Source: Pseudomonas helvetica
GTDB taxonomy: Bacteria; Pseudomonadota; Gammaproteobacteria; Pseudomonadales; Pseudomonadaceae
Reading direction: 5' to 3'
Length of the DNA: 64,000 bases
NCBI RefSeq assembly: GCF_039908645.1
Contig: NZ_CP150917.1
Span: forward strand, 184,501 to 248,500
Shown here: positions 1 to 64,000 of the stretch, piece by piece
Layout of the letters: each line of letters starts with the position of its first letter
Position numbering within the stretch: the first letter of the stretch is position 1
The notes under the pieces: generated by a model
The model's input: the letters and a program-made list of their open reading frames with translations, nothing else
Database searches by the model: none
What the model was told of the DNA's origin: nothing
Program-made: the position numbers and the translations under genes

Positions 1-2
1 AC

Positions 3-3000
3 TCGAACAACTACGCTATCGACACCGTACGCCCGACCGCGACTATCGTGGTGGCTAACAACGCCTTGAAAGTCGGTGACACCTCGCTGGTAACCATCAC
101 CTTCAGCGAGGCGGTGACCGGCTTCACCAACGCCGACCTGACGATTGCCAATGGCACACTGACCGCGGTGAGCAGCAGTGACGGCGGTATCACCTGGACG
201 GCGACCTTTACCCCGAGCGCCAGCACTACCGACGCCACTAACCTGATTACTCTGGACAACACCGGGATCGCCGATTTGGCCGGCAACGCTGGCAGCGGCA
301 GCACCGACTCAAACAACTTCGCCATCGACACCCAGCGTCCGACCGCCACCATCGTGGTCGCCGACAGCACCCTGATGGCCGGTGAAACGTCGCTGGTAAC
401 CATTACCTTCTCCGAGGCGGTGACCGGTTTCACCAATGCCGACCTGACGATCCCCAACGGCACGCTGACCGCGGTCAGTAGCAGTGATGGGGGTATCACC
501 TGGACGGCCACGTTCACCCCGACTGCGGGCATCAACGATACGACCAACCTGATCACCCTGGCCAACGCTGGCGTGGCCGACCTGGCCGGCAATGCCGGTA
601 GCGGAACTACCGATTCCGGCAACTTCACAATCGACACCGTGCGGCCGACGGCGACCATCGTGGTCGCCGACAATGCACTTAAAGTGGGCGATACATCACT
701 GGTGACCATCACCTTCTCCGAGGCGGTGACCGGCTTCACCAACGCTGACCTGACGATTGCCAACGGCACGCTGAGCGCGGTCAGCAGCGGCGATGGCGGT
801 GTGACTTGGGCCGCGACCTTTACCCCGAGTGCCAGCACTACCGATGCGACTAACCTGATCACCCTGGACAATACCGGTGTGCAGGGCGGTTCCGGCAACG
901 CTGGCAGCGGCATCACCGACTCGAACAACTACGCTATCGACACCGTGCGCCCGACGGCGACTATCGTGGTGGCGGACAACGCCCTGAAAATCGGTGATAC
1001 CTCGCTGGTGACCATCACCTTCAGCGAGGCGGTGAGCGGTTTCACCAACGCCGACCTGACGATTACCAACGGTACACTGACCGCCGTCAGCAGCAGTGAT
1101 GGCGGCATCACCTGGACCGCGACCTTTACCCCGAGCGCCAGCACCACCGACGCGACCAACCTGATCACCCTGGACAACACCGGGATCGCCGATCTGGCCG
1201 GCAACGCCGGTAGCGGCACCACCGACTCAAACAACTTCACCATCGACACTCAGCGTCCGACCGCCACCATCGTGCTGGCCGACTCAACGCTGGCCGCCGG
1301 TGAAACCTCGCTGGTGACGATCACCTTCAGCGAGGCGGTGACCGGTTTCACCAACGCGGACCTGACGATCCCCAACGGCACGCTGACCGCGGTCAGTAGC
1401 AGTGATGGCGGTATCACCTGGACGGCCACGTTCACCCCGACTGCGGGCATCAACGATACGACCAACCTGATCACCCTGGCCAACACCGGCGTCGCCGATC
1501 TGGCCGGCAACGCCGGCAGCGGCACCACCGATTCCGCCAACTTCACCATCGACACCGTGCGTCCTACGGCGACCATCGTGGTGGCCGACAACGCCTTGAA
1601 AATCGGTGACACCTCGCTGGTGACCATCACCTTCAGCGAGGCGGTGACCGGCTTCACCAACGCCGACCTGACGATTGCCAACGGCACGCTGAGCGCGGTC
1701 AGCAGCAGCGATGGCGGCATCACCTGGACCGCGACCTTTACCCCGACCAGCGCCATTACCGATGCCACCAACCTGATCACCCTGGACAACACCGGCGTGC
1801 AGAACGGCTCCGGTAACGTCGGCAGCGGCACCACCGACTCGAACAACTACGCCATCGACACCGTACGCCCGACCGCAACGGTCGTGGTGGCGGATAATGC
1901 CTTGAAAGTCGGTGACACCTCGCTGGTAACCATCACCTTCAGCGAGGCGGTGAGCGGTTTCACCAACGCCGACCTGACGATTGCCAATGGCACACTGACC
2001 GCCGTCAGCAGCAGTGACGGCGGCATCACCTGGACGGCGACCTTTACCCCGAGCGCCAGCACCACCGACGCGACCAATCTGATCACCCTGGACAACACCG
2101 GGATCGCCGATCTGGCCGGCAACGCCGGTAGCGGGACCACCGATTCGAACAACTTCGCCATCGACACCCAGCGTCCGACCGCCACCATCGTGCTAGCCGA
2201 CTCAACGCTGGCCGCCGGTGAAACCTCGCTGGTGACGATCACCTTCTCCGAGGCGGTGACCGGTTTCACCAACGCCGACCTGACGATCCCCAACGGCACG
2301 CTGACCGCGGTCAGCAGCAGCGATGGTGGGATCACCTGGACGGCCACCTTTACTCCGACCGCGGGCATCAACGACACCACCAACCTGATCTCCCTGGCCA
2401 ACGCCGGCGTGGCCGATCTGGCCGGTAACGCCGGTAACGGCACCACCGACTCCGCCAACTTCACCATTGATACCGTGCGTCCGACGGCGACCATCATCGT
2501 TGCCGACAACGCACTGAAGATTGGCGAAACCTCGCTGGTAACCATCACTTTCAGCGAGGCGGTGACCGGCTTCACCAACGCCGACCTGACGATTGCCAAC
2601 GGCACGCTGACCGCGGTCAGCAGCAGCGATGGCGGTGTGACCTGGACCGCGACCTTTACCCCGACCAGCGCCATTACCGACGCCACCAACCTGATCACCC
2701 TGGACAATACCGGCGTGCAGAACGGGTCCGGCAACGTCGGGACGGGCACCACCGATTCCAACAACTACGCCATCGACACCCAGCGTCCGACGGCAACCAT
2801 CGTGGTGACGGACACCGCGCTGGGGATCGGTCAGACTTCGTTGGTGACCATCACCTTCTCCGAGGCAGTGACCGGTTTCACCAACGCCGACCTGACGATC
2901 GACAACGGTACGTTGAGCGCGGTGAGCAGCAGCGATGGCGGCGTAACCTGGACCGCCACACTGACGCCGGTGAACGGCATCACCCACAGCGGCAATGTGA

Positions 3001-5768
3001 TCACCCTGGACAACACCGGGATTGCCGACCTGGCCGGTAATGCCGGTGCTGCGACCACCGATTCCAATACTTACGCTATTGATAGTCAGCGCCCGACCGC
3101 CACTATCGTGTTTGCCGACCCGACGCTGGCCGCCGGTGAAACCTCTTTGGTGACCTTCACCTTCAGCGAGGCGGTGACCGGCTTCACCAACGCCGACCTG
3201 ACGATCCCCAACGGCACACTGACCGCGGTCAGCAGCAGCGATGGCGGCATCACCTGGACGGCCACCTTCACCCCGACTGCGGGCATAAAAGACACGACCA
3301 ACCTGATCACCCTGGCCAACACCGGCGTCGCCGATCTGGCCGGCAACGCGGGCAGCGGCACCACCGATTCCGCCAACTTCACCATCGACACCGTGCGTCC
3401 AACGGCGACCATCGTGGTGGCCGACAACGCCTTGAAAATCGGTGACACCTCGCTGGTGACCATCACCTTCAGCGAGGCGGTGACCGACTTCACCAACGCC
3501 GACCTGACGATTGCCAACGGCACGCTGACCGCGGTCAGCAGCAGCGATGGCGGGATCACCTGGACGGCGACTTTTACCCCGACCAGCGCCATCACTGACA
3601 CCACCAACCTGATCACCCTGGACAATACCGGCGTGCAGAATGGTTCTGGTAACGTTGGCAGCGGCACCACCGATTCCAACAACTACGCGATCGATACCCA
3701 GCGTCCAACGGCGACCATCGTGGTCGCGGACAACGCCTTGAAAATCGGTGAAACCTCACTGGTGACCATCACCTTCAGCGAGGCGGTGACCGGTTTCACC
3801 AACGCCGACCTGACGATCGCCAACGGCACCCTCAGCGCCGTGAGCAGCAGCGACGGCGGGATCACCTGGACGGCGACCTTTACCCCGAGCGCCAGCATCA
3901 CCGATGCGACCAACCTGATCACCCTGGACAACACCGGCGTGGCCGATCTGGCTGGCAACGCCGGTAGCGGGACCTCCGACTCGAACAACTATGCGATCGA
4001 CACCGCGCGTCCGACCGCGACCATTGTTGTAGCTGACGGTACCCTCTCGGTCGGTGAAACGTCGTTGGTGACCATCACCTTCAGCGAAGCGGTGACTGGA
4101 TTCGACAACAGTGACCTGAGCGTGCCCAACGGCACCCTGACCAGCGTCAGCAGCAGCGATGGCGGCATCACCTGGACGGCCACCTTCACCCCGACTGCCG
4201 GCATAAAAGACACCACCAACCTGATCACCCTGGCCAACACCGGCGTGGCCGACCTGGCCGGTAACGCCGGTAGCGGCACCACCGATTCCGCCAACTTCAC
4301 CATCGACACCGTGCGTCCAACGGCGACTATCGTGGTGGCCGACAACGCAATCAAGGTGGGCGAAACCTCATTGGTGACCATCACCTTCTCCGAGGCGGTC
4401 AGCGGGTTCACCAACGCCGACTTGACCATCGCCAACGGTACGTTGAGCGCGGTCAGTTCAAGCGATGGCGGTATTACCTGGACCGCGACCTTCACCCCGG
4501 CCGCGAATATTACCGACACCACCAACCTGATCACCCTGGACAACACGGGGGTGCAGAACGCCTCTGGCAACGTTGGTGTGGGCACCACAGATTCGAACAA
4601 CTACGCCATCGACACGCAACGTCCAACGGCAAGCATTGTGGTGGCCAAACCGCTGCTGGGCATCGGTCAGACCTCGGGGGTGACCATCACCTTCAGCGAA
4701 GCGGTAAGCGGTTTTGACCTGTCCGATCTGAGCGTGACCAACGGCACGTTGTCCAACCTGGCCAGCAGTGACGGCGGCAAGACCTGGACCGCGACGTTCA
4801 CGCCGACGGCGAATGTGACCGACCCCAGCAACCTGATTGTGCTCGACAACAGCAATGTCAACGACGCCGCAGGTAATGCCGGGACGGGGCTGGCCATCTC
4901 CAACAACTACGCTCTGGACAGTGATCGCCCCACCGCGACCATCGTCGTCGCCAACCCGAACCTGGGCGTTGGCCAGACCTCGCAGGTGACCTTCAGCTTC
5001 AGCGAGGCGGTGAAGCATTTCGATTTGTCCGACATCAGCGTGGCCAATGGCACCCTCACCAACCTGAGCAGCAGCAACGGCGGCAAGACCTGGACTGCCA
5101 CCCTGACCCCGGCGGCCAACATCAGCGATGCGACCAACTTCATCGGGCTGGACACCAGCAACGTGACCGACCGCGCCGGGAACGCGGGCACTGGGGGCGC
5201 GATCTCCAACAATTTCACAGTCAACACGGTGCCGGCCGTCGTGGTCTTGGTCAGCGACCCGACACCGCCGCAAAGCACTCCGAACATACCGTTGCAGCCG
5301 ATTGTCTTCGCACCGCCGACCGGCAATCTCGGCTCACCGCTGACTTTTGCGCCGTTGTTCGAACAGCGGGTATTGGGCGATGGCATCCGCCCACTGGGGG
5401 ATATTTTCATCAACCGCGGCGCACTGAGCCCCAGCTATATCGCTCAGGTGTTCACTAGCAGCGACAGCGGCGGGAATGGCTCCGCTCACGGCTTCCTGGG
5501 TTTTGGCGGGGGTGATGGCGGGGTGTTTGGCAGCAGCACGCTGTCGAGTCTGTTCAGTCATGAGTCGGGCAATGGCGACAGTTCGTTCAATGCGTTCGGC
5601 GACAAGTCGATCCAGCACGGCGGCGATGCCGCTCAAGGCCTGCACGGTGTCTATGGCGCACTGACCTTGGGCGAGCAACTTCAACAACTTGAAAACGCCG
5701 AGAAGCAGCAGATCCAGGCGTTGGCTGCAGCGTTGCAACAGGTTGGCATCAGCGAAATGCAGGCCTGA
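3..5768 (+). CDS. Giant Ig-like repeat surface/secreted protein, 3' part (5' end outside window)
   Basis: The frame is open at the left edge (first complete codon at position 3), so the gene starts upstream and only the last 1921 residues are visible. Seventeen Ig-like units of 102 residues run to about residue 1743, each with a core of the type VTITFSEAVTGF, NADLTI, DGGITWTATFTP and ADLAGNAG. The roughly 178-residue tail is different: a Pro-rich linker, a Gly-rich stretch near GFLGFGGGDGGVFG and a Gln-rich predicted helix ending in ISEMQA. I see no Cys and no RTX GGxGxD nonapeptides. Such proteins are usually large adhesins or matrix proteins exported by type I secretion. The TolC-family gene 42 bp downstream fits that, but no ABC or membrane-fusion gene is in view. 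Role in adhesion is inferred; the repeat architecture is seen directly. Confidence 0.9.
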   Translation, partial: SNNYAIDTVRPTATIVVANNALKVGDTSLVTITFSEAVTGFTNADLTIANGTLTAVSSSDGGITWTATFTPSASTTDATNLITLDNTGIADLAGNAGSGSTDSNNFAIDTQRPTATIVVADSTLMAGETSLVTITFSEAVTGFTNADLTIPNGTLTAVSSSDGGITWTATFTPTAGINDTTNLITLANAGVADLAGNAGSGTTDSGNFTIDTVRPTATIVVADNALKVGDTSLVTITFSEAVTGFTNADLTIANGTLSAVSSGDGGVTWAATFTPSASTTDATNLITLDNTGVQGGSGNAGSGITDSNNYAIDTVRPTATIVVADNALKIGDTSLVTITFSEAVSGFTNADLTITNGTLTAVSSSDGGITWTATFTPSASTTDATNLITLDNTGIADLAGNAGSGTTDSNNFTIDTQRPTATIVLADSTLAAGETSLVTITFSEAVTGFTNADLTIPNGTLTAVSSSDGGITWTATFTPTAGINDTTNLITLANTGVADLAGNAGSGTTDSANFTIDTVRPTATIVVADNALKIGDTSLVTITFSEAVTGFTNADLTIANGTLSAVSSSDGGITWTATFTPTSAITDATNLITLDNTGVQNGSGNVGSGTTDSNNYAIDTVRPTATVVVADNALKVGDTSLVTITFSEAVSGFTNADLTIANGTLTAVSSSDGGITWTATFTPSASTTDATNLITLDNTGIADLAGNAGSGTTDSNNFAIDTQRPTATIVLADSTLAAGETSLVTITFSEAVTGFTNADLTIPNGTLTAVSSSDGGITWTATFTPTAGINDTTNLISLANAGVADLAGNAGNGTTDSANFTIDTVRPTATIIVADNALKIGETSLVTITFSEAVTGFTNADLTIANGTLTAVSSSDGGVTWTATFTPTSAITDATNLITLDNTGVQNGSGNVGTGTTDSNNYAIDTQRPTATIVVTDTALGIGQTSLVTITFSEAVTGFTNADLTIDNGTLSAVSSSDGGVTWTATLTPVNGITHSGNVITLDNTGIADLAGNAGAATTDSNTYAIDSQRPTATIVFADPTLAAGETSLVTFTFSEAVTGFTNADLTIPNGTLTAVSSSDGGITWTATFTPTAGIKDTTNLITLANTGVADLAGNAGSGTTDSANFTIDTVRPTATIVVADNALKIGDTSLVTITFSEAVTDFTNADLTIANGTLTAVSSSDGGITWTATFTPTSAITDTTNLITLDNTGVQNGSGNVGSGTTDSNNYAIDTQRPTATIVVADNALKIGETSLVTITFSEAVTGFTNADLTIANGTLSAVSSSDGGITWTATFTPSASITDATNLITLDNTGVADLAGNAGSGTSDSNNYAIDTARPTATIVVADGTLSVGETSLVTITFSEAVTGFDNSDLSVPNGTLTSVSSSDGGITWTATFTPTAGIKDTTNLITLANTGVADLAGNAGSGTTDSANFTIDTVRPTATIVVADNAIKVGETSLVTITFSEAVSGFTNADLTIANGTLSAVSSSDGGITWTATFTPAANITDTTNLITLDNTGVQNASGNVGVGTTDSNNYAIDTQRPTASIVVAKPLLGIGQTSGVTITFSEAVSGFDLSDLSVTNGTLSNLASSDGGKTWTATFTPTANVTDPSNLIVLDNSNVNDAAGNAGTGLAISNNYALDSDRPTATIVVANPNLGVGQTSQVTFSFSEAVKHFDLSDISVANGTLTNLSSSNGGKTWTATLTPAANISDATNFIGLDTSNVTDRAGNAGTGGAISNNFTVNTVPAVVVLVSDPTPPQSTPNIPLQPIVFAPPTGNLGSPLTFAPLFEQRVLGDGIRPLGDIFINRGALSPSYIAQVFTSSDSGGNGSAHGFLGFGGGDGGVFGSSTLSSLFSHESGNGDSSFNAFGDKSIQHGGDAAQGLHGVYGALTLGEQLQQLENAEKQQIQALAAALQQVGISEMQA
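30..5231 (+). repeat. 17 tandem 306-bp units forming 918-bp triplets
   Basis: Units begin with an Arg-Pro-Thr/Ala codon set at 30, 336, 642, 948 and every 306 bp to 4926, with no length change. Three unit types alternate. A carries ADNALK and GIADLAGNAG. B carries a STLAAGETS-like segment, IPNG, and TAGINDTTN. C carries GVQNGSGNVG and NNYAIDT. Five A-B-C sets fill 30-4619 (918 bp each). The fourth and fifth sets have a more divergent A unit, and the last two units (4620-5231) are divergent throughout. Near-identical DNA between equivalent units points to homogenisation by recombination. Confidence 0.95.
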
Positions 5769-5810
5769 CTAAAAACCTGAAATTGTGCGGTACCTAGGGG
5801 CGGTCCAAGG

Positions 5811-7325
5811 ATGAAAAAAAGTCAGAAACTATTCGGCGCCAGCCTGCTGGCGCTTGCAATCAGCGGATGTGCGGTAACCAGTGAGCCGATTGAACGCAGT
5901 GTCAGCGAGCAGCGCGCCAGAAGCGATTTGGCGAGCATGTACAAGGATCAGGAGCCCCTTAGCGGCCCACTGACGCTGCATCAAGCCATGGCCCGCGCAG
6001 TGAAATACAACCTTGAGGGCCGGTTGAAAATCATGGAAGAGGCGTTGGCCAAGCGCCAACTCGACCTCGCCAGCTTCGACATGCTGCCGCGCATGGCCCT
6101 GGACGCCGGTTACGTGGGGCGAAACAACACCAGCGCCTCCAGCAGCCAGAGCGTGCGCACCGGCACCCAGTCCCTGGAACCTTCGACCTCACAGGACCGC
6201 GACCGCAGAGTCGCCGACCTGACCATGGTCTGGAACGTCCTCGACTTCGGCGTCAGCTACATCAACGCCAAGCAGCAGGGCGATCAACGGCTGATCGTTC
6301 AGGAACGCCGGCGCAAGGTCATCAATACCATCGTTCAGGACGTGCGCTCGGCGTATTGGCGGGCGGTGGCCGCTGAACGCCTGCTCAAGCAGATCGATAG
6401 CCTGATGGCGCGGGTCGATGCCGCGCGCGACAACAGCCAGAGCATGAGCGAGCAGCGTATCGGCGACCCGGTGCAGGCCTTGGGTTACCAACGTTCGCTG
6501 ATCGAAGCCACGCGCCAGCTCGAAGAACAGCGGCGGGCACTGTCGCTGGCGAAAACCGAACTGGCGACCCTGATCAACCTGCCGATGGGCACCGAGTTGA
6601 CGTTGGCGACGCCGGAGGATTACCCGATTCCGGAACTCAAGGTCGGCATGGCCAGCCTTGAGCAGGAAGCCCTGGCCAGCCGCCCGGAACTGCGCGAGCA
6701 GGATTATCAGACGCGCATCAGCACCGCCGAAACCCGCAAAGCCATGCTGCGGCTGCTGCCGGGGCTGGAACTCTCGGCTGGCGGGCATTACGACAGCAAC
6801 TCGTTTCTGGTCAACGACAAGTGGGCCGACTACGGGGTAAAAATCACCTGGAACCTGTTCAACGTGATTTCCGCCCCGGCGGCCATCGACGTGGCCAAGG
6901 CCGGTGAAGAAGTGGCCAAGGCACGCCGTCAGGCAATGTCGATCGCGGTGCTGGCGCAGCTCTACGTGGCCAACGCCAACTACCGCGAAGCGCTGCGCCA
7001 GTTCGAGACCAACCAGCAGCTGTCGAACATCGACGGGCAGATTCTTGGCCAGTTGCGTAATCGTCATCAGGCCGCGGGCATCGGCGAACTGGAGCTGATC
7101 CAGGGCGAACTGAACACCCTGCAAGCCGACCTGCGCCGCGACCTGTCGTACGCGGATTTGCGCAACGCTTACGGGCAGATCTTCGCCAGTGCCGGGCTCG
7201 ACCCACTGCCGGATCAGGTGCAGTCGACCCAAGTGCAGTCGATCGCCACGGAACTGGCCAGCCGCGAGGATGCGTGGGCCGCCGGCAACATCACGGTGCC
7301 GACAGCCCATGTCCAAAGCAAGTAA
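5811..7325 (+). CDS. TolC-family outer-membrane lipoprotein (type I secretion/efflux channel)
   Basis: 504 residues. The N-terminus is a lipoprotein signal with lipobox AISGC (Cys20). The rest has the TolC/OEP layout: long helical stretches rich in Ala, Gln, Arg and Glu, and repeat-like segments such as ASRPELREQDY typical of outer-membrane efflux proteins. It should form the trimeric channel spanning the outer membrane and periplasm. It starts 42 bp after the Ig-repeat gene and its 3' end overlaps cysC by 17 bp, so it is probably co-transcribed with both. The obvious inferred job is export of the repeat protein, as LapE serves LapA. No inner-membrane ABC or HlyD partner lies nearby on this side, so partners are either upstream of the window or elsewhere. 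Confidence 0.85.
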   Translation: MKKSQKLFGASLLALAISGCAVTSEPIERSVSEQRARSDLASMYKDQEPLSGPLTLHQAMARAVKYNLEGRLKIMEEALAKRQLDLASFDMLPRMALDAGYVGRNNTSASSSQSVRTGTQSLEPSTSQDRDRRVADLTMVWNVLDFGVSYINAKQQGDQRLIVQERRRKVINTIVQDVRSAYWRAVAAERLLKQIDSLMARVDAARDNSQSMSEQRIGDPVQALGYQRSLIEATRQLEEQRRALSLAKTELATLINLPMGTELTLATPEDYPIPELKVGMASLEQEALASRPELREQDYQTRISTAETRKAMLRLLPGLELSAGGHYDSNSFLVNDKWADYGVKITWNLFNVISAPAAIDVAKAGEEVAKARRQAMSIAVLAQLYVANANYREALRQFETNQQLSNIDGQILGQLRNRHQAAGIGELELIQGELNTLQADLRRDLSYADLRNAYGQIFASAGLDPLPDQVQSTQVQSIATELASREDAWAAGNITVPTAHVQSK

Positions 7326-7914
7326 TCTGCTGGCGCCCACGGCCAGCGTCAGCCGGGCGCAACGCGAAGACCGCCATGGCCATCGCGGAGCGGCGATCCT
7401 GCTGACCGGTTTACCGGCGGCAGGCAAGTCGACCCTGGCCCAGGCACTGCACGCCGCGTTGTTCGAACGCGGCCTGCACAGCCTGGTGCTCGATGGCGAT
7501 GGACTGCGGGTCGGGCTCAATCGCGACCTCGGGTTTGCCGACAAGGATCGTCAGGAAAACATCCGCCGCGCCAGTGAGGTGGCAGCACTGCTGGTGGAGA
7601 ACGGACAGATTGTGATCCTGGCGATGATTGCGCCGCTGGTTGAGCTGCGCGACATTTTCGCCCAGCGTTTGGGCGACGATTACCGCGAAGTCTGGTGCAG
7701 TGCTGCGCTCAACGTTTGCGAGCAGCGTGATCCGAAAGGTCATTACGCCCGTGCGCGCAGCGGTGAACTGCCGGGCTTTACCGGTATCTCCGCACCTTAC
7801 GAGCCACCCGCGTCGGCGGCGTTGGTGCTCGACACCGGCGTGCTGTCGGTGGACGCCTGCCTCGATCGCTTACTGACCTGGCTCGGCGAATGCGCGGTGC
7901 TACCGCACCGATGA
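7309..7914 (+). CDS. cysC: Adenylyl-sulfate (APS) kinase, stand-alone
   Basis: 201 residues. It phosphorylates adenosine 5'-phosphosulfate to PAPS, the donor used by sulfotransferases. Visible motifs: P-loop GLPAAGKS (34-41), LDGDGLRVGLNRDLGF (61-76), the ADKDRQENIRR segment (77-87), and the C-terminal CEQRDPKGHY and FTGISAPYEPP motifs of the family. I chose the ATG at 7309, which overlaps the TolC gene by 17 bp; the frame is open further upstream, but that part is a shadow of tolC. Its stop overlaps the next start as ATGA. A free CysC is unexpected for assimilation, since Pseudomonas usually has a CysN-CysC fusion for that. Its place directly before a sulfotransferase suggests a dedicated PAPS supply. 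Confidence 0.92.
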   Translation: MSKASNLLAPTASVSRAQREDRHGHRGAAILLTGLPAAGKSTLAQALHAALFERGLHSLVLDGDGLRVGLNRDLGFADKDRQENIRRASEVAALLVENGQIVILAMIAPLVELRDIFAQRLGDDYREVWCSAALNVCEQRDPKGHYARARSGELPGFTGISAPYEPPASAALVLDTGVLSVDACLDRLLTWLGECAVLPHR

Positions 7915-8702
7915 CTCGACCGGCGTTTTCCCGCCTGCCGGTGACGGTGCCTCTGCCGTTACTGTTGCAGGCATTGGCGCAAATCAAGGACAGCGACTGG
8001 CATAGCCATTTCAACAGCCACTATTTCAGTGGCGACTGGAGCGGGGTGGCGCTGATCAGCGCGGCTGATGCGCTGACGGAGCTATCCCCTGGCCATGGAA
8101 AACCGGTGTTGCGAGCGCCGTGGCTGCTCGATGGTCGGTGGCAGCGTGCATTGCAGGAATTACCGTTGGACATCGTCTCGGCAAGATTGCTGAAGCTGGG
8201 GCCCGGCAGTCGGATTCACGAGCACCGCGACTATGACCTTGAGGGGCCAGAGGCCGATCTGCGGCTGCATATTCCATTACTCAGCCCACCGAATGTCGAC
8301 TTTCTGCTCGACGGTTTGCGGATGCCGATGGAGGCCGGCGAATGCTGGTTTCTCGACCTGTCGCGGCCTCACAGCGTCGACAATCGCGACAGCCGCGAGC
8401 GGGTGCATCTGGTGATCGATTGCAGGCCCGCCCCTTGGTTGGAACAGGCGATTGTCGAGGGCGTTTCAACCACGCCGGCGCCTGGCGTCGGTCATGCAGC
8501 GCAAGCGCTGGCACAGTTTCGACGGCTGCTGGAAAACGATCCGCAGCTCTGCAAGAGCTTGCAGGGCGTGACCGACAACGAAACCTTTATCGCCACCACC
8601 CTGAAGCTGGCTGCCGAACATGGCCTGGCGTTCTCCCGTGAAGAGTTGCGTGCTGCGATGCGCAATGGCCGTCGCCAATGGAATGAACAATGCAGCGCCT
8701 GA
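7911..8702 (+). CDS. Aspartyl/asparaginyl beta-hydroxylase-like dioxygenase with C-terminal Nif11-like domain
   Basis: 263 residues from the ATG at 7911 (ATGA overlap with cysC; a start 21 bp upstream is less likely). Residues about 85-172 look like the Asp/Asn beta-hydroxylase fold of Fe(II)/2-oxoglutarate enzymes. A likely iron triad is His105-x-Asp107 (in HEHRDYDLEG) with His154 (in LSRPHSVDNRD), followed by Arg164 as a likely 2-oxoglutarate contact in RERVHLVID. Residues about 198-253 match the Nif11 pattern of RiPP leader peptides (LAQFRRLLENDPQL, then FSREELRAAM). It should hydroxylate Asp, Asn or another side chain of a peptide or protein. The fused Nif11-like part may be a docking or recognition module. 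The Nif11 assignment is by pattern only. The 3' end overlaps the sulfotransferase by 13 bp. Confidence 0.8.
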   Translation: MTRPAFSRLPVTVPLPLLLQALAQIKDSDWHSHFNSHYFSGDWSGVALISAADALTELSPGHGKPVLRAPWLLDGRWQRALQELPLDIVSARLLKLGPGSRIHEHRDYDLEGPEADLRLHIPLLSPPNVDFLLDGLRMPMEAGECWFLDLSRPHSVDNRDSRERVHLVIDCRPAPWLEQAIVEGVSTTPAPGVGHAAQALAQFRRLLENDPQLCKSLQGVTDNETFIATTLKLAAEHGLAFSREELRAAMRNGRRQWNEQCSA

Positions 8703-9679
8703 ACCTCGACGGCTGGTTGCCGATTCGCGTCTGGCAGCAGGCCGGGGAGTGGCGGGTCGATTGGTGCTGGTTTGGTGATCAGCCGTTGCGACAGCCGTTT
8801 TTCCGCGATGCGGTGGAGGAGGCGCTGCGCCTGCCGTTCAACCAGGCCTTCCGCCGTCAAACGCCGCTGAGAACGCTAAGTGATTGGCAGACGATCAGCC
8901 TTGGGCTGGTGCCGAGTGCGTTCATTTTTCACGCCTCGCGCTGTGGCTCGACGCTGATCAGCCAGATGCTGGCGCAACTCGACAACCACATCGTCATTTC
9001 CGAACCACCACCACTGGATGCCTTGCTACGCAGCGAACTTCCGCCTGCAGAACGCAACGCGGCGATTCGCGGTTTGCTCTCGGCCTATGGCCAGCCGCGC
9101 CGAGGTGTGGAACAACGCTTGGTGATCAAGCTGGACGCCTGGAACATCGGTGAGCTGAAGCGGTTGCGTGAGTGTTTCCCTGATACGCCCTGGTTGTTTG
9201 TCTACCGCGATCCGCTGGAAATCGCCGTCTCACACCTGCGTCGTCCGGGCCTGCACATGGTGCCAGGGCTGATCGGCACCAGTGCATTGGACGATGGGGC
9301 AGCATTCGAGGGGCGAGAGGATTTCATCGCGCGGCGCTTGGGCAAACTGCTGCAATTAGGCGTTGAACATTGCCACGAATTTGCCGGACTGGCGGTCAAC
9401 TATCGTGAGTTGCCGGGCGCCATGGAGGGCCATTTGGCCAGGTTTTTTGCACTGAATACCGAGCAGCGAACCCAAGTGTTCAGCGCTGTAAGTCAGCACG
9501 CCAAACAACCGGCCGAAACGTTTGTGGCCGACAGCGAAGGCAAACAACAAGAAGCTTCGGCGCGGCTCAGAGAACGCGTTGAGTGTTGGGCGCACGGGCC
9601 TTACGAAGCATTGGAGCAATGGCGAACCGCTTCTTGTGGCGAGGGAGCTTGCTCCCGCTGGGCCGCGGAGCGGCCCTGA
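8690..9679 (+). CDS. Sulfotransferase-family protein
   Basis: 329 residues. The 5'-phosphosulfate-binding loop of PAPS-dependent sulfotransferases is visible as FHASRCGSTLISQML (80-94), preceded by a hydrophobic strand. The 3'-phosphate motif is FVYRDPLEIAVSHLRRP (170-186). It should transfer sulfate from PAPS to a hydroxyl or amine. The acceptor is unknown; the encoded Ig-repeat protein, or a hydroxylated residue made by the enzyme before it, is my inference. The start overlaps the hydroxylase gene by 13 bp. The last 14 residues (CGEGACSRW onward) and the stop codon lie inside a REPIN, so the native C-terminus has been replaced or extended by repeat DNA. Confidence 0.82.
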   Translation: MQRLNLDGWLPIRVWQQAGEWRVDWCWFGDQPLRQPFFRDAVEEALRLPFNQAFRRQTPLRTLSDWQTISLGLVPSAFIFHASRCGSTLISQMLAQLDNHIVISEPPPLDALLRSELPPAERNAAIRGLLSAYGQPRRGVEQRLVIKLDAWNIGELKRLRECFPDTPWLFVYRDPLEIAVSHLRRPGLHMVPGLIGTSALDDGAAFEGREDFIARRLGKLLQLGVEHCHEFAGLAVNYRELPGAMEGHLARFFALNTEQRTQVFSAVSQHAKQPAETFVADSEGKQQEASARLRERVECWAHGPYEALEQWRTASCGEGACSRWAAERP

Positions 9680-9775
9680 ACTGGCAATGGTATTTTGTCA
9701 GACCTCGTCGGCTGAATAACGACGGCTTCGCCCGAACGCGGATCGGCCGACGGGAGCAAGCTCCCTCGCCACAGG
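9633..9775. repeat. REPIN (REP doublet), overlaps the sulfotransferase 3' end
   Basis: Two inverted REP units (left tgtggcgagggagcttgctc, right its complement ending in cgccacagg) flank a spacer of about 70 bp. The left unit is translated as the C-terminus of the sulfotransferase. The element separates that gene from the convergent slipin gene and may act as a bidirectional transcript end or mRNA stabiliser. Confidence 0.9.
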
Positions 9776-9787
9776 TGAATCAACCGC

Positions 9788-10546
9788 TCAGCTCTTCGAC
9801 GATAAATCCGCCATGCCCTTGAGCAACTCGATCGGCAACGGAAATACAATGGTCGAGCTCTTGTCGCCGGCAATCGAATTCAGCGTCTGCATATAGCGCA
9901 ACTGCATGGCGCCGGGTTGGCGACCGAGCATTTCGGCGGCTTGCATGAGCTTTTCCGAGGCCTGCAATTCACCTTCGGCGTGGATCACTTTCGCCCGCCG
10001 TTCACGTTCGGCTTCGGCCTGTTTGGCGATCGCGCGGATCATCGATTCGTTGAGGTCGACGTGCTTGATCTCGACGTTGGCGACCTTGATCCCCCAGGCA
10101 TCCGTCTGGGCGTCCAGCACTTGCTGGATGTCGAAATTCAAGCGCTCGCGTTCGGCCAGCAATTCGTCCAGTTCATGTTTACCGAGCACCGCCCGCAAGG
10201 TGGTTTGCGCCAGTTGGCTGGTGGCCATGAGGAAGTCTTCGACCTGGATGATCGCTTTCTGCGAGTCGAGCACCCGGAAGTACAACACGGCGTTGACCTT
10301 CACCGAGACGTTGTCGCGGGTGATCACGTCTTGCGGCGGTACGTCGAGCACCACGGTCCGCAGATCGACCCGAACCATTTGCTGCACCACCGGAATCAAC
10401 AGGATCAGCCCCGGGCCCTTGACCTGCCAGAAGCGTCCGAGCTGGAACACCACGCCGCGCTCGTATTCGCGCAGGATGCGGAAGGTCGATCCTGCCAGTG
10501 CAATCATCAGCACCAGCAGCGCGGCAAAACCCAGTTGCAGACCCAT
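9788..10546 (-). CDS. Slipin (SPFH/stomatin-prohibitin family membrane protein)
   Basis: 252 residues. An N-terminal membrane segment (about 3-21) is followed by the SPFH/band-7 domain ([14 protein letters not shown], then [19 protein letters not shown]) and an Ala/Glu/Arg-rich coiled coil ([22 protein letters not shown]). Bacterial slipins form oligomeric membrane microdomains and pair with NfeD-type proteins. The ATG at 10546 is preferred because AAGGAG ends 7 bases before it. An ATG at 10552 would overlap the nfeD stop as ATGA but lies only one base from that ribosome-binding site. Co-transcribed with the NfeD gene upstream. Confidence 0.9.
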
Positions 10547-10548
10547 GA

Positions 10549-11085
10549 TCATTCTCCTTGCGGCGCCGCGTCAGTCGCGGCCACTTCCAGCAGCGTTCCC
10601 TTGCGTGCCACCACTCGCACCCGTTGCCCGGAATGCAAGGGTGTCTTGCAGTGCACCTGCCAGCGTTCACCTTGCAAATGCACCCAGCCCTTGTGCGTGT
10701 TGTGACCCTGCAACGCGGTCACCTGCGTGACGCTGCCGAGCAGCCCGGCATCGCCACTGACAATGTGGCGCGGTCGGGTTTTCAGCGCGTGGAACAGCAG
10801 GGCGATCAACAGCAGGGCGCTGATCAGTCCAAGACCGATGATCAGTGGCGCAGGGACGTCGGCATTGCTCACCATCACCGCGCCGATCACGAACATCGTG
10901 ATGCCGCCCAGCCCGACCACACCGTAATTGGGCAGCACCACCTCCGCCACGAGCAGCGCGATACCCACCATCATCAGCCAGACGCCAAGCGGGTTGGGGA
11001 CGACCACCACAACCGTGTCTGTCGCGAAAGCCGATCCGCTCAAACCCAACAACAGCGCAACCACATACCACCAGCGAGTGTTCAC
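10549..11085 (-). CDS. NfeD-family membrane protein (slipin partner)
   Basis: 178 residues from a GTG at 11085, chosen because GGAGGG precedes it by about 5 bases and it yields a clean signal peptide ([21 protein letters not shown]). Three membrane segments lie at about 33-50, 57-74 and 80-102. The soluble C-terminal part (about 115-178), with [12 protein letters not shown] and GQRVRVV, is the OB-fold typical of NfeD. This is the short NfeD form without the ClpP-like serine protease domain. It is adjacent to the slipin, as in most such pairs, suggesting joint membrane-domain organisation or quality control. An upstream in-frame ATG at 11121 would place the signal peptide too far inside the protein. 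Confidence 0.85.
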
Positions 11086-11299
11086 TTGACCCTCCAGGAG
11101 AGTCATCCGTCCGCGAGCCACACGGTGGCCCTGCTTATAGTCTAGTTGAGCCTTTGGCTGGATGATTCTTGATCATTTTTTGCGAGTTTCCAGTGAGCAG
11201 ATTTATCACCGGGTACCGGCAGCAGGCCTAGACTTTAGAGGAGACGCCAACCTGTTTAATCATCGTCCGCCCGCCTTGCGACGGACACCGAGGTGCATC

Positions 11300-11761
11300 A
11301 TGCGTATGGCAAGAACCGTGCAGCGCAGCCTGGAAGAGGCGCACTGCGAATTCGACGTAGTCTCTCACCCACATTCGGCCAGCAGCCTGGAAACCGCCCG
11401 GGTCGCGGGCATTCCTGCTGAGCGTGTGGCGAAATCGGTGATCCTCGACGACCACCACGGCCACTACCTGATGGCCGTGTTGCCAGCCAGCCGACATCTG
11501 GACCTGACCAAAGTGCGTGGCAGCGGTGAATGGCAAGTCACCCGCGAAAGCACCCTGGCCCACCTGTTCAACGACTGTGAACGCGGCGCCGTTCCGGCCC
11601 TGGGCGAATCCTATGGCCTGGACATGGTCATCGACCCGATGCTGACCCGCCAGAAAGAGATCTACGTCGAAGCCGGCAACCACAACAACCTCGTACACTT
11701 GAGCATGGACCAGTACCTGAAAATGGTGCCTCATGCCGAGGTATGCGAGTTGAGTCAGTAG
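11300..11761 (+). CDS. YbaK/EbsC-type aminoacyl-tRNA deacylase
   Basis: 153 residues from the ATG at 11300, preceded by GAGGTG; the longer open frame from 11162 has no family similarity. The protein matches the YbaK/ProX editing fold: conserved ERVAKSVILDD segment with the family's lysine, VTRESTLAHLF, and a glycine-rich PALGESYGLDMVID stretch. Members hydrolyse mischarged aminoacyl-tRNAs in trans. The downstream neighbour is a REP pair and then a DUF2789 gene; no operon is evident. Confidence 0.85.
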   Translation: MRMARTVQRSLEEAHCEFDVVSHPHSASSLETARVAGIPAERVAKSVILDDHHGHYLMAVLPASRHLDLTKVRGSGEWQVTRESTLAHLFNDCERGAVPALGESYGLDMVIDPMLTRQKEIYVEAGNHNNLVHLSMDQYLKMVPHAEVCELSQ

Positions 11762-11793
11762 CCATTACATTATTGGCGGTGAATGCACCGCCG

Positions 11794-11860
11794 CCATCGC
11801 GGGCAAGCCGCGCTCCCACAGGAAACCGCCGTGTGTGGGAGCGTGGCTTGCCCGCGATGG
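11794..11860. repeat. REP inverted pair
   Basis: Left arm ccatcgcgggcaagc..gctcccaca and right arm tgtgggagc..gcttgcccgcgatgg form an almost perfect hairpin around a short spacer. Same core family as the elements at 36193 and 47011, different from the gagggagcttgctc class. Confidence 0.85.
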
Positions 11861-11908
11861 ACTGCGAAGCAGTCCCCCCGACCTCTAAAAACGCAGGAGC
11901 CAATTTCC

Positions 11909-12154
11909 ATGGAATCACCTACCCACAGCCTCCCCAACCTGTTCAAACAACTCGGCCTGCCCGACGACGCCGAAAGCATCGACAAATTCATCGCCACTCA
12001 CTCACCACTCAAACCCGAGCTGCACCTGGCCGACGCGTTTTTCTGGACCAAGAGCCAGGCGGACTTCCTGCGCGAAGACATCCTCGACGATTCCGATTGG
12101 GCGGAGGTGGTGGATCAACTGGATGTGCTGCTGAGGAAGGGGCGGGGGGTGTAA
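11909..12154 (+). CDS. DUF2789-family small protein
   Basis: 81 residues starting MESPTHSLPNLFKQLGLPDD, with GCAGGAG ten bases upstream. The sequence matches my memory of DUF2789: a short helical protein with a SIDKFIATHSPLKPELHLADA core and an acidic C-terminal half (DILDDSDWAEVVDQLD). Function is not known. It stands alone between a REP pair and a 230-bp gap (12155-12384) in which I see no gene or clear signal. Confidence 0.8.
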   Translation: MESPTHSLPNLFKQLGLPDDAESIDKFIATHSPLKPELHLADAFFWTKSQADFLREDILDDSDWAEVVDQLDVLLRKGRGV

Positions 12155-12384
12155 AAAATCTGACAGTTCGCAGAATGCCTGAATCCTTCGTACCCAAGGC
12201 TACCCCGGCTTTCGGCGTACGAATGGGCTAATAGGCCTGAAGAAAATTCCGAAGCTCGTCCGCTCGGTTGCGAACCCCGAAACGCCCCCTATAGTTCGCC
12301 ACGTCGCCGCACATCGGCGACAGGATATGGCGATCCTAATTCTACGTAGAGGCTGTTCCTAAAACTATCTACGAGATATTCCCT

Positions 12385-12636
12385 ATGCACCCATATCGTC
12401 CACTGACAACCAACCCAACCCCCGGCTGCGTTCTGGCCTACAACATCCTCGCACCGACCCATTTTCTCCACGAAACTGCCTGTAGCCGAATCCGCATCGG
12501 CACCGATCTGCTGGAAACCCTCACCTCGATCACCCTTCGCGATCTCAATGACAAAGATTTCTACCGCTTGATCAACGCAGCGTATGTGTCATTGCGCGAT
12601 GGGCTGGATCTTATGGAAGAGCTGCAACACCTTTAA
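12385..12636 (+). CDS. Hypothetical small protein
   Basis: 83-residue frame starting MHPYRPLTTNPTPGC and ending ELQHL. It has a mixed hydrophobic middle (VLAYNILAPTHFLHETACSR) and a helical second half rich in Leu and Asp. No strong ribosome-binding site precedes the ATG, and I do not recognise a family with certainty; small helical Pseudomonas proteins of DUF3077 type look loosely similar. A REPIN begins 27 bp after the stop, where such elements usually follow genes, which mildly supports a real gene. Confidence 0.45.
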   Translation: MHPYRPLTTNPTPGCVLAYNILAPTHFLHETACSRIRIGTDLLETLTSITLRDLNDKDFYRLINAAYVSLRDGLDLMEELQHL

Positions 12637-12663
12637 GCCCCCCCCATTCGAGGTGAACACCAA

Positions 12664-12805
12664 ACCTGTGGCGAGGGGGCTTGCCCCCGTTGGGGCGCGT
12701 AGCGGCCCTGATAAGCGATCACCATATTTCTTCAGCCATATACGACGGGCGCCGCCATTGCGACTGCTCCGCAGTCGAGCGGGGGCAAGCCCCCTCGCCA
12801 CAGGT
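12664..12805. repeat. REPIN (ggggcttgcccc class)
   Basis: Left unit tgtggcgagggggcttgccc and its complement at the right, ending gccccctcgccacagg, flank about 70 bp of spacer. It lies between a small gene and the marR-efflux operon. Confidence 0.9.
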
Positions 12806-12876
12806 GTTGTGTTTTGCCCGCTAGGCTAATTTGTTTCAAAACTTGACTGAATTTCCCCTCCAATGCGATATTGATA

Positions 12877-12890
12877 GTTAGCAAACTAAC
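12877..12890. promoter_or_regulatory. Inverted repeat, likely MarR operator
   Basis: A perfect palindrome GTTAG-caaa-CTAAC lies 18 bp upstream of the marR start. TTGATA just before it could be a -35 element. MarR regulators usually bind such short palindromes over their own promoter, so autoregulation of the efflux operon is likely but inferred. Confidence 0.5.
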
Positions 12891-12907
12891 AGTGTGCGAA
12901 TTCTCCT

Positions 12908-13366
12908 GTGTCCCAGACCCTCGACGCCCTTCAGATGAACATCAGCAGTGCCATGGTGGTGGCCGCGCGGCATTGGCGGAAAATCTGCCAGACCACGCTG
13001 GTCAACTACGGCATCTCCGAAGCCTGCGCGGTCCCGTTGCTGATGATCGGGCGGCTGGGCGAGGGCGTGCGGCAGGTGACGGTGGCGCAGGCGGCGGGGA
13101 TGGAGAGTCCGTCGCTGGTGCGTTTGCTCGACCAGTTGTGCCAGTCCGGGTATGTCTGCCGCACTGAAGATCCCCTTGATCGTCGCGCCAAGTGCCTGAG
13201 CCTGACCGATGCTGGCCGTGAGTTGGTGCAAGCGGTGGAAGCCGAGTTGGTGCGCTTGCGCCGTGTGGTGCTTGAAGGCATCGATCCGGCGGATCTGGAG
13301 GCGGCGCTGCGGGTGATTCGCGCGTTCGAGACGGCAGAGCAGCAGTTACCGGTGACCCCCTCGTGA
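12908..13366 (+). CDS. MarR-family transcriptional regulator of the efflux operon
   Basis: 152 residues from a GTG start (an ATG at 12935 is the alternative; neither has a strong ribosome-binding site). It shows the MarR winged-helix pattern: VTVAQAAGMESPSLVRLLDQLCQSGYVCR as helix-turn-helix and LDRRAKCLSLTDAGREL as the wing. It likely senses an aromatic or phenolic ligand and represses the four efflux genes that follow. Its stop overlaps the next start (GTGA), so it is co-transcribed with them and likely self-regulated through the palindrome upstream. Confidence 0.88.
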   Translation: MSQTLDALQMNISSAMVVAARHWRKICQTTLVNYGISEACAVPLLMIGRLGEGVRQVTVAQAAGMESPSLVRLLDQLCQSGYVCRTEDPLDRRAKCLSLTDAGRELVQAVEAELVRLRRVVLEGIDPADLEAALRVIRAFETAEQQLPVTPS

Positions 13367-15444
13367 ACGGATTTTTTAGCGGCATACCGCCGGCCCGCGA
13401 CTGGTTTTACGGCGTGCGTACCTTCGCCGCGTCGATGATCGCGCTGTACATCGCCATGCTCATGCAAATGCCGCGTCCGTATTGGGCGATGGCCACGGTG
13501 TACATCGTTTCCAGCCCGTTCGTCGGGCCGACCAGTTCCAAGGCCCTGTACCGTGCCATCGGCACCTTGACCGGGGCAGCAGCGGCGTTGCTGTTTGTGC
13601 CGATGTTCGTCCAGAGCCCGTATGTGCTGGTGCTGGTCATCGCGCTGTGGACCGGCACCCTGTTGTTTCTGTCGATGCATCTGCGCACCGCCAATAACTA
13701 CGCGCTGATGCTCGCCGGTTACACCTTGCCGCTGATTTCCCTGCCAGTGGTGGATAACCCGTTGGCGATATGGGATGTGGCAGAGGCGCGGACTGAAGAG
13801 ATCTTCCTCGGCATCGTCTGCGCAGCGGTGGTCGGCAGTATGTTCTGGCCCCGACGGCTGGCGCCGGTGTTCGATGGTGCGGTGAGCAAGTGGTTCAGCG
13901 ACGCGGTGACCTACAGCCAGCGCTTCCTGACCCGCAACGTGCAACCCGACGAAGTCAGCACCTTGCGCGCCTCAATGGTGGCCACGTTCAACTCCCTGGA
14001 ATTGATGATCGGCCAGTTGCCCCACGAAGGTGCGCGGCCGCAAACCGTGCGCAACATCAAAGAACTGCGCGGGCGGATGATTCACCTGCTGCCGGTGGTG
14101 GATGCGCTGGACGATGCGCTGTATGCCTTGCAGCGGCGCACGCCCGAGCTTGTGGACAAGTTCGCGCCGCTGCTGGCCGCGACCGTTGAATGGCTCGACC
14201 GCACAGACGCTTCGGTCGAGCACTGGCAAGCCCTGCGCGCTCAACTTGAAGCCCTGCAACCGAGTGCCGAAGCGCTGGATGATCGCAAGCAATTGCTGTT
14301 TTCCAACGCGCTGTATCGCCTCGGTGAATGGATCGATTTGTGGCAGGACCTGCGCAGCCTGCAAGAGGCGATTCGCTGCGAAAGCCAGGACAACTGGCGT
14401 GCGGTCTACCGTCATTGGCGGCTGGGCCGGCTGACACCGTTTCTCGACCGTGGGCTGATGCTCTATTCGGCGGCGTCGACGGTGCTGGCGATCATCGTCG
14501 CCTCGGTGCTGTGGATTCTGCTCGGCTGGACCGATGGCGGCAGCGCGGTGATTCTGGCGGCGGTGGCGTGCAGCTTTTTCGCCGCGATGGACGACCCGGC
14601 ACCGCAGATTTACCGGTTCTTTTTCTGGACCGCGATGTCGGTGCTGTTCGCCAGCCTCTACCTGTTTTTGATCCTGCCGAACCTGCATGACTTTCCGATG
14701 CTGGTGCTGGCGTTTGCCGTACCGTTTATCTGCGTCGGCACCCTGACCGTACAGCCGCGTTTCTACCTCGGCATGCTGCTGACCATCGTCAACACCTCGT
14801 CGTTTATCAGCATCCAGGGCGCCTACGACGCGGACTTTTTGAGCTTCGCGAACTCCAACCTGGCCGGGCCCATGGGCTTGTTGTTTGCCTTTATCTGGAC
14901 TCTCGTAGCGCGGCCCTTCGGTTCGGAGCTGGCGGCCAAGCGCCTGACCCGTTTCAGCTGGCGCGACATCGTCGGCATGACCGAGCCGGCGAACCTCGCT
15001 GAACACCGTCACTTGGGTGTGCAGATGCTCGATCGGCTGATGCAGCATTTGCCGCGCCTGGCGATGACCGGTCAGGACACCGGCGTGGCGTTGCGCGAAG
15101 TGCGCGTGGCGCTGAACCTGCTGGACTTGCTGGCGTACGCGCCACGGGTGCAAGGGGGACCGAACGTCTTGCTGCGGCAGGTGGTGGCCGAGGTCGGCGA
15201 GTACTTCAAGGCCTGTCTCAAGGCTGGCGAACGCTTGCCAGCGCCAGCGCCGTTGCTGATGACCCTGGATCGCACCCGGCGCGCACTCAATGGCCAAGGC
15301 CTGCAGGGTGACGGCGAAACCCGTCTGCACCTGCTGCATGCCCTCGCCGGTCTGCGTCTGGCGCTGTTGCCGGGCGTGGAGTTCATCGGCGGCAACGAGA
15401 CCGATGAACCGTTTCCCCAAGGTATCGATGGAGCGCCTTTATGA
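13363..15444 (+). CDS. FUSC-family inner-membrane efflux protein (AaeB-like)
   Basis: 693 residues starting at a GTG that overlaps the marR stop by 4 bp. Two hydrophobic blocks, each of several membrane helices (about residues 15-160 and 365-520), are separated by a soluble helical domain, the FUSC/AaeB layout. Family members export aromatic acids or related toxic metabolites, driving a tripartite pump with an HlyD-type adaptor. The next three genes provide a small DUF1656 membrane protein, the adaptor and the outer-membrane channel, each overlapping its neighbour by 4 bp. The substrate cannot be read from the sequence. Confidence 0.88.
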   Translation: MNGFFSGIPPARDWFYGVRTFAASMIALYIAMLMQMPRPYWAMATVYIVSSPFVGPTSSKALYRAIGTLTGAAAALLFVPMFVQSPYVLVLVIALWTGTLLFLSMHLRTANNYALMLAGYTLPLISLPVVDNPLAIWDVAEARTEEIFLGIVCAAVVGSMFWPRRLAPVFDGAVSKWFSDAVTYSQRFLTRNVQPDEVSTLRASMVATFNSLELMIGQLPHEGARPQTVRNIKELRGRMIHLLPVVDALDDALYALQRRTPELVDKFAPLLAATVEWLDRTDASVEHWQALRAQLEALQPSAEALDDRKQLLFSNALYRLGEWIDLWQDLRSLQEAIRCESQDNWRAVYRHWRLGRLTPFLDRGLMLYSAASTVLAIIVASVLWILLGWTDGGSAVILAAVACSFFAAMDDPAPQIYRFFFWTAMSVLFASLYLFLILPNLHDFPMLVLAFAVPFICVGTLTVQPRFYLGMLLTIVNTSSFISIQGAYDADFLSFANSNLAGPMGLLFAFIWTLVARPFGSELAAKRLTRFSWRDIVGMTEPANLAEHRHLGVQMLDRLMQHLPRLAMTGQDTGVALREVRVALNLLDLLAYAPRVQGGPNVLLRQVVAEVGEYFKACLKAGERLPAPAPLLMTLDRTRRALNGQGLQGDGETRLHLLHALAGLRLALLPGVEFIGGNETDEPFPQGIDGAPL

Positions 15445-15650
15445 TCGGTGATCTGGACATCAGCGGGGTGTTCCTGCCCACGTTGCTGGTGCTGATGGGT
15501 ATTACGTATGCGCTGTACCTGGTGGTGCACGGGTTGCTGACACGCCTGCACTTTTATCGTCTGGTCTGGCACCGGGCATTGTTCAACGTTGGTCTTTACG
15601 CCTTGCTGCTCGGCGCCGTGGACTCACTCAGTCGATACCTGATGACATGA
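15441..15650 (+). CDS. DUF1656 small inner-membrane protein
   Basis: 69 residues with two membrane segments (VFLPTLLVLMGITYALYLVVH and a second near ALFNVGLYALLLGAVD). DUF1656 (AaeX-like) proteins occur almost always between FUSC and HlyD genes of aromatic-acid pumps, as here. ATGA overlaps join it to both neighbours. The biochemical role of the family is not established. Confidence 0.85.
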   Translation: MIGDLDISGVFLPTLLVLMGITYALYLVVHGLLTRLHFYRLVWHRALFNVGLYALLLGAVDSLSRYLMT

Positions 15651-16537
15651 AAAAACCTATTTTGACCCTTGGCCGTGTGGTGTTGACCCTGTTGGTGGTG
15701 ACCTTTGCGGTCGTCGTGGTCTGGCGCATGGTGATGTATTACATGTTCGCTCCGTGGACCCGTGACGGGCACATTCGTGCGGATATCGTGCAGATCGCCC
15801 CGGACGTTTCCGGGTTGATCCAGCAAGTGGAAGTGCGTGATAACCAACCGGTGAAGCGCGGCCAGGTGCTGTTCAGCATCGACCAGGACCGTTTCAAACT
15901 GGCGCTGCGCCAGGCCAAGGCCACGGTCGCCGACCGCCAGGAAACCCTGGCCCAGGCGCAACGTGAAGCCAAGCGCAACCGTGGCCTGGGCAATCTGGTG
16001 CCGGGCGAGCAACTGGAAGAAAGCCAGTCCCGTGTGGCCCGCGCCGAGGTGGCGTTGTCCGAGGCCCAGGTGTCGGTGGACAGCGCCCAGCTCAACCTCG
16101 ACCGCTCGGTAATCCGCAGTCCGGTGGACGGTTACGTCAACGACCGCGCACCGCGTACTCAGGAGTTCGTTACCGCCGGCCGTCCGGTGTTGTCGGTGGT
16201 GGACAGCAACTCCTTCCACATTGACGGCTATTTCGAAGAAACCAAACTCGACGGCATTCATGTCGGCCAAGGTGTCGATATCCGCGTGATCGGCGACCGT
16301 GCGCGATTGCGCGGGCATGTCGAAAGCATCGTCGCCGGTATCGAAGACCGTGATCGCAGCAGCGGTTCGAACCTGCTGCCCAACGTTAACCCGGCGTTCA
16401 GCTGGGTGCGGTTGGCGCAGCGGATTCCAGTGCGGATTGCCTTCGATGACGTGCCGGCAGATTTCCGCATGATTGCCGGGCGTACTGCGACCGTATCGAT
16501 CATCGGCGACAAGCCTGAGCAGGAGCCGGAGCAATGA
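15647..16537 (+). CDS. HlyD/EmrA-type periplasmic adaptor (AaeA-like)
   Basis: 296 residues: short cytoplasmic start, one membrane anchor (about 8-28), a biotinyl-lipoyl-like domain (VSGLIQQVEVRDNQPVKRGQ), a coiled-coil hairpin (KATVADRQETLAQAQREAK onward) and a barrel domain with IRSPVDGYVNDR. It should bridge the FUSC inner-membrane protein and the outer-membrane factor encoded next. ATGA overlaps on both sides indicate tight translational coupling. Confidence 0.9.
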   Translation: MKKPILTLGRVVLTLLVVTFAVVVVWRMVMYYMFAPWTRDGHIRADIVQIAPDVSGLIQQVEVRDNQPVKRGQVLFSIDQDRFKLALRQAKATVADRQETLAQAQREAKRNRGLGNLVPGEQLEESQSRVARAEVALSEAQVSVDSAQLNLDRSVIRSPVDGYVNDRAPRTQEFVTAGRPVLSVVDSNSFHIDGYFEETKLDGIHVGQGVDIRVIGDRARLRGHVESIVAGIEDRDRSSGSNLLPNVNPAFSWVRLAQRIPVRIAFDDVPADFRMIAGRTATVSIIGDKPEQEPEQ

Positions 16538-17982
16538 AAGCGGCCGCCTGTTTAGCGACGGCCGGTCTCGGCTTGCTGCTGTCGGCCTGTCAGGTGGTGG
16601 GCCCGGATTACCATTTGCCCATCGATGCGGCGGTGCACCGCGAGGACTTTCAGGGCGATCTGACTGCGCACGGAAAAAACGTGGTCTCGGCGCCGGTGCC
16701 GGGCGACTGGTGGCGGCTGTACCAGGACCCGCGTCTGGATGAGCTGGTGCGCCAGGCCATGGCCACCAATACCGATTTGCGAGTGGCAGCAGCCAACCTG
16801 TCGCGCGCTCGTGCCCGGGTCGAACAAGCCGAGTCGGCGGGCGGCTGGAGCGGTGGCGTGAAGGTCGGCGCCCAGCGTTTGCAGGAATCCGGCGAGGCGT
16901 TCTTACTGCCGGAAAAGATCCCGGTGACCAATGTCGGTGATATCGGCATCACCACGTCCTATCAGTTCGATCTGTTTGGCACCTTGCAGCGCGGGATCGA
17001 AGCGGCGAAAGCCAGCGCTGACGCAACGCAAGCTGCAGCCGATACGGCGCGAATTACCTTGGTCGCCGATGTGGTGCGTGCGTATACCCAGGTCTGCGCG
17101 GCCAACGAAGAGCGTGAAATCGCCGAGCACTCACTGGACCTGCAAGGCCAGAGCACCGCGCTGATTCAGCGCCTGCGCGATGCCGGGCGCGGCGACGAAA
17201 CCCAGGTCACCCGTTCGCAAACCCAGTTCAAATCCTTGCGCGCCGATATGCCGCGCTATGAAGCCGCCCGTCAGGCCGGGCTGTTCCGTTTGTCGATGTT
17301 GTTGGCCAAACCGGTGGATCAATTACCCGCCGGGACCAGCAGTTGTCACGAGCTACCAAAGATTGCGCAATTGTTGCCGGTCGGTGACGGCGCCACGCTG
17401 CTTAAACGGCGGCCGGATGTGCGCCAGGCCGAACGTCAGCTGGCGGCCGCGACGGCGGACATCGGGGTTGCTACCGGTGCGCTTTACCCGGACATCAGCA
17501 TTGGGGCGACCGTGGGTACCGTGGGTATTCTCGATCACCTTGGCCAACCGCAAACCAATCGCTGGGGTTTCGGCCCGTTGTTGACCTGGACAGTGCCATC
17601 CAACGGCTCCCGGGCACGGGTGCGTGAGGCTGAGGCGGCGACCCAAGGCGCGCTGGCGCACTTTGACGGGGTGGTGTTGAACGCGATCCGCGAAACCCAG
17701 ACCGGTCTGGCGCAGTATTCCGCGCTGTTGCAGCGCCGCGATGCCCTGGTGGATGCCGAGCAGTCGGCGCAACAGGCGGCGGACCAGACGCACCGCTTCT
17801 TCCAGGCTGGCCGGGCGTCGTTCCTTGCCGATTTGCAGGCGACCCGCACCTACACCGACGTGCGTGCGCAGGTGGCAGCTGCCAATACCCAGGTTGCCAT
17901 GAGCCAGATCGATTTGTTCCTGGCGCTGGGCGGCGGTTGGGAAAGCGGACGAACGCAAGGTTCAGAGCCAACGAAACCCTGA
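16534..17982 (+). CDS. NodT-family outer-membrane efflux lipoprotein
   Basis: 482 residues. Lipoprotein signal with lipobox LLSAC (Cys19) followed by VVGPDYHLP, the signature start of NodT/OprM-type channels. Two repeated OEP halves follow, with SYQFDLFGTLQRGIEAAKAS and LLKRRPDVRQAERQL, both family hallmarks. It completes the MarR-FUSC-DUF1656-HlyD-channel pump and is the last gene of the operon (83 bp gap to the next gene). Confidence 0.9.
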   Translation: MKAAACLATAGLGLLLSACQVVGPDYHLPIDAAVHREDFQGDLTAHGKNVVSAPVPGDWWRLYQDPRLDELVRQAMATNTDLRVAAANLSRARARVEQAESAGGWSGGVKVGAQRLQESGEAFLLPEKIPVTNVGDIGITTSYQFDLFGTLQRGIEAAKASADATQAAADTARITLVADVVRAYTQVCAANEEREIAEHSLDLQGQSTALIQRLRDAGRGDETQVTRSQTQFKSLRADMPRYEAARQAGLFRLSMLLAKPVDQLPAGTSSCHELPKIAQLLPVGDGATLLKRRPDVRQAERQLAAATADIGVATGALYPDISIGATVGTVGILDHLGQPQTNRWGFGPLLTWTVPSNGSRARVREAEAATQGALAHFDGVVLNAIRETQTGLAQYSALLQRRDALVDAEQSAQQAADQTHRFFQAGRASFLADLQATRTYTDVRAQVAAANTQVAMSQIDLFLALGGGWESGRTQGSEPTKP

Positions 17983-18065
17983 GGCCGTTGCTATGCTTTT
18001 AGATGTCGGGTTCGCGCAGGCGGGTCCGGCAGTCAAAGCTCGCATTGGTCATGGGGATTCCAATA

Positions 18066-18701
18066 ATGAAAAACCCTTATGCTCCCGGCTTCTGGTGCGC
18101 AATTGTCGCGCTGGTGCTGCTCTCGGCAACGTATTTTTATGGCGTGATGCTGACGCACCAGATTGATAAGGCTTTGATCTTTCTCGACAGTGCCAGTGCG
18201 TTGATCGGGGTGATGTCGATCGCAGTCGCCGCCTGGGCTTTGCTGCAAACCCGGCGGATCAAGAAAAAACAACTCGAGCAAGGCAAGACCCTGGTGCTGA
18301 TCTGGGACACCAAGGTGGCGTTGCGCCGGGTTGAAACGGTATTCGACCGGTATTTCTGGGGCAGTTACTGGCAACCGGGGCGTACTTTTCAGGAAGTCAT
18401 GGGCGAACTCACCGGCACCCCGCTGGAAAAAAGCCTCGAAGCGCTCAAAACCCAATGCCTGGCCCTCGACAAACAGGTCACCGATGAAGGCTGGCACTGG
18501 CTGAACAATGCCCGCGAACTGTCTGACGTGGCCAACGCCATGGCCCGCGAACGCTATCAACTGGATTTTTGCGACCCGCGCGCGGATTCACCGAATGGCG
18601 CGGTGATCAATCGGGATTTCGAAGTGCTGGTCTATACGTGGACGGCACGGCTGAAAAGCTTTGATCATCAGCTGGATGAGATCGAAGTGCAGTATTCCTG
18701 A
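18066..18701 (+). CDS. Hypothetical membrane protein with two N-terminal TM helices
   Basis: 211 residues from the ATG at 18066 (earlier in-frame starts at 18003 and 18051 add only a basic stretch). Two membrane segments (about 8-29 and 40-61) precede a soluble helical domain with many Trp, Glu and Lys residues. I do not recognise the family. It follows the efflux operon on the same strand but has its own leader, so co-transcription is possible but not shown. Confidence 0.75.
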   Translation: MKNPYAPGFWCAIVALVLLSATYFYGVMLTHQIDKALIFLDSASALIGVMSIAVAAWALLQTRRIKKKQLEQGKTLVLIWDTKVALRRVETVFDRYFWGSYWQPGRTFQEVMGELTGTPLEKSLEALKTQCLALDKQVTDEGWHWLNNARELSDVANAMARERYQLDFCDPRADSPNGAVINRDFEVLVYTWTARLKSFDHQLDEIEVQYS

Positions 18702-18710
18702 TCAGCCACC

Positions 18711-18822
18711 GATCGTTCCCACGCTCTGCGTGGGAATGCCTCTACGGACGCTCCGCGTTCGGCTCTGGATGTGACGCAGAGCGTCACGGGCAGCATTTCC
18801 ACGCAGAGCGTGGGAAAGATCA
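18711..18822. repeat. REP-like palindromes (gttcccacgctctgcgtggga class)
   Basis: Short hairpins gttcccacgc-tct-gcgtgggaa, cggacgctccgcg and gacgcagagcgtc, then ttccacgcagagcgtgggaa, form a compact cluster. This is a different repeat class from the gagggagc REPINs and lies between two same-strand genes. The rest of 18823-18999 holds no gene and probably carries the promoter of the next gene. Confidence 0.75.
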
Positions 18823-18999
18823 ACGCGGACTGTCCACAGGCTGCAACGCTCCATAGACATTCTTTCACCTTTAATCATTGGGCCGCTCCACGGCACAAAT
18901 GCTAATCTCATCGCACTTTTAGCGGAGTCGAGCCGCAACCCGTCGAGGGTTCAGGGAAGACGACCACATTTTCAACAACGGACATTGATCGGGTCATTC

Positions 19000-20511
19000 A
19001 TGAATAAATCAGCAGGCGTGCTTCTGGGAATCGTCGTTGCCATCGGTGCAATCAGCGCCGGCGGCGCCTGGTACACCGGTACGAAACTGGAAGGGGTGCT
19101 GCAAACCTCGATCGCCGATGCCAACAAAGAGCTGCAAACGGCGATGGTCGGCTCCAACGGCACCGCGACCCTGGAACTGGTGTCGCTGGATCGCCAGTTG
19201 TTCAGCAGTACCGCGCACTACCGCCTCAAGGGCCAGGGCGAAATGTTCGGCGAGAACCCTGAAGGCGTAGAGCTGCTGTTCGTTGACCACATCGAACACG
19301 GCCCGCTGCCATTCTCGCGCCTGGTGTCGCTGAAATGGCTGCCGGTCATGGCCACCAGTCACTACTCGCTGGAAAAGACCCCGACCACCGAGAAGTGGTT
19401 CGCCGCCACCAAGGATGCGTCTCCACTCAAGGGTGTGGTCAACATCGGCTATGACCGTGCTACCAGCGGCAACCTTGAACTGCTGCCCGTCGAAACGGCA
19501 CTGGACGACAAGTCCACGTTGAAGTTTTCCGGTCTGAACATCGACGTGTCGGCCAGCGCCCAGGCACAGAAGGTCAAAGCTGACGGTTACATGGACAGCC
19601 TCACGCTGACCAGCGTTGCCGAAGATCAGTCCCCGGTGAAAGTCGAATTGAATGGCCTGACCCTGGCCAGCAACCTCAGCAAAAGCAGCTATGGCTACTA
19701 CCTGGGGGAAAACGTCGTCGAGCTGACCAGCACCAAGACTACCTTTGGCGACAAACAGTCGGTGATGACCTTCAAGAACACTGAAATGAAGAGTTCCACC
19801 ACCGAGTCCGGGACCAACGCAGCCGGTCGTGCCGATTACAAGATTGGCGAAATCGCCCTCAACGACAAGGCCCTCGGCTCGGCGCAAATGGCCTGGAGCA
19901 TGAAAAACCTCGATATTCCGTCGACGCTGTCGCTGGTACAGATCTACCAGAACAAACTGCAGCCGTACGAAGCGGCCGCCGCGGCTGCTGCCGCTGCGGG
20001 TGAACCGGCGCCCGAACTGAAGCTGACCGACGCCGAACAAGCACAGGTCAAGGCGGGTCTGGAGACGTTGCTGGCCGCCCAGCCACAAGTCGCGCTGGAG
20101 AACTTTTCGTTCTCCACCCCGAACGGTGAAAGCCGTGCCAGCCTGGTGATTGACCTGACCAAGCCGACATCGCTGGACCTGCCACCCGACCAGTTGGGCA
20201 AGCAATTGATTGCCCTGCTGGACTTCAATCTGAAGATCTCCAAGCCGATGATCACCGATCTGGTGACAGTGCAGGCGCAGATGGAAGGCCAGACCGACGT
20301 CAAAGCCGTTGCCGATCAAGCCGCTGCGACCAGTGACATGGTCAGCAGCATGGCTGTCGGTACGCAACTGGCGACGCTGGACGGCAACAACATCGTTTCC
20401 AAACTGCACTACGCCAATAATCAGGTGGACTTCAACGGCCAGAAGATGACCGTCGAACAGTTCGTCGGTTTCGTGATGAGCAAGCTCGGTACCACTGGCG
20501 CACCCCAGTAA
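19000..20511 (+). CDS. YdgA family (DUF945) protein
   Basis: 503 residues from ATG 19000 (a TTG at 18985 is rejected). A hydrophobic N-terminus (about 5-24) would anchor or export it. The body alternates beta-rich segments (TATLELVSLDRQLFSSTAHYRL-like) as in DUF945/YdgA proteins of the cell envelope, whose function is poorly defined. An odd run of nine alanines followed by GEPAPE lies around residues 325-343. A good intrinsic terminator follows at 20565. Confidence 0.8.
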   Translation: MNKSAGVLLGIVVAIGAISAGGAWYTGTKLEGVLQTSIADANKELQTAMVGSNGTATLELVSLDRQLFSSTAHYRLKGQGEMFGENPEGVELLFVDHIEHGPLPFSRLVSLKWLPVMATSHYSLEKTPTTEKWFAATKDASPLKGVVNIGYDRATSGNLELLPVETALDDKSTLKFSGLNIDVSASAQAQKVKADGYMDSLTLTSVAEDQSPVKVELNGLTLASNLSKSSYGYYLGENVVELTSTKTTFGDKQSVMTFKNTEMKSSTTESGTNAAGRADYKIGEIALNDKALGSAQMAWSMKNLDIPSTLSLVQIYQNKLQPYEAAAAAAAAAGEPAPELKLTDAEQAQVKAGLETLLAAQPQVALENFSFSTPNGESRASLVIDLTKPTSLDLPPDQLGKQLIALLDFNLKISKPMITDLVTVQAQMEGQTDVKAVADQAAATSDMVSSMAVGTQLATLDGNNIVSKLHYANNQVDFNGQKMTVEQFVGFVMSKLGTTGAPQ

Positions 20512-20564
20512 ACGACCCACCGCTTGACTTAAGCGAACGCTCTAAACCGCAGGTTACAAGCTAG

Positions 20565-20603
20565 CGCCCGGCCCTCCGAATTTGTGGATTGGCTGGGCGT
20601 TTT
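20565..20603 (+). terminator. Intrinsic terminator after the ydgA-like gene
   Basis: Stem cgcccggcc / ggctgggcg (one G-T pair) with a 17-base loop, followed by tttt. It lies 54 bp after the stop codon. Confidence 0.65.
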
Positions 20604-20813
20604 GCTGTCTGGTGCCCGCAAATCAAGGCTGTAGGGCGCACGGGGGTCAAGCCGTTGTATTGAATCTGAACAAATGTTGTGTTCCTGATAGTGGTCTAAC
20701 CTTGCGTGAAATACTGCGTTTGCAAAACCTTGTCGGGTGATTGCCCGACTTCCCGTTTCGAACCAGGCAAGGGGGGTATGAGACTCCGGCTCGCCATGTA
20801 AGGATGCTGACGA
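20604..20813 (+). promoter_or_regulatory. Upstream/leader region of pgaABCD
   Basis: No gene is seen in these 210 bp between the terminator and pgaA. The ribosome-binding site is AAGGA in gtaaggatgctgacgaATG. Several GGA or GGG runs occur (for example caaggggggtatgag). In E. coli the pgaA leader is a CsrA target with GGA motifs, so RsmA control here is plausible but only inferred. Confidence 0.4.
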
Positions 20814-23294
20814 ATGCCACGTATTACTCGTCCTTTTATTGTTCTTGGCTTGCGCCCTCTGATTCGTGTGGCCTTGTGCAGCCAACTGCTTTGGCCGAGT
20901 CTGGCGTTCGCGGATACCGCCTACGACCAAATGATTCGCGATGCGCGTACTGGTAACTACGCACCGGTGTTGACGCTGTTACGCAACGTGCCTGCGAACC
21001 AGGTGACCACCGGCCAGGTCAGCGACCATTTGCAGATCGCCAGTTGGGCCGGTCTCGACGCCGAAGTGGTTCAGGTCTACGAAACCCAGGGGCGCAACCG
21101 GGTGCTGCCGATTCAGGCGCTGACCGCCACCGCTCGTGCCTACCGCAATCTCAAGCGCTGGGACTCTGCCACCGAGCTCTACCGCAAGGCACTGGCGCTC
21201 GAACCTGCGAATGCTGACCTGCAACTCGGCCTGGCCATGACCCAGGCTGATTCTGGAAACCCCGTCGAGGCCGTCAACCGTGCCAAGGCTCTCGTCGCGG
21301 CCAAACCTGACGATCCGGCCCGGCGCCTGGCGCTGGGCTACGCCTTGACCCGTTCCGGTGCGACCTATGACGCGTTGTTCGAATACGACCAGGCGTTCAT
21401 CCGCGCCGGGAGCAAACCTGAAGTCGCCCGCGAATACGTTTTCGCCCTGCAACGCGCACGGCTGCCAGAGCCGGCTTTGCGTCTGGCCCGTCAACGTCCG
21501 GGGTTGATCGATCCGGTGACGCAGCGCCGCCTCGAAGGTGATGTGGCGGCAGAGCGCGTGCGGCTGGCGGAATTTGCCACGCGCAGTGAAAAAGAACGTT
21601 ACGACATCGCCGATCGTGCCTTGAGCGACTACGACCAGTTGCTGGCGACCTGGACCCCGGATGCACAGGCTCACGACGACGTGGTTCGTTGGCGCATCGA
21701 CCGCATGGGCGCACTCAAGGCCCGCGCGCGCACGGCTGAGGTCATCGGCGAATACCAGAAACTGCTCGCTGAAAACGTAAAAATTCCAACCTACGCCATG
21801 CGTTGGGTGGCGGCTTCCTATCTGGATCAACGTCAACCGGACGTCGCGACAGACTTGTATCGCCAAGTGCTGGTCGCACCGGACGCCGACTCGGCTGACC
21901 GGGTAGAAGACACCACGGCGCTGTTCTACGCCTTGATGGAAAGCGACAAACCGCAGGAAGCACGCACCGTCGCCGAAAACCTGGCCAAGACTCAGAGCTC
22001 GCGGGTGGAGCTCAAAGGCTTGCCGATCGGCAATCCCAACGATTCATGGATGGACGCGCAACAACTGGCCGCCCAGGCGGGCATCTATAGCGGTAACTTG
22101 CCCGCTAGCCAGCAAGGCCTGGATGCCTTGGTTGAAAAAGCACCGGGCAACGTCGGTTTGCGTCTGGCGCAGGCGAATGTCTACCTGGCGCGTGCCTGGC
22201 CACGCCGTGCAGAAAATCTGCTCAAGGAAACCGAGAGCATGGCCCCGCGAGATATCGGTCTGGAAGTCGCGCAAGGGCATACCGCGCAGGATTTGCAGGA
22301 GTGGCGCCAGCTCGATGCGTTGACCGATGACGTCGCTGCGCGATTCCCGGACAACCGTGCGGTGCAGCGTTTGGAGCGTCAGCGTGAGGTGCACGATATG
22401 GCCGAACTGCGCGTGTCGACCTATGGCGGCAAGAGTTATGGCGGTGGCAGCAACGGTGCCGGTGCAGTCGCTGGCAGCAAGGACTTTGGCATTGAGACCA
22501 CGCTCTACAGTCCACCGATCAATGAGGACTGGCGTGTGTTTGCAAGTGCCGGTTATGCCACTGGTGACTTCCAGGAAGGCACCGGTCGTGATCGTGTCGA
22601 ACGGCTTGGTGTCGAGCGCCGAACCCGCGATATGACACTGGAAGCGGAAGTCTCCAATCACAACTTCGGCTATGGCAACAAACAGGGCGCGCGCCTGTCG
22701 ATTGCCCGCGACATCAATGATGCCTGGCAGTATGGCGGCAGCCTCGACTACCTCTCGGCCACTACGCCGCTGCGGGCACTGAACAGTAACGTCACCGCCA
22801 ACGGCGGCAGCGGTTTCCTGCGCTGGCGCGCCAACGAAAGCCGCGAGTGGAAACTGGCGGTCAGCCCGTCGCACTTCAGCGATGGCAACAATCGTCTCGA
22901 AGCATTGCTGACCGGACGCGAAGGCGTGTACAGCGCGCCGGGGGTGCAGGTCGACCTCGGTCTGGAGGTCGGCACCAGCCACAACAGCAAGAATGAGGAC
23001 GTCCCCTACTTCAACCCCAAGTCGGACTTCAGCGTCCTGCCGACGGTCAGCGTCAATCACGTGCTCTATCACCGCTACGAAACTTCGTGGAGTCAGCAGT
23101 TCCAGGTCGGTGCCGGTACATACAGCCAGCGTGATTACTCCACTGGCGGTGTAGGCCTGCTCAGCTACGGCCAGCGCTTGAGCTGGAATGATGTGTTCGA
23201 GGTCGGTGCCGCGCTGAGCGCGATCAACCGGCCCTTCGACGGCGATCGAGAAACCGATCTGCGCCTGCTCGTCGACCTTACCTACCGTTTCTAG
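20814..23294 (+). CDS. pgaA: Poly-beta-1,6-N-acetyl-D-glucosamine export porin PgaA
   Basis: 826 residues. Signal peptide (about 1-33, ending LAFA) followed by a TPR-rich periplasmic half (for example LYRKALALEPANADLQLGLA) and a C-terminal beta-barrel ending in Tyr-Arg-Phe, typical of outer-membrane proteins. PgaA exports partially deacetylated PNAG through the outer membrane. First gene of a complete pgaABCD operon. Confidence 0.93.
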   Translation: MPRITRPFIVLGLRPLIRVALCSQLLWPSLAFADTAYDQMIRDARTGNYAPVLTLLRNVPANQVTTGQVSDHLQIASWAGLDAEVVQVYETQGRNRVLPIQALTATARAYRNLKRWDSATELYRKALALEPANADLQLGLAMTQADSGNPVEAVNRAKALVAAKPDDPARRLALGYALTRSGATYDALFEYDQAFIRAGSKPEVAREYVFALQRARLPEPALRLARQRPGLIDPVTQRRLEGDVAAERVRLAEFATRSEKERYDIADRALSDYDQLLATWTPDAQAHDDVVRWRIDRMGALKARARTAEVIGEYQKLLAENVKIPTYAMRWVAASYLDQRQPDVATDLYRQVLVAPDADSADRVEDTTALFYALMESDKPQEARTVAENLAKTQSSRVELKGLPIGNPNDSWMDAQQLAAQAGIYSGNLPASQQGLDALVEKAPGNVGLRLAQANVYLARAWPRRAENLLKETESMAPRDIGLEVAQGHTAQDLQEWRQLDALTDDVAARFPDNRAVQRLERQREVHDMAELRVSTYGGKSYGGGSNGAGAVAGSKDFGIETTLYSPPINEDWRVFASAGYATGDFQEGTGRDRVERLGVERRTRDMTLEAEVSNHNFGYGNKQGARLSIARDINDAWQYGGSLDYLSATTPLRALNSNVTANGGSGFLRWRANESREWKLAVSPSHFSDGNNRLEALLTGREGVYSAPGVQVDLGLEVGTSHNSKNEDVPYFNPKSDFSVLPTVSVNHVLYHRYETSWSQQFQVGAGTYSQRDYSTGGVGLLSYGQRLSWNDVFEVGAALSAINRPFDGDRETDLRLLVDLTYRF

Positions 23295-23306
23295 AAGAGT
23301 TTGAAG

Positions 23307-25304
23307 ATGCCTCTGATGACCCGTTGCATCCTTCTGTTGGGCGTTTTGCTGATCAGCGCCTGCGCCCGGCAAGCCCCGACCTTTGCGCCACCGGCACAGC
23401 GACCGCTGCCGGCCAATGAAGCGCCATGGCCGAAAAACCATGTGTTGGGAATTGCCTATCACGATGTCGAAGACCGCGACCCTGATCAGGCGGTCGTTGC
23501 GGTGCGCACCGAGCGGATGATCGAGCAGCTCGCGTGGCTGCGTGAGAACGGCTACAAACCCGTCACCGTCGATCAGATCATCGCCGCGCGCAAGGGGGGG
23601 ACCGAACTGCCAGCCAAAGCCATTCTGTTGAGTTTTGATGATGGTTATTCGAGCTTCTACACCCGTGTGCTACCGGTGCTGCGGGCCTATAACTGGCATG
23701 CCTTGCTGGCGCCCGTCGGTACCTGGATCGATACACCACCGGATAAGCTCGTGGACTTCGCAGGTGATATGCGACCGCGTTCGGAGTTTTTGACCTGGAC
23801 GCAGATCTCTGAAATTTCCAGGTCCGGGCTGGTGGAAATCGCCGCTCACACCGACGCCAGCCACAAAGGCATCCTGGCCAATCCGCAAGGCAACCTGCAG
23901 CCGGCGGCGGCGACTCGTCGTTATGACGCTGCGACCGGTCGCTATGAGTCGGAAGCGGATTTCCAGGCTCGTCTGCGCAAGGACGTGGTCACCATTACCG
24001 AAAAAATCCGCAAGGCTACCGGTTATAACCCGCGTGTATGGGTCTGGCCGTACGGCACGGCCGATGGCACCACATTGCAGGTGGTCGATTCCCAGGGTTA
24101 CCAGATGGCCCTGACCCTGGATGACGGGCTCGATGCACTCGACAACCTGATGAGCAGTCCGCGTTTCCTGGTGGCCTCGGACCCGGATGGCGAACACTTT
24201 GCCAACAGCATCGTCGCGGTGCAGTCCAGCTCACCGATGCGCGTGGTGCATGTCGACCTGGACAACGTTTATGACCCGGACCCGGCCCAGCAGGAAGTCA
24301 ATCTGGGCAAGCTGATCCAGCGCATGGCCGACATGGGCGCCAACACCGTGTTCCTGCAAGCCTTCGCCGATCCACAGGGCGACGGTCTGGTGCACTCGTT
24401 GTACTTCCCGAACCGCCACCTTCCGGTTCGCGCCGACATCTTCGACCGGGTGGCCTGGCAGTTGCGTACTCGCGCCCACGTCAAGGTTTTTGCCTGGATG
24501 CCGGTGCTCAGCTTTGCCCTCGATCCAAAACTGCCCCGGGTCACCCGTTGGGACCCGGCCACAGGCCAGACCTCGGTTGACCCGGGACAATATCGACGGC
24601 TGTCGCCGTTCGACCCGACCGTGCGGCGCATCATCGGTGAAATCTACGAGGACGTGGCGCGTCTGACCTCGGTCGACGGCATCCTCTACCACGACGATGC
24701 AGTGCTGTCGGACTTCGAGGACGCCAGTCCCGAGGCCTTGCGCACCTATGCGGCCAACGGCTTGCCGGGGTCGATGGCGGCCCTGCGCGACGATCCGGCG
24801 ATGATGCAGCGCTGGACTCGGTTCAAGAGTCGCTACCTGATCGACTTCACCAAAGAGCTCACCGCCAAGGTTCGCGCCATTCGTGGGCCACAGGTGCTGA
24901 CGGCGCGCAACATCTTCGCCGAACCGATGCTCAATCCGCCCAGTGAGGCTTGGTTCGCGCAGAACCTCGACGACTTCCTCGGCACCTATGACTGGACCGC
25001 ACCGATGGCAATGCCGTTGATGGAAGGTAAACCCCTCAAGCAATCGGGTGAATGGCTCGAAGAGTTGGTGGCCACGGTCAAGGTCCGGCCGGGAGCACTG
25101 GAGCGCACGGTGTTCGAATTGCAGGCCCGGGACTGGACGAAGAAAAGCGGCGCCGACATCGATGGCGGGCAACTGACTGACTGGATGGGTCGCCTCAAAC
25201 GCCAGGGAGCGACCAGTTTCGGTTACTACCCGGACAACTTCCTTGAGAACCAGCCGGACCTGAAAACCGTGCGTCCCGCGCTCTCCGACAAGTGGAATCC
25301 ATAA
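23307..25304 (+). CDS. pgaB: Poly-beta-1,6-N-acetyl-D-glucosamine N-deacetylase PgaB
   Basis: 665 residues from ATG 23307 (AGAAGAG seven bases upstream; an in-frame TTG at 23301 is less likely). Lipoprotein lipobox LISAC (Cys19). The N-terminal polysaccharide-deacetylase domain shows SFDDGY (109-114, metal-binding Asp) and HTDASH (181-186, two His). The C-terminal half (about 310-660) is the PgaB glycosidase-like domain that binds and can cleave PNAG. It partially deacetylates the polymer in the periplasm so that it can be exported. Confidence 0.93.
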
Positions 25305-25305
25305 C

Positions 25306-26667
25306 ATGCTGGATAGACTTCTAGCTCTGCTGGTCCTGGCGATCGTCCTGGGGATTCCCCTGGGGCTGATCTTTCTGGTCACCGGGCAATTCTTGATGGA
25401 CTTCGTGTTTTTCTATCCGCTGTTCATGTCCGGACTGTGGATCGCCGGTGGCCTGTATTTCTGGCTGCACTGGGAGCGCCACTGGCCGTGGAAGGATGAC
25501 ACGCTGCCGCCGCCGCTGGCCGGCGAACCGCTGATTTCGATCCTGATCCCTTGCTACAACGAGGGCGATAACGCGGCCGATACGATTCACGCCGCGCTGG
25601 GTCAGCATTACCCGAACATCGAGGTGATCGCGATCAACGACGGCTCCAAGGACAACACCGCCGCTGTCCTCGATACCCTCGCTGCTGAAGACCCGCGCCT
25701 GCGGGTGCTGCACCTGGCGGAAAACCAGGGTAAAGCGGTGGCCTTGCGCATGGGCGCGATTGCCGCGCGCAGTGAGTACCTGGTGTGTATTGACGGCGAT
25801 GCCTTGCTCGCGCCGAACACGGCGGCCTATCTGGTGGCTCCCATGCTGGACAACGCCCGGCTTGGTGCGGTGACCGGCAACCCACGGATTCGAACCCGTT
25901 CAACGCTGGTCGGGCGTGTTCAGGTCGGCGAGTTCTCTTCGATCATCGGTTTGATCAAGCGCACCCAACGGGTCTTCGGGCGGATTTTTACCGTGTCCGG
26001 GGTGATTGTGGCGTTCCGTCGTTCGGCGTTGCATCGGGTCGGCTATTGGAGCCCGGACATGATCACCGAAGACATCGACATCAGTTGGAAGCTGCAACTG
26101 GATCACTGGAGCATCTTCTACGAGCCACGCGCACTGTGCTGGATTCTGATGCCGGAGACCCTGTCCGGGTTGTGGAAGCAGCGTTTGCGCTGGGCCCAGG
26201 GCGGCGCCGAGGTGCTGTTCAAAAACATCCGCGGCATCTGGCAATACCGCCATCGCTACCTCTGGCCGCTGCTGTTCGAGTACTGCCTGTCCACCGGCTG
26301 GGCCTTCACCTTTTTTCTGTCGGTGATTTTCTGGGGCGTGGGCAAGTTCGTCGACGTGCCGGCCGCTATTGCCGTGCACCACTTGCTGCCGCCGGCCTTC
26401 ACCGGGCTGTTGCTGGCGATGGTCTGCTTGCTGCAGTTCGCGGTCAGCATCCTGATCGACCGTCGCTACGAGCGCGGGCTGTGGAAAACCATGTTCTGGG
26501 TGGTCTGGTATCCGTTGGTGTTCTGGTTCATCAGCCTGCTCACCACCCTGGTCAGCTTCCCCAAAGTGCTGTTTGGCCAACATCAGAAGCGTGCGCGCTG
26601 GGTCAGTCCCGACCGTGGCATCAAGCCGCTGAATGACGATGACGATGACGAGGAGTTCAGCAAATGA
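25306..26667 (+). CDS. pgaC: PNAG synthase catalytic subunit PgaC (GT2)
   Basis: 453 residues. N-terminal membrane helices are followed by a family 2 glycosyltransferase domain with IDGDA (162-166, DxD-type), TED (254-256, catalytic base) and QRLRW (292-296, processivity motif), then C-terminal membrane helices. It polymerises UDP-GlcNAc at the inner membrane; with PgaD it is activated by c-di-GMP in E. coli. The tail is strongly acidic ([10 protein letters not shown]). It starts one base after the pgaB stop and overlaps pgaD by ATGA. Confidence 0.94.
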
Positions 26668-27185
26668 AAATCATCAGAACCCGTCAACGACCATTTCTGG
26701 TCGTCATCGATGCCTTTTTCACGGTATTGGCCTGGTTCGGCTTGCTGTACCTGCTGGTAAGCGGCCTCTGGCCATTGTTTGATACCCACGAAGGGTTGCG
26801 TATCGAATCGACGATGCTCGACGCCCTTGGCACGCTGCAAATCTACTTGTGGGTGGCGCTGTTCAACGCGGTGGTCCTGATCTCCTGGGCGCGTTACCAG
26901 CACCGCAAGAGCAAAAGCTTCGCCCAGCGTCGTCTACCGGCACCGGTGATCGATGACAAAGGCTTGAGCATAAGCTTCAACCTGACCGAAGAGCATCTGG
27001 CTCAACTGCGCGATCTGGGAACCATGGTGATCCACAACAACGAAGACGGCGACGTCAGCCACGTTGTCCCACGCTTCTTGCGCATCGATCCCGAGCTCCA
27101 GAAGCAGTTGCACCCGCCGGCCTCACTGGTGCATCAGAAGGCGTTGGTGTTGGCGGCAAATGACGATCAGATGCCTGTGACGTGA
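26664..27185 (+). CDS. pgaD: PNAG synthesis protein PgaD
   Basis: 173 residues with two membrane helices (about 12-34 and 55-77) and a longer than usual cytoplasmic C-terminus. Position (ATGA overlap with pgaC) and topology identify it; the sequence of this subunit is weakly conserved. PgaD joins PgaC to form the c-di-GMP-responsive synthase. Last gene of the operon. Confidence 0.88.
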
Positions 27186-27307
27186 GCTGCGGTAAGGTTT
27201 GACTGAAAGTTTTACAGGGCTATTGCGGTCTGAGCGTTCAGGGCATTGGCGTCGTTCGTCGAAAGCGAGCACTATCGAGCCAATTACTGGTGCGTTGGAG
27301 GCCAGCT

Positions 27308-27487
27308 GTGACACAACGAATAGACCGCATTGCCCAATTGCTCAACTGCCCGATCAAGGGCGAAGAAATGCGCCGGGCGATCACTGAAGCGCGCAAGGAC
27401 TTTCTGCTCGACGACGATGAAGAGGATGACGACGAGGAGGAGCCTGCCGAGGTGGACGTCGTGGATGAGCTGTCATCCAAGGCATGA
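27308..27487 (+). CDS. Small acidic protein of unknown function
   Basis: 59 residues from GTG 27308, supported by GGAGG seven bases upstream. The first half is basic/amphipathic (MTQRIDRIAQLLNCPIKGEE) and the second half is extremely acidic (LLDDDEEDDDEEEPAEVD). I do not recognise a family. It ends with TGA exactly adjacent to the stop codon of the convergent lipoprotein gene, with no intergenic space. Confidence 0.65.
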   Translation: MTQRIDRIAQLLNCPIKGEEMRRAITEARKDFLLDDDEEDDDEEEPAEVDVVDELSSKA

Positions 27488-28087
27488 CTACCACCAACTG
27501 CGGTTGCTCTCCAGTTCGCCCCTGCATTGCCGGAGTTGCCAGCCATAATCTTTTGCCTGTTGCTCAACCTTGCGCGCGACCTGCATCAGCCAGGGTTTCT
27601 GTAGATAGGTCTGGCGACTGAATCCGCCACGTCCTTCGTGGTAGGCAAGGTACTGGCTGTAGGCATCCCATTTGGAAACCCCCAACTGACGTTGAGTGCC
27701 GGCGACGTACCAGCCGACGAACATGATCGCGTCGTCAAAGTTGTCACGCGAACCGCCGTTGCCGGTCGCGCTCTTGTACTCGCTCCACACCGGATCCTGC
27801 GCCTGGGCATAGCCGTATGCCGAGCTGACCCGTCCCCAGGGAATAACCCACAAAAAGTAGTAGCGAGGGGGCAGGGCATCGTGCACAAAGCTGCTTTCCT
27901 GCTTGATGATCGCCATCGCCACATGCGGTGGCAGGCCCCAGGCCTTCTCCATTTTCAGCGAATCTTCGTACCAGGCCGGGTATTGGCGGTAAATGCTGCA
28001 AAGGTTGCTTTGCTCTCTTGGCGGTGTCGTCGAGCAACCCGCCAACAAGCCCAAGGCGATGAGTACGACTAAAAAACGTCCGTGCAA
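27488..28087 (-). CDS. Lytic transglycosylase-like lipoprotein (SLT fold)
   Basis: 199 residues from a TTG start; an in-frame stop lies two codons upstream, so no earlier start exists. Lipobox LLAGC (Cys18). The SLT-type core has the catalytic-glutamate motif AIIKQESSFV (Glu64), an SAYGYAQAQDP segment and YLAYHEGRGGF, as in lytic murein transglycosylases that cleave glycan to 1,6-anhydro products. It is shorter than the full-length Slt or MltC enzymes. Convergent, stop to stop, with the small acidic gene. Confidence 0.8.
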   Translation of the reverse strand: MHGRFLVVLIALGLLAGCSTTPPREQSNLCSIYRQYPAWYEDSLKMEKAWGLPPHVAMAIIKQESSFVHDALPPRYYFLWVIPWGRVSSAYGYAQAQDPVWSEYKSATGNGGSRDNFDDAIMFVGWYVAGTQRQLGVSKWDAYSQYLAYHEGRGGFSRQTYLQKPWLMQVARKVEQQAKDYGWQLRQCRGELESNRSWW

Positions 28088-28188
28088 AAATCACTCACTT
28101 GGCGATTGGCCAATCCTTATCGGTTCAAAACAGGGTGGGGGATACAGCGCGATCGTTGTTTGCTAACAAGCCAGCCGCCAAACCACAG

Positions 28189-28272
28189 ACTACCCAAGAA
28201 ACCACCCAAGAAACTACCCAAGAAACCACCCAAGAAACTACCCAAGAAACTACCCAAGAAACTACCCAGGAA
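28189..28272. repeat. 12-bp tandem repeat, 7 copies (VNTR)
   Basis: Seven head-to-tail units acYacccaagaa (Y is c or t; the last unit has one change) occupy 84 bp in the 298-bp gap between two minus-strand genes. Because 12 is a multiple of 3, all six frames stay open through it. No frame crossing it has a convincing start or similarity outside the repeat. I see no gene in the rest of 28088-28385. Confidence 0.9.
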
Positions 28273-28385
28273 ATCAGCCTGGAAACGGCACGAGGGCAGA
28301 TCGTGGCTGTATTGTGTCATCAGCCAGCGACCACCCGGCGTGATCCGGCATGTGGGCCAAATGAAAAGTGGGCACTGGGAAGTAC

Positions 28386-29222
28386 TCAAAGATCGTGTTG
28401 CCGCACTCGCTTTGCTGAACGAACCAGCGGCCAGAACAGCTCCTGCTGCCACGTCACCGGATGCAAATCCTCTATGCCATAGGTTGAGGGGCGATGCCGG
28501 GTGATCTTGGCCGTACCGAACAGCACGTCCCAGAAGAACAGGAGATTGCCGAAGTTTCCCTTGTAGTGGGTTACGCCGTCATTGGCGTTCAAACCATGAT
28601 GGGCCGCATGGGTGGCGGGGGTCGAAATGGTTCGTTCGAGGACCCACATCAGCGGACGCAAGGCCGGAATGCGGTAGAGTTTTTCGTCCCAGGCGACGCT
28701 GCTGTGCGCGGCGAAGATGACCGTCATCTTGACGATCAAGTAACCGTAGTAAACCGGTGCCAGGCCCAGGTAAATGAGGGCTCCGGACAGCCAGATACCT
28801 GGCATCAGCAGGTAGTAAAAGCTGTTGTTTCGATAAACGATGCGAATGCTCATGTAGGGCGCCGAATGGTGAGCGCGATGCAGGGCATAGAGAAACGGCA
28901 GCCGATGGGTCAGGCGATGCCACCAGTACTGGGTCAAGTCATCGAACAGTAGAAACAGCCCGAGGCCGGCCATCCAGTGAATGTTGGCCAGACTGTTCTT
29001 GAGTTGAGGGGCCAAACCGCCGAGCAGCAGGTTGCTGAGGAACATCACCAATGGAAAGGTGACACCCAGCAGGAGCGACGAACCGATGACCTCGATCAGC
29101 GTATCGCGGCGCTGACCTTTGGGTTGGCGGAAACAGGCGCACGCAATTTCCAGCAGGATGAAACTCAGAAAAATCCCGGCGACGACCGGAATTGGATTGT
29201 TGGCGAGCATTATTGTATTCAT
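28386..29222 (-). CDS. Sterol desaturase/fatty acid hydroxylase-family membrane enzyme
   Basis: 278 residues. Di-iron histidine boxes HRLTH (102-106), HRAHH (115-119) and HAAHH (205-209) define the fatty acid hydroxylase superfamily, set among several membrane helices. It should hydroxylate or desaturate a lipid at the inner membrane; the substrate is unknown. It is transcribed divergently from an AraC regulator 51 bp away, which may control it. Confidence 0.88.
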   Translation of the reverse strand: MNTIMLANNPIPVVAGIFLSFILLEIACACFRQPKGQRRDTLIEVIGSSLLLGVTFPLVMFLSNLLLGGLAPQLKNSLANIHWMAGLGLFLLFDDLTQYWWHRLTHRLPFLYALHRAHHSAPYMSIRIVYRNNSFYYLLMPGIWLSGALIYLGLAPVYYGYLIVKMTVIFAAHSSVAWDEKLYRIPALRPLMWVLERTISTPATHAAHHGLNANDGVTHYKGNFGNLLFFWDVLFGTAKITRHRPSTYGIEDLHPVTWQQELFWPLVRSAKRVRQHDL

Positions 29223-29273
29223 GGCAATCTCGAGTCAGGCCCGACCTGGGCATTGCCTGAGCAATAAGAAACC

Positions 29274-30290
29274 ATGAGCCTTCCAGACAACATGTGCGAA
29301 ATGGACAAAATCACTCGAGAAGAGGCCAATCAGCCAGCCCGCCGCTTTCATCGAGGGCAGCTCGGACAGGTTCTGGAACGTGTACTGCATAAGCAGACAC
29401 GCAGTAACCGACGCGATTACAGCCTGCTTGAGCTTGAGCAATTGTGGACGGCGGCGGCCCAACAAGATCCTGCCATTGGCCTGCACCTGTTCGCCGGGTT
29501 CACCCCGCAGGACTGCCACGAGCTGACGTACATCTGCATGTATTGCCCGGACGTCAGCGCAGCTATCCAGTGCTGGTGTGACTATGCGGGGCTGGCGTCG
29601 GACATGGACAGCGTCAAGCTGATCAACGATGCCCATGGCCTGGGCGTAGAGCTGCGTATCGACGCCCCCGCCAAACTGGCTCGCTACGTGGTGGAGCATT
29701 ACTGCGTGATGGCCGTGACCCAACTGCGCAAAGCCACGGGCGAACCGGTCCGGCCGGTGCTGGCTCACTTCGCCCATCCACGACCAACCTACCACGCCGA
29801 ATATGCCCAATGGTTCGGGGATAACATCGTGTTCGAGTGCGCGCATAACTGCCTGTATTACGACCCGAGCGTCTTGCGGTTACCTTTGCTGACGCGACAC
29901 GACGGAATGGCAGAGTTGTTGCGCAGTGAGATGAACCGACGGATCGCACGGCATCTCCAGCTCAATGGCTGGACCGGGAAAGTCGCGGCCGGCATGCGAC
30001 AAAGCCTGGCGCGCGGCGTGGTACCCAGCCTGGAAAATCAGGCAGAGGCTCTGCACCAGAGCCCGCGTACCTTACGCCGGCGCATGGAAGAGCAAGGCAT
30101 GACGTTCCGCCTGCTGCTCGATCTGGTGAGGGCCGAGCTGGAACAGCATCTTGAATTTCTGGGTGAGAACCGCGCGCACATTGCCAGTCAACTGGGTTAC
30201 GGGGACCTGGCTGCGTATCTGCATGCACGTAAACGATGGCGGCGTGAGCCATTTGACGATTGCATTCGCGATGTCGAGGCGGGTAGGTAA
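29274..30290 (+). CDS. AraC-family transcriptional regulator
   Basis: 338 residues. The N-terminal part resembles the arabinose-binding-type domain of OruR/ArgR-like regulators (AQQDPAIGLHLFAGFTPQDC). The C-terminal part has two AraC helix-turn-helix motifs (QAEALHQSPRTLRRRMEEQG and IASQLGYGDLAAYLHARKRW). Divergent from the lipid hydroxylase gene, it probably regulates that gene. Other in-frame ATGs at 29292 and 29301 are possible starts. Confidence 0.87.
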   Translation: MSLPDNMCEMDKITREEANQPARRFHRGQLGQVLERVLHKQTRSNRRDYSLLELEQLWTAAAQQDPAIGLHLFAGFTPQDCHELTYICMYCPDVSAAIQCWCDYAGLASDMDSVKLINDAHGLGVELRIDAPAKLARYVVEHYCVMAVTQLRKATGEPVRPVLAHFAHPRPTYHAEYAQWFGDNIVFECAHNCLYYDPSVLRLPLLTRHDGMAELLRSEMNRRIARHLQLNGWTGKVAAGMRQSLARGVVPSLENQAEALHQSPRTLRRRMEEQGMTFRLLLDLVRAELEQHLEFLGENRAHIASQLGYGDLAAYLHARKRWRREPFDDCIRDVEAGR

Positions 30291-30428
30291 CGCAGAGGAA
30301 GTGAAATGACTGGTGCGGGCGGAAGCTCGGTTCACAGCAGTCAATGAGCAGCGCCTAGCTCTTGGCGGGCTTGCGCCTGTAATGCATTGACCATCACCAA
30401 AACGGCAGCAATCGGCCTACGGCAGTCA

Positions 30429-30461
30429 GCCTGCTTCAATCGAAGGCAGGCGCCCTTTTTT
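30429..30461 (+). terminator. Intrinsic terminator after the AraC gene
   Basis: Stem gcctgcttc / gaag-gcaggc with a four-base loop and one bulge, followed by gccctttttt. It lies 140 bp after the araC stop. The intervening 30291-30428 holds no gene that I can support. Confidence 0.6.
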
Positions 30462-30469
30462 ACATCACT

Positions 30470-30712
30470 TCAGCCAACCTCCACAAACCGCCGCCTGGTC
30501 ACGAACAGCCCCGCGCCCACCGGCACGGCAAGGACCGACATCAATCCCAGGTCAAAGCCCAGCAACCGGGTCTGGCTCACTGCAACGCAGCCGATTGCGC
30601 CGGCCACCACCAGCGTCACCCCTAGCCACTTGCGCAGCGGGTACGGCTTAAGAAACCGATCAAGTAGAAAGGCCAGCGCCATGACGATGACCGTCTGGGT
30701 AATTTCGGACAT
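30470..30712 (-). CDS. Small membrane protein of unknown function
   Basis: 80 residues starting MSEITQTVIVMALAFLLDRF, with three likely membrane segments separated by a basic loop (KPYPLRKW). The middle part (LGVTLVVAGAIGCVAVS) recalls the last helix of EamA-type transporters, but the protein is far too short to be one. It lies 12 bp after the next upstream gene on the same strand, suggesting an operon. Both are candidates for cargo of a decayed island at tRNA-Arg. Confidence 0.6.
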   Translation of the reverse strand: MSEITQTVIVMALAFLLDRFLKPYPLRKWLGVTLVVAGAIGCVAVSQTRLLGFDLGLMSVLAVPVGAGLFVTRRRFVEVG

Positions 30713-30724
30713 GTGCAGCCCCAC

Positions 30725-31225
30725 TCAGGTCTTGATGATCAGGGATTCGGAAGAGCGCTGTGGGCCAATCCCACCATTGACCTGCGCCTGGATGCTGACG
30801 ATGACGTCGCCAGCATGGTAGGTGGGCAGAGTGTCATTGACGTACGAGCGCACACCCGCCGTTACAACAGTACCTGCGGCGAAACTGCCTACAGGCCCGG
30901 CTAAACCGCCCACAGTACCGGCAGTGCCACCGAAGGCGGAGGCGGCCAGGTTGGCGAGTCTGGTGCGTTGGGTATCCAGGGCGTCGGCCTGTTGCCGGGT
31001 CAGCGGCTTGGAGATGCCGATCATCATCACGCACGGCAGGTTCTTGGCCTGCATCTTGTCGTACACCTCTACGACCTTGCTGTTGACCTGATAGTGGGCG
31101 CTTTTCGCTTCGCCAAAATGAAGCTCGCGCAGGCGGCCGCGCTCGCTGTCGGTGAGGGTGATCTGCGAGACGTTGAAGACGATCCCGTGCGGGGTCATGT
31201 ATTGGAAAGTCCCTTCGGCCTTCAT
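30725..31225 (-). CDS. Hypothetical protein with Gly/Ala-rich hydrophobic segment
   Basis: 166 residues from ATG 31225, chosen because AAAGGA lies 8 bases upstream (the ATG at 31234 directly abuts that site). The N-terminal half is soluble and mixed (FNVSQITLTDSERGRLRELH). A Gly/Ala-rich hydrophobic stretch (AASAFGGTAGTVGGLAGPVG) follows at about residues 97-130. I do not recognise the family. The Gly-rich segment resembles a membrane-active glycine zipper, but no function is assigned. Paired with the small membrane protein downstream. Confidence 0.6.
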   Translation of the reverse strand: MKAEGTFQYMTPHGIVFNVSQITLTDSERGRLRELHFGEAKSAHYQVNSKVVEVYDKMQAKNLPCVMMIGISKPLTRQQADALDTQRTRLANLAASAFGGTAGTVGGLAGPVGSFAAGTVVTAGVRSYVNDTLPTYHAGDVIVSIQAQVNGGIGPQRSSESLIIKT

Positions 31226-31277
31226 TGCGAGCATCCTTTCGAGCAAGAGGGGGGATTCTCTATAAACAGCACCCAAG

Positions 31278-31401
31278 ATGCAAAGGCTTTGGTTTCGAAG
31301 GTTTTTCGTTGGGCTGGATAGCCCTTGTGATGGATTTGCGCTTCCCACTGTCCTTTATTAACGGCAGGGCCGCGATTCCTGATTGTTGCCAATTCGACCA
31401 T
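31278..31401 (-). pseudogene. Broken N-terminus of a tyrosine-type phage/ICE integrase
   Basis: The minus-strand frame around 31392-31278 reads [20 protein letters not shown], then [19 protein letters not shown]. This is the beta-stranded arm-binding start common to integrases (compare the usual ATIRKRGxxQWEAQIRRKGYPxQTKTFETK pattern). After about 40 residues the similarity stops and the frame runs into unrelated sequence, so it is a remnant. It starts about 105 bp from the 3' end of tRNA-Arg on the same strand, a typical place for an integrase gene. Assignment is from pattern memory only. Confidence 0.6.
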
Positions 31402-31478
31402 TCCCGCCACCGTGAGTGCGGCAGGTTTGTGGCAAAAACGACGTTCAGGACCAGGACAGGTTTTTATCAGGAGCGCTA

Positions 31479-31499
31479 TTCCCTTGTCATACAAGGGAA
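31479..31499. other. Hairpin just downstream of tRNA-Arg
   Basis: Perfect 9-bp stem ttcccttgt-cat-acaagggaa starting 7 bp from the tRNA 3' end. No T-run follows on the minus strand, so it may be a processing or weak termination structure. Confidence 0.5.
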
Positions 31500-31505
31500 A
31501 GAAGA

Positions 31506-31582
31506 TGGTGCACCAGGCGGGATTCGAACCCACGACCCCTGCCTTCGGAGGGCAGTACTCTATCCAGCTGAGCTACTGGTGC
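31506..31582 (-). tRNA. tRNA-Arg (anticodon CCG)
   Basis: 77 nt including an encoded CCA end. Acceptor stem GCACCAG pairs with CTGGTGC, the anticodon stem CTGCC/GGCAG encloses loop CTCCGAA (anticodon CCG, reading CGG), and the T-arm contains GGTTCGAATCC. A broken integrase lies downstream of its 3' end, suggesting past use as an attachment site. Confidence 0.97.
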
Positions 31583-31760
31583 AATGCGGGCGCCATGATA
31601 CTCATATGCGCTGCGGGCGTCCATGCTGCTGAATAGCCTGATGTTTCTTGCCCGTCGAATGGGTGTTTACTACGTTGATCAGAAAAATAAGGCAAATGCG
31701 GCGTTTTCGTTCTTTTTTTCGAACAGCCTATTGTCCTTTACCCCCTTTGATCCTAGGATT

Positions 31761-31778
31761 CGTTTGAGATTTCAAACG
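31761..31778. promoter_or_regulatory. Inverted repeat upstream of gabD, possible operator
   Basis: Perfect palindrome CGTTTGA-gatt-TCAAACG, 153 bp before the gabD ATG, in an AT-richer gap (31583-31931) that otherwise holds no gene. Binding protein unknown. Confidence 0.4.
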
Positions 31779-31931
31779 CTCTTGTCTGGGTGCTGAACCG
31801 CACGAGCTTCAATAGTGCGCTATTTATGTGCTTCAGCCCGGTGAATGATTTCCCTGACGGCAGCCTTCAAGGCGCCTTTCTACAATCATAATTTGCTCCG
31901 CGCGTGCGCGGTGCTGTTAAGGAAAGCCGAC

Positions 31932-33374
31932 ATGCAGCTTAAAGACACCCTGTTGTTCCGCCAGCAAGCCTTTATTGATGGCGCCTGGGTCGATGCGGAC
32001 AATGGTCAGACGATCAACGTCACCAACCCGGCAACGGGCGAAATTCTGGGCACCGTGCCGAAAATGGGCGCTGCCGAAACCCGCCGTGCAATCGAAGCTG
32101 CTGACAAAGCGCTGCCGGCCTGGCGTGCACTAACCGCCAAAGAGCGCGCGAACAAGCTGCGTCGCTGGTTCGAACTGATCATCGAGAACCAGGACGACCT
32201 GGCTCGCCTGATGACTCTGGAGCAGGGCAAGCCATTGGCTGAAGCCAAGGGCGAAATCGTTTACGCCGCATCCTTCATCGAATGGTTCGCCGAAGAAGCC
32301 AAGCGCATCTACGGTGACGTGATTCCGGGCCACCAGCCAGACAAGCGCCTGATCGTGATCAAGCAGCCAATCGGCGTGACCGCTGCAATCACTCCGTGGA
32401 ACTTCCCGGCTGCGATGATCACCCGTAAAGCCGGCCCGGCCCTGGCCGCTGGCTGCACCATGGTGCTCAAGCCTGCTTCGCAAACGCCTTACTCGGCCTT
32501 CGCCCTGGCTGAGCTGGCCCAGCGTGCCGGTATCCCGAAAGGCGTGCTGAGTGTTGTAACCGGCAGCGCCGGCGACATCGGCAGCGAGCTGACCAGCAAC
32601 CCGATCGTGCGCAAGCTGTCCTTCACCGGCTCGACCGAGATCGGTCGTCAGCTGATGGCTGAATGCGCCAAGGACATCAAGAAAGTTTCCCTGGAGCTGG
32701 GCGGCAACGCACCGTTCATCGTGTTCGACGACGCGGACCTGGATAAGGCCGTCGAAGGCGCGATCATTTCCAAATACCGTAACAACGGCCAGACCTGCGT
32801 CTGCGCCAACCGTCTGTACATTCAGGATTCGGTGTACGACGCGTTCGCTGAAAAACTCAAAGTGGCCGTGGCCAAACTCAAGATCGGCAACGGTCTGGAA
32901 GAAGGCACCACCACTGGCCCGTTGATCGACGGCAAAGCCGTGGCCAAGGTTCAGGAGCACATTGCTGATGCCCTGAGTAAAGGCGCGACCCTGCTGGCCG
33001 GTGGCAAGGTCATGGAAGGCAACTTCTTCGAGCCGACCATCCTGACCAACGTGCCGAAAAGCGCTGCTGTGGCGAAGGAAGAAACCTTCGGTCCATTGGC
33101 GCCACTGTTCCGCTTCAAAGACGAAGCCGAAGTGATCGCGATGTCGAATGACACCGAGTTCGGCCTGGCCTCGTACTTCTATGCGCGTGACCTGGGCCGT
33201 GTGTTCCGTGTGGCTGAAGCCCTGGAATACGGCATGGTCGGCGTCAACACCGGGTTGATCTCCAACGAAGTCGCGCCGTTCGGCGGCATCAAGGCCTCGG
33301 GCCTGGGCCGTGAAGGCTCCAAGTACGGCATCGAAGATTACCTGGAAATCAAATACCTCTGCCTGGGCATCTGA
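31932..33374 (+). CDS. gabD: Succinate-semialdehyde dehydrogenase [NAD(P)+]
   Basis: 480 residues from ATG 31932 with AAGGA upstream (an upstream in-frame ATG at 31845 is unlikely). Aldehyde dehydrogenase motifs: TPWNFP (154-159), LELGG with the general base Glu255, and GQTCVC with catalytic Cys289. It oxidises succinate semialdehyde to succinate, the last step of GABA breakdown. gabT follows 176 bp downstream on the same strand, so the two form the GABA shunt unit. Length is typical of GabD. Confidence 0.96.
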   Translation: MQLKDTLLFRQQAFIDGAWVDADNGQTINVTNPATGEILGTVPKMGAAETRRAIEAADKALPAWRALTAKERANKLRRWFELIIENQDDLARLMTLEQGKPLAEAKGEIVYAASFIEWFAEEAKRIYGDVIPGHQPDKRLIVIKQPIGVTAAITPWNFPAAMITRKAGPALAAGCTMVLKPASQTPYSAFALAELAQRAGIPKGVLSVVTGSAGDIGSELTSNPIVRKLSFTGSTEIGRQLMAECAKDIKKVSLELGGNAPFIVFDDADLDKAVEGAIISKYRNNGQTCVCANRLYIQDSVYDAFAEKLKVAVAKLKIGNGLEEGTTTGPLIDGKAVAKVQEHIADALSKGATLLAGGKVMEGNFFEPTILTNVPKSAAVAKEETFGPLAPLFRFKDEAEVIAMSNDTEFGLASYFYARDLGRVFRVAEALEYGMVGVNTGLISNEVAPFGGIKASGLGREGSKYGIEDYLEIKYLCLGI

Positions 33375-33391
33375 TCAGGTAAGGAATTAAA

Positions 33392-33425
33392 CGCAAAGGG
33401 CACGAGAGCGCTGTCCCTTTGCGTG
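33392..33425. other. Hairpin between gabD and gabT
   Basis: Perfect 10-bp stem acgcaaaggg / ccctttgcgt with a 14-base loop, 17 bp after the gabD stop. There is no T-run, so it is more likely a transcript-stability or partial-termination element than a full terminator. Confidence 0.5.
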
Positions 33426-33550
33426 CTTCAAACGTTATTTCTCGGTGGCCGGGAAAGCTGTGGCAGTCGATCATCGCATGCTGCCGTAGTTGCCTCCCCG
33501 CCACGTATTCCTTGGACCACGCCGCCCGATGAGCGGTGAATGAGGACTTT

Positions 33551-34828
33551 ATGAGCAAGACCAACGCATCCCTGATGAAACGCCGCGAAGCCGCCGTACC
33601 ACGCGGTGTTGGCCAGATTCACCCGATCTTCGCCGACCATGCGAAGAACTCCACCGTGACCGACGTTGAAGGTCGCGAGTTCATCGACTTCGCCGGCGGT
33701 ATCGCCGTGTTGAACACCGGTCACCTGCACCCGAAAGTCATCGCAGCCGTGACCGAGCAGCTGAACAAGCTGACTCACACCTGCTTCCAGGTGCTGGCTT
33801 ACGAACCGTACGTAGAACTGTGCGAAAAAATCAACGCCAAGGTTCCAGGTGATTTCGCCAAGAAGACCCTGCTGGTGACCACTGGCTCCGAAGCCGTGGA
33901 AAACTCCATCAAGATCGCTCGTGCCGCCACCGGCCGTGCCGGCGTGATCGCCTTCACCGGTGCGTACCACGGTCGCACCATGATGACCCTGGGCCTGACC
34001 GGTAAAGTCGTGCCTTACTCGGCCGGCATGGGTCTGATGCCAGGCGGTATCTTCCGTGCGCTGTACCCGAACGAACTGCATGGCGTGAGCATCGACGATT
34101 CGATCGCCAGCATCGAGCGTATCTTCAAGAACGACGCCGAGCCGCGTGACATCGCTGCAATCATCATCGAGCCGGTTCAGGGCGAAGGTGGTTTCTACGT
34201 CGCTCCGAAAGAGTTCATGAAGCGTCTGCGTGCCCTGTGCGACCAGCACGGCATCCTGTTGATCGCTGACGAAGTACAAACCGGCGCTGGTCGTACCGGT
34301 ACCTTCTTCGCCATGGAACAGATGGGCGTTGCAGCCGACCTGACCACCTTCGCCAAATCCATCGCTGGCGGCTTCCCGCTGGCCGGTGTGTGCGGCAAGG
34401 CTGAATACATGGACGCCATCGCTCCAGGCGGCCTGGGCGGCACTTACGCCGGTAGCCCGATCGCTTGCGCCGCTGCGCTGGCGGTGATGGAAGTGTTCGA
34501 AGAAGAGCACCTGCTGGATCGCTGCAAAGCGGTTGGCGAGCGTCTGGTTACTGGCCTCAAGGCCATCCAGGCCAAGTACCCGGTGATCGGTGAAGTGCGT
34601 GCCCTGGGCGCGATGATCGCGGTTGAACTGTTCGAAAACGGCGACAGCCACAAGCCTAACGCCGCCGCCGTCGCCAAAGTCGTGGCCAAGGCGCGCGACA
34701 AGGGTCTGATCCTGCTGTCGTGCGGCACTTACGGCAACGTGCTGCGTGTGCTGGTGCCGCTGACTGCACCGGACGAGCAACTGGATAAAGGTCTGGCGAT
34801 CATGGAAGAGTGCTTCTCCGAGCTCTGA
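33551..34828 (+). CDS. gabT: 4-aminobutyrate aminotransferase
   Basis: 425 residues from ATG 33551 with GAGG upstream. It is a class III PLP aminotransferase: TGSEAVENSIK (111-121) binds the cofactor phosphate, ADEVQTG (239-245) holds the pyridine-binding Asp240, and Lys269 in FAKSIAGGFPLAG forms the Schiff base. It converts GABA and 2-oxoglutarate to succinate semialdehyde and glutamate, feeding GabD. A strong terminator follows. Confidence 0.96.
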   Translation: MSKTNASLMKRREAAVPRGVGQIHPIFADHAKNSTVTDVEGREFIDFAGGIAVLNTGHLHPKVIAAVTEQLNKLTHTCFQVLAYEPYVELCEKINAKVPGDFAKKTLLVTTGSEAVENSIKIARAATGRAGVIAFTGAYHGRTMMTLGLTGKVVPYSAGMGLMPGGIFRALYPNELHGVSIDDSIASIERIFKNDAEPRDIAAIIIEPVQGEGGFYVAPKEFMKRLRALCDQHGILLIADEVQTGAGRTGTFFAMEQMGVAADLTTFAKSIAGGFPLAGVCGKAEYMDAIAPGGLGGTYAGSPIACAAALAVMEVFEEEHLLDRCKAVGERLVTGLKAIQAKYPVIGEVRALGAMIAVELFENGDSHKPNAAAVAKVVAKARDKGLILLSCGTYGNVLRVLVPLTAPDEQLDKGLAIMEECFSEL

Positions 34829-34851
34829 TTGCGCAGTGTGACCTGATCGAC

Positions 34852-34879
34852 AAAAAACCCGCTTCGGCGGGTTTTTTTT
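34852..34879 (+). terminator. Intrinsic terminator after gabT
   Basis: aaaaaacccgc-ttc-ggcgggtttttttt: a stable GC stem with a tetraloop-like turn and an 8-T run, with complementary A-run so it may work in both directions. Confidence 0.92.
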
Positions 34880-34964
34880 GTCACTTGAAACACATCGGCG
34901 GCTTTTGCGCTGTATCGAATGGCCAGCATTGTCTAAGGTGCAAGCATTGCCTCGGAGTGAACTG

Positions 34965-36179
34965 ATGACCGCTGTTGATTTACCGGCTGTACCGCGAGTG
35001 CTGATCGCCGAGGCTGACCCTTGGTCTCGAGACCTGCTCAAGCAGGTGTTGCTGCACGTGCGCTGCGATGCGCGGCTGGATCTGTGTGCTGATGGCCAGC
35101 AGGCGCTGGAGTTGTTGAGTGAAAATCCTTATGACCTGGTGATTGCCGATTGGGAGCTTTCCGGTGTCGATGGCCTGGGCTTGCTGCGTAGCGTGCGTCA
35201 GCGGCGGCGTAACCCGGTGTTGCCGTTCATTCTGATGAGCAGCCGCAACGACAGCGCCAGCGTGCGCGAGGTATTGCCGCTGGCCCCGACGGCCTACCTG
35301 ACCAAGCCCCTGAACATGGAAGGTCTGACTCAGCGCCTGCAGGATTTGCTCCTGAGCGCCGGCCAGACGGTTTCCTGTGACGTTCCGGCGCTGGCGCCCG
35401 GCATGACCTTGTCGACCTTCCTTGAGCGTCGGCGTGAGTTGGCGGACGGCGCGCCGTTGCTCACCGACGTGCAACTGGCAGTCAAGCGCAGCCTGAACCC
35501 CAATGGCCTCGATCTGAAGCTGCTGGAAGAAGAAGTGCGCACTGACCCGCAGATCACTGCGGTGCTGATCGCCGCCGCCAACAGCGCCTCGCAGCACCTT
35601 GGCGACACGGTGCAGACCGTGTCCCAGGCCTTGCATCGCCTGGGCACCGGACAAAGCATGAACCTGATCGTTGGCCTGGCCCTCAAGCGCAGTGCGAAGC
35701 TGAGTGATCCGTGCCTGGCCGATTACGCCGAGCGCTACTGGGAGCTGTCACTGCACACCGCAGAATACGGACGGAGCCTGGCGCGCTTGCTTGATCTCGA
35801 TCAGGAGCGTTGCTATTGCGCCGGCATGCTCCATCGTCTTGGCGATCTGGCGCTGTTGCGTTGCTTGCAGGAGTGGAAACAGGCGGGGGGCGAACTGGAC
35901 GAGCTGGAAGAGGTCGGCGACGCATTGGCTGAATTTGGCGCGGCCTATGGTTCGGCGTTGCGTACTCGCTGGCGGCTTCCGTTGGAGTTGCGAGAGCTGA
36001 TTGCGGCGGTCTATCAGCTCGGTGGCGGGGTGTATTCCCGTGAAGCGCTGGTGATGAACCTGGCGGCGCAACTCGCTCGCCTGACCGAGCATGAAGGCGT
36101 TGAAGAACTGGCCAAAAGCCGAACGGCGCGCCTGCTCAAAATCGGCCTGCCGGAACTGATGCGCTTGCGCAAAAAATGA
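34965..36179 (+). CDS. Response regulator with HDOD output domain
   Basis: 404 residues from ATG 34965 with GGAGTG upstream. The receiver domain (about 10-125) has the phospho-acceptor Asp62 in IADWELSG and the conserved Lys in YLTKPLNMEG. The HDOD domain (about 160-360) has the hydrophobic helical pattern of the HD-related, non-catalytic class (LTDVQLAVKRSLNPNGLDLK). Such proteins act in signalling, often linked to c-di-GMP or motility, by protein contact rather than DNA binding. No histidine kinase gene is adjacent. Confidence 0.85.
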   Translation: MTAVDLPAVPRVLIAEADPWSRDLLKQVLLHVRCDARLDLCADGQQALELLSENPYDLVIADWELSGVDGLGLLRSVRQRRRNPVLPFILMSSRNDSASVREVLPLAPTAYLTKPLNMEGLTQRLQDLLLSAGQTVSCDVPALAPGMTLSTFLERRRELADGAPLLTDVQLAVKRSLNPNGLDLKLLEEEVRTDPQITAVLIAAANSASQHLGDTVQTVSQALHRLGTGQSMNLIVGLALKRSAKLSDPCLADYAERYWELSLHTAEYGRSLARLLDLDQERCYCAGMLHRLGDLALLRCLQEWKQAGGELDELEEVGDALAEFGAAYGSALRTRWRLPLELRELIAAVYQLGGGVYSREALVMNLAAQLARLTEHEGVEELAKSRTARLLKIGLPELMRLRKK

Positions 36180-36192
36180 ACCCGATCCGAAC

Positions 36193-36284
36193 CCTGTAGG
36201 AGCAAGGCTTGCCCGCGATTGCATCACCGCGGTGTATCTGCAAGACCGAGGCGCCCCAATCGCGGGCAAGCCTTGCTCCTACGG
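36193..36284. repeat. REP inverted pair (gtaggagcaaggcttgcccgcg class)
   Basis: Left arm tgtaggagcaaggcttgccc and its complement gggcaagccttgctcctacg flank a short spacer. It lies between the HDOD gene and the convergent GGDEF gene. Confidence 0.88.
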
Positions 36285-36309
36285 ATCGGTGTTGTTCAAG
36301 CCATTGGGG

Positions 36310-37299
36310 TCAGCCGGAGATAATGCGGTTCTTGCCCTGGCGTTTGGCTCTGTACATCGCGGCGTCGGCGCGGGTGTACAGGCTGTCGATGGCTGCATCT
36401 TCTGCCGTGAGGCTGGTCAGGCCCTGGCTGACGGTGATGCTGAAGGTCTGCCCGTCATGGCTGAAACTCAAACGCTGGATTTCCCGTTGCAGGCGCTCGG
36501 CGACTTGCCTCGCCATCTCTGGCGCGCAGCCAGGGAATACCGCTGCAAACTCTTCACCGCCAATGCGCCCGAACAGGTCACCACGGCGCAATGCGGCGCG
36601 TCCGCATTCGGCGAGTTGTTGCAGCACTTGATCGCCTTGCTGATGGCCGTACGTGTCGTTGATGAGTTTGAAGTCATCGATATCCAGCAACAGAAACGCC
36701 AGCGGTGAACCTTGCAGGCGGGCCTGTTCGAACTCGTGGCTGGCGCATTCGAAGAAGTGTCGACGGTTGCTGCTTTGGGTCAGCACATCGGTGGTGGCGA
36801 GGCGTTGCAGCTCGGTTTCCAGCTGCTTCTTTTCGGTAATGTCCTCGGCGAAGCCGACTACGATCAGCGGTTGCCCGGGTTCGGCCTGACGATTGATGAA
36901 GCACTTGTCGCTGAGCCAGCGCACTTGGCCGTCGGCGGCGAAGATTCGGTATTCGCGGTCTTCAACTGCGCCTTTTTCCAGCACTTGGGCAAGGCTGCGT
37001 TCGGCATAGTCCAGATCGTCCGGGTAAACGCTGTCGCGCCATTGATGATAGTCAGCCAGCAGCAGGCCGGTCGAGCGACCGAAAATCCGTTCATAGGCCG
37101 GGCTGACATACAGCACCTGACGCGTTTCCCAGTTGAAAGCCCAGAGAACGGCATTGACGCTGACCAGCAACGAACTGAACAACTGTTCACGCTCGCTCAG
37201 GCGCGCGACTTCGCCCTGGGCATGCATCAAGGCCATCAGGGTTTGCGCGGCCTCGGGCCACTGTGGGTAGGGTAGGTCTTCCAGGTTCTTATTGACCAT
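36310..37299 (-). CDS. PAS-GGDEF diguanylate cyclase
   Basis: 329 residues from ATG 37299; the longer open frame extends only into an adjacent REPIN. A PAS sensor domain (about 42-160, with VLYVSPAYERIFG) precedes a GGDEF domain (about 165-325). The active-site motif is GGEEF (247-251) and an RxxD inhibitory site (238-241) lies exactly five residues before it, so it should be an active, feedback-inhibited c-di-GMP synthase. Possible targets in the window include PgaCD. No membrane segment is evident. Confidence 0.9.
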   Translation of the reverse strand: MVNKNLEDLPYPQWPEAAQTLMALMHAQGEVARLSEREQLFSSLLVSVNAVLWAFNWETRQVLYVSPAYERIFGRSTGLLLADYHQWRDSVYPDDLDYAERSLAQVLEKGAVEDREYRIFAADGQVRWLSDKCFINRQAEPGQPLIVVGFAEDITEKKQLETELQRLATTDVLTQSSNRRHFFECASHEFEQARLQGSPLAFLLLDIDDFKLINDTYGHQQGDQVLQQLAECGRAALRRGDLFGRIGGEEFAAVFPGCAPEMARQVAERLQREIQRLSFSHDGQTFSITVSQGLTSLTAEDAAIDSLYTRADAAMYRAKRQGKNRIISG

Positions 37300-37411
37300 C
37301 GGCACAACTCTCAAAGGGCGTGCCGCAAGTTCGATAGCGGCCACAACAAAGCCCGCCTGGATGGCGAAGTGCTCTTTGAGATAGGGGATTTTAAGCTTAG
37401 TTCCCGCTTTT

Positions 37412-37543
37412 TGTGGCGAGGGAGCTTGCTCCCGCTGGGCGGTATACCGCCCCAATCTGGCGACTGCGTTTTGTCAGTTAAAACGTGTCGCCAAGATTGC
37501 GAATGCTCTGCATTCGAGCGCGAGCAAGCTCGCTCGCCACAGG
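37412..37543. repeat. REPIN
   Basis: tgtggcgagggagcttgctc at the left and gcgagcaagctcgctcgcca at the right flank about 70 bp. The right unit is partly diverged. It abuts the desA stop codon. Read in the minus direction, its left unit creates the false N-terminal extension of the GGDEF gene. Confidence 0.85.
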
Positions 37544-37544
37544 G

Positions 37545-38723
37545 TCAGGCGGGGCGCAGAGAGTAGGTTTTCAACTGGTGGGCGAAGTCGCGCAGCGATT
37601 GAATACCGCTGGCTTCGGCTTCGTGGACCCAGTCCTTGATGGCCGCCAGCATGTCGTGGCCATTTGAGCTGGTCTTGATCCAGATCTGCTGCAAGGCCAG
37701 GCGCTTCTCGTAAATTACCTTCAGTGCGTGGCTGTGCTCGAGCATGGTCTGGATGCGCACATGGTGCTTGTCATCCAGCAGGCTGGTTTCTCGCGAGAGC
37801 AGGCGCTTGGCGCGATGGAATTGGTGGCGAACCGAATGGTCGACCTTTTCCAGCTCTTGCTTGACCAGCGGGCCGATCACCAGCTTGCGGTACTGGGCCA
37901 TGATCTGGAAGCGGTTGTTGAGGATCGCCATGGCGGTGTCCATGTCCAGGCTGCCTTTGCCTTCGACACGGTGGGCGATCGGTGCAACCCGCTGAACCTT
38001 GGCCAGGCGCAGGAAGCTGAAGACCTGGATCCACGCCCAGCCGAGGTCGAATTCCCACTTCTTCACCGACAGTTTTGCCGAGTTAGGGTAGGTGTGATGG
38101 TTGTTATGCAGTTCTTCACCACCGATCAGAATGCCCCAGGGCACCAGATTGGTCGCCGCATCACGGCATTCGAAGTTGCGGTAGCCAACGGCATGGCCCA
38201 GGCCATTGACCACGCCAGCGGCCCAGACCGGGATCCACATCATCTGGATCGCCCAGATGGTGATGCCGATAGTGCCGAACAGCAGCAGGTCGATGACGGC
38301 CATGATCGCCACACCCAGTAGCGGATAACGGCTGTAGAGGTTGCGTTCGATCCAGTCTTCAGGGCAGTTCTTGCCGTAAATGCGCAGGGTTTCGGGGTTC
38401 TCCGCTTCGGCGCGGTACAGCTCGGCACCTTTGCGCAAGACCGTGGACAGGCCTTTGATCACCGGGCTGTGCGGGTCGTCGACGGTTTCGCATTTGGCGT
38501 GATGCTTGCGGTGGATGGCAGTCCACTCGCGGGTGTTCTGCGCCGTGGTCAGCCACAGCCAGAAGCGGAAAAAGTGTTTCAGGCCGGCATTGAGCTCAAG
38601 GGAGCGATGGGCTGAATAACGATGCAGATAAACCGTGACGCCCACGATGGTGATGTGGGTCATTAACAGGGTGACTGCCACCAGTTGCCAGGGCGACAAG
38701 CCGAGTAAACCTTCGTACCACAT
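37545..38723 (-). CDS. desA: Delta-9 fatty acid (phospholipid acyl) desaturase
   Basis: 392 residues from ATG 38723 (MWYEGLLGLSPWQL); an upstream in-frame ATG at 38771 is less likely. Histidine boxes HRYSAH, HRKHH and HNNHH, with four membrane helices, define acyl-lipid desaturases. In P. aeruginosa the homologue DesA (PA0286) introduces a cis-9 double bond into phospholipid acyl chains under aerobic conditions. The divergent GGDEF-EAL gene and the following oscA-sbp-cysTWA block keep the same order as I recall for PA0286-PA0280, which supports the assignment. Confidence 0.9.
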   Translation of the reverse strand: MWYEGLLGLSPWQLVAVTLLMTHITIVGVTVYLHRYSAHRSLELNAGLKHFFRFWLWLTTAQNTREWTAIHRKHHAKCETVDDPHSPVIKGLSTVLRKGAELYRAEAENPETLRIYGKNCPEDWIERNLYSRYPLLGVAIMAVIDLLLFGTIGITIWAIQMMWIPVWAAGVVNGLGHAVGYRNFECRDAATNLVPWGILIGGEELHNNHHTYPNSAKLSVKKWEFDLGWAWIQVFSFLRLAKVQRVAPIAHRVEGKGSLDMDTAMAILNNRFQIMAQYRKLVIGPLVKQELEKVDHSVRHQFHRAKRLLSRETSLLDDKHHVRIQTMLEHSHALKVIYEKRLALQQIWIKTSSNGHDMLAAIKDWVHEAEASGIQSLRDFAHQLKTYSLRPA

Positions 38724-38859
38724 AGGCTGTATGGCCCTCGATAAAGAAAAAAACAGCTGGCGCATTATCACTCAGCACACAGATAAAACCAGTCGCGCTT
38801 TCAGATAAGAGTGGCTGGATGTTTCTTTAATCTATAATTCCAACCTTTTTTGTAAGGCC

Positions 38860-40791
38860 ATGGACGACCGAATGTCTGCTTCTTATCGCGATGCCCTGCG
38901 TGCAGCGCTGCTCTACCTGGTGTTTTCTGTCGTTTGGCTGAAATTCACTGGTTATTTATTAACCAATTTATTCGATGAATCCGCAGATCTTCAGCAATGG
39001 CAACTGATCAACGGTTATGTCTGGGTGGTGCTTAGCGCTGGGTTTATCTTCACCGCCCGGGCTCGTTTGCTGTGTTTTCTTGGAGTCGGCGCCAAATTAC
39101 GCCAGCGAAACGAAGATCGCGCACGATTGCGCCAGGCGCAGGCGGTGTTCGATTGCACGCGAGAAGGGGTATTGGTCACTGACCGCCAGGGGGTGATCGT
39201 CCACGTCAATCGGGCCTTTATGGACATCACCGGTTATCAGGCCGAAGAGGTGTTGGGCCAGAGGCCCAGCCTGTTCAAGTCCGGTCATCATCCGCCGGAT
39301 TTCTATCAAGTGATGTTCGAGAGTCTGAAACGTACCCGCGAATGGAGCGGCGAGATCTGGAACCGGCGCAAAAGCGGTGAAATTTATCCGCAATGGCAGA
39401 CCATCCGGGTCATTCACGATGACCATAGCCAGCTCAGCCACTATGTGGCGGTGTTTTCCGACATCAGCGCGATCAAGAACTCCGAGCACGAACTCGCGCA
39501 TCTGGCGCACCACGACCCGCTGACCGACCTGCCCAATCGTTTGCTGTTCAGTGATCGCGTCGAGCAGGCGCTGGCGTCGGCGCAGATCCACAAGCGTGGG
39601 TGTGCGTTGCTGATGATCGATCTGGACCATTTCAAGATGATCAACGACAGTCTCGGGCATAACGTTGGCGATCAACTGCTCAAAGCGACGGCGGTGCGTC
39701 TGCAAGGCCTGTTTGGCCCCGGTGTTACGCTGGCGCGTTTGGGTGGCGACGAGTTTGCCGTGTTGGCCGAGAACTGTCCGCAAGTGGTGCAGGCGGCCGC
39801 GTTGGCGCAGCGGATCATTGAGGGCCTGAAAGAGCCGTTTTTCATCGTGGCTCACCCGTTGTTCATCAATGCCAGTGTCGGTATCAGCCTGTTCCCCAGC
39901 GACGCGCTGAGCGCCGAACAATTGCTGCGCAATGCCGATTCGGCGTTGTTCAAGGCCAAGAATTCGGGGCGCGACGGTTATGCCTTGTACACCGAGGAGT
40001 TGACTGCCCACGCCCAGCACCGGGTCGAGATGGCCTTCGAATTGCGCCGCGCGCTGGAGCAGCAGGAGTTGCGGGTGTACTACCAGCCGGTGCACGACCT
40101 CACGACCCGCCGTTTGATCGGCGTTGAAGCGCTGGTTCGCTGGCAGCATCCACAGCGGGGGCTGGTGCCGCCGGGTGAGTTCATTCCGATTGCCGAACGC
40201 ACCGGGTTGATCGCCGAGATTGATGCCTGGGTGATGCAACAGGCCTGTCAGCAGATGTGTGCCTGGCAGAACGCCGGGGTGGTGTTGTCATTTGTTGCGG
40301 TGAACGTTTCCACCCGCCTGTTTGCCCGGCGCGAACTGTTTGAGCGGGTTGCCCAAGTGCTGCACGACACGGGACTGGACCCGGCGTGCCTGGAGCTGGA
40401 AGTGACCGAAAGCGCAGTGATGGACGATCCGGAAGTCGCGCTGGAACAAATGCACCGCTTACGCGAACTGGGCGTGCGGCTGGCCATCGATGACTTTGGT
40501 ACCGGTTATTCATCGTTGCTGCGACTTAAGCGTCTGCCAGTGCAGAAACTCAAGATCGATCAGGGCTTTGTCGCTGGCCTGCCGTTGGATGAGGACGATG
40601 CGGCGATCGTTCGAGTGATCATCGCCCTCGCGCAAAGCATGGGCATGCAGGTACACGCCGAAGGCATCGAGCAGGTCGAGCAGGCGGCGTTTTTGCTCGA
40701 GCAGGGTTGTGATCTGGGCCAGGGCTACTGGTTTGGCCGACCGATGCCGGCTCATGAGCTGGACTGGACGCGAGCGCCGGTGATTCGGTAA
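38860..40791 (+). CDS. Membrane PAS-GGDEF-EAL c-di-GMP protein (PA0285-like)
   Basis: 643 residues. Two membrane helices (about 13-32 and 50-72), a PAS domain (about 92-205), GGDEF at 295-299 and an EAL domain with GVEALVRW (EAL 423-425) and DDFGTGYSS, so both catalytic motifs look intact. No RxxD inhibitory site precedes GGDEF. The net direction (c-di-GMP synthesis or breakdown) cannot be read from the sequence. The ATG at 38860 sits only two bases after AAGG; ATG 38872 is an alternative start. Divergent from desA. Confidence 0.9.
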   Translation: MDDRMSASYRDALRAALLYLVFSVVWLKFTGYLLTNLFDESADLQQWQLINGYVWVVLSAGFIFTARARLLCFLGVGAKLRQRNEDRARLRQAQAVFDCTREGVLVTDRQGVIVHVNRAFMDITGYQAEEVLGQRPSLFKSGHHPPDFYQVMFESLKRTREWSGEIWNRRKSGEIYPQWQTIRVIHDDHSQLSHYVAVFSDISAIKNSEHELAHLAHHDPLTDLPNRLLFSDRVEQALASAQIHKRGCALLMIDLDHFKMINDSLGHNVGDQLLKATAVRLQGLFGPGVTLARLGGDEFAVLAENCPQVVQAAALAQRIIEGLKEPFFIVAHPLFINASVGISLFPSDALSAEQLLRNADSALFKAKNSGRDGYALYTEELTAHAQHRVEMAFELRRALEQQELRVYYQPVHDLTTRRLIGVEALVRWQHPQRGLVPPGEFIPIAERTGLIAEIDAWVMQQACQQMCAWQNAGVVLSFVAVNVSTRLFARRELFERVAQVLHDTGLDPACLELEVTESAVMDDPEVALEQMHRLRELGVRLAIDDFGTGYSSLLRLKRLPVQKLKIDQGFVAGLPLDEDDAAIVRVIIALAQSMGMQVHAEGIEQVEQAAFLLEQGCDLGQGYWFGRPMPAHELDWTRAPVIR

Positions 40792-40803
40792 ACACCGCGC
40801 TCT

Positions 40804-40938
40804 TGTGGCGAGGGGGCTTGCCCCCGTTGGGCTGCGCAGCAGTCCCGATATCAGCAGCCCGGTTCTTTCAGACATATCGCGTGTTCCGATTTTACGGCTG
40901 CTTCGCACCCGAACGGGGGCAAGCCCCCTCGCCACAGA
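40804..40938. repeat. REPIN (ggggcttgcccc class)
   Basis: tgtggcgagggggcttgccc and gggcaagccccctcgccaca flank about 90 bp, just after the GGDEF-EAL stop. Confidence 0.9.
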
Positions 40939-41004
40939 GGCTGCGAAATTTTCAAAATCTGCAAATCCTTGTCCTGCCAGTTAATGTCTTTCAGTTATAT
41001 AAAC

Positions 41005-41029
41005 ATTCTTAAATAGTATTTTTAAGAAT
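41005..41029. promoter_or_regulatory. Inverted repeat in the oscA promoter region
   Basis: Perfect 9-bp palindrome ATTCTTAAA-tagtatt-TTTAAGAAT in an AT-rich block 81 bp before oscA. The location suggests control by sulfur status; CysB is the natural candidate regulator, but CysB sites are degenerate and this is inference. The rest of 40939-41109 holds no gene. Confidence 0.5.
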
Positions 41030-41109
41030 ATCTGCGTCTATCTACTATTGCCCTCACGCCGTAAGCAGTGCCGCCACTGCCAGGCACATCTCATTGAAGG
41101 AGCAGCACC

Positions 41110-41292
41110 ATGAGCGCATCTCTACGTAGCGTTGACGGCCAGGACGAAGCAACCATTTTGCGTGAGATCCAGAGCGCACTGCGCGATCTGCGCTTTGGGG
41201 CAGTAGAAATCACCGTGCACAACGCCCAGGTGGTTCAGATCGAACGCAAAGAGAAATTCCGTTTGCAGAACCCAGGCAACAAGCCGAGCTGA
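41110..41292 (+). CDS. oscA: Sulfur starvation response protein OscA (DUF2292)
   Basis: 60 residues, AAGGAG upstream. The core LREIQSALRDLRFGAVEITVHNAQ, then QVVQIERKEKFRL, matches the YezD/DUF2292 fold. In Pseudomonas oscA lies before sbp and is needed for use of organosulfur compounds, notably when chromate limits sulfate uptake. Here it precedes sbp by 75 bp, so co-expression under sulfur starvation is likely. (Length of quoted motifs shortened; the match is by pattern memory.). Confidence 0.88.
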   Translation: MSASLRSVDGQDEATILREIQSALRDLRFGAVEITVHNAQVVQIERKEKFRLQNPGNKPS

Positions 41293-41367
41293 AGCACTAC
41301 TCAACGGGCAACCCGATTCCGGAAAACCATAAGAACAGCCAACACAAAAGAATTCAGGAGCTGCACC

Positions 41368-42381
41368 ATGTCGTCGATTCGCCGTTACGCTTTGGCCGCT
41401 CTGGCCAGCGCTATTTTTACAGGTTCCGCGGTTGCCAAGGATTATGAACTGCTCAATGTGTCGTACGACCCGACCCGCGAGCTGTATCAGGACTACAACA
41501 CCGAGTTCATCAACTTCTGGAAGAAAGAGCACGCTGGTGACAACGTGAAGATCCAGCAATCCCATGGTGGTTCGGGCAAACAGGGCCGGGCGGTGATTGA
41601 TGGACTGCGGGCCGACGTGGTGACCCTGGCCCTGGCCGGTGACATCGACGAAATCGCCAAACTCGGCAAAACCCTGCCGGCCGACTGGCAAAAGCGCCTG
41701 CCGGACGCCAGCACGCCGTACACCTCGACCATCGTGTTCCTGGTGCGCAAGGGCAACCCCAAAGGCATCAAGGACTGGGGCGACCTGACCAAAAACGGTG
41801 TTGAAGTCATCACCCCGAACCCGAAAACCTCCGGCGGTGCGCGCTGGAACTTCCTCGCGGCCTGGGCCTATGGCCTGAAAGCCAACGGCGGTAACGAAGC
41901 CAAGGCCAAAGAGTACGTGCAAACGCTGTTCAAGCATGTCCCGGTACTCGACACAGGCGCTCGCGGTTCGACCATTACCTTCGTCAACAATGGTCAGGGT
42001 GACGTGTTGCTGGCCTGGGAAAACGAAGCCTTCCTGGCGCTGAAAGAACAGGGCGGCGCTGACAAGTTCGACATCGTCGTGCCTTCGCTGTCGATTCTCG
42101 CCGAACCGCCCGTAGCGGTCGTCGACAAGAACGCCGAGAAGAAGGGCAACGAGCAGATCGCCGAAGCCTACCTCAAGCACCTGTACAGCCCGGCTGGTCA
42201 GGAAATTGCTGCGAAAAACTTCTACCGCCCGCGTGACAAGGACGTGGCCGCCAAGTACGCCAAACAGTTCCCGACCCTGGAGCTGGTGACCATCGACAAG
42301 GATTTTGGTGGCTGGAAATCCGCCCAGCCGAAATTCTTCAATGACGGTGGCGTGTTCGACCAGATCTATCAGGCGCAGTAA
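41368..42381 (+). CDS. sbp: Sulfate-binding periplasmic protein
   Basis: 337 residues with a 23-residue signal peptide ending AVA, then [20 protein letters not shown], the start typical of Sbp/CysP. A conserved [12 protein letters not shown] segment (in [14 protein letters not shown]) holds sulfate-contacting residues. It delivers sulfate or thiosulfate to CysTWA encoded next. Confidence 0.95.
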
Positions 42382-42402
42382 CCTGAAATAGATCGGCAAA
42401 CG

Positions 42403-42429
42403 AGCCCCGAATTCACCGTCGGGGCTTTA
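42403..42429 (+). terminator. Attenuating hairpin between sbp and cysT
   Basis: Stem agccccga / tcggggct with an 8-base loop followed by ttt. The T-run is short, so termination is probably partial. This would give more sbp than permease mRNA, as is common between binding-protein and permease genes. Confidence 0.55.
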
Positions 42430-42452
42430 TGCATTCTCAACCAAGGACTTTT

Positions 42453-43271
42453 ATGTCGCGTCGTATCTCCCCCGTCATACCCGGCTTCGGGCTGACGCTG
42501 GGCTACACCTTGGTGTACCTCAGTCTGATTGTGCTCATACCACTGGCGGCGATGTTCGTGCATGCCGCTCAACTCACCTGGGATCAGTTCTGGGCAATCA
42601 TCTCGGCGCCACGGGTGCTGGCGGCATTGAAGCTCAGTTTCGGCACCGCGCTGTACGCCGCGATCATCAACGGCATCATCGGCACGTTGCTGGCCTGGGT
42701 GCTGGTGCGTTACACCTTCCCCGGACGCAAGATCATCGACGCGATGATCGACCTGCCGTTCGCATTGCCGACGGCCGTGGCCGGTATTGCGCTGACGGCG
42801 CTGTACACGCCGACCGGTCTGGTCGGGCAGTTCGCCGCGGACCTGGGGTTCAAGATCGCCTACACGCCGCTCGGCATCACGCTGGCGCTGACCTTCGTCA
42901 CGCTGCCATTCGTGGTGCGTACGGTGCAGCCGGTACTGGCCGACATCCCGCGAGAGATCGAAGAGGCCGCCGCGTGCCTGGGCGCCAAGCCGTTGCAGGT
43001 GTTCCGTTACATTCTGATGCCGGCGTTGCTGCCGGCGTGGCTGACCGGTTTTGCCCTGGCGTTTGCCCGTGGCGTCGGTGAGTACGGCTCGGTGATTTTC
43101 ATCGCCGGCAACATGCCGATGAAAACCGAAATCCTGCCGCTGCTGATCATGGTCAAGCTCGACCAATACGACTACACCGGCGCTACCTCCATTGGCGTGC
43201 TGATGCTGGTGGTTTCCTTCGTCCTGTTGCTGCTGATCAACTTGTTGCAGCGGCGCATCGAAACCCCATAA
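42453..43271 (+). CDS. cysT: Sulfate ABC transporter permease CysT (CysU)
   Basis: 272 residues from ATG 42453 with AAGGA upstream (ATG 42429 lies within the hairpin's edge and is less likely). Six membrane helices and the permease EAA loop ([18 protein letters not shown]) that docks CysA. Forms the membrane channel with CysW. Confidence 0.94.
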
Positions 43272-43284
43272 GGAGGCGCGAAAA

Positions 43285-44157
43285 ATGTCCCAATCGTCTA
43301 TTGCCGCCGCGTCTTCGGCCAACGCCGCCCGTCGTGGCAGCGCTGTTTCTCGGCGAATTCTGATCGGCCTTGGCTGGCTGATTTTTGCGCTGTTCCTGCT
43401 GCTGCCGCTGTTCATCGTGGTGTCCCAAGGCTTGAAGCTGGGCCTCGGCGCATTTTTTACCGCGATCTTTGAGCCCGACGCCTTGTCGGCTCTGAAGCTG
43501 ACCGTCATAGCGGTGTTGATTTCGGTGCCGTTGAACCTGGTGTTCGGCGTAAGCGCGGCCTGGTGCGTGAGCAAATACTCGTTCCGTGGCAAGAGCATGC
43601 TGGTGACCCTGATCGACTTGCCGTTCTCGGTGTCGCCGGTGATCGCCGGTCTGGTCTACGTGCTGATGTTCGGTGCCCAGGGGATTTTTGGCCCGTGGCT
43701 GCAGGATCACGACATCCAGATCGTCTTCGCCTTGCCGGGCATCGTGCTGGCGACGATTTTCGTCACCGTGCCGTTTGTAGCGCGTGAGCTGATCCCGCTG
43801 ATGCAGGAGCAGGGCACGCAAGAAGAGGAAGCCGCACGGCTGCTGGGTGCCAACGGTTGGCAGATGTTCTGGCACGTGACCGTGCCGAACATCAAGTGGG
43901 GCCTGATCTACGGCGTGGTGCTGTGTACCGCGCGGGCGATGGGTGAGTTCGGTGCGGTGTCGGTGGTGTCCGGGCACATTCGCGGGGTGACCAACACCCT
44001 GCCGCTGCACGTCGAGATCCTCTACAACGAATACAACCACGTTGCCGCGTTTGCCGTTGCGAGCCTGTTGCTGATCCTGGCGCTCTTCATCCTGCTGCTC
44101 AAGCAGTGGAGCGAAAACCGTATTAACCGCCTGCGCGCCAGCGCCGCGGAGGAATAA
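43285..44157 (+). CDS. cysW: Sulfate ABC transporter permease CysW
   Basis: 290 residues, AAGGAGG upstream. Six membrane helices and an EAA loop ([19 protein letters not shown]). Second permease of the sulfate transporter, 13 bp after cysT and 3 bp before cysA. Confidence 0.94.
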
Positions 44158-44160
44158 GTC

Positions 44161-45150
44161 ATGTCGATCGAAGTCCGTAATGTCAGCAAGAACTTCAACG
44201 CGTTCAAGGCGCTGAACAGCATCAACCTGGACATCCAGAGCGGCGAGCTGGTGGCGTTGCTCGGTCCGTCCGGCTGCGGCAAGACCACTTTGCTGCGGAT
44301 CATCGCCGGCCTGGAAACCCCGGACGCCGGCAGCATTGTGTTCCATGGTGAAGACGTCTCCGGCCACGACGTGCGTGATCGCAACGTCGGCTTTGTGTTC
44401 CAGCACTACGCCTTGTTCCGCCACATGACCGTGTTCGATAACGTCGCGTTTGGCTTGCGCATGAAGCCGAAAAACCAGCGTCCGAGCGAAAGCCAGATCG
44501 CGGTCAAAGTCCATGAGCTGCTGAACATGGTGCAACTGGATTGGCTGTCGGATCGCTACCCGGAACAACTCTCTGGTGGTCAGCGTCAGCGCATCGCCTT
44601 GGCCCGTGCCTTGGCGGTTGAGCCGAAAGTCTTGCTGCTCGACGAACCGTTCGGCGCGCTGGATGCCAAGGTTCGTAAAGAGCTGCGGCGCTGGTTGGCG
44701 CGACTGCACGAAGATATCAACCTGACCTCGGTGTTCGTGACCCACGACCAGGAAGAGGCGATGGAAGTGGCCGACCGCATCGTGGTGATGAACAAGGGCG
44801 TGATCGAGCAGATCGGTTCACCGGGTGACGTCTACGAAAACCCGGCCAGCGATTTCGTCTACCACTTCCTCGGCGATTCGAACCGCCTGCACCTGGGCGA
44901 CGACAATCACGTGCTGTTCCGCCCTCATGAAGTGTCGCTGTCGCGCACCGAGCTTGCGGATCACCACGCGGCGCAAGTACGTGATATCCGCCCGCTGGGT
45001 GCGACCACCCGCATCACTTTGAAGGTCGAGGGCCAGAGCGAACTGATCGAAGCTGAAGTAGTGAAGGATCACGACAGCCTGACCGGCCTGGCCAAGGGCG
45101 AGACGCTGTTCTTCAAACCCAAGGTCTGGCAGAAAGTCGCCAACCTCTGA
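44161..45150 (+). CDS. cysA: Sulfate ABC transporter ATP-binding protein CysA
   Basis: 329 residues. Walker A GPSGCGKT (35-42), signature LSGGQRQR, Walker [13 protein letters not shown] and the His switch VTHDQEEA; a C-terminal TOBE-like regulatory domain follows (about 235-329). It powers sulfate/thiosulfate import with Sbp and CysTW. Last gene of the block; a partial REP follows. Confidence 0.95.
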
Positions 45151-45193
45151 AAAATATCGCCGGCTTGCCTCTCCCACGGGGTCTGCACTGACC

Positions 45194-45225
45194 TGTGGCG
45201 AGGGAGCTTGCTCCTTCGCCACAAA
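45194..45225. repeat. Collapsed REP hairpin
   Basis: ctgtggcgagggagcttgctccttcgccacaa: one REP unit whose right arm directly follows the left arm, lacking the spacer found in the other elements. Could be a REPIN deletion product. Confidence 0.75.
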
Positions 45226-45231
45226 AGCGTC

Positions 45232-45756
45232 TTATGCTGCTGCATTTTTGCGATTAATTCGCACCCCACCCGCCCGCGCCTCGATCTGCTCTTTGAGCTC
45301 ATGCCGCAAGCCCAGTAAAAACCCCAGTTCGGCCACCACAAACAACGGCCCGACGATCAATCCCGTCACATCATCGACAAACGCCGGTTTGCGTCCTTCG
45401 TAGTGATGGCCGACAAACTGGATCGCCCAGCCGACCACAAACATCGCAATGCCACTGCTCAACCAGAGCAGAGTGCTGTGCGCCGCAAGAATCTGGCCTA
45501 GCCAAACGGACAGGCCCAGCAGCACCGTCATCACCATGCCAAGGCGTATTTCCAGGCGCAAATAGAACCACGCCGACGCCAGCGCCAATAGCACCGCCGG
45601 AGACAGCCAGAGCCCGGCCACCGGCCATCCTGGCCGTGACAGCAACACCGCAACGGCGACCACGATCAGTGGAATGCCAATGAAGTGGCTGGCGATGTTG
45701 CGCGGGTCACGGTGGTACGCGGCGTATTGACTGAGGTGGTCAACGAGGCTTTTCAT
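45232..45756 (-). CDS. Mpo1-like (DUF962) membrane protein
   Basis: 174 residues from ATG 45756 with AGGAGG upstream. The N-terminal motif YAAYHRDPRNIASHFIGIP, the later FVGHHYEGRKPAF with paired His and several membrane helices match DUF962; yeast Mpo1 in this family is a 2-hydroxy fatty acid dioxygenase. A lipid role is inferred from the family. Divergent from a Crp/Fnr-type regulator 85 bp away. Confidence 0.86.
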   Translation of the reverse strand: MKSLVDHLSQYAAYHRDPRNIASHFIGIPLIVVAVAVLLSRPGWPVAGLWLSPAVLLALASAWFYLRLEIRLGMVMTVLLGLSVWLGQILAAHSTLLWLSSGIAMFVVGWAIQFVGHHYEGRKPAFVDDVTGLIVGPLFVVAELGFLLGLRHELKEQIEARAGGVRINRKNAAA

Positions 45757-45841
45757 TGTTATTCCTCCTGTAGGGATCTCGATCATGCCCTGCGGTCCGT
45801 CGTTGCTCTGTCAGCCAGACGACAATCATCTTGGAGTTTTC

Positions 45842-46528
45842 ATGGATATGCAGGTCTGGCGGTCGCGCCTGATGAGTGGCCAGTGGTTCAGCCATTTGCC
45901 GCCCTCGTTACAGGATAGTCTGCTGTCCCTGGCCCGCGTGCGGCGGTTGTCGCCGGGGCAACGGCTGTTCAAGCGCGGCGATCCACCGTGTGGTCTGTAC
46001 GCGGTGCTCGAAGGTGCGATACGCGTGGGCGCCGTGAGCGAACAGGGCAAGGAGGCGTTGTTGAGCCTGATCGAGCCGCCGCACTGGTTCGGTGAAATCA
46101 GTCTGTTCGATGGCCAGCCGCGCACCCACGACGCCTATGGCGTGGGCCACTGCATTCTGTTGCACATACCGCAGGCAGCGCTGCTCACCTTGCTCGAAGA
46201 ACAGCCGCACTATTGGCGACAGCTGGCCTTGCTGATGAGCCATAAATTGCGCCTGACGTTCATCAATCTCGAACAGTTGACCCTGTTGCCGGCCCCGGCC
46301 CGCGTGGCGCATCGCTTGCTGATGATTGCCGACGGCTACGGTGAGATCGAACCGGCACGGCGTACTTTGCAACTGCCTCAGGAGCAGTTGGCGTTGCTGC
46401 TTTCGCTGTCGCGGCAGACCACCAACCAGATCCTCAAGGAACTGGAGAGCCAAGGCATTCTCAACCTGAGTTATGGCGAGATAGAGATCCTCGATCCAGG
46501 GCGGTTGCGGGCGATGGCGAGCGTCTGA
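45842..46528 (+). CDS. Crp/Fnr-family transcriptional regulator
   Basis: 228 residues from ATG 45842 with TTGGAG upstream. The N-terminal cyclic-nucleotide-type sensor domain (LFKRGDPPCGLYAVLEGAIR, then GEISLFDGQPR) precedes a winged HTH (LPQEQLALLLSLSRQTTNQIL). The cysteines needed for an FNR-type iron-sulfur cluster are not evident, so a Crp-like effector or ligand-free mode is more likely. It may regulate the divergent Mpo1-like gene. Confidence 0.88.
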   Translation: MDMQVWRSRLMSGQWFSHLPPSLQDSLLSLARVRRLSPGQRLFKRGDPPCGLYAVLEGAIRVGAVSEQGKEALLSLIEPPHWFGEISLFDGQPRTHDAYGVGHCILLHIPQAALLTLLEEQPHYWRQLALLMSHKLRLTFINLEQLTLLPAPARVAHRLLMIADGYGEIEPARRTLQLPQEQLALLLSLSRQTTNQILKELESQGILNLSYGEIEILDPGRLRAMASV

Positions 46529-46616
46529 GTCGGCCGTCTCATCCGAAATAACCGTTAGTGATGGGCTTTGTGCGCCAAGGCGCCTAGCCTGTGGTGATGA
46601 TTATTCGAGGTGTGCC

Positions 46617-46982
46617 ATGCGTTTGCTGTTAGTGGAAGACGAACCCGAGACCGCGAAGCTTCTGGCCCGGGGCCTGAGCGAAGCCAGTTATGCGGTGGAT
46701 GTAGCGGACAACGGCATGGCCGGGCGACGCTTCATCGAAGCGGGTGAGTATGATCTGATCATTCTTGATGTGATGTTGCCCGGCCTCAACGGCTGGCAGC
46801 TGTTGCAACAGATCCGCCAGCTCGGTGCAACGCCGGTGCTGTTCCTGACCACTACGGATGGCATTGAAGACCGGCTGCGCGGGTTGGAGCTGCATGAGGA
46901 TGACTATCTGCTCAAGCCGTTCGCCGTGAGCGAGCTGGTGGCGCGGGTGCGCAAGTTGCTGCGCCGTGATCGGGGGCGCTGA
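46617..46982 (+). CDS. Receiver-only response regulator (truncated OmpR type)
   Basis: 121 residues. MRLLLVEDEPETAKLLARGL and Asp51 in LIILDVMLPG are intact, and LLKPFAVSELVARVRKLLRR is the normal end of an OmpR/CopR-type receiver and start of its linker. The winged-helix DNA-binding domain is absent: the frame stops right at the linker and a REP pair begins 29 bp later. No histidine kinase is adjacent. Either a functional CheY-like single-domain protein or a decayed two-component regulator. The typical Thr and Lys switch positions are present (TTTDGIED, LKPF). Confidence 0.8.
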   Translation: MRLLLVEDEPETAKLLARGLSEASYAVDVADNGMAGRRFIEAGEYDLIILDVMLPGLNGWQLLQQIRQLGATPVLFLTTTDGIEDRLRGLELHEDDYLLKPFAVSELVARVRKLLRRDRGR

Positions 46983-47010
46983 ACCTTCTGTGGTGTCTGG
47001 GAAATTGCTA

Positions 47011-47098
47011 TCGCGAGCAAGCTTTGCTCCTACGGATTTGTGGTGAAGCACAACGCTGGATCGACGTGAATCCGTAGGAGCAAGGCTTGCCCGCGATG
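47011..47098. repeat. REP inverted pair (gtaggagcaaggcttgcccgcg class)
   Basis: tcgcgagcaagctttgctcctacgg at the left (diverged) and ccgtaggagcaaggcttgcccgcga at the right, around a 36-bp spacer. Confidence 0.85.
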
Positions 47099-47129
47099 AG
47101 GCCGGCAAAAGCGGCCAAATCCCGACGCT

Positions 47130-48134
47130 TTACCGCAACCCATCGCGAAACTGCCCCGGCGTCATCCCGGTCCAGCGTTTGAAGGCGCGGCTGAAGCTGC
47201 TGGAATCGGCGAATCCGAGCAGGTAGCTGATTTCGCTCAGCGAACATTGGGGGTCTCGCAAGTGCAGCAACGCCAGATTCTCACGACACTCATTGAGCAG
47301 CGTATCGAACCGGCAACCTTCGTCCGCCAGGTGCCGTTGCAGGCTGCGCAAACTCAAGTGCAAGGTCTCGGCGATACGTTCGGCGCTGGGTTCGCCTTCC
47401 GGCAGCTGTGCTTCGATGGCATCGAGCACCTTGCGCTCCCAGGTCAGCAGGCGCAGTTGCGTCAGGGCGCGCTTGAGTACGGTTTCGTTGTGTTCGGCGA
47501 GTTCCGGGTTGGCGTCATCCAGATGGCTTTCGAAGTCTTCGATGGAAAACTCCAGCCGGTCTTCATCAGCAGCAAAGAAGATCGGCGCGCGGAACACCGC
47601 GTGCCATTGTTTCGGGTCGGCCGGTTCCGGGCGACGCAGGTACACCGCCAGCGGCGCGTAGTCCCGGCCCAGACGGTTGCGACAGGTGCGCACGTAGATC
47701 GCGGCGAAGGCGTCGATTGCTTCCCGTGCTGGCGCCGGGCTGCCTTCGGGCACCTTGAGGGTGAAGCAATAACGATCTTCGCCACGGGTCAGTTCGAGGT
47801 CCAAGGCGTCGCTGATCACCTGGTGATACCGCACGATGCGCTCGAACACCTCACGCAGACTGCCGCTGGCCACCAACGCATAACCCAACGCGTGGAAGGT
47901 GGTCGGGCTGACGAATCGCGACACCCGCAAACCAATCGCCGGATCGCCGCTGACTTCGACCGCCAGCTCCCACAGTCGGGTCGTGGCCGATAACGGATAG
48001 CGGGCGTTCGGGTCGTCCATCAGTTGCGGGTCGAGCCCGGCTTGCAGGCACAGCGCGTTGCTGTCGAGGCCGAGGGCATCGAGTTGTTTGCGCAATGCGC
48101 GGGTCCAGCTGGCGAGGGAGGTGGGTTCAATCAT
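47130..48134 (-). CDS. AraC-family regulator (arabinose-binding-like N-terminus)
   Basis: 334 residues. The N-terminal domain (LWELAVEVSGDPAIGLRVSR) is of the AraC arabinose-binding-like type, and the C-terminal part has two HTHs (IAETLHLSLRSLQRHLADEG and ISYLLGFADSSSFSRAFKRW). It is divergent from a fatty acid desaturase 100 bp away and probably controls it. Confidence 0.9.
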   Translation of the reverse strand: MIEPTSLASWTRALRKQLDALGLDSNALCLQAGLDPQLMDDPNARYPLSATTRLWELAVEVSGDPAIGLRVSRFVSPTTFHALGYALVASGSLREVFERIVRYHQVISDALDLELTRGEDRYCFTLKVPEGSPAPAREAIDAFAAIYVRTCRNRLGRDYAPLAVYLRRPEPADPKQWHAVFRAPIFFAADEDRLEFSIEDFESHLDDANPELAEHNETVLKRALTQLRLLTWERKVLDAIEAQLPEGEPSAERIAETLHLSLRSLQRHLADEGCRFDTLLNECRENLALLHLRDPQCSLSEISYLLGFADSSSFSRAFKRWTGMTPGQFRDGLR

Positions 48135-48234
48135 GATGATTGGCGCTTCCGGTCAACAGGTTGGCGTTCACAGCTAACGCCCGAAGCAATCGCACAGGGC
48201 AGGATGCGAACATCAATAACTAAAGGATGGAAGC

Positions 48235-49308
48235 ATGTACGGTACTTCTGCAAGTCCTCAACGCCTGAATGCACAACAACGATCTGCACACATTCGTGAA
48301 GTGGTGCTCGCCCGCGGTGTCGAACTGCGTAAGCGTTACCCGATTCTCGATCATCAGGACGCCTTGGGCGTGGGCATTCTGGCCTTCGCCCTGGCCGGGA
48401 TGATTGGCTCGGCGGCGCTCTACATGACCGGGCATATGGCCTGGTGGGCGTGTTTGCTGCTGAATGCGTTTTTTGCCTCGCTGACCCATGAGCTGGAACA
48501 CGACCTGATCCACAGCATGTATTTCCGCAAGCAACGCCTGCCGCACAACCTGATGATGGGCTTGGTCTGGCTGGCGCGGCCAAGCACCATCAACCCGTGG
48601 ATCCGCCGTCATCTGCACCTCAACCACCACAAGGTGTCCGGCAGCGAAGCTGACATGGAAGAGCGCGCGATCACCAACGGTGAACCCTGGGGCATCGCGC
48701 GTTTGCTGATGGTCGGCGACAACGTGATGTCGGCATTCATCCGCATGCTGCGGGCCAAGACCTGGGCGCACAAATTCAGCATCATCAAGCGCTCTTTGAA
48801 GGTTTACGCGCCACTGGCGCTGGTGCACTGGGGCGCGTGGTACCTGTTTCTCGGTTTCCATGCGGCCAACGGCATTGCGTCTTTGCTGGGCTCCTCGGTG
48901 GAGTGGTCGGCGACCACGCTGTCGGTGATGCAGGTGATCGATATCGCCGCCGTGGTGATCATCGGCCCGAACGTGCTGCGCACCTTTTGCCTGCACTTCG
49001 TCAGCTCGAACATGCACTACTACGGCGACATCGAGCCGGGCAACGTGATCCAGCAGACCCAGGTGCTGAACCCATGGTGGATGTGGCCGTTGCAAGCGTT
49101 CTGCTTCAACTTCGGCAGCAGCCATGGCATCCATCATTTTGTAGTGAAGGAACCGTTTTATATCCGCCAGCTGACCGTCCCGGTGGCGCACAAGGTGATG
49201 CGCGAGATGGGTGTGCGCTTCAACGATTTCGGCACATTTGGACGGGCGAACCGGTTTGTGCGCAAGGCGCAGCAGACAACCGAAGCGGTGCGGGGGGCTC
49301 AAGCGTAG
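48235..49308 (+). CDS. Fatty acid desaturase-family membrane enzyme
   Basis: 357 residues. Histidine motifs HELEHD, HLHLNHH and HGIHH, with four or so membrane helices, define the membrane di-iron desaturase/hydroxylase family. The boxes differ from those of the delta-9 DesA at 37545, so another substrate or position is likely. Divergent from an AraC regulator, an arrangement common for lipid-modifying operons induced by a fatty acid or related ligand. Confidence 0.88.
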   Translation: MYGTSASPQRLNAQQRSAHIREVVLARGVELRKRYPILDHQDALGVGILAFALAGMIGSAALYMTGHMAWWACLLLNAFFASLTHELEHDLIHSMYFRKQRLPHNLMMGLVWLARPSTINPWIRRHLHLNHHKVSGSEADMEERAITNGEPWGIARLLMVGDNVMSAFIRMLRAKTWAHKFSIIKRSLKVYAPLALVHWGAWYLFLGFHAANGIASLLGSSVEWSATTLSVMQVIDIAAVVIIGPNVLRTFCLHFVSSNMHYYGDIEPGNVIQQTQVLNPWWMWPLQAFCFNFGSSHGIHHFVVKEPFYIRQLTVPVAHKVMREMGVRFNDFGTFGRANRFVRKAQQTTEAVRGAQA

Positions 49309-49380
49309 ATCGTTCCAAAACGTGTCCCACGACAGCTTTTTGATTTCGGGAGGGGCCGGAAGTGTTGATTTATTTATTCG

Positions 49381-49394
49381 ATATAGGTCTATAT
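49381..49394. promoter_or_regulatory. AT-rich perfect palindrome
   Basis: ATATAG-gt-CTATAT inside an AT-rich stretch 72 bp after the desaturase stop. It could be an operator or part of a promoter for the possible small transcript ending at 49612; role unknown. Confidence 0.35.
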
Positions 49395-49575
49395 AAATGA
49401 AAAAATATTACTTTCGGAAATAAGTCATTGAGGCAATGATTCATCCATCGAAGTGATTGCGTGGGAGTGCCAGGCGCAGGCAGATCGATTCATCGAACCG
49501 CAACTTATCCGTGTTAAACATTTGAGGACTACCGAGCTGTCGGTGATGACCGCGCGGTACAAAATAGTGATTTCC

Positions 49576-49612
49576 GGGGCCGTCTCCTTGGCAGGGTGCG
49601 GCCCCTTTTTTT
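49576..49612 (+). terminator. Orphan intrinsic terminator
   Basis: Perfect stem ggggccg / cggcccc with a 16-base loop and seven Ts. It lies 268 bp after the desaturase stop with no convincing gene in between. It may end a long desaturase 3' UTR or an unannotated small RNA of about 100-200 nt. The rest of 49309-49766 contains no supported gene. Confidence 0.85.
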
Positions 49613-49766
49613 CTCGACAAAGCGCAGGCTCCTACATCTGGTCTCCGGTATCAGGTACCTATCGCATATTCTATTTACGTCTTAATAAATAGCTTCTTAT
49701 TCCTTAACGAATATAAATCCTATCCCTATACTCGACCAGGAACAGACACGCACAGGAGAGCTCCCC

Positions 49767-50348
49767 ATGCGCAACGAGTCAATTCGCTACCTGATTGTGC
49801 CGGGCTGGCAAGGATCGCCAGAGGATCATTGGCAAAGCCATTGGCAGAACAGCCTGCCGAACAGCGCGCGGGTAGAGCAGGCCGACTGGCTGACGCCGCG
49901 CCGCGAGGATTGGGTCGCGGCGCTGGCCGAAGCGATTGATGCCGACAGCACGCCGGTGATCCTGATTGCCCACAGCCTGGGTTGCATCACCGTTGCCCAT
50001 TGGGCGGCTACTGCGCCGATTCAGGCATTGCGTCAGGTTCGCGGGGCCTTGCTGGTGGCGCCTGCCGACGTCGAGCGCCCGGCCTGTGTGCCTGCGTTGC
50101 GTAACTTTGCACCGATTCCGACGCACCTGCTGCCGTTCCCGAGCCAGGTGGTGAGCTCCGACAACGATGCCGCTGTCAGCGCTCCGCGGGCGCTTGAGTT
50201 GGCACGAAACTGGGGCGCCGAAGCGGGGATTCTGGCGGGTGCCGGGCACATCAATGTGAAGTCTGGCCACCATCGTTGGGAGCAGGGTTTTGCCTACCTG
50301 TATCGCCTGCAAAACCGCATGGAACATCACGCCCTGCGCCGCGCTTGA
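49767..50348 (+). CDS. RBBP9/YdeN-family alpha/beta hydrolase
   Basis: 193 residues, AGGAGAG upstream. The start YLIVPGWQGSPEDHWQ, the nucleophile elbow AHSLGC, an Asp in SSDND and His in GAGHIN form the catalytic triad of the RBBP9 serine-hydrolase family. Substrate unknown. It leads a same-strand run into a regulator and an orphan MetQ, so a sulfur link is possible by context only. Confidence 0.88.
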   Translation: MRNESIRYLIVPGWQGSPEDHWQSHWQNSLPNSARVEQADWLTPRREDWVAALAEAIDADSTPVILIAHSLGCITVAHWAATAPIQALRQVRGALLVAPADVERPACVPALRNFAPIPTHLLPFPSQVVSSDNDAAVSAPRALELARNWGAEAGILAGAGHINVKSGHHRWEQGFAYLYRLQNRMEHHALRRA

Positions 50349-50404
50349 ACCTCTTTATTATTTAAACGCCCCCGTCTCCTGGCGGTTCTGGGCGGGAGTC
50401 TGCC

Positions 50405-51340
50405 ATGAGTTTGCATGAATCTTTCGGTCAGCCCTTGCTGACCTTTCCCGACGCTGAAAAAAGCCCGTTGAGCATTCGCGCCAAAGCGCTGGTGTTTGTC
50501 GACCCGCGTTCGCGGCAGCTGCGCCAGGAGCTGGAGCAACTGGCGCCGCGCTCGATCTCGGTGTTGATTCGCGGTGAAACCGGCAGCGGCAAAGAGCTAT
50601 TGGCGCGACATATCCACCGCGCCAGTGATCGCGGTGGTTTGTTCGTATCGGTCAACTGCGGCGCCATCAGTCCAACCTATGCCGATGCCGAGTTGTTCGG
50701 TTATGCCGGCGGCAGTTTCAGTGGTTCGGCCAGCAGTCGCGCCGGCTGGTTTGGTTCGGCCAATGGCGGGACCTTGTACCTGGATGAAATCGGCGATTTG
50801 CCGTTGCCGATTCAGATCAAATTGCTCGCCGCCCTGGAGAATCACGAAGTCACCCGCGTCGGCGCGCAACAACCGAGCCCGGTGGATGTGCGCCTGGTGG
50901 CGGCGACCAGCATCGATCTGACGCAAGCGGTGGCGGCTGGCAAATTTCATGAGCGGCTCTACCACTACCTCAGCGAAGGTCAGCTCGAATTGCCGGCCTT
51001 GCGTGAGCGAGTCGGTGACATTCAGTCATTGGCCGAGTATTTCCTCGGTATCTACAGCCAGCGCCTCAATCTGCCGGTACCGTTTATCAGCGACGCGGCC
51101 CAGCAGGTTCTGGAACGGCACAGCTGGCCGGGCAATACCCGTGAGCTGGAGAACGTCATTCACTTTGCGTTGCTGGTGAGCAGTGGCGAGGAAATAACGC
51201 CTGCGCATTTGAATTTGCCTCAGGTGGTTGCGCCATTGGAGTTGATCGAGCGAGAGGCAACGCAGCTCATCACCTCCGGTTCTGCCGGCGAGCGCGCAGC
51301 GCTTAAACGTTTGCTCGAAAACCTGACGCAAACCTTTTAA
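50405..51340 (+). CDS. Sigma-54-type AAA+ regulator with altered GAFTGA loop (SfnR-like)
   Basis: 311 residues. Walker A GETGSGKE (57-64), Walker B TLYLDEIGD (123-131) and WPGNTRELEN (241-250) define an enhancer-binding-protein AAA+ domain without an N-terminal sensor, as in SfnR. The loop that normally reads GAFTGA and contacts sigma-54 reads GSFSGS (103-108). In the arginine-finger region the usual FREDLxxRL appears as FHERLYHYL (181-189). Only 41 residues follow the AAA+ core and I see no clear Fis-type HTH. It may be a regulator of the flanking sulfur genes, a modified activator or a decaying one. Confidence 0.82.
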   Translation: MSLHESFGQPLLTFPDAEKSPLSIRAKALVFVDPRSRQLRQELEQLAPRSISVLIRGETGSGKELLARHIHRASDRGGLFVSVNCGAISPTYADAELFGYAGGSFSGSASSRAGWFGSANGGTLYLDEIGDLPLPIQIKLLAALENHEVTRVGAQQPSPVDVRLVAATSIDLTQAVAAGKFHERLYHYLSEGQLELPALRERVGDIQSLAEYFLGIYSQRLNLPVPFISDAAQQVLERHSWPGNTRELENVIHFALLVSSGEEITPAHLNLPQVVAPLELIEREATQLITSGSAGERAALKRLLENLTQTF

Positions 51341-51344
51341 CCCC

Positions 51345-51480
51345 CTGTGGCGAGGGAGCTTGCTCCCGCTGGGGTGCGAAGCGCCCCCAACAAGGCGACT
51401 GCGGTTTTTCAGAAAGTACGCGGTGACCTTTTTGGGGCTGCTTCGCACCCCAGCGGGAGCAAGCTCCCTCGCCACAGGAG
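51345..51480. repeat. REPIN
   Basis: ctgtggcgagggagcttgct and agcaagctccctcgccacag flank about 95 bp that itself contains gcgaagc/gcttcgc complements. It follows the AAA+ regulator by 4 bp. Confidence 0.9.
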
Positions 51481-51582
51481 TTAGGTGTCTTTTTTGTGTA
51501 TGAACAAAATGGAATATGAAAGTGAATAAAAGATATTGTTCGGGAATAAAAAATCTCGGTATCGTCCGCACCACACCAGCGA

Positions 51583-51598
51583 TAGCACGTCACTGGCA
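51583..51598 (+). promoter_or_regulatory. Possible sigma-54 promoter before the orphan metQ
   Basis: TAGCACG-tcac-TGGCA resembles the -24/-12 consensus TGGCACG-N4-TTGCW with one mismatch in each half and correct spacing, 45 bp before the ATG. The mismatch in the -24 GG is serious, so confidence is low. The adjacent sigma-54-type regulator makes it worth noting. Confidence 0.35.
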
Positions 51599-51643
51599 TT
51601 TCATTTTTTAGCCGTTGTCGACAACGACAAATAAGGACACTGC

Positions 51644-52426
51644 ATGAAAAAGGTTCTGTTGTTCACCGCATTGGCGGCTGCCCTGACTGCGGGCCTGGCC
51701 CAGGCTGGCGAAAAACTGGTGGTTGCCGCAACGCCGGTGCCGCACGCCGAGATCCTCGAACTGATCAAACCGACCCTCGCCAAAGAAGGCGTGGATCTGG
51801 AAATCAAGGTCTTCACCGACTACGTACAACCGAACGTGCAGGTCGATCAGAAGCGTCTGGACGCCAACTACTTCCAGACCCTGCCGTACCTGCAAAGCTT
51901 CAACGAAGGCAAAGGCACTCACCTGGTGACCGTGATCGGCGTACACGTCGAACCGTTCGGCGGCTACTCGAAAAAGGTCAAAACCCTGGCTGAGCTGAAA
52001 GACGGCGCGACCATCGCTATCCCGAACGAAGGCAGCAACAGCGGCCGTGCGCTGATCCTGTTGCAGAAAGCCGGCCTGATCGAATTGAAAGACCCGAAAA
52101 ACGCCCTGGCTACCCCGAAAGACATCGCCAAGAACCCGCACAACTTCAAGTTCAAGGAACTGGAATCGGCGATGCTGCCGCGTGTGCTGGATCAGGTCGA
52201 CCTGGACATGATCAACACCAACTATGCGCTGGAAGCGGGTCTGAACCCGGCTAAAGATGCACTGGTGATCGAAGGTGCGGATTCGCCCTACGTGAACTTC
52301 CTGGTCGCGCGTCCAGACAACAAGGACAGCGTAGCGATGCAGAAACTGGCCAAGGCCCTGACCAGCCCTGAAGTGAAGGCATTCATTGCCAAGAAGTACA
52401 ACGGCGCGGTACTGCCAGCGTTCTGA
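51644..52426 (+). CDS. Orphan MetQ/NlpA-family substrate-binding protein
   Basis: 260 residues. Cleavable signal peptide ending AQA, with no lipobox Cys, then GEKLVVAATPVPHAEILEL, the start of MetQ-type proteins. NEGSNSGRALILLQKAGLIEL is a typical NlpA segment. It binds methionine or a related sulfur compound. No cognate permease is adjacent; the metN-metI pair at 58268-60026 may serve it. A strong terminator follows, so it is probably monocistronic. Confidence 0.9.
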   Translation: MKKVLLFTALAAALTAGLAQAGEKLVVAATPVPHAEILELIKPTLAKEGVDLEIKVFTDYVQPNVQVDQKRLDANYFQTLPYLQSFNEGKGTHLVTVIGVHVEPFGGYSKKVKTLAELKDGATIAIPNEGSNSGRALILLQKAGLIELKDPKNALATPKDIAKNPHNFKFKELESAMLPRVLDQVDLDMINTNYALEAGLNPAKDALVIEGADSPYVNFLVARPDNKDSVAMQKLAKALTSPEVKAFIAKKYNGAVLPAF

Positions 52427-52453
52427 TTGAGCGGTATACCCTTCCGAGGTTTC

Positions 52454-52487
52454 AACGCCGACGGCTTTCGATAGCGTCGGCGTTTTT
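52454..52487 (+). terminator. Intrinsic terminator after the orphan metQ
   Basis: Perfect 10-bp stem aacgccgacg / cgtcggcgtt with an 11-base loop and a T-run, 28 bp after the stop. Confidence 0.88.
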
Positions 52488-52502
52488 GCGTGGTCGTACT
52501 TC

Positions 52503-52637
52503 CTGTGGCGAGGGAGCTTGCTCCCGCTCGGGTGCGCAGCAGCCGCATAGCCAGCCGATGAGATGTATCTGACAGAATATCTGGGGTCGCTTCGCCCGAG
52601 CGCGGACCGACCCGCGGGAGCAAGCTCCCTGGCCACA
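52503..52637. repeat. REPIN
   Basis: cctgtggcgagggagcttgc and gcaagctccctggccaca flank about 95 bp; the right unit has one change in the core. Confidence 0.88.
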
Positions 52638-52652
52638 AGATCACAAGATCAA

Positions 52653-52748
52653 TCAGGCCACTCTGGCCTTCAACGCCCTGCGTAACGCCGTCAATAACTT
52701 CACGATGTCCTGCGGATCCAGCCGCTGGGGTGTTTTCACGTCTGCCAT
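52653..52748 (-). CDS. Possible 31-residue small protein
   Basis: ATG at 52748 with a good ribosome-binding site (AAGGA, 8-base spacing) opens a frame reading MADVKTPQRLDPQDIVKLLT, then ALRRALKARVA and TGA. The C-terminal 18 residues form an amphipathic basic helix. The hydrophilic N-terminus and codon use look protein-like. It lies between a REPIN and the divergent amino-acid transporter operon. No family recognised; too short to be sure. Confidence 0.45.
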   Translation of the reverse strand: MADVKTPQRLDPQDIVKLLTALRRALKARVA

Positions 52749-53030
52749 TTTTATCGTCCTTGTGATGGTTTGGCCGGGGAGTGTGGCCGCGCGCTGCTCG
52801 TCCTTGGAGGGGCAATCTGAAAAAAAGATCCTTCCTACAGCGCAAAGGGAAATAGCTGTCTCCTGCTGCTGCCGCCAATCCAGCGAATAGTTTTTTGCGT
52901 GATATCAATATGCTTTATCGGTATTTAAATGTTTCTTTTTATACCTTTAAGGTTAGTGCCTGCCGGGTTGTTATCCACAGCCCAATGGACTGCGCCACCG
53001 TCGCTTACCCTGCGGCGTTCAGGATCTTCA
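52749..53030. other. Intergenic region before the amino-acid transporter operon
   Basis: No gene is supported in these 282 bp. An AT-rich block (around 52910-52960) probably carries the promoter of the transporter operon that follows and perhaps, divergently, that of the small protein. Confidence 0.5.
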
Positions 53031-53696
53031 ATGACGTTCGATTACGCTTTCATCCTCAGCACCCTGCCAGCGTTTCTGCGCGCTGTGGGTGTGACGCTGC
53101 AGGTCGGTCTGATCGCCATCAGCACTTCGTTGCTGGTCGCCCTGATCAACGCGACGCTCCTGGTGTTCCGCACGCCGTACTTGCAGCGCCTGGTGGCGTT
53201 GTACGTGGAGTTGGCGCGCAACACGCCGCTGCTGATTCAACTGTTCTTCGTCTACTTTGCATTGCCAGCGCTTGGGGTGAAGGTTTCCGGTTTTGCCGCG
53301 GCGATCATTACCATGACCTTTCTTGGCGGCGCCTACCTCACTGAAGTGTTGCGGGCCGGCGTTGAAGCGGTGCCTGCGGCGCAACTGGAGTCGGGGCGCT
53401 CGATCGGTTTGTCGCACTGGCAATTGCTGCGTTACGTGATCCTGCCGCAAGCGGGGATCCTCAGCCTGCCATCGCTGTTCGCCAACTTCATTTTCCTGCT
53501 CAAGGAAACCACCGTGGTCTCGGCGGTGGCGGTGCCGGAGATTCTCTACACCACCAAGAGCTACATCGCGCTGTATTACAAAACCTACGAAATGCTCGCC
53601 GTGCTGACGCTGATCTGCGTGTTGCTGTTCTTGCCGTTGTCGCTGCTGCTCAGCCGCCTGGAAAGGAGGCTCCAGCATGGCCAGTTCGGGTCTTGA
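53031..53696 (+). CDS. Polar amino-acid ABC transporter permease (1st)
   Basis: 221 residues from ATG 53031 with AGGA upstream; a longer frame from 52929 has no family support. HisM-type permease with several membrane helices and the EAA-type loop LESGRSIGLSHWQLLRYVILPQ (residues about 125-146). First of four tightly packed genes for amino-acid uptake. Given the surrounding sulfur genes, cystine or a related compound is the likeliest substrate, but that is inference. Confidence 0.88.
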   Translation: MTFDYAFILSTLPAFLRAVGVTLQVGLIAISTSLLVALINATLLVFRTPYLQRLVALYVELARNTPLLIQLFFVYFALPALGVKVSGFAAAIITMTFLGGAYLTEVLRAGVEAVPAAQLESGRSIGLSHWQLLRYVILPQAGILSLPSLFANFIFLLKETTVVSAVAVPEILYTTKSYIALYYKTYEMLAVLTLICVLLFLPLSLLLSRLERRLQHGQFGS

Positions 53697-54336
53697 ATTG
53701 CTTTGGGTGTCTTTGCCGCAGTTAGGCAAAGGCGCTGCGCAAACCTTGTCGATTTCGTTTTTGAGTATCGCCATCAGCACAGTGGGCGGGGTGCTCTACG
53801 GCGTGCTGTGCAGTCTGAATTCGAAGTGGTTGAACGCGTTGCTGCGAGTCTATCTGGAACTGTTCCGGGCAATCCCGGTGCTGGTCTGGCTGTATTTGCT
53901 GTTCTTCGGCCTGCCGATTTTTTTCGGCCTGAGCCTGCCGAGTTTCTGGTGTGCGGTGCTGGTGCTGTCGTTGTGGGGCGCCAGTGAAGTTGGCGAAGTG
54001 GTGCGCGGCGCCCTGCATTCCTTGCCCCGTGGCCAGCGTGAGGCGGGGCTGTCGATCGGGCTGTCCGGGCCGCAGCTGTTCGGTTACGTGTTGCTGCCCC
54101 AGGCACTGAAACGCATGACGCCACCGACCATCAACGTCTACACGCGGATCATCAAGACCAGCTCGCTGGCGGTGTTGATCGGCGTGGTCGACGTAATCAA
54201 GGTCGGCCAGCAGATCATCGAGCGTACCTACGAGTCGGTGCTGATCTACGGCGCGTTATTCCTGTTTTTCTTCTTTATCTGCTACCCGCTTTCGGCCGCT
54301 TCCCGCGTGCTGGAACGGCGCTGGACGCAAGCATGA
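53677..54336 (+). CDS. Polar amino-acid ABC transporter permease (2nd)
   Basis: 219 residues, overlapping the first permease by 20 bp. Same HisM fold, with REAGLSIGLSGPQLFGYVLL as the EAA-type loop. A pair of unlike permeases forms the membrane channel. Overlaps the ATPase gene by ATGA. Confidence 0.88.
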   Translation: MASSGLELLWVSLPQLGKGAAQTLSISFLSIAISTVGGVLYGVLCSLNSKWLNALLRVYLELFRAIPVLVWLYLLFFGLPIFFGLSLPSFWCAVLVLSLWGASEVGEVVRGALHSLPRGQREAGLSIGLSGPQLFGYVLLPQALKRMTPPTINVYTRIIKTSSLAVLIGVVDVIKVGQQIIERTYESVLIYGALFLFFFFICYPLSAASRVLERRWTQA

Positions 54337-55115
54337 ATGCATTGATCGAATTCAAGGGTTTCAACAAGTTCTTCGGTGAGCATCAGGTCCTCAACGGGAT
54401 CGACTTGAGCGTCAAAACCGGCGAGGTGATCGTCATTCTTGGCCCCAGCGGCTGCGGCAAAAGCACTTTGCTGCGTTGCCTAAACGGTCTGGAAGTTGCC
54501 CACAGCGGCGAGCTGCGTTTCGCCGGGCGCGAGTTACTGAACAAGACCACCGATTGGCGCGAAGTGCGCCAGCAGATCGGCATGGTGTTCCAGAGTTATC
54601 ACCTGTTCCCGCACATGAGCGTGCTCGACAATCTCCTGCTCGGCCCGCTCAAGGTGCAAAAACGCCCAGCGCGTGAAGCTCGCGAACAAGCCTTGGCGCT
54701 GCTGGAACGGGTCGGTCTGGCGGACAAGCGCGAGGCATTCCCGCGCCAGCTTTCCGGTGGTCAGCAGCAACGCATCGCCATCATCCGCTCACTGTGCATG
54801 AACCCGCAGGTGATGCTGTTCGATGAAGTCACCGCGGCCCTTGATCCCGAGATGGTCAAGGAAGTGCTGGAAGTGATTCAGGGCCTGGCCCGCGACGGCA
54901 TGACGCTGTTGATCGTGACCCACGAGATGGCTTTCGCCCGCGCGGTGGCGGACCGCATTGTGTTCATGGACGCCGGGCGCATCCTCGAACAAAACCCTCC
55001 CGAGATTTTCTTTACGAACCCGCAAACCGCACGAGCGCAGCAGTTCCTGGAGAAGTTCTCCTACGTCGAAGCACTGCCCAAAAAGACACTTGCAAAGGAA
55101 CTGGAACCCTCATGA
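54333..55115 (+). CDS. Polar amino-acid ABC transporter ATP-binding protein
   Basis: 260 residues. Walker A GPSGCGKS, signature LSGGQQQR, Walker B MLFDEVTAALDPE and His switch VTHEMAFA, as in GlnQ/TcyN-type ATPases. Couples ATP hydrolysis to import by the two permeases. ATGA overlaps on both sides. Confidence 0.92.
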   Translation: MNALIEFKGFNKFFGEHQVLNGIDLSVKTGEVIVILGPSGCGKSTLLRCLNGLEVAHSGELRFAGRELLNKTTDWREVRQQIGMVFQSYHLFPHMSVLDNLLLGPLKVQKRPAREAREQALALLERVGLADKREAFPRQLSGGQQQRIAIIRSLCMNPQVMLFDEVTAALDPEMVKEVLEVIQGLARDGMTLLIVTHEMAFARAVADRIVFMDAGRILEQNPPEIFFTNPQTARAQQFLEKFSYVEALPKKTLAKELEPS

Positions 55116-55996
55116 AAACTGCCAAGTCTTCACTGCTGCTACTCCCATTGTTCGGCCTCGCGCTGTTGGCCGGGTGCAATAAATCCGAAGCGCCTGCCAA
55201 ACCTGCGGCCTCTACCGCCAGCGCGGCACCGGCGGCCAGCTACCTGGAGAAAATCAAGGCGCGGGACAAGCTGATCGTTGGTGTATTCACCGACAAACCG
55301 CCGTTCGGCTTCGTCGATGAAGCCGGACGCTACGTGGGGTTTGACACCGACATCGGCCGTCAATTTGCCAAGGACCTGCTGGGCGACGAGAACAAGGTCG
55401 AGTTCGTCGCGGTCGAGCCGGCGAGCCGGATTCCGTTCCTGCAAAGCGACAAGGTCGATCTGATCCTCGCCAACATGACCGTCACCCCGGAGCGTAAGGA
55501 AGCGGTGGAGTTCACCAACCCGAACCTCAAGGTTGCGGTTCAGGCGCTGGTGCCGCAGGCAAGTTCGGTCAAAAACCTCGATGACCTGGCGACCCGCACC
55601 ACTATCGTGACCACTGGCACCACTGCCGATATATGGCTGACCAAGAACCACCCGGACTGGAAGCTGCTGAAGTTCGAGAAAAATTCCGAGTCCCTGCAAG
55701 CCTTGGCCAATGGTCGCGGCGATGCATATGCGCAAGACAACCTGGTGCTGTTCAGCTGGGCCAAACAGAACCCGGGCTACCGTGTGCTGACCGAAACCCT
55801 CGGTGCCGAGGCACCGATTGCGCCTGCGGTAAAGAAGGGCAACATCGAACTGCGTGACTGGGTCAACGCCGAGCTGGCGAAGCTGGGTGAAGACAAATAC
55901 CTGCTCAAGCTTTACGACCAGTACGTGCGTAAAGAACTGAGCGATGACACCCACCCTGAAAGCGTGATTGTCGAAGGCGGGAAGTGGCAGGGCTGA
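55112..55996 (+). CDS. Amino-acid-binding lipoprotein of the same ABC transporter
   Basis: 294 residues. Lipobox LLAGC near residue 22, an Ala/Pro-rich linker, then the family 3 solute-binding core (LIVGVFTDKPPFGFVDEAGR, later ANMTVTPERKEAVEFTNP). Binds a polar amino acid, plausibly cystine given the sulfur context. Last gene; a REPIN with unusually long arms follows. Confidence 0.9.
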   Translation: MKTAKSSLLLLPLFGLALLAGCNKSEAPAKPAASTASAAPAASYLEKIKARDKLIVGVFTDKPPFGFVDEAGRYVGFDTDIGRQFAKDLLGDENKVEFVAVEPASRIPFLQSDKVDLILANMTVTPERKEAVEFTNPNLKVAVQALVPQASSVKNLDDLATRTTIVTTGTTADIWLTKNHPDWKLLKFEKNSESLQALANGRGDAYAQDNLVLFSWAKQNPGYRVLTETLGAEAPIAPAVKKGNIELRDWVNAELAKLGEDKYLLKLYDQYVRKELSDDTHPESVIVEGGKWQG

Positions 55997-56006
55997 TTGT
56001 TTGAGC

Positions 56007-56144
56007 GTTCCCATGCTCTTGTGGCGAGGGAGCTTGCTCCCGCTCGGATGCGCAGCAGCCGCTTCTGACAAAACGCATTCTTAGGTTTAGGGCCGCTACG
56101 CGCCCCAGCGGGAGCAAGCTCCCTCGCCACAAGAGCATGGGAAC
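56007..56144. repeat. REPIN with 38-bp perfect arms
   Basis: The arms begin gttcccatgctcttgtggcg and extend through gagggagcttgctcccgct, matching perfectly over 38 bp, 12 bp beyond the normal REP unit on each outer side. The spacer is about 60 bp. It sits between convergent genes. Confidence 0.92.
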
Positions 56145-56157
56145 GATCTGTGTAGGC

Positions 56158-57318
56158 TCAGTCCGGCCAGTTCCACGCAGGTTCGTCCAGCATCCCCTGG
56201 CCGACGATCCCCGTCTGGCCGAAATTTTTCTCCAGCACGATGGCGTTGCATTCGGGGGCTTGCTGCAATGCTGCGATCAAGCGGCTGGCGTGGGACACCA
56301 CCCACACCTGGCACTGCTCCGAGGCGCGGATGATCAGTCGCGCCAATGCCGGCAGCAGGTCCGGGTGCAGGCTGGTTTCCGGTTCGTTGAGCACCATCAG
56401 CGTCGGCGGCCTTGGCGTCAGCAGGGCGGCGATCAGCAGCAAGTAACGCAAGGTCCCGTCCGACAGCTCGGCGGCGGATAGCGGTCGCAATAATCCTTCC
56501 TGATAAAACTCGATGGCAAACCGCGCGCCTTGCAGCGGCTGGATGTTCAGCCGGGCGCCGGGGAATGCATCGCTGATCGCCGCGTGCAGCGCCTCGGGAT
56601 CACCGATTTCTATGATGGTTTGCAACGCTGCCGCCAGGTCGCGGCCATCGTGATGCAATACCGGCGTGCGCGTGCCCAGTTGTGGTTGACGAACCGGCGC
56701 CTCGGCGTCGCTGCGAAAGTGATCGTAAAAGCGCCAACGGCGAATGAACTCACGCAGCTGCAATACCTCGGGTGAGGCGTGCAGGCTGCCGACCTGATCG
56801 AACAGGCTGTCGAATGCCGGTGTGTGCTGGGCCAGCACCTCCCAATCGCGCTCGACCCGCGAGCGAATCACCGCCCCTGCACGATTCACCAGCAGACTCG
56901 CCGGGCGGTACAGCGGCCCCGACCAGATGCATTCACGCTTGATTTCCGGGTCCAGGGAAAATTCTGAGCGCGACGGTTCCGGCAGGCCCAGGGCGATTGC
57001 GTAACTGAAATCCTCACCGGCAAAGCCCAGGCGCAAGCGCTTGGGCGACCGGCGCACGCTGGCTTCGACCGCCACCTCACCGTTGCGCATGCGCCGGCTG
57101 ATGTTTTCCGGGCCGGCCCAGAAGGTCGAATCCAGCCCACCCTCGCGCGCCAGTGCGTTGACCACGCCGCCCTGAGCGGTTTCGGCCAACAGCCGCAGAG
57201 CGCGGTAGAGGTTGGACTTGCCGCTGCCATTGGGCCCGGTGATGAGATTCAGGCGCCCGAGCGGGATCACCAATTTATTGATCGAGCGGTAATTGGCCAC
57301 CGCGAGGGTTTTGAGCAT
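56158..57318 (-). CDS. AAA-family ATPase (RecF/OLD-like, single gene)
   Basis: 386 residues from ATG 57318 with AGGAG seven bases upstream; the longer frame to 57486 is not supported. Walker A GPNGSGKS (28-35), an ABC-like SDGTLRYLLLIAALL signature, Walker B VLNEPETSLHPD and a downstream His (VSHASRL) place it among the RecF/SMC-type AAA_15/AAA_21 proteins. No TOPRIM domain and no partner gene of a known defence system is present. Function unknown. Confidence 0.85.
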   Translation of the reverse strand: MLKTLAVANYRSINKLVIPLGRLNLITGPNGSGKSNLYRALRLLAETAQGGVVNALAREGGLDSTFWAGPENISRRMRNGEVAVEASVRRSPKRLRLGFAGEDFSYAIALGLPEPSRSEFSLDPEIKRECIWSGPLYRPASLLVNRAGAVIRSRVERDWEVLAQHTPAFDSLFDQVGSLHASPEVLQLREFIRRWRFYDHFRSDAEAPVRQPQLGTRTPVLHHDGRDLAAALQTIIEIGDPEALHAAISDAFPGARLNIQPLQGARFAIEFYQEGLLRPLSAAELSDGTLRYLLLIAALLTPRPPTLMVLNEPETSLHPDLLPALARLIIRASEQCQVWVVSHASRLIAALQQAPECNAIVLEKNFGQTGIVGQGMLDEPAWNWPD

Positions 57319-57563
57319 CCGCGAGCTCCTGCTGTGTTGCCCGGCAGTGTGCCTTATTGTCGGCAGAACGATGATCCTCAAAAGTGTGCGGTTGTTGCTG
57401 TGCAACGCCGGTCCCGGACGGAAGTTCGTCGTTGGCCTGAGTTTCTTTGCCTTGCTGGCTGCGAGGCCTTCGGCAAGGCGCTGCACCCGCGCATAGACGA
57501 GCTGACGGCCGAGCTGCGCCGGAATTCCTTGTCGACCTGAATGGAGCGCGGGAACGATTATGC

Positions 57564-58193
57564 CTAAGAGGCTTTACGCCAGACACTCGCCAACCAAGGC
57601 TGCTGATCCCGCGGCAGCCCGGCCGGCCGGTAGTAATGCTCCAGCTCGACAAACCCCGCTTCAGTGAGCAGCTTTTGCCACGCCGCCAGATCGTGATACG
57701 CGCCAAAGCGCGGGCCATTCCAGCCTTCGCGGTTATCCCCGCGTGGATTCGAACTGAACAACACACCGCCCGGCTTCAACGTCCCGTGCAACTGTTTCAG
57801 CACCCGAGGCAACTCCTGAACCGGAACATGAAACAGCACCGCGTTGGCGAAGATCCCGTCGAAGCGTTCGGCCGGCAGATCGAGTTTCAAAAAGTCTTGC
57901 TGCCAGACCTCACAGCCGCTGTCCTCGCGGGCCATCTGGGCGAAACGTTCGGAGCCGTCGAGGCCAATGGCAATATGGCCCATGCGGGTGAAGGTTTGCA
58001 GGTCGCGGCCGGGGCCACAGCCGAAATCGAGCAGGGTGAACGGCGCCGAGCCCTGTATGTGCCGCAACAGCGCGTCGATGTTCTGGCTGACATCGTGGTC
58101 GCGTGTGCCTTCACGGAAACTCTCGGCCACCTGATCATAATGGCCCAGAGTGGTCGCGGTGATCTGTTTTAGGTCGTCGGGGGTGTGTTTCAT
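57564..58193 (-). CDS. Class I SAM-dependent methyltransferase
   Basis: 209 residues. Motif I LDFGCGPGRD (55-64), then GLDGSERFAQMARE and FDGIFANAVLFHVP typical of small-molecule methyltransferases (Methyltransf_11/25). Substrate unknown. The gap 57319-57563 between it and the ATPase holds no gene I can support. Confidence 0.87.
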   Translation of the reverse strand: MKHTPDDLKQITATTLGHYDQVAESFREGTRDHDVSQNIDALLRHIQGSAPFTLLDFGCGPGRDLQTFTRMGHIAIGLDGSERFAQMAREDSGCEVWQQDFLKLDLPAERFDGIFANAVLFHVPVQELPRVLKQLHGTLKPGGVLFSSNPRGDNREGWNGPRFGAYHDLAAWQKLLTEAGFVELEHYYRPAGLPRDQQPWLASVWRKAS

Positions 58194-58267
58194 GGCGGCT
58201 GCGCAGGCAAAGGGTGAGTTCGCCGAATATACCCCTTGAAGATGATCGTTCCCATGCCGATGATCGT

Positions 58268-58912
58268 TCAGCGCTTGTTCAATCCTCGAGCCAACCGATC
58301 CCCTCCCAACTGAATCACCGCCACCAGAATCACCAGCAACACAATCACCGTCAGCATGATCTGGCTATCAAAGCGCTGATACCCGTAGCGGTACGCAATG
58401 TCGCCCAGTCCACCAGCACCAATGGCGCCGGCCATGGCCGAGGAGTTGATCATCGTGACCAAAGTAATGGTGAAACCACCGACGATTCCCGGCAGCGCCT
58501 CGGGCAACAACACATGCCAGACGATATGCCAGCGTCGGCAACCCATGGCCTGGGCAGCCTCGATCAGGCCGTGGTCGACCTCGCGCAAGCTGACCTCGGC
58601 GATGCGCGCAAAGAATGGCGTGGCGGCGATGGTCAGCGGCACCACGGCGGCCCAGACACCGTAGGTGGTTCCGACGATCAAGCGGGTGAAGGGGATCAGC
58701 GCGACCATCAGAATCAGGAACGGGATCGAGCGGAACAGGTTGACGAAGGCCCCCAGCGCACGGTTCAGCGCAGGCGCTTCATAGATGCCGCCCTTGGAAC
58801 TGGTGACCAGAATCACCGCCAGCGGAATACCCGCCAACAGCGCGATCAGCGATGACACGCCGACCATCAGAAACGTGTCGATAACGCCCTGCAGCAATCG
58901 ATCAAACCACAT
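58268..58912 (-). CDS. metI: D-/L-methionine ABC transporter permease MetI
   Basis: 214 residues with five membrane helices and the EAA loop [20 protein letters not shown]. Overlaps metN by 11 bp. Third gene of metQ-metN-metI on the minus strand. Confidence 0.93.
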
Positions 58913-60026
58913 AACCCAGCACCTCCACCTGTTGTGCCCAGTGACTGGCGCGCTGGTGCAACTCTTCGGCGCCCAAGGACGAACCGGTTACCGCCAATAA
59001 CAATTGCCCTAGGGCGTGCCCCTGAATCCGTTCGACGCCGCCTTGCAGCAAGCGCACGCGACCGCCGAGCGCACTGAACAACGCCGCCAGATCAGGCTCA
59101 TCAGTGCTGTTGCCGGTGAACTGCAAGCGCAGCACTACCGCCGATTCCGACGATTGCGCTTGCGCCTGCAAGCGGCTTTGCAGTTCTTCCGGCAAGCCAT
59201 GTTGCAGAGGCGCCAGCAGGGTTTTGCTGACCTCGTGCTGCGGGTTGCCAAACACTTCCCAGACCGGTCCTTGCTCGACAATCCGCCCGTGTTCGAGCAC
59301 CACCACCCGATCACAAATGTCGCGGATTACCGCCATTTCGTGGGTGATCAGAATGATCGTCAGCCCGAGACGCTGATTGATCTCGCGCAACAGGCCGAGG
59401 ATCGATTGCGTGGTTTCCGGGTCGAGGGCCGAGGTGGCCTCATCGCAAAGCAGAATCTCCGGGTCGTGCACCAGCGCCCGGGCGATGCCGACACGCTGTT
59501 TTTGCCCACCCGAGAGCTGCGCCGGATAGGCCTGGTGTTTGCATTGCAGACCGACCAGTTCCAGCAGTTCACGGACCTTCTGTTCACGCTCGGCTTTCGG
59601 CACGCCGGCGACCTTGAGCGGCAGCTCGACGTTCTGCCACACGGTTTTCGCCGACATCAGGTTGAAGTGCTGGAAGATCATGCCGATCCGCCGCCGCAGC
59701 GCCACCAGACGGTCTTCATCGAACTCGCCGATGTCCACCTGATCGATCAGCACCCGACCGGTGCTCGGTTGTTCGAGGCGGTTGATGGTGCGGATCAGCG
59801 AGGACTTGCCGGCACCGCTGCGGCCGATGATGCCGAACACTTCACCGCGCTGGATCGCCAGGTCAATGCCGTGCAGCGCAGCGACCGGGCCTTGTTGGCC
59901 GTTGTAGGTTTTGCCCACGCTGATAAAGCGCACATGGGCACGGTTGAACTCAGGGTGCAGCTCGGTCTGTTCTGCACTGCTGGACGGCGGGATTTGCAGT
60001 CTAAGTTGGGCATTGGCGGCATTCAT
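58902..60026 (-). CDS. metN: Methionine ABC transporter ATP-binding protein MetN
   Basis: 374 residues. Walker A GRSGAGKS (68-75), signature LSGGQKQR, Walker [14 protein letters not shown], His switch THEMAV; a C-terminal NIL domain (about 290-374) that senses methionine in this family. A 30-residue N-terminal extension (to about HVRF) is longer than in E. coli MetN; the start could be internal, but no better start is seen. Two bases separate it from metQ. Confidence 0.92.
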
Positions 60027-60028
60027 GG

Positions 60029-60838
60029 TCAGCCTTCCCAGCCAGCTTGGTAGAGCTTGCCGTGGGCTTTATCCAGCGCGGCGCGAACCACCGGCGAATG
60101 CTGGTAGATGTCGACGAACTTGATCAGGCGCGGGTCGGTTTTGCTTTTTGGCTGGATCACGAACTGGATCACGTATTCCTTGTGATCGAGGCCGTCGAAC
60201 AGCAGCGCCGAGCCGGCATCGAAGGTCTTGGCCAGACGAATGTAGGCCGGGTAGCCCTGCACCAGATCGGCGTCGTCATACGCGCGCACCAGTTGCACGG
60301 CTTCAACCTGAAGGATTTTCAGCTTTTTCGGATTGGCGACGATGTCGTCTTCGGTCGCCTTGTAGCCCACACCCGGTTTGAGGCTGATCAACCCGGCCTT
60401 GGCCAGCAGTTGCAAGCCGCGACCGCTGTTGATCGGGTCGTTGGCGATGGCCACGCTAGCGCCCTCGGGAAGCTCGTCGAAGCTTTTGTATTTCTTCGAG
60501 TACAGGCCGACGTTGTTGATGATGCCCGGCGCAAACGGCACCAGATCAAACCCGGCAGCGGCCTTGGCGTTTTCCAGAAACGGAATGTGCTGGAAGTAGT
60601 TCACATCGATGTCGCCCGAGGCCAGGCTGACGTTCGGTGCAATCCAGTCGCTGAACTCCACCAGCTCGACCTTCAGGCCTTGTTTACCGGCCTCTTCGAC
60701 CGCTGCTTCCAATGGGATGGCGAAGGCTGCGGTGGTGCCGATTTTCAGCGGTGTGTCGGTGGCGAAAGTCATGGAGCTGAAGAGGCCGAGGGCCAGGGCC
60801 AGTGCTTTGACTGGGAGGGTGAACAAGTTGTTTTTCAT
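60029..60838 (-). CDS. metQ: Methionine-binding protein MetQ
   Basis: 269 residues with a cleavable signal peptide (ending TFA) and no lipobox Cys; [20 protein letters not shown] then follows. The NlpA core ([20 protein letters not shown]) is clear. First gene of the metQNI transporter unit. The LLM monooxygenase and sfnB genes lie just upstream on the same strand beyond a REPIN. Confidence 0.92.
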
Positions 60839-60879
60839 GGTGGGTTTCCAGTCAATTATTGAATGTGTGACTCATATTT

Positions 60880-61013
60880 GTGGCGAGGGAGCTTGCTCCC
60901 GCTGGGCCGCGCAGCGGTCCCAAAACCATTCAATGAGGCGTGCCTGTTAAAACTCGGCAGGAGGTTGCGCGACTGCTGCGCAGTCGAGCGGGAGCAAGCT
61001 CCCTCGCCACAAC
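60880..61013. repeat. REPIN
   Basis: ttgtggcgagggagcttgct and agcaagctccctcgccacaa flank about 90 bp between the monooxygenase and metQ genes; it could uncouple the two transcripts. Confidence 0.9.
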
Positions 61014-61015
61014 GG

Positions 61016-62383
61016 TTAGTGTCGGTAGGTGGATCCTGTGTGTTGCTCGGGCAAATGCGCCTCTGCGTGAAACAGCTTTTCGCGCAAGGTGCCTTCGTCA
61101 TAAGCGGTCTTGTACGACCCGCGGCGTTGCAACTCGGGAATCACCAGGTCGATGAAATCGACGTAGCTTTCCGGGGTGACGATGCGGGTCAGGTTGAAGC
61201 CGTCCAGACCGGTTTCCGCGATCCAGGATTCCAGCTCATCGGCGACCTGTTCAGGCGAGCCGACCACGGTGATGTAGCGGCCGCCCAAGGCGTGTTGCTC
61301 CAGCAACTTGCGTCGGGTCCAGTCGTTGTTTTGCAGGTTTTTGGTGGCGGACTGGATGGCGTTGCTTTTCACGTACTGGATCGGTTCATCGAGTTCGTAT
61401 TCGGAAAAGTCGATCCCGGTGGACGCCGAGAAATGCGCCACCCCGGCTTCGGCGCTGGCGTAGCTCAGGTATTCAGCGTGCTTGGCCCAGGCCAGCTCCT
61501 CGGTTGCACCGACGATTACGTTCAGCCCCATGAAGACCTTGATGTCCTCGGGGTTGCGCCCGGCAGCGGTGGCGCTGGCGCGGACCTTGTCCACCTGAAC
61601 CTTGGTCGTGGCCTTGTTCTGGCCGCTGATGAACACGCACTCGGCGTGTTGCCCGGCGAACACCAGGCCGCGATCCGAACTGCCGGCCTGAAACAGCACC
61701 GGCGTGCGCTGCGGCGAGGGTTCGCAGAGGTGATAACCCTCGACCTGATAGAACTCGCCGTGGTGCTCGACCTTGTGCACTTTGCTCGGTTGGGCGTAGA
61801 CCCGCTGCTCGCGGTCGTTGATCACCGCATCGCTTTCCCAACTGCCTTCCCAGAGTTTATACAGCACCTCAAGGTACTCATCGGCCTGGTCGTAACGTCG
61901 GTCATGTTCGATCTGTTCGTTCAGGCCCATGGCCTTGGCGGCGCTGTCGAGATAGCCGGTGACGATGTTCCAGCCGACCCGGCCACGGCTCAGGTGATCG
62001 AGGGTCGACAGGCGCCGGGCGAACAGGTACGGCGGCTCATACGTCAGGTTGGCGGTCAGGCCAAAGCCGAGGTTCCTGGTCACCGCGGCCATGGCCGACA
62101 CCAGCAGCAGCGGGTCGTTGACCGGCAACTGGATCGACTCCTTGAGCGGCACATCGACCGAGTGCTGATAGACGTCATACACCCCGACGATGTCGGCGAT
62201 GAACAGCCCGTCGAACAAGCCCCGCTCCAGCAACTGCGCGAGTTCGGTCCAGTACTCGACCGTCTTGTACTGGGTCGAGTTGTCCCGTGGATGAGTCCAC
62301 AGGCCGTGGTTGATGTGCCCGATGCAGTTCATGTTGAAGGCATTGAGCAGGATCTTTTTTTTCTTTGTCAGAGGCGAGGGCAT
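61016..62383 (-). CDS. NtaA/DszA-family FMN-dependent monooxygenase
   Basis: 455 residues from ATG 62383 (a TTG at 62386 is rejected). Start KILLNAFNMNCIGHINHGLW and the core VGWNIVTGYLDSAAKAMG match the NtaA/SnaA/DszA class of bacterial luciferase-like enzymes that use FMNH2 from a separate reductase to oxidise sulfur or amine compounds. Its ATG overlaps the sfnB stop by one base (TGATG), so the two are coupled. By context it opens an organosulfur compound to release sulfite. Confidence 0.9.
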   Translation of the reverse strand: MPSPLTKKKKILLNAFNMNCIGHINHGLWTHPRDNSTQYKTVEYWTELAQLLERGLFDGLFIADIVGVYDVYQHSVDVPLKESIQLPVNDPLLLVSAMAAVTRNLGFGLTANLTYEPPYLFARRLSTLDHLSRGRVGWNIVTGYLDSAAKAMGLNEQIEHDRRYDQADEYLEVLYKLWEGSWESDAVINDREQRVYAQPSKVHKVEHHGEFYQVEGYHLCEPSPQRTPVLFQAGSSDRGLVFAGQHAECVFISGQNKATTKVQVDKVRASATAAGRNPEDIKVFMGLNVIVGATEELAWAKHAEYLSYASAEAGVAHFSASTGIDFSEYELDEPIQYVKSNAIQSATKNLQNNDWTRRKLLEQHALGGRYITVVGSPEQVADELESWIAETGLDGFNLTRIVTPESYVDFIDLVIPELQRRGSYKTAYDEGTLREKLFHAEAHLPEQHTGSTYRH

Positions 62384-63576
62384 CAAATAGTCCCTCGCAG
62401 TGGCGGGTTTTCATCGTTGAGGTAGTAGTTGCCAATTGCGTGGTACTTCCAGCGCACCGGGTCGTGCAGGGTGTGCACGCGGGCGTTGCGCCAGTGACGA
62501 TCCAACCCGTGCTCGGCGAGGGTGGCCTGGCTGCCGGACAGTTCGAACAGCGTGCTGCCGGCCGCCAGGGAGATTTCCGTGCTGATGGCGCGCGCTTCGG
62601 CCACGGCAATCGAGGCCGCCGCGATCGTTTCGGCGTTGGTGTCGGCCTGGGCGCGGTCGAGGAATTCTCCTGCACGCTCCAGCAGTGCTTCCGTCGCGTG
62701 CAGGCGAATGCTCAGGTGGCCAAAGCTTTTGATCGTCAGCGGGTCTTCGGTGGCGTTGTCATTGCCGGAGTCGATCCACGGGCGGGTTTTGCTTCGCACG
62801 AAATGCAGCGCGTCTTCATAGGCTGCGCGAGCAATGCCGGTGTCGATGGCCGCATGAAGAATCTGCGCCAGCGGGCCGACCGGGGTCGGACGTTCGAAGG
62901 CGCTTTGAAACGGGATCACGTCGTCTGCCGAGACGTAGACGTCTTCGAACACCACCGAGCCGCTGCCGGTGGTGCGCTGGCCGAAGCCGCTCCAGTCATC
63001 GATGACCGTCAGGCCCTGGCTGTCACGCGGGACGAAGGCCAGTTGCTGGACGCCGTTTTCATCGACCACCGTGGTCGGAATCCGTTGTGCGTAGATCGCC
63101 CCGGTGGAGTAGAACTTGCGGCCGTTGATGCGAAAACCGTTGCCATCGGGAGTCAGGCTGGTGACCCGGTGGAGAGCGGTTTTGGTCCCGAGTTCGGCCA
63201 GTGCATTGCCGAAGCGCTGACCGGCGAGGACTTCGGCGTACAGGCGTTTTTTCTGCTCGGATGTACCGTTTACGCGCAGCACTTCGAGGGCATAAAAGTG
63301 GTTCTGCGGGATCTGCCCCAGCGAACCGTCGGCCTGGGCGATCAGTGCGATGACTTTGGCCAGGGTGACGTTGGAAACCCCCGCACCGCCGTATTCCCTG
63401 GGCACGCTGATGCCCCACAGGCCGGAGCGCGAAAAGACTTCCAGTTCGGGGTAGGGCAGGCGTCGCTCACGGTCGCGCAGGGCGCTGTCGCGTTTGAAGT
63501 CTTCGGCCAGATCGCTGGCGACGACAAGGGCTTGCTCATCGCTGGTGATGACCGCGACGGGGTGAGAAAGAGTCAT
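62383..63576 (-). CDS. sfnB: SfnB-family sulfur acquisition oxidoreductase
   Basis: 397 residues from ATG 63576, GGAG six bases upstream. Acyl-CoA dehydrogenase-fold flavoprotein of the DszC/SfnB group: GISVPREYGGAGVSNVTLAK, GNALAELGTKTALHRVTSL, FYSTGAIYAQRIP and the C-terminal LDRHWRNARVHTLHDPVRWK. Expected to oxygenate a sulfur compound before the monooxygenase. Coupled to the downstream gene. Confidence 0.92.
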   Translation of the reverse strand: MTLSHPVAVITSDEQALVVASDLAEDFKRDSALRDRERRLPYPELEVFSRSGLWGISVPREYGGAGVSNVTLAKVIALIAQADGSLGQIPQNHFYALEVLRVNGTSEQKKRLYAEVLAGQRFGNALAELGTKTALHRVTSLTPDGNGFRINGRKFYSTGAIYAQRIPTTVVDENGVQQLAFVPRDSQGLTVIDDWSGFGQRTTGSGSVVFEDVYVSADDVIPFQSAFERPTPVGPLAQILHAAIDTGIARAAYEDALHFVRSKTRPWIDSGNDNATEDPLTIKSFGHLSIRLHATEALLERAGEFLDRAQADTNAETIAAASIAVAEARAISTEISLAAGSTLFELSGSQATLAEHGLDRHWRNARVHTLHDPVRWKYHAIGNYYLNDENPPLRGTI

Positions 63577-63615
63577 GTGTTTCTCCAGAGATCTGGTCAA
63601 AAGTGTTCTGGTCGT

Positions 63616-64000
63616 TCAGATCCAGGAATGCCGTGCGGGTAAAGTGCCGTTCAGGTGATAAGTGCCCACGGCGTGGTACTTCCAGCGCACCGGATCGTGC
63701 AGGGTGTGCACGCGGGCGTTGCGCCAGTGGCGATCGAGGTTGAACTCGGCGAGGGTGGCGCGGCTGCCGGCCAGCTCGAAGAGCTTTTCGCTGGCCAGCA
63801 GCGAGATTTCGGTGGTCAGCACCTTGGCCTCGGCGACGGCAATCGAGGCACGGGCTGCGGACTCGGCGGTGACCGGCGCGGCGCTGACTTGATCGAGCAC
63901 GTTCCCGGCTTTGCGCAGTAGCGCTTCGGCAGCGTGCAGTTCGATTTTCAGTTTGCCGATGTCGGCAATCACGTAGAGGTCATCGCTGGCGCGTTCGACG
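63616..64000 (-). CDS. Second SfnB-family oxidoreductase, C-terminal part (cut by the window edge)
   Basis: At least 127 residues; the frame is open through the right edge (upstream residues read VERASDDLYV, then IADIGKLKIELHAAEALLRK). The C-terminal RHWRNARVHTLHDPVRWKYHA is nearly identical, also in DNA, to the same region of the adjacent sfnB. A tandem paralogue 39 bp upstream of it on the same strand. The first in-frame Met seen is not the start. Confidence 0.9.
   Translation of the reverse strand, partial: VERASDDLYVIADIGKLKIELHAAEALLRKAGNVLDQVSAAPVTAESAARASIAVAEAKVLTTEISLLASEKLFELAGSRATLAEFNLDRHWRNARVHTLHDPVRWKYHAVGTYHLNGTLPARHSWI

Follow-up and report, generated by a model that had tools for sequence, protein, structure and literature searches.

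In Pseudomonas helvetica, genes for a hydroxylase and a sulfotransferase follow the gene of a giant Ig-repeat protein, which raises the question of what these two enzymes modify. The window, the whole stretch of 64,000 nucleotides that was analysed, corresponds to positions 184501–248500 of a single-contig (C1), 6.44-Mb genome. The locus itself was read over 36 kb of this genome.

Genes of the locus

Five genes lie on the forward strand at the left edge of the window. The 3′ two thirds of the repeat protein gene occupy positions 3–5768 in a frame open to the left, with Big_12 matches in 17 stretches (Pfam). The whole frame spans genome positions 181746–190268 (2,840 codons), its 5′ part lying outside the window, and its full product carries a DUF4347 domain and Big_12 repeats behind an N-terminus of the LEPR type. 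There follow a TolC-family outer membrane factor of 504 aa (5811–7325; OEP, 8.8e-40), a lipoprotein by a lipobox judged by eye and below the cut-off of TIGR01844; a stand-alone APS kinase, CysC (7309–7914, frame from 7189, start at 7309 inferred; APS_kinase, 4.7e-51, and over the cut-off of TIGR00455); an Fe(II)/2-oxoglutarate hydroxylase of the AspH family (PF05118) with 263 aa from its ATG (7911–8702, frame from 7890; Asp_Arg_Hydrox, 2.7e-14); and a 329-aa PAPS sulfotransferase, ST2 (8690–9679), predicted from fold and motifs. The preliminary description had placed these genes on one strand with a gap of 42 bp and then overlaps of 17, 4 and 13 bp, and the open frames bear this out with starts at ATG 7309 for CysC and ATG 7911 for AspH. 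Its family assignments also hold by Pfam (Big_12, OEP, APS_kinase, Asp_Arg_Hydrox), that of the sulfotransferase by predicted fold and below the Pfam cut-off. Four more APS-kinase matches, one of them partial, are present in the genome, so the local CysC is not the sole source of PAPS. A scan for promoters and terminators was uninformative, with fewer sites than in shuffled sequences.

The locus exceeds these five genes, and further genes lie upstream of the window. In genome coordinates, these encode an RND-type adaptor (173096–173884), a second HlyD-like adaptor (173881–175200), an M50 peptidase–HlyD fusion (175201–177297), a GNAT (from 177314), a DUF6916 protein (Pfam, 29.0 bits against a cut-off of 27), a tail-collar protein on the strand opposite to the repeat gene (178186–178962; PF07484, 91.7 bits against a cut-off of 24), a PMT_2 glycosyltransferase (178979–180571) and a second sulfotransferase, ST1, whose frame (180692–181702) ends 43 bp before the repeat frame. 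The HExxH motif is kept in 91 of 91 aligned M50 proteins; a PqqD-like domain sought at the M50 N-terminus reached an hhalign probability of 14. An HlyD-type adaptor and a TolC-type outer membrane factor, both components of type I secretion systems, are encoded here. The type I-like export proposed earlier is nevertheless doubtful, because none of the 15 products of the locus scanned with Pfam is an ABC ATPase (ABC_tran); one may be encoded elsewhere in the genome. Nor was a RaxB-like ABC peptidase found among these 15 products.

The hydroxylase–sulfotransferase pair and its distribution

AspH scores 53.7 bits against PF05118 (curated cut-off 22.6). The residues of its predicted iron and 2-oxoglutarate (2OG) site (8223–8402), H105, D107, H154 and R164 as numbered from ATG 7911, do not vary in either of two alignments (7 of 7 and 44 of 44 rows); by analogy with AspH, the first three would bind iron and R164 would bind 2OG. 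The nearest solved relative is L-proline cis-4-hydroxylase, which acts on a free amino acid (2.8e-11). AspH has the same fold and HxD…H…R site as this enzyme and PF05118, and differs in its constant sulfotransferase partner and in an added C-terminal Nif11 domain. The Nif11 domain of the locus sits on this enzyme (8499–8648; 27.4 bits against a Pfam cut-off of 23.8), and the region matches structure 9zn4 at 5.7e-4.

By sequence, ST2 reaches 24.8 bits against the Pfam sulfotransferase model, under the cut-off of 27. Its predicted structure (pLDDT 83) has a sulfotransferase fold, which in the model appears to be that of tyrosylprotein sulfotransferases. The PAPS motif R84-C-G-S-T and E105 (8939–9004) are both invariant, and R84, E105 and S181 are the same in 42 of 42 rows. 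E105 lies 21 residues on, the spacing of the catalytic Glu in tyrosylprotein sulfotransferases. Sulfotransferases are stated to require a PAPS-binding Arg and Ser with a catalytic His or Glu between them (PMC6637879); ST2 has these residues as the TPST/RaxST class does, and they are common to sulfotransferases generally. In G115 (L105) an ST2 frame looks like a remnant.

Among 199 Pseudomonas genomes, 50 gave an AspH match, including a weak one without ST2 (G194, 20 bits). With this one left out, ST2 lies directly beside AspH in 49 of 49 genomes, and the two are fused in Duganella and Massilia; AspH and ST2 are thus a real unit. Of the 199 genomes, 85 have DUF4347, 89 have the TolC kind and 88 have the M50–HlyD fusion (at 1e-20). 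Exporter and repeat gene are thus more widespread than the pair.

We then compared loci fetched from the genomes, with genes labelled by profiles; the census comprises 101 exporter loci, 48 with AspH and 53 without. It leaves out L121 (Duganella), L150 and L159 (pieces of second exporters) and L068, which is the pair of G130 on a contig separate from the exporter; the G130 exporter (L069) is therefore scored as AspH-negative. In G076, too, pair and exporter are on different contigs. Gene lists were merged for two contigs of one genome in eight genomes and for two overlapping stretches in G004. For 13 units the stretch contains no repeat gene, and in L034 and L082 it does not reach the M50/GNAT end. 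Several stretches are cut short by the end of a contig (L136, L147 and L148 at under 12 kb), making absences there incomplete. The loci are related by descent, and Fisher values overstate co-occurrence.

The collar gene is present in 48 of 48 AspH-positive and 17 of 53 AspH-negative loci, and the repeat gene in all 48 AspH-positive ones. ST1 (40/48 vs 11/53), DUF6916 (37/48 vs 6/53) and PMT_2 (27/48 vs 5/53) also correlate with AspH, but only the collar and the repeat gene are without exception, as is GNAT if cut stretches are set aside. GNAT follows the collar, occurring in 62 of 65 collar loci and none of 36 collar-less ones; of the three collar loci that lack it, two come from cut stretches. 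The conserved linkage of a large repeat protein with genes for export and sulfation thus supports that part of the preliminary description.

AspH–ST2 follows TolC or CysC, as in the window, in 38 loci (one of which, G076, has no exporter genes in its stretch), lies between M50 and GNAT in eight, and belongs to a divergent collar–GNAT–AspH–ST2 block in two; in Duganella the fused pair stands between collar and ST1. In three of these four linked gene orders AspH–ST2 touches the collar/GNAT block. The pair of G130 lies apart from the locus.

At 1e-20, 38 proteins resemble the AspH–ST2 fusion, not all of them with both Pfam domains; named sources are Duganella, Massilia and MAGs including Bacteroidetes. 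Other protein searches covered the best 120 matches. All eight fusions checked have retained R-C-G-S-T, followed by a Glu at a distance of 21 residues, as well as HxD…H…R. Duganella sp. CF517 has in a row the collar, the fusion (a 682-codon frame), ST1 and a DUF4347/Ig protein; a search of this genome for the M50–HlyD fusion, run without a positive control, gave no match. Pseudoalteromonas NC201 encodes AspH, GNAT, DUF6916, three collar genes, a subtilase, a methyltransferase-like protein (below cut-off) and a 3,995-codon frame with Big_5 and cadherin domains in its first 1,157 residues, and no gene of this stretch was labelled ST2. In Azospirillum TSH100, an ST2-like gene (175 bits to the ST2 profile, no Pfam match) adjoins PqqD, HPr-kinase-like (just below cut-off) and asparagine-synthase genes, with three collar genes and a GNAT in the same 18.7 kb. 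Tistrella has kin of ST2 and a 2OG oxygenase of a different family with no collar in 16.7 kb, and Diaphorobacter has kin of AspH with no collar in 14.5 kb. Across 369 genomes of the class, kin of AspH occur in 10 genomes other than that of the window; in five of these the frame is longer than 600 aa. Weak ST1-like matches lie near the fetched AspH-kin loci L122, L126 and L131.

Candidate substrates of the pair

It had been proposed that CysC, the hydroxylase and the sulfotransferase together modify the exported repeat protein or a ligand on it. The unity of the last two enzymes and the constant presence of the repeat gene agree with this. The substrate is another matter, since the pair tracks collar and GNAT best. 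CysC is optional (25/48 AspH-positive vs 7/53 AspH-negative loci). As the repeat gene accompanies every AspH-positive locus, presence alone cannot choose between it and the collar. Among the 88 loci with a repeat gene, however, AspH is found in 48 of 65 that have a collar and in none of 23 that do not, which favours the collar. These 23 loci are mostly diverged, six being core-type, and descent thus accounts for part of the absence of AspH; none of the 30 diverged units, some in short stretches, has collar, GNAT, AspH or ST1.

Three genomes, G129, G139 and G028, are jointly without AspH–ST2, GNAT, DUF6916 and collar and keep M50, ST1, the repeat gene and TolC. In the window's type of locus, GNAT, DUF6916 and collar lie on the opposite side of the repeat gene from AspH–ST2. 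G129 is close to the window's genome (M50 97%, TolC 96% identical), but its repeat gene is split in two frames and PMT_2 is also missing, which makes it weaker as a natural case.

We put a probability of roughly 0.47 on the reading that AspH and ST2 hydroxylate and sulfate the collar protein of a surface-fibre system, a substrate to which the company of genes points. From gene content, linkage, co-occurrence, joint absence, fusion and conserved active-site motifs we infer the chemistry, substrates, location, export and function as follows. The locus would make a surface or secreted fibre from the giant DUF4347/Ig-repeat protein, its own exporter and the collar, a small protein with kinship to the tip region of short tail fibres of phages. 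AspH, acting in the cytosol, would hydroxylate a side chain of the protein before export, and ST2 would transfer sulfate from PAPS, part of which CysC may contribute, to that protein as well, the newly made hydroxyl being a possible acceptor. The GNAT of the collar block may further modify the collar protein, and ST1 may be a separate sulfotransferase serving the repeat protein. The putative exporter, comprising the M50-protease–HlyD fusion, two HlyD/RND-type adaptors and the TolC lipoprotein, would export the repeat protein and perhaps the collar too.

Against the collar as substrate, 17 loci have collar and repeat gene and no AspH, so the collar does not need AspH. Other observations also run counter to it. 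The labelled gene directly before the repeat gene is the collar rather than ST1 in 15 of 79 loci (ST1 44, M50 4, adaptor 2, none 14). The kin of AspH or ST2 in Diaphorobacter and Tistrella have no collar in the stretches read, and those read for G130 and G076 show the pair at a distance from both exporter and collar. Where the gene order is that of the window, the pair looks like part of one operon with the repeat gene, the collar being on the other strand. Loss of HxH in the collar was rejected as a mark of AspH action: it is seen in 16 of 51 rows with AspH versus 0 of 20, drawn from the earlier-fetched subset of loci, and represents only about five events.

That AspH and ST2 instead modify the giant repeat protein before export seems rather unlikely to us. 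In its favour, overlapping genes on the same strand lie downstream of the repeat gene, all 48 AspH-positive loci have a repeat gene, and Duganella has fusion, ST1 and repeat gene together. Set against this are the 23 loci with repeat gene and neither collar nor AspH, G139 and G028 included; the C-terminal region, alike with and without AspH in the repeat-protein ends inspected; and ST1, which is the sulfotransferase adjoining the repeat gene. Our weights for collar and repeat protein take into account that G129 has a split repeat gene and that a repeat gene occurs in every AspH-positive locus. Tyrosine sulfation of the repeats was rejected, the density being lower with AspH (1.35 vs 1.95 per 100 aa; 45 vs 35 proteins, ignoring descent).

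The target of the pair could also be a lipid, a glycan or some small molecule, for example a sugar that the PMT_2 glycosyltransferase encoded nearby attaches. That the closest solved relative of AspH is a free-amino-acid enzyme is consistent with this, as are the lipid A hydroxylase LpxO, a distant match to AspH far below cut-off, and the ability of the pair to exist away from the locus in G130 and G076; we consider such a target unlikely. It is very improbable that the neighbours are an exchanged surface island whose linkage carries no common biochemical target: blocks are gained and lost between loci, and a P. syringae genome paper interprets genes for collar, acetyltransferase and sulfotransferase as an island gained by horizontal transfer (PMC2745422), but AspH and ST2 are fused and strictly paired, and the same partners adjoin in several gene orders.

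Known systems and collar genes elsewhere

The preliminary description knew of no system with this makeup. The general idea is already known, since in Xanthomonas a sulfated peptide is exported by type I secretion (RaxX/RaxST/RaxAB; PMC6637879); the hydroxylase, the exporter and the probable substrate differ here. According to that source, the RaxX–RaxST–RaxA/B system of Xanthomonas oryzae resembles our locus in a dedicated sulfotransferase with PAPS motifs, a secreted substrate and a periplasmic adaptor, with TolC and PAPS enzymes supplied by core genes; it differs in its 60-residue peptide, double-glycine leader and type I exporter, and the cluster as described there is without hydroxylase, repeat protein or collar protein (PMC6637879).

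Another related system is an island of P. syringae pv. tabaci 11528, which shares the collar and acetyltransferase genes with the locus described here and also has a sulfotransferase gene; the homologues in P. fluorescens Pf0-1 are Pfl01_0155, _0148 and _0157, and phage-borne transfer was guessed for the island (PMC2745422). By size and place, its 278-aa sulfotransferase is probably ST1. In the passages on the island its genes are listed, and exporter, hydroxylase–ST2 unit and function are absent from them (PMC2745422). In Lap-type adhesin export, too, a giant repeat protein has dedicated envelope export genes (PMC7716237); here we find an M50–HlyD fusion and DUF4347, and no ABC gene among the 15 products scanned. 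PsmE, LapA and MapA were rejected as identities of the repeat protein (PsmE is described as an RTX epimerase, and in F113 the three belong to clusters other than this one), as was a P. fuscovaginae paper as a description of the locus, since it concerns another sulfur gene. Titles of the DUF4347 literature indicate nothing about this locus, and in open-licence full-text literature we found neither the hydroxylase–sulfotransferase unit nor an M50–HlyD exporter described in such a setting, and, apart from the P. syringae account, no paper on such a locus.

The collar region of the phage T4 short tail fibre, gp12, shares PF07484 with the collar protein, and the G010 homologue matches 1ocy at 5.9e-4; in contrast to gp12, the collar here is stand-alone (about 195 aa), and none of the genes in the locus was named as a phage gene. 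Few sulfated bacterial proteins are known. A coupled hydroxylase and sulfotransferase linked to a fibre locus, present in 49 of 199 Pseudomonas genomes sampled, would make such chemistry common. A testable role is also offered for tail-collar proteins beside giant proteins outside phages and for an exporter family whose core is a fusion of M50 protease and adaptor.

A broader and more tentative reading, possible rather than probable, is that a class of bacterial fibres joins a domesticated phage-tail-fibre tip, the collar, to giant, often Ig-like proteins, and that the tip is tailored by exchangeable enzymes: the hydroxylase–sulfotransferase here, and N-acetyltransferase, formyltransferase, carbamoyltransferase, methyltransferase or lasso-type enzymes elsewhere. 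The class might span Pseudomonadota, Bacteroidota, Deinococcota and Bacillota, with a protease–HlyD fusion as the Pseudomonas exporter and no ABC ATPase in the locus. A collar match was found in 49 plasmid records, of which we read 15, taking a single record for each annotated genus except Azospirillum, for which two were read. A protein of at least 1,000 aa lies within 8 kb of the collar in 11 of them: Ruegeria, A. brasilense, Pontibrevibacter, Aliiroseovarius, Hymenobacter, Spirosoma, Tateyamaria, Pseudoalteromonas CF6-2, Paenibacillus, Aminobacter and Comamonas. Five of the large proteins are annotated as Ig-like, two are unnamed and the remainder are named after different repeat or binding domains. 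No protein of this length lies that close in Deinococcus (899 aa), Rhizobium (939 aa), A. oryzae or Polaromonas. An N-acetyltransferase gene is near the collar in 9 of the 15 records; among the six without it, a formyltransferase is present in two and a carbamoyltransferase together with a sulfotransferase in one, and three have none of these. Three 50-kb control stretches of the same records (122 features) contained two proteins of at least 1,000 aa and one N-acetyltransferase-type gene (ectA).

Exporter and repeat gene

In the window's genome, the exporter combines an M50 peptidase–HlyD fusion with two further adaptors and lies outside the window, at G000:C1:173096-177297 (positions 12596-16797 of the fetched stretch L006). 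We did not find an ABC gene among the scanned products of this exporter locus. Diverged loci of Pseudomonas, among them L132-L134, L137-L141 and L143-L145, have a minimal set of repeat gene, TolC gene, two adaptors and M50 peptidase. In the close relative G129 (L048), the repeat gene, as sequenced, is in two frames of 531 and 2,347 aa.

Separate, remnant-like and distant copies of AspH and the sulfotransferases

At two loci, L068 (genome G130) and L087 (G076), the pair formed by the AspH hydroxylase and the adjoining sulfotransferase ST2 lies apart from the exporter and is followed by phosphoethanolamine-transferase-like and ribonuclease D-like genes (named by eye). In G115, a short frame resembling an ST2 remnant (L105, 633-1112) is flanked by the acetyltransferase GNAT and the APS kinase CysC, and a genome search found no AspH match. 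In other Gammaproteobacteria, genes close to AspH kin gave weak matches to the second sulfotransferase, ST1 (L122, L126 and L131).

Collar motif and collar neighbours

Among 71 aligned collar rows, the HxH motif was absent from 16 of the 51 from AspH+ loci, whereas none of the 20 from AspH- loci lacked it. The collar protein of the window's genome has HTP at this position.

Two Azospirillum plasmids (L165 and L175) carry three collar genes and GNAT close to genes of the PqqD, asparagine-synthase and lasso B2 types; L165 also has an ST2-like gene there, and L175 has 2OG oxygenases. This gene company is a candidate lasso-like tailoring set close to tail-fibre proteins. In L176, L177 and L178, where GNAT was not annotated, formyltransferase or carbamoyltransferase genes lie close to the collar genes, as if the collar-associated modifier were exchangeable.
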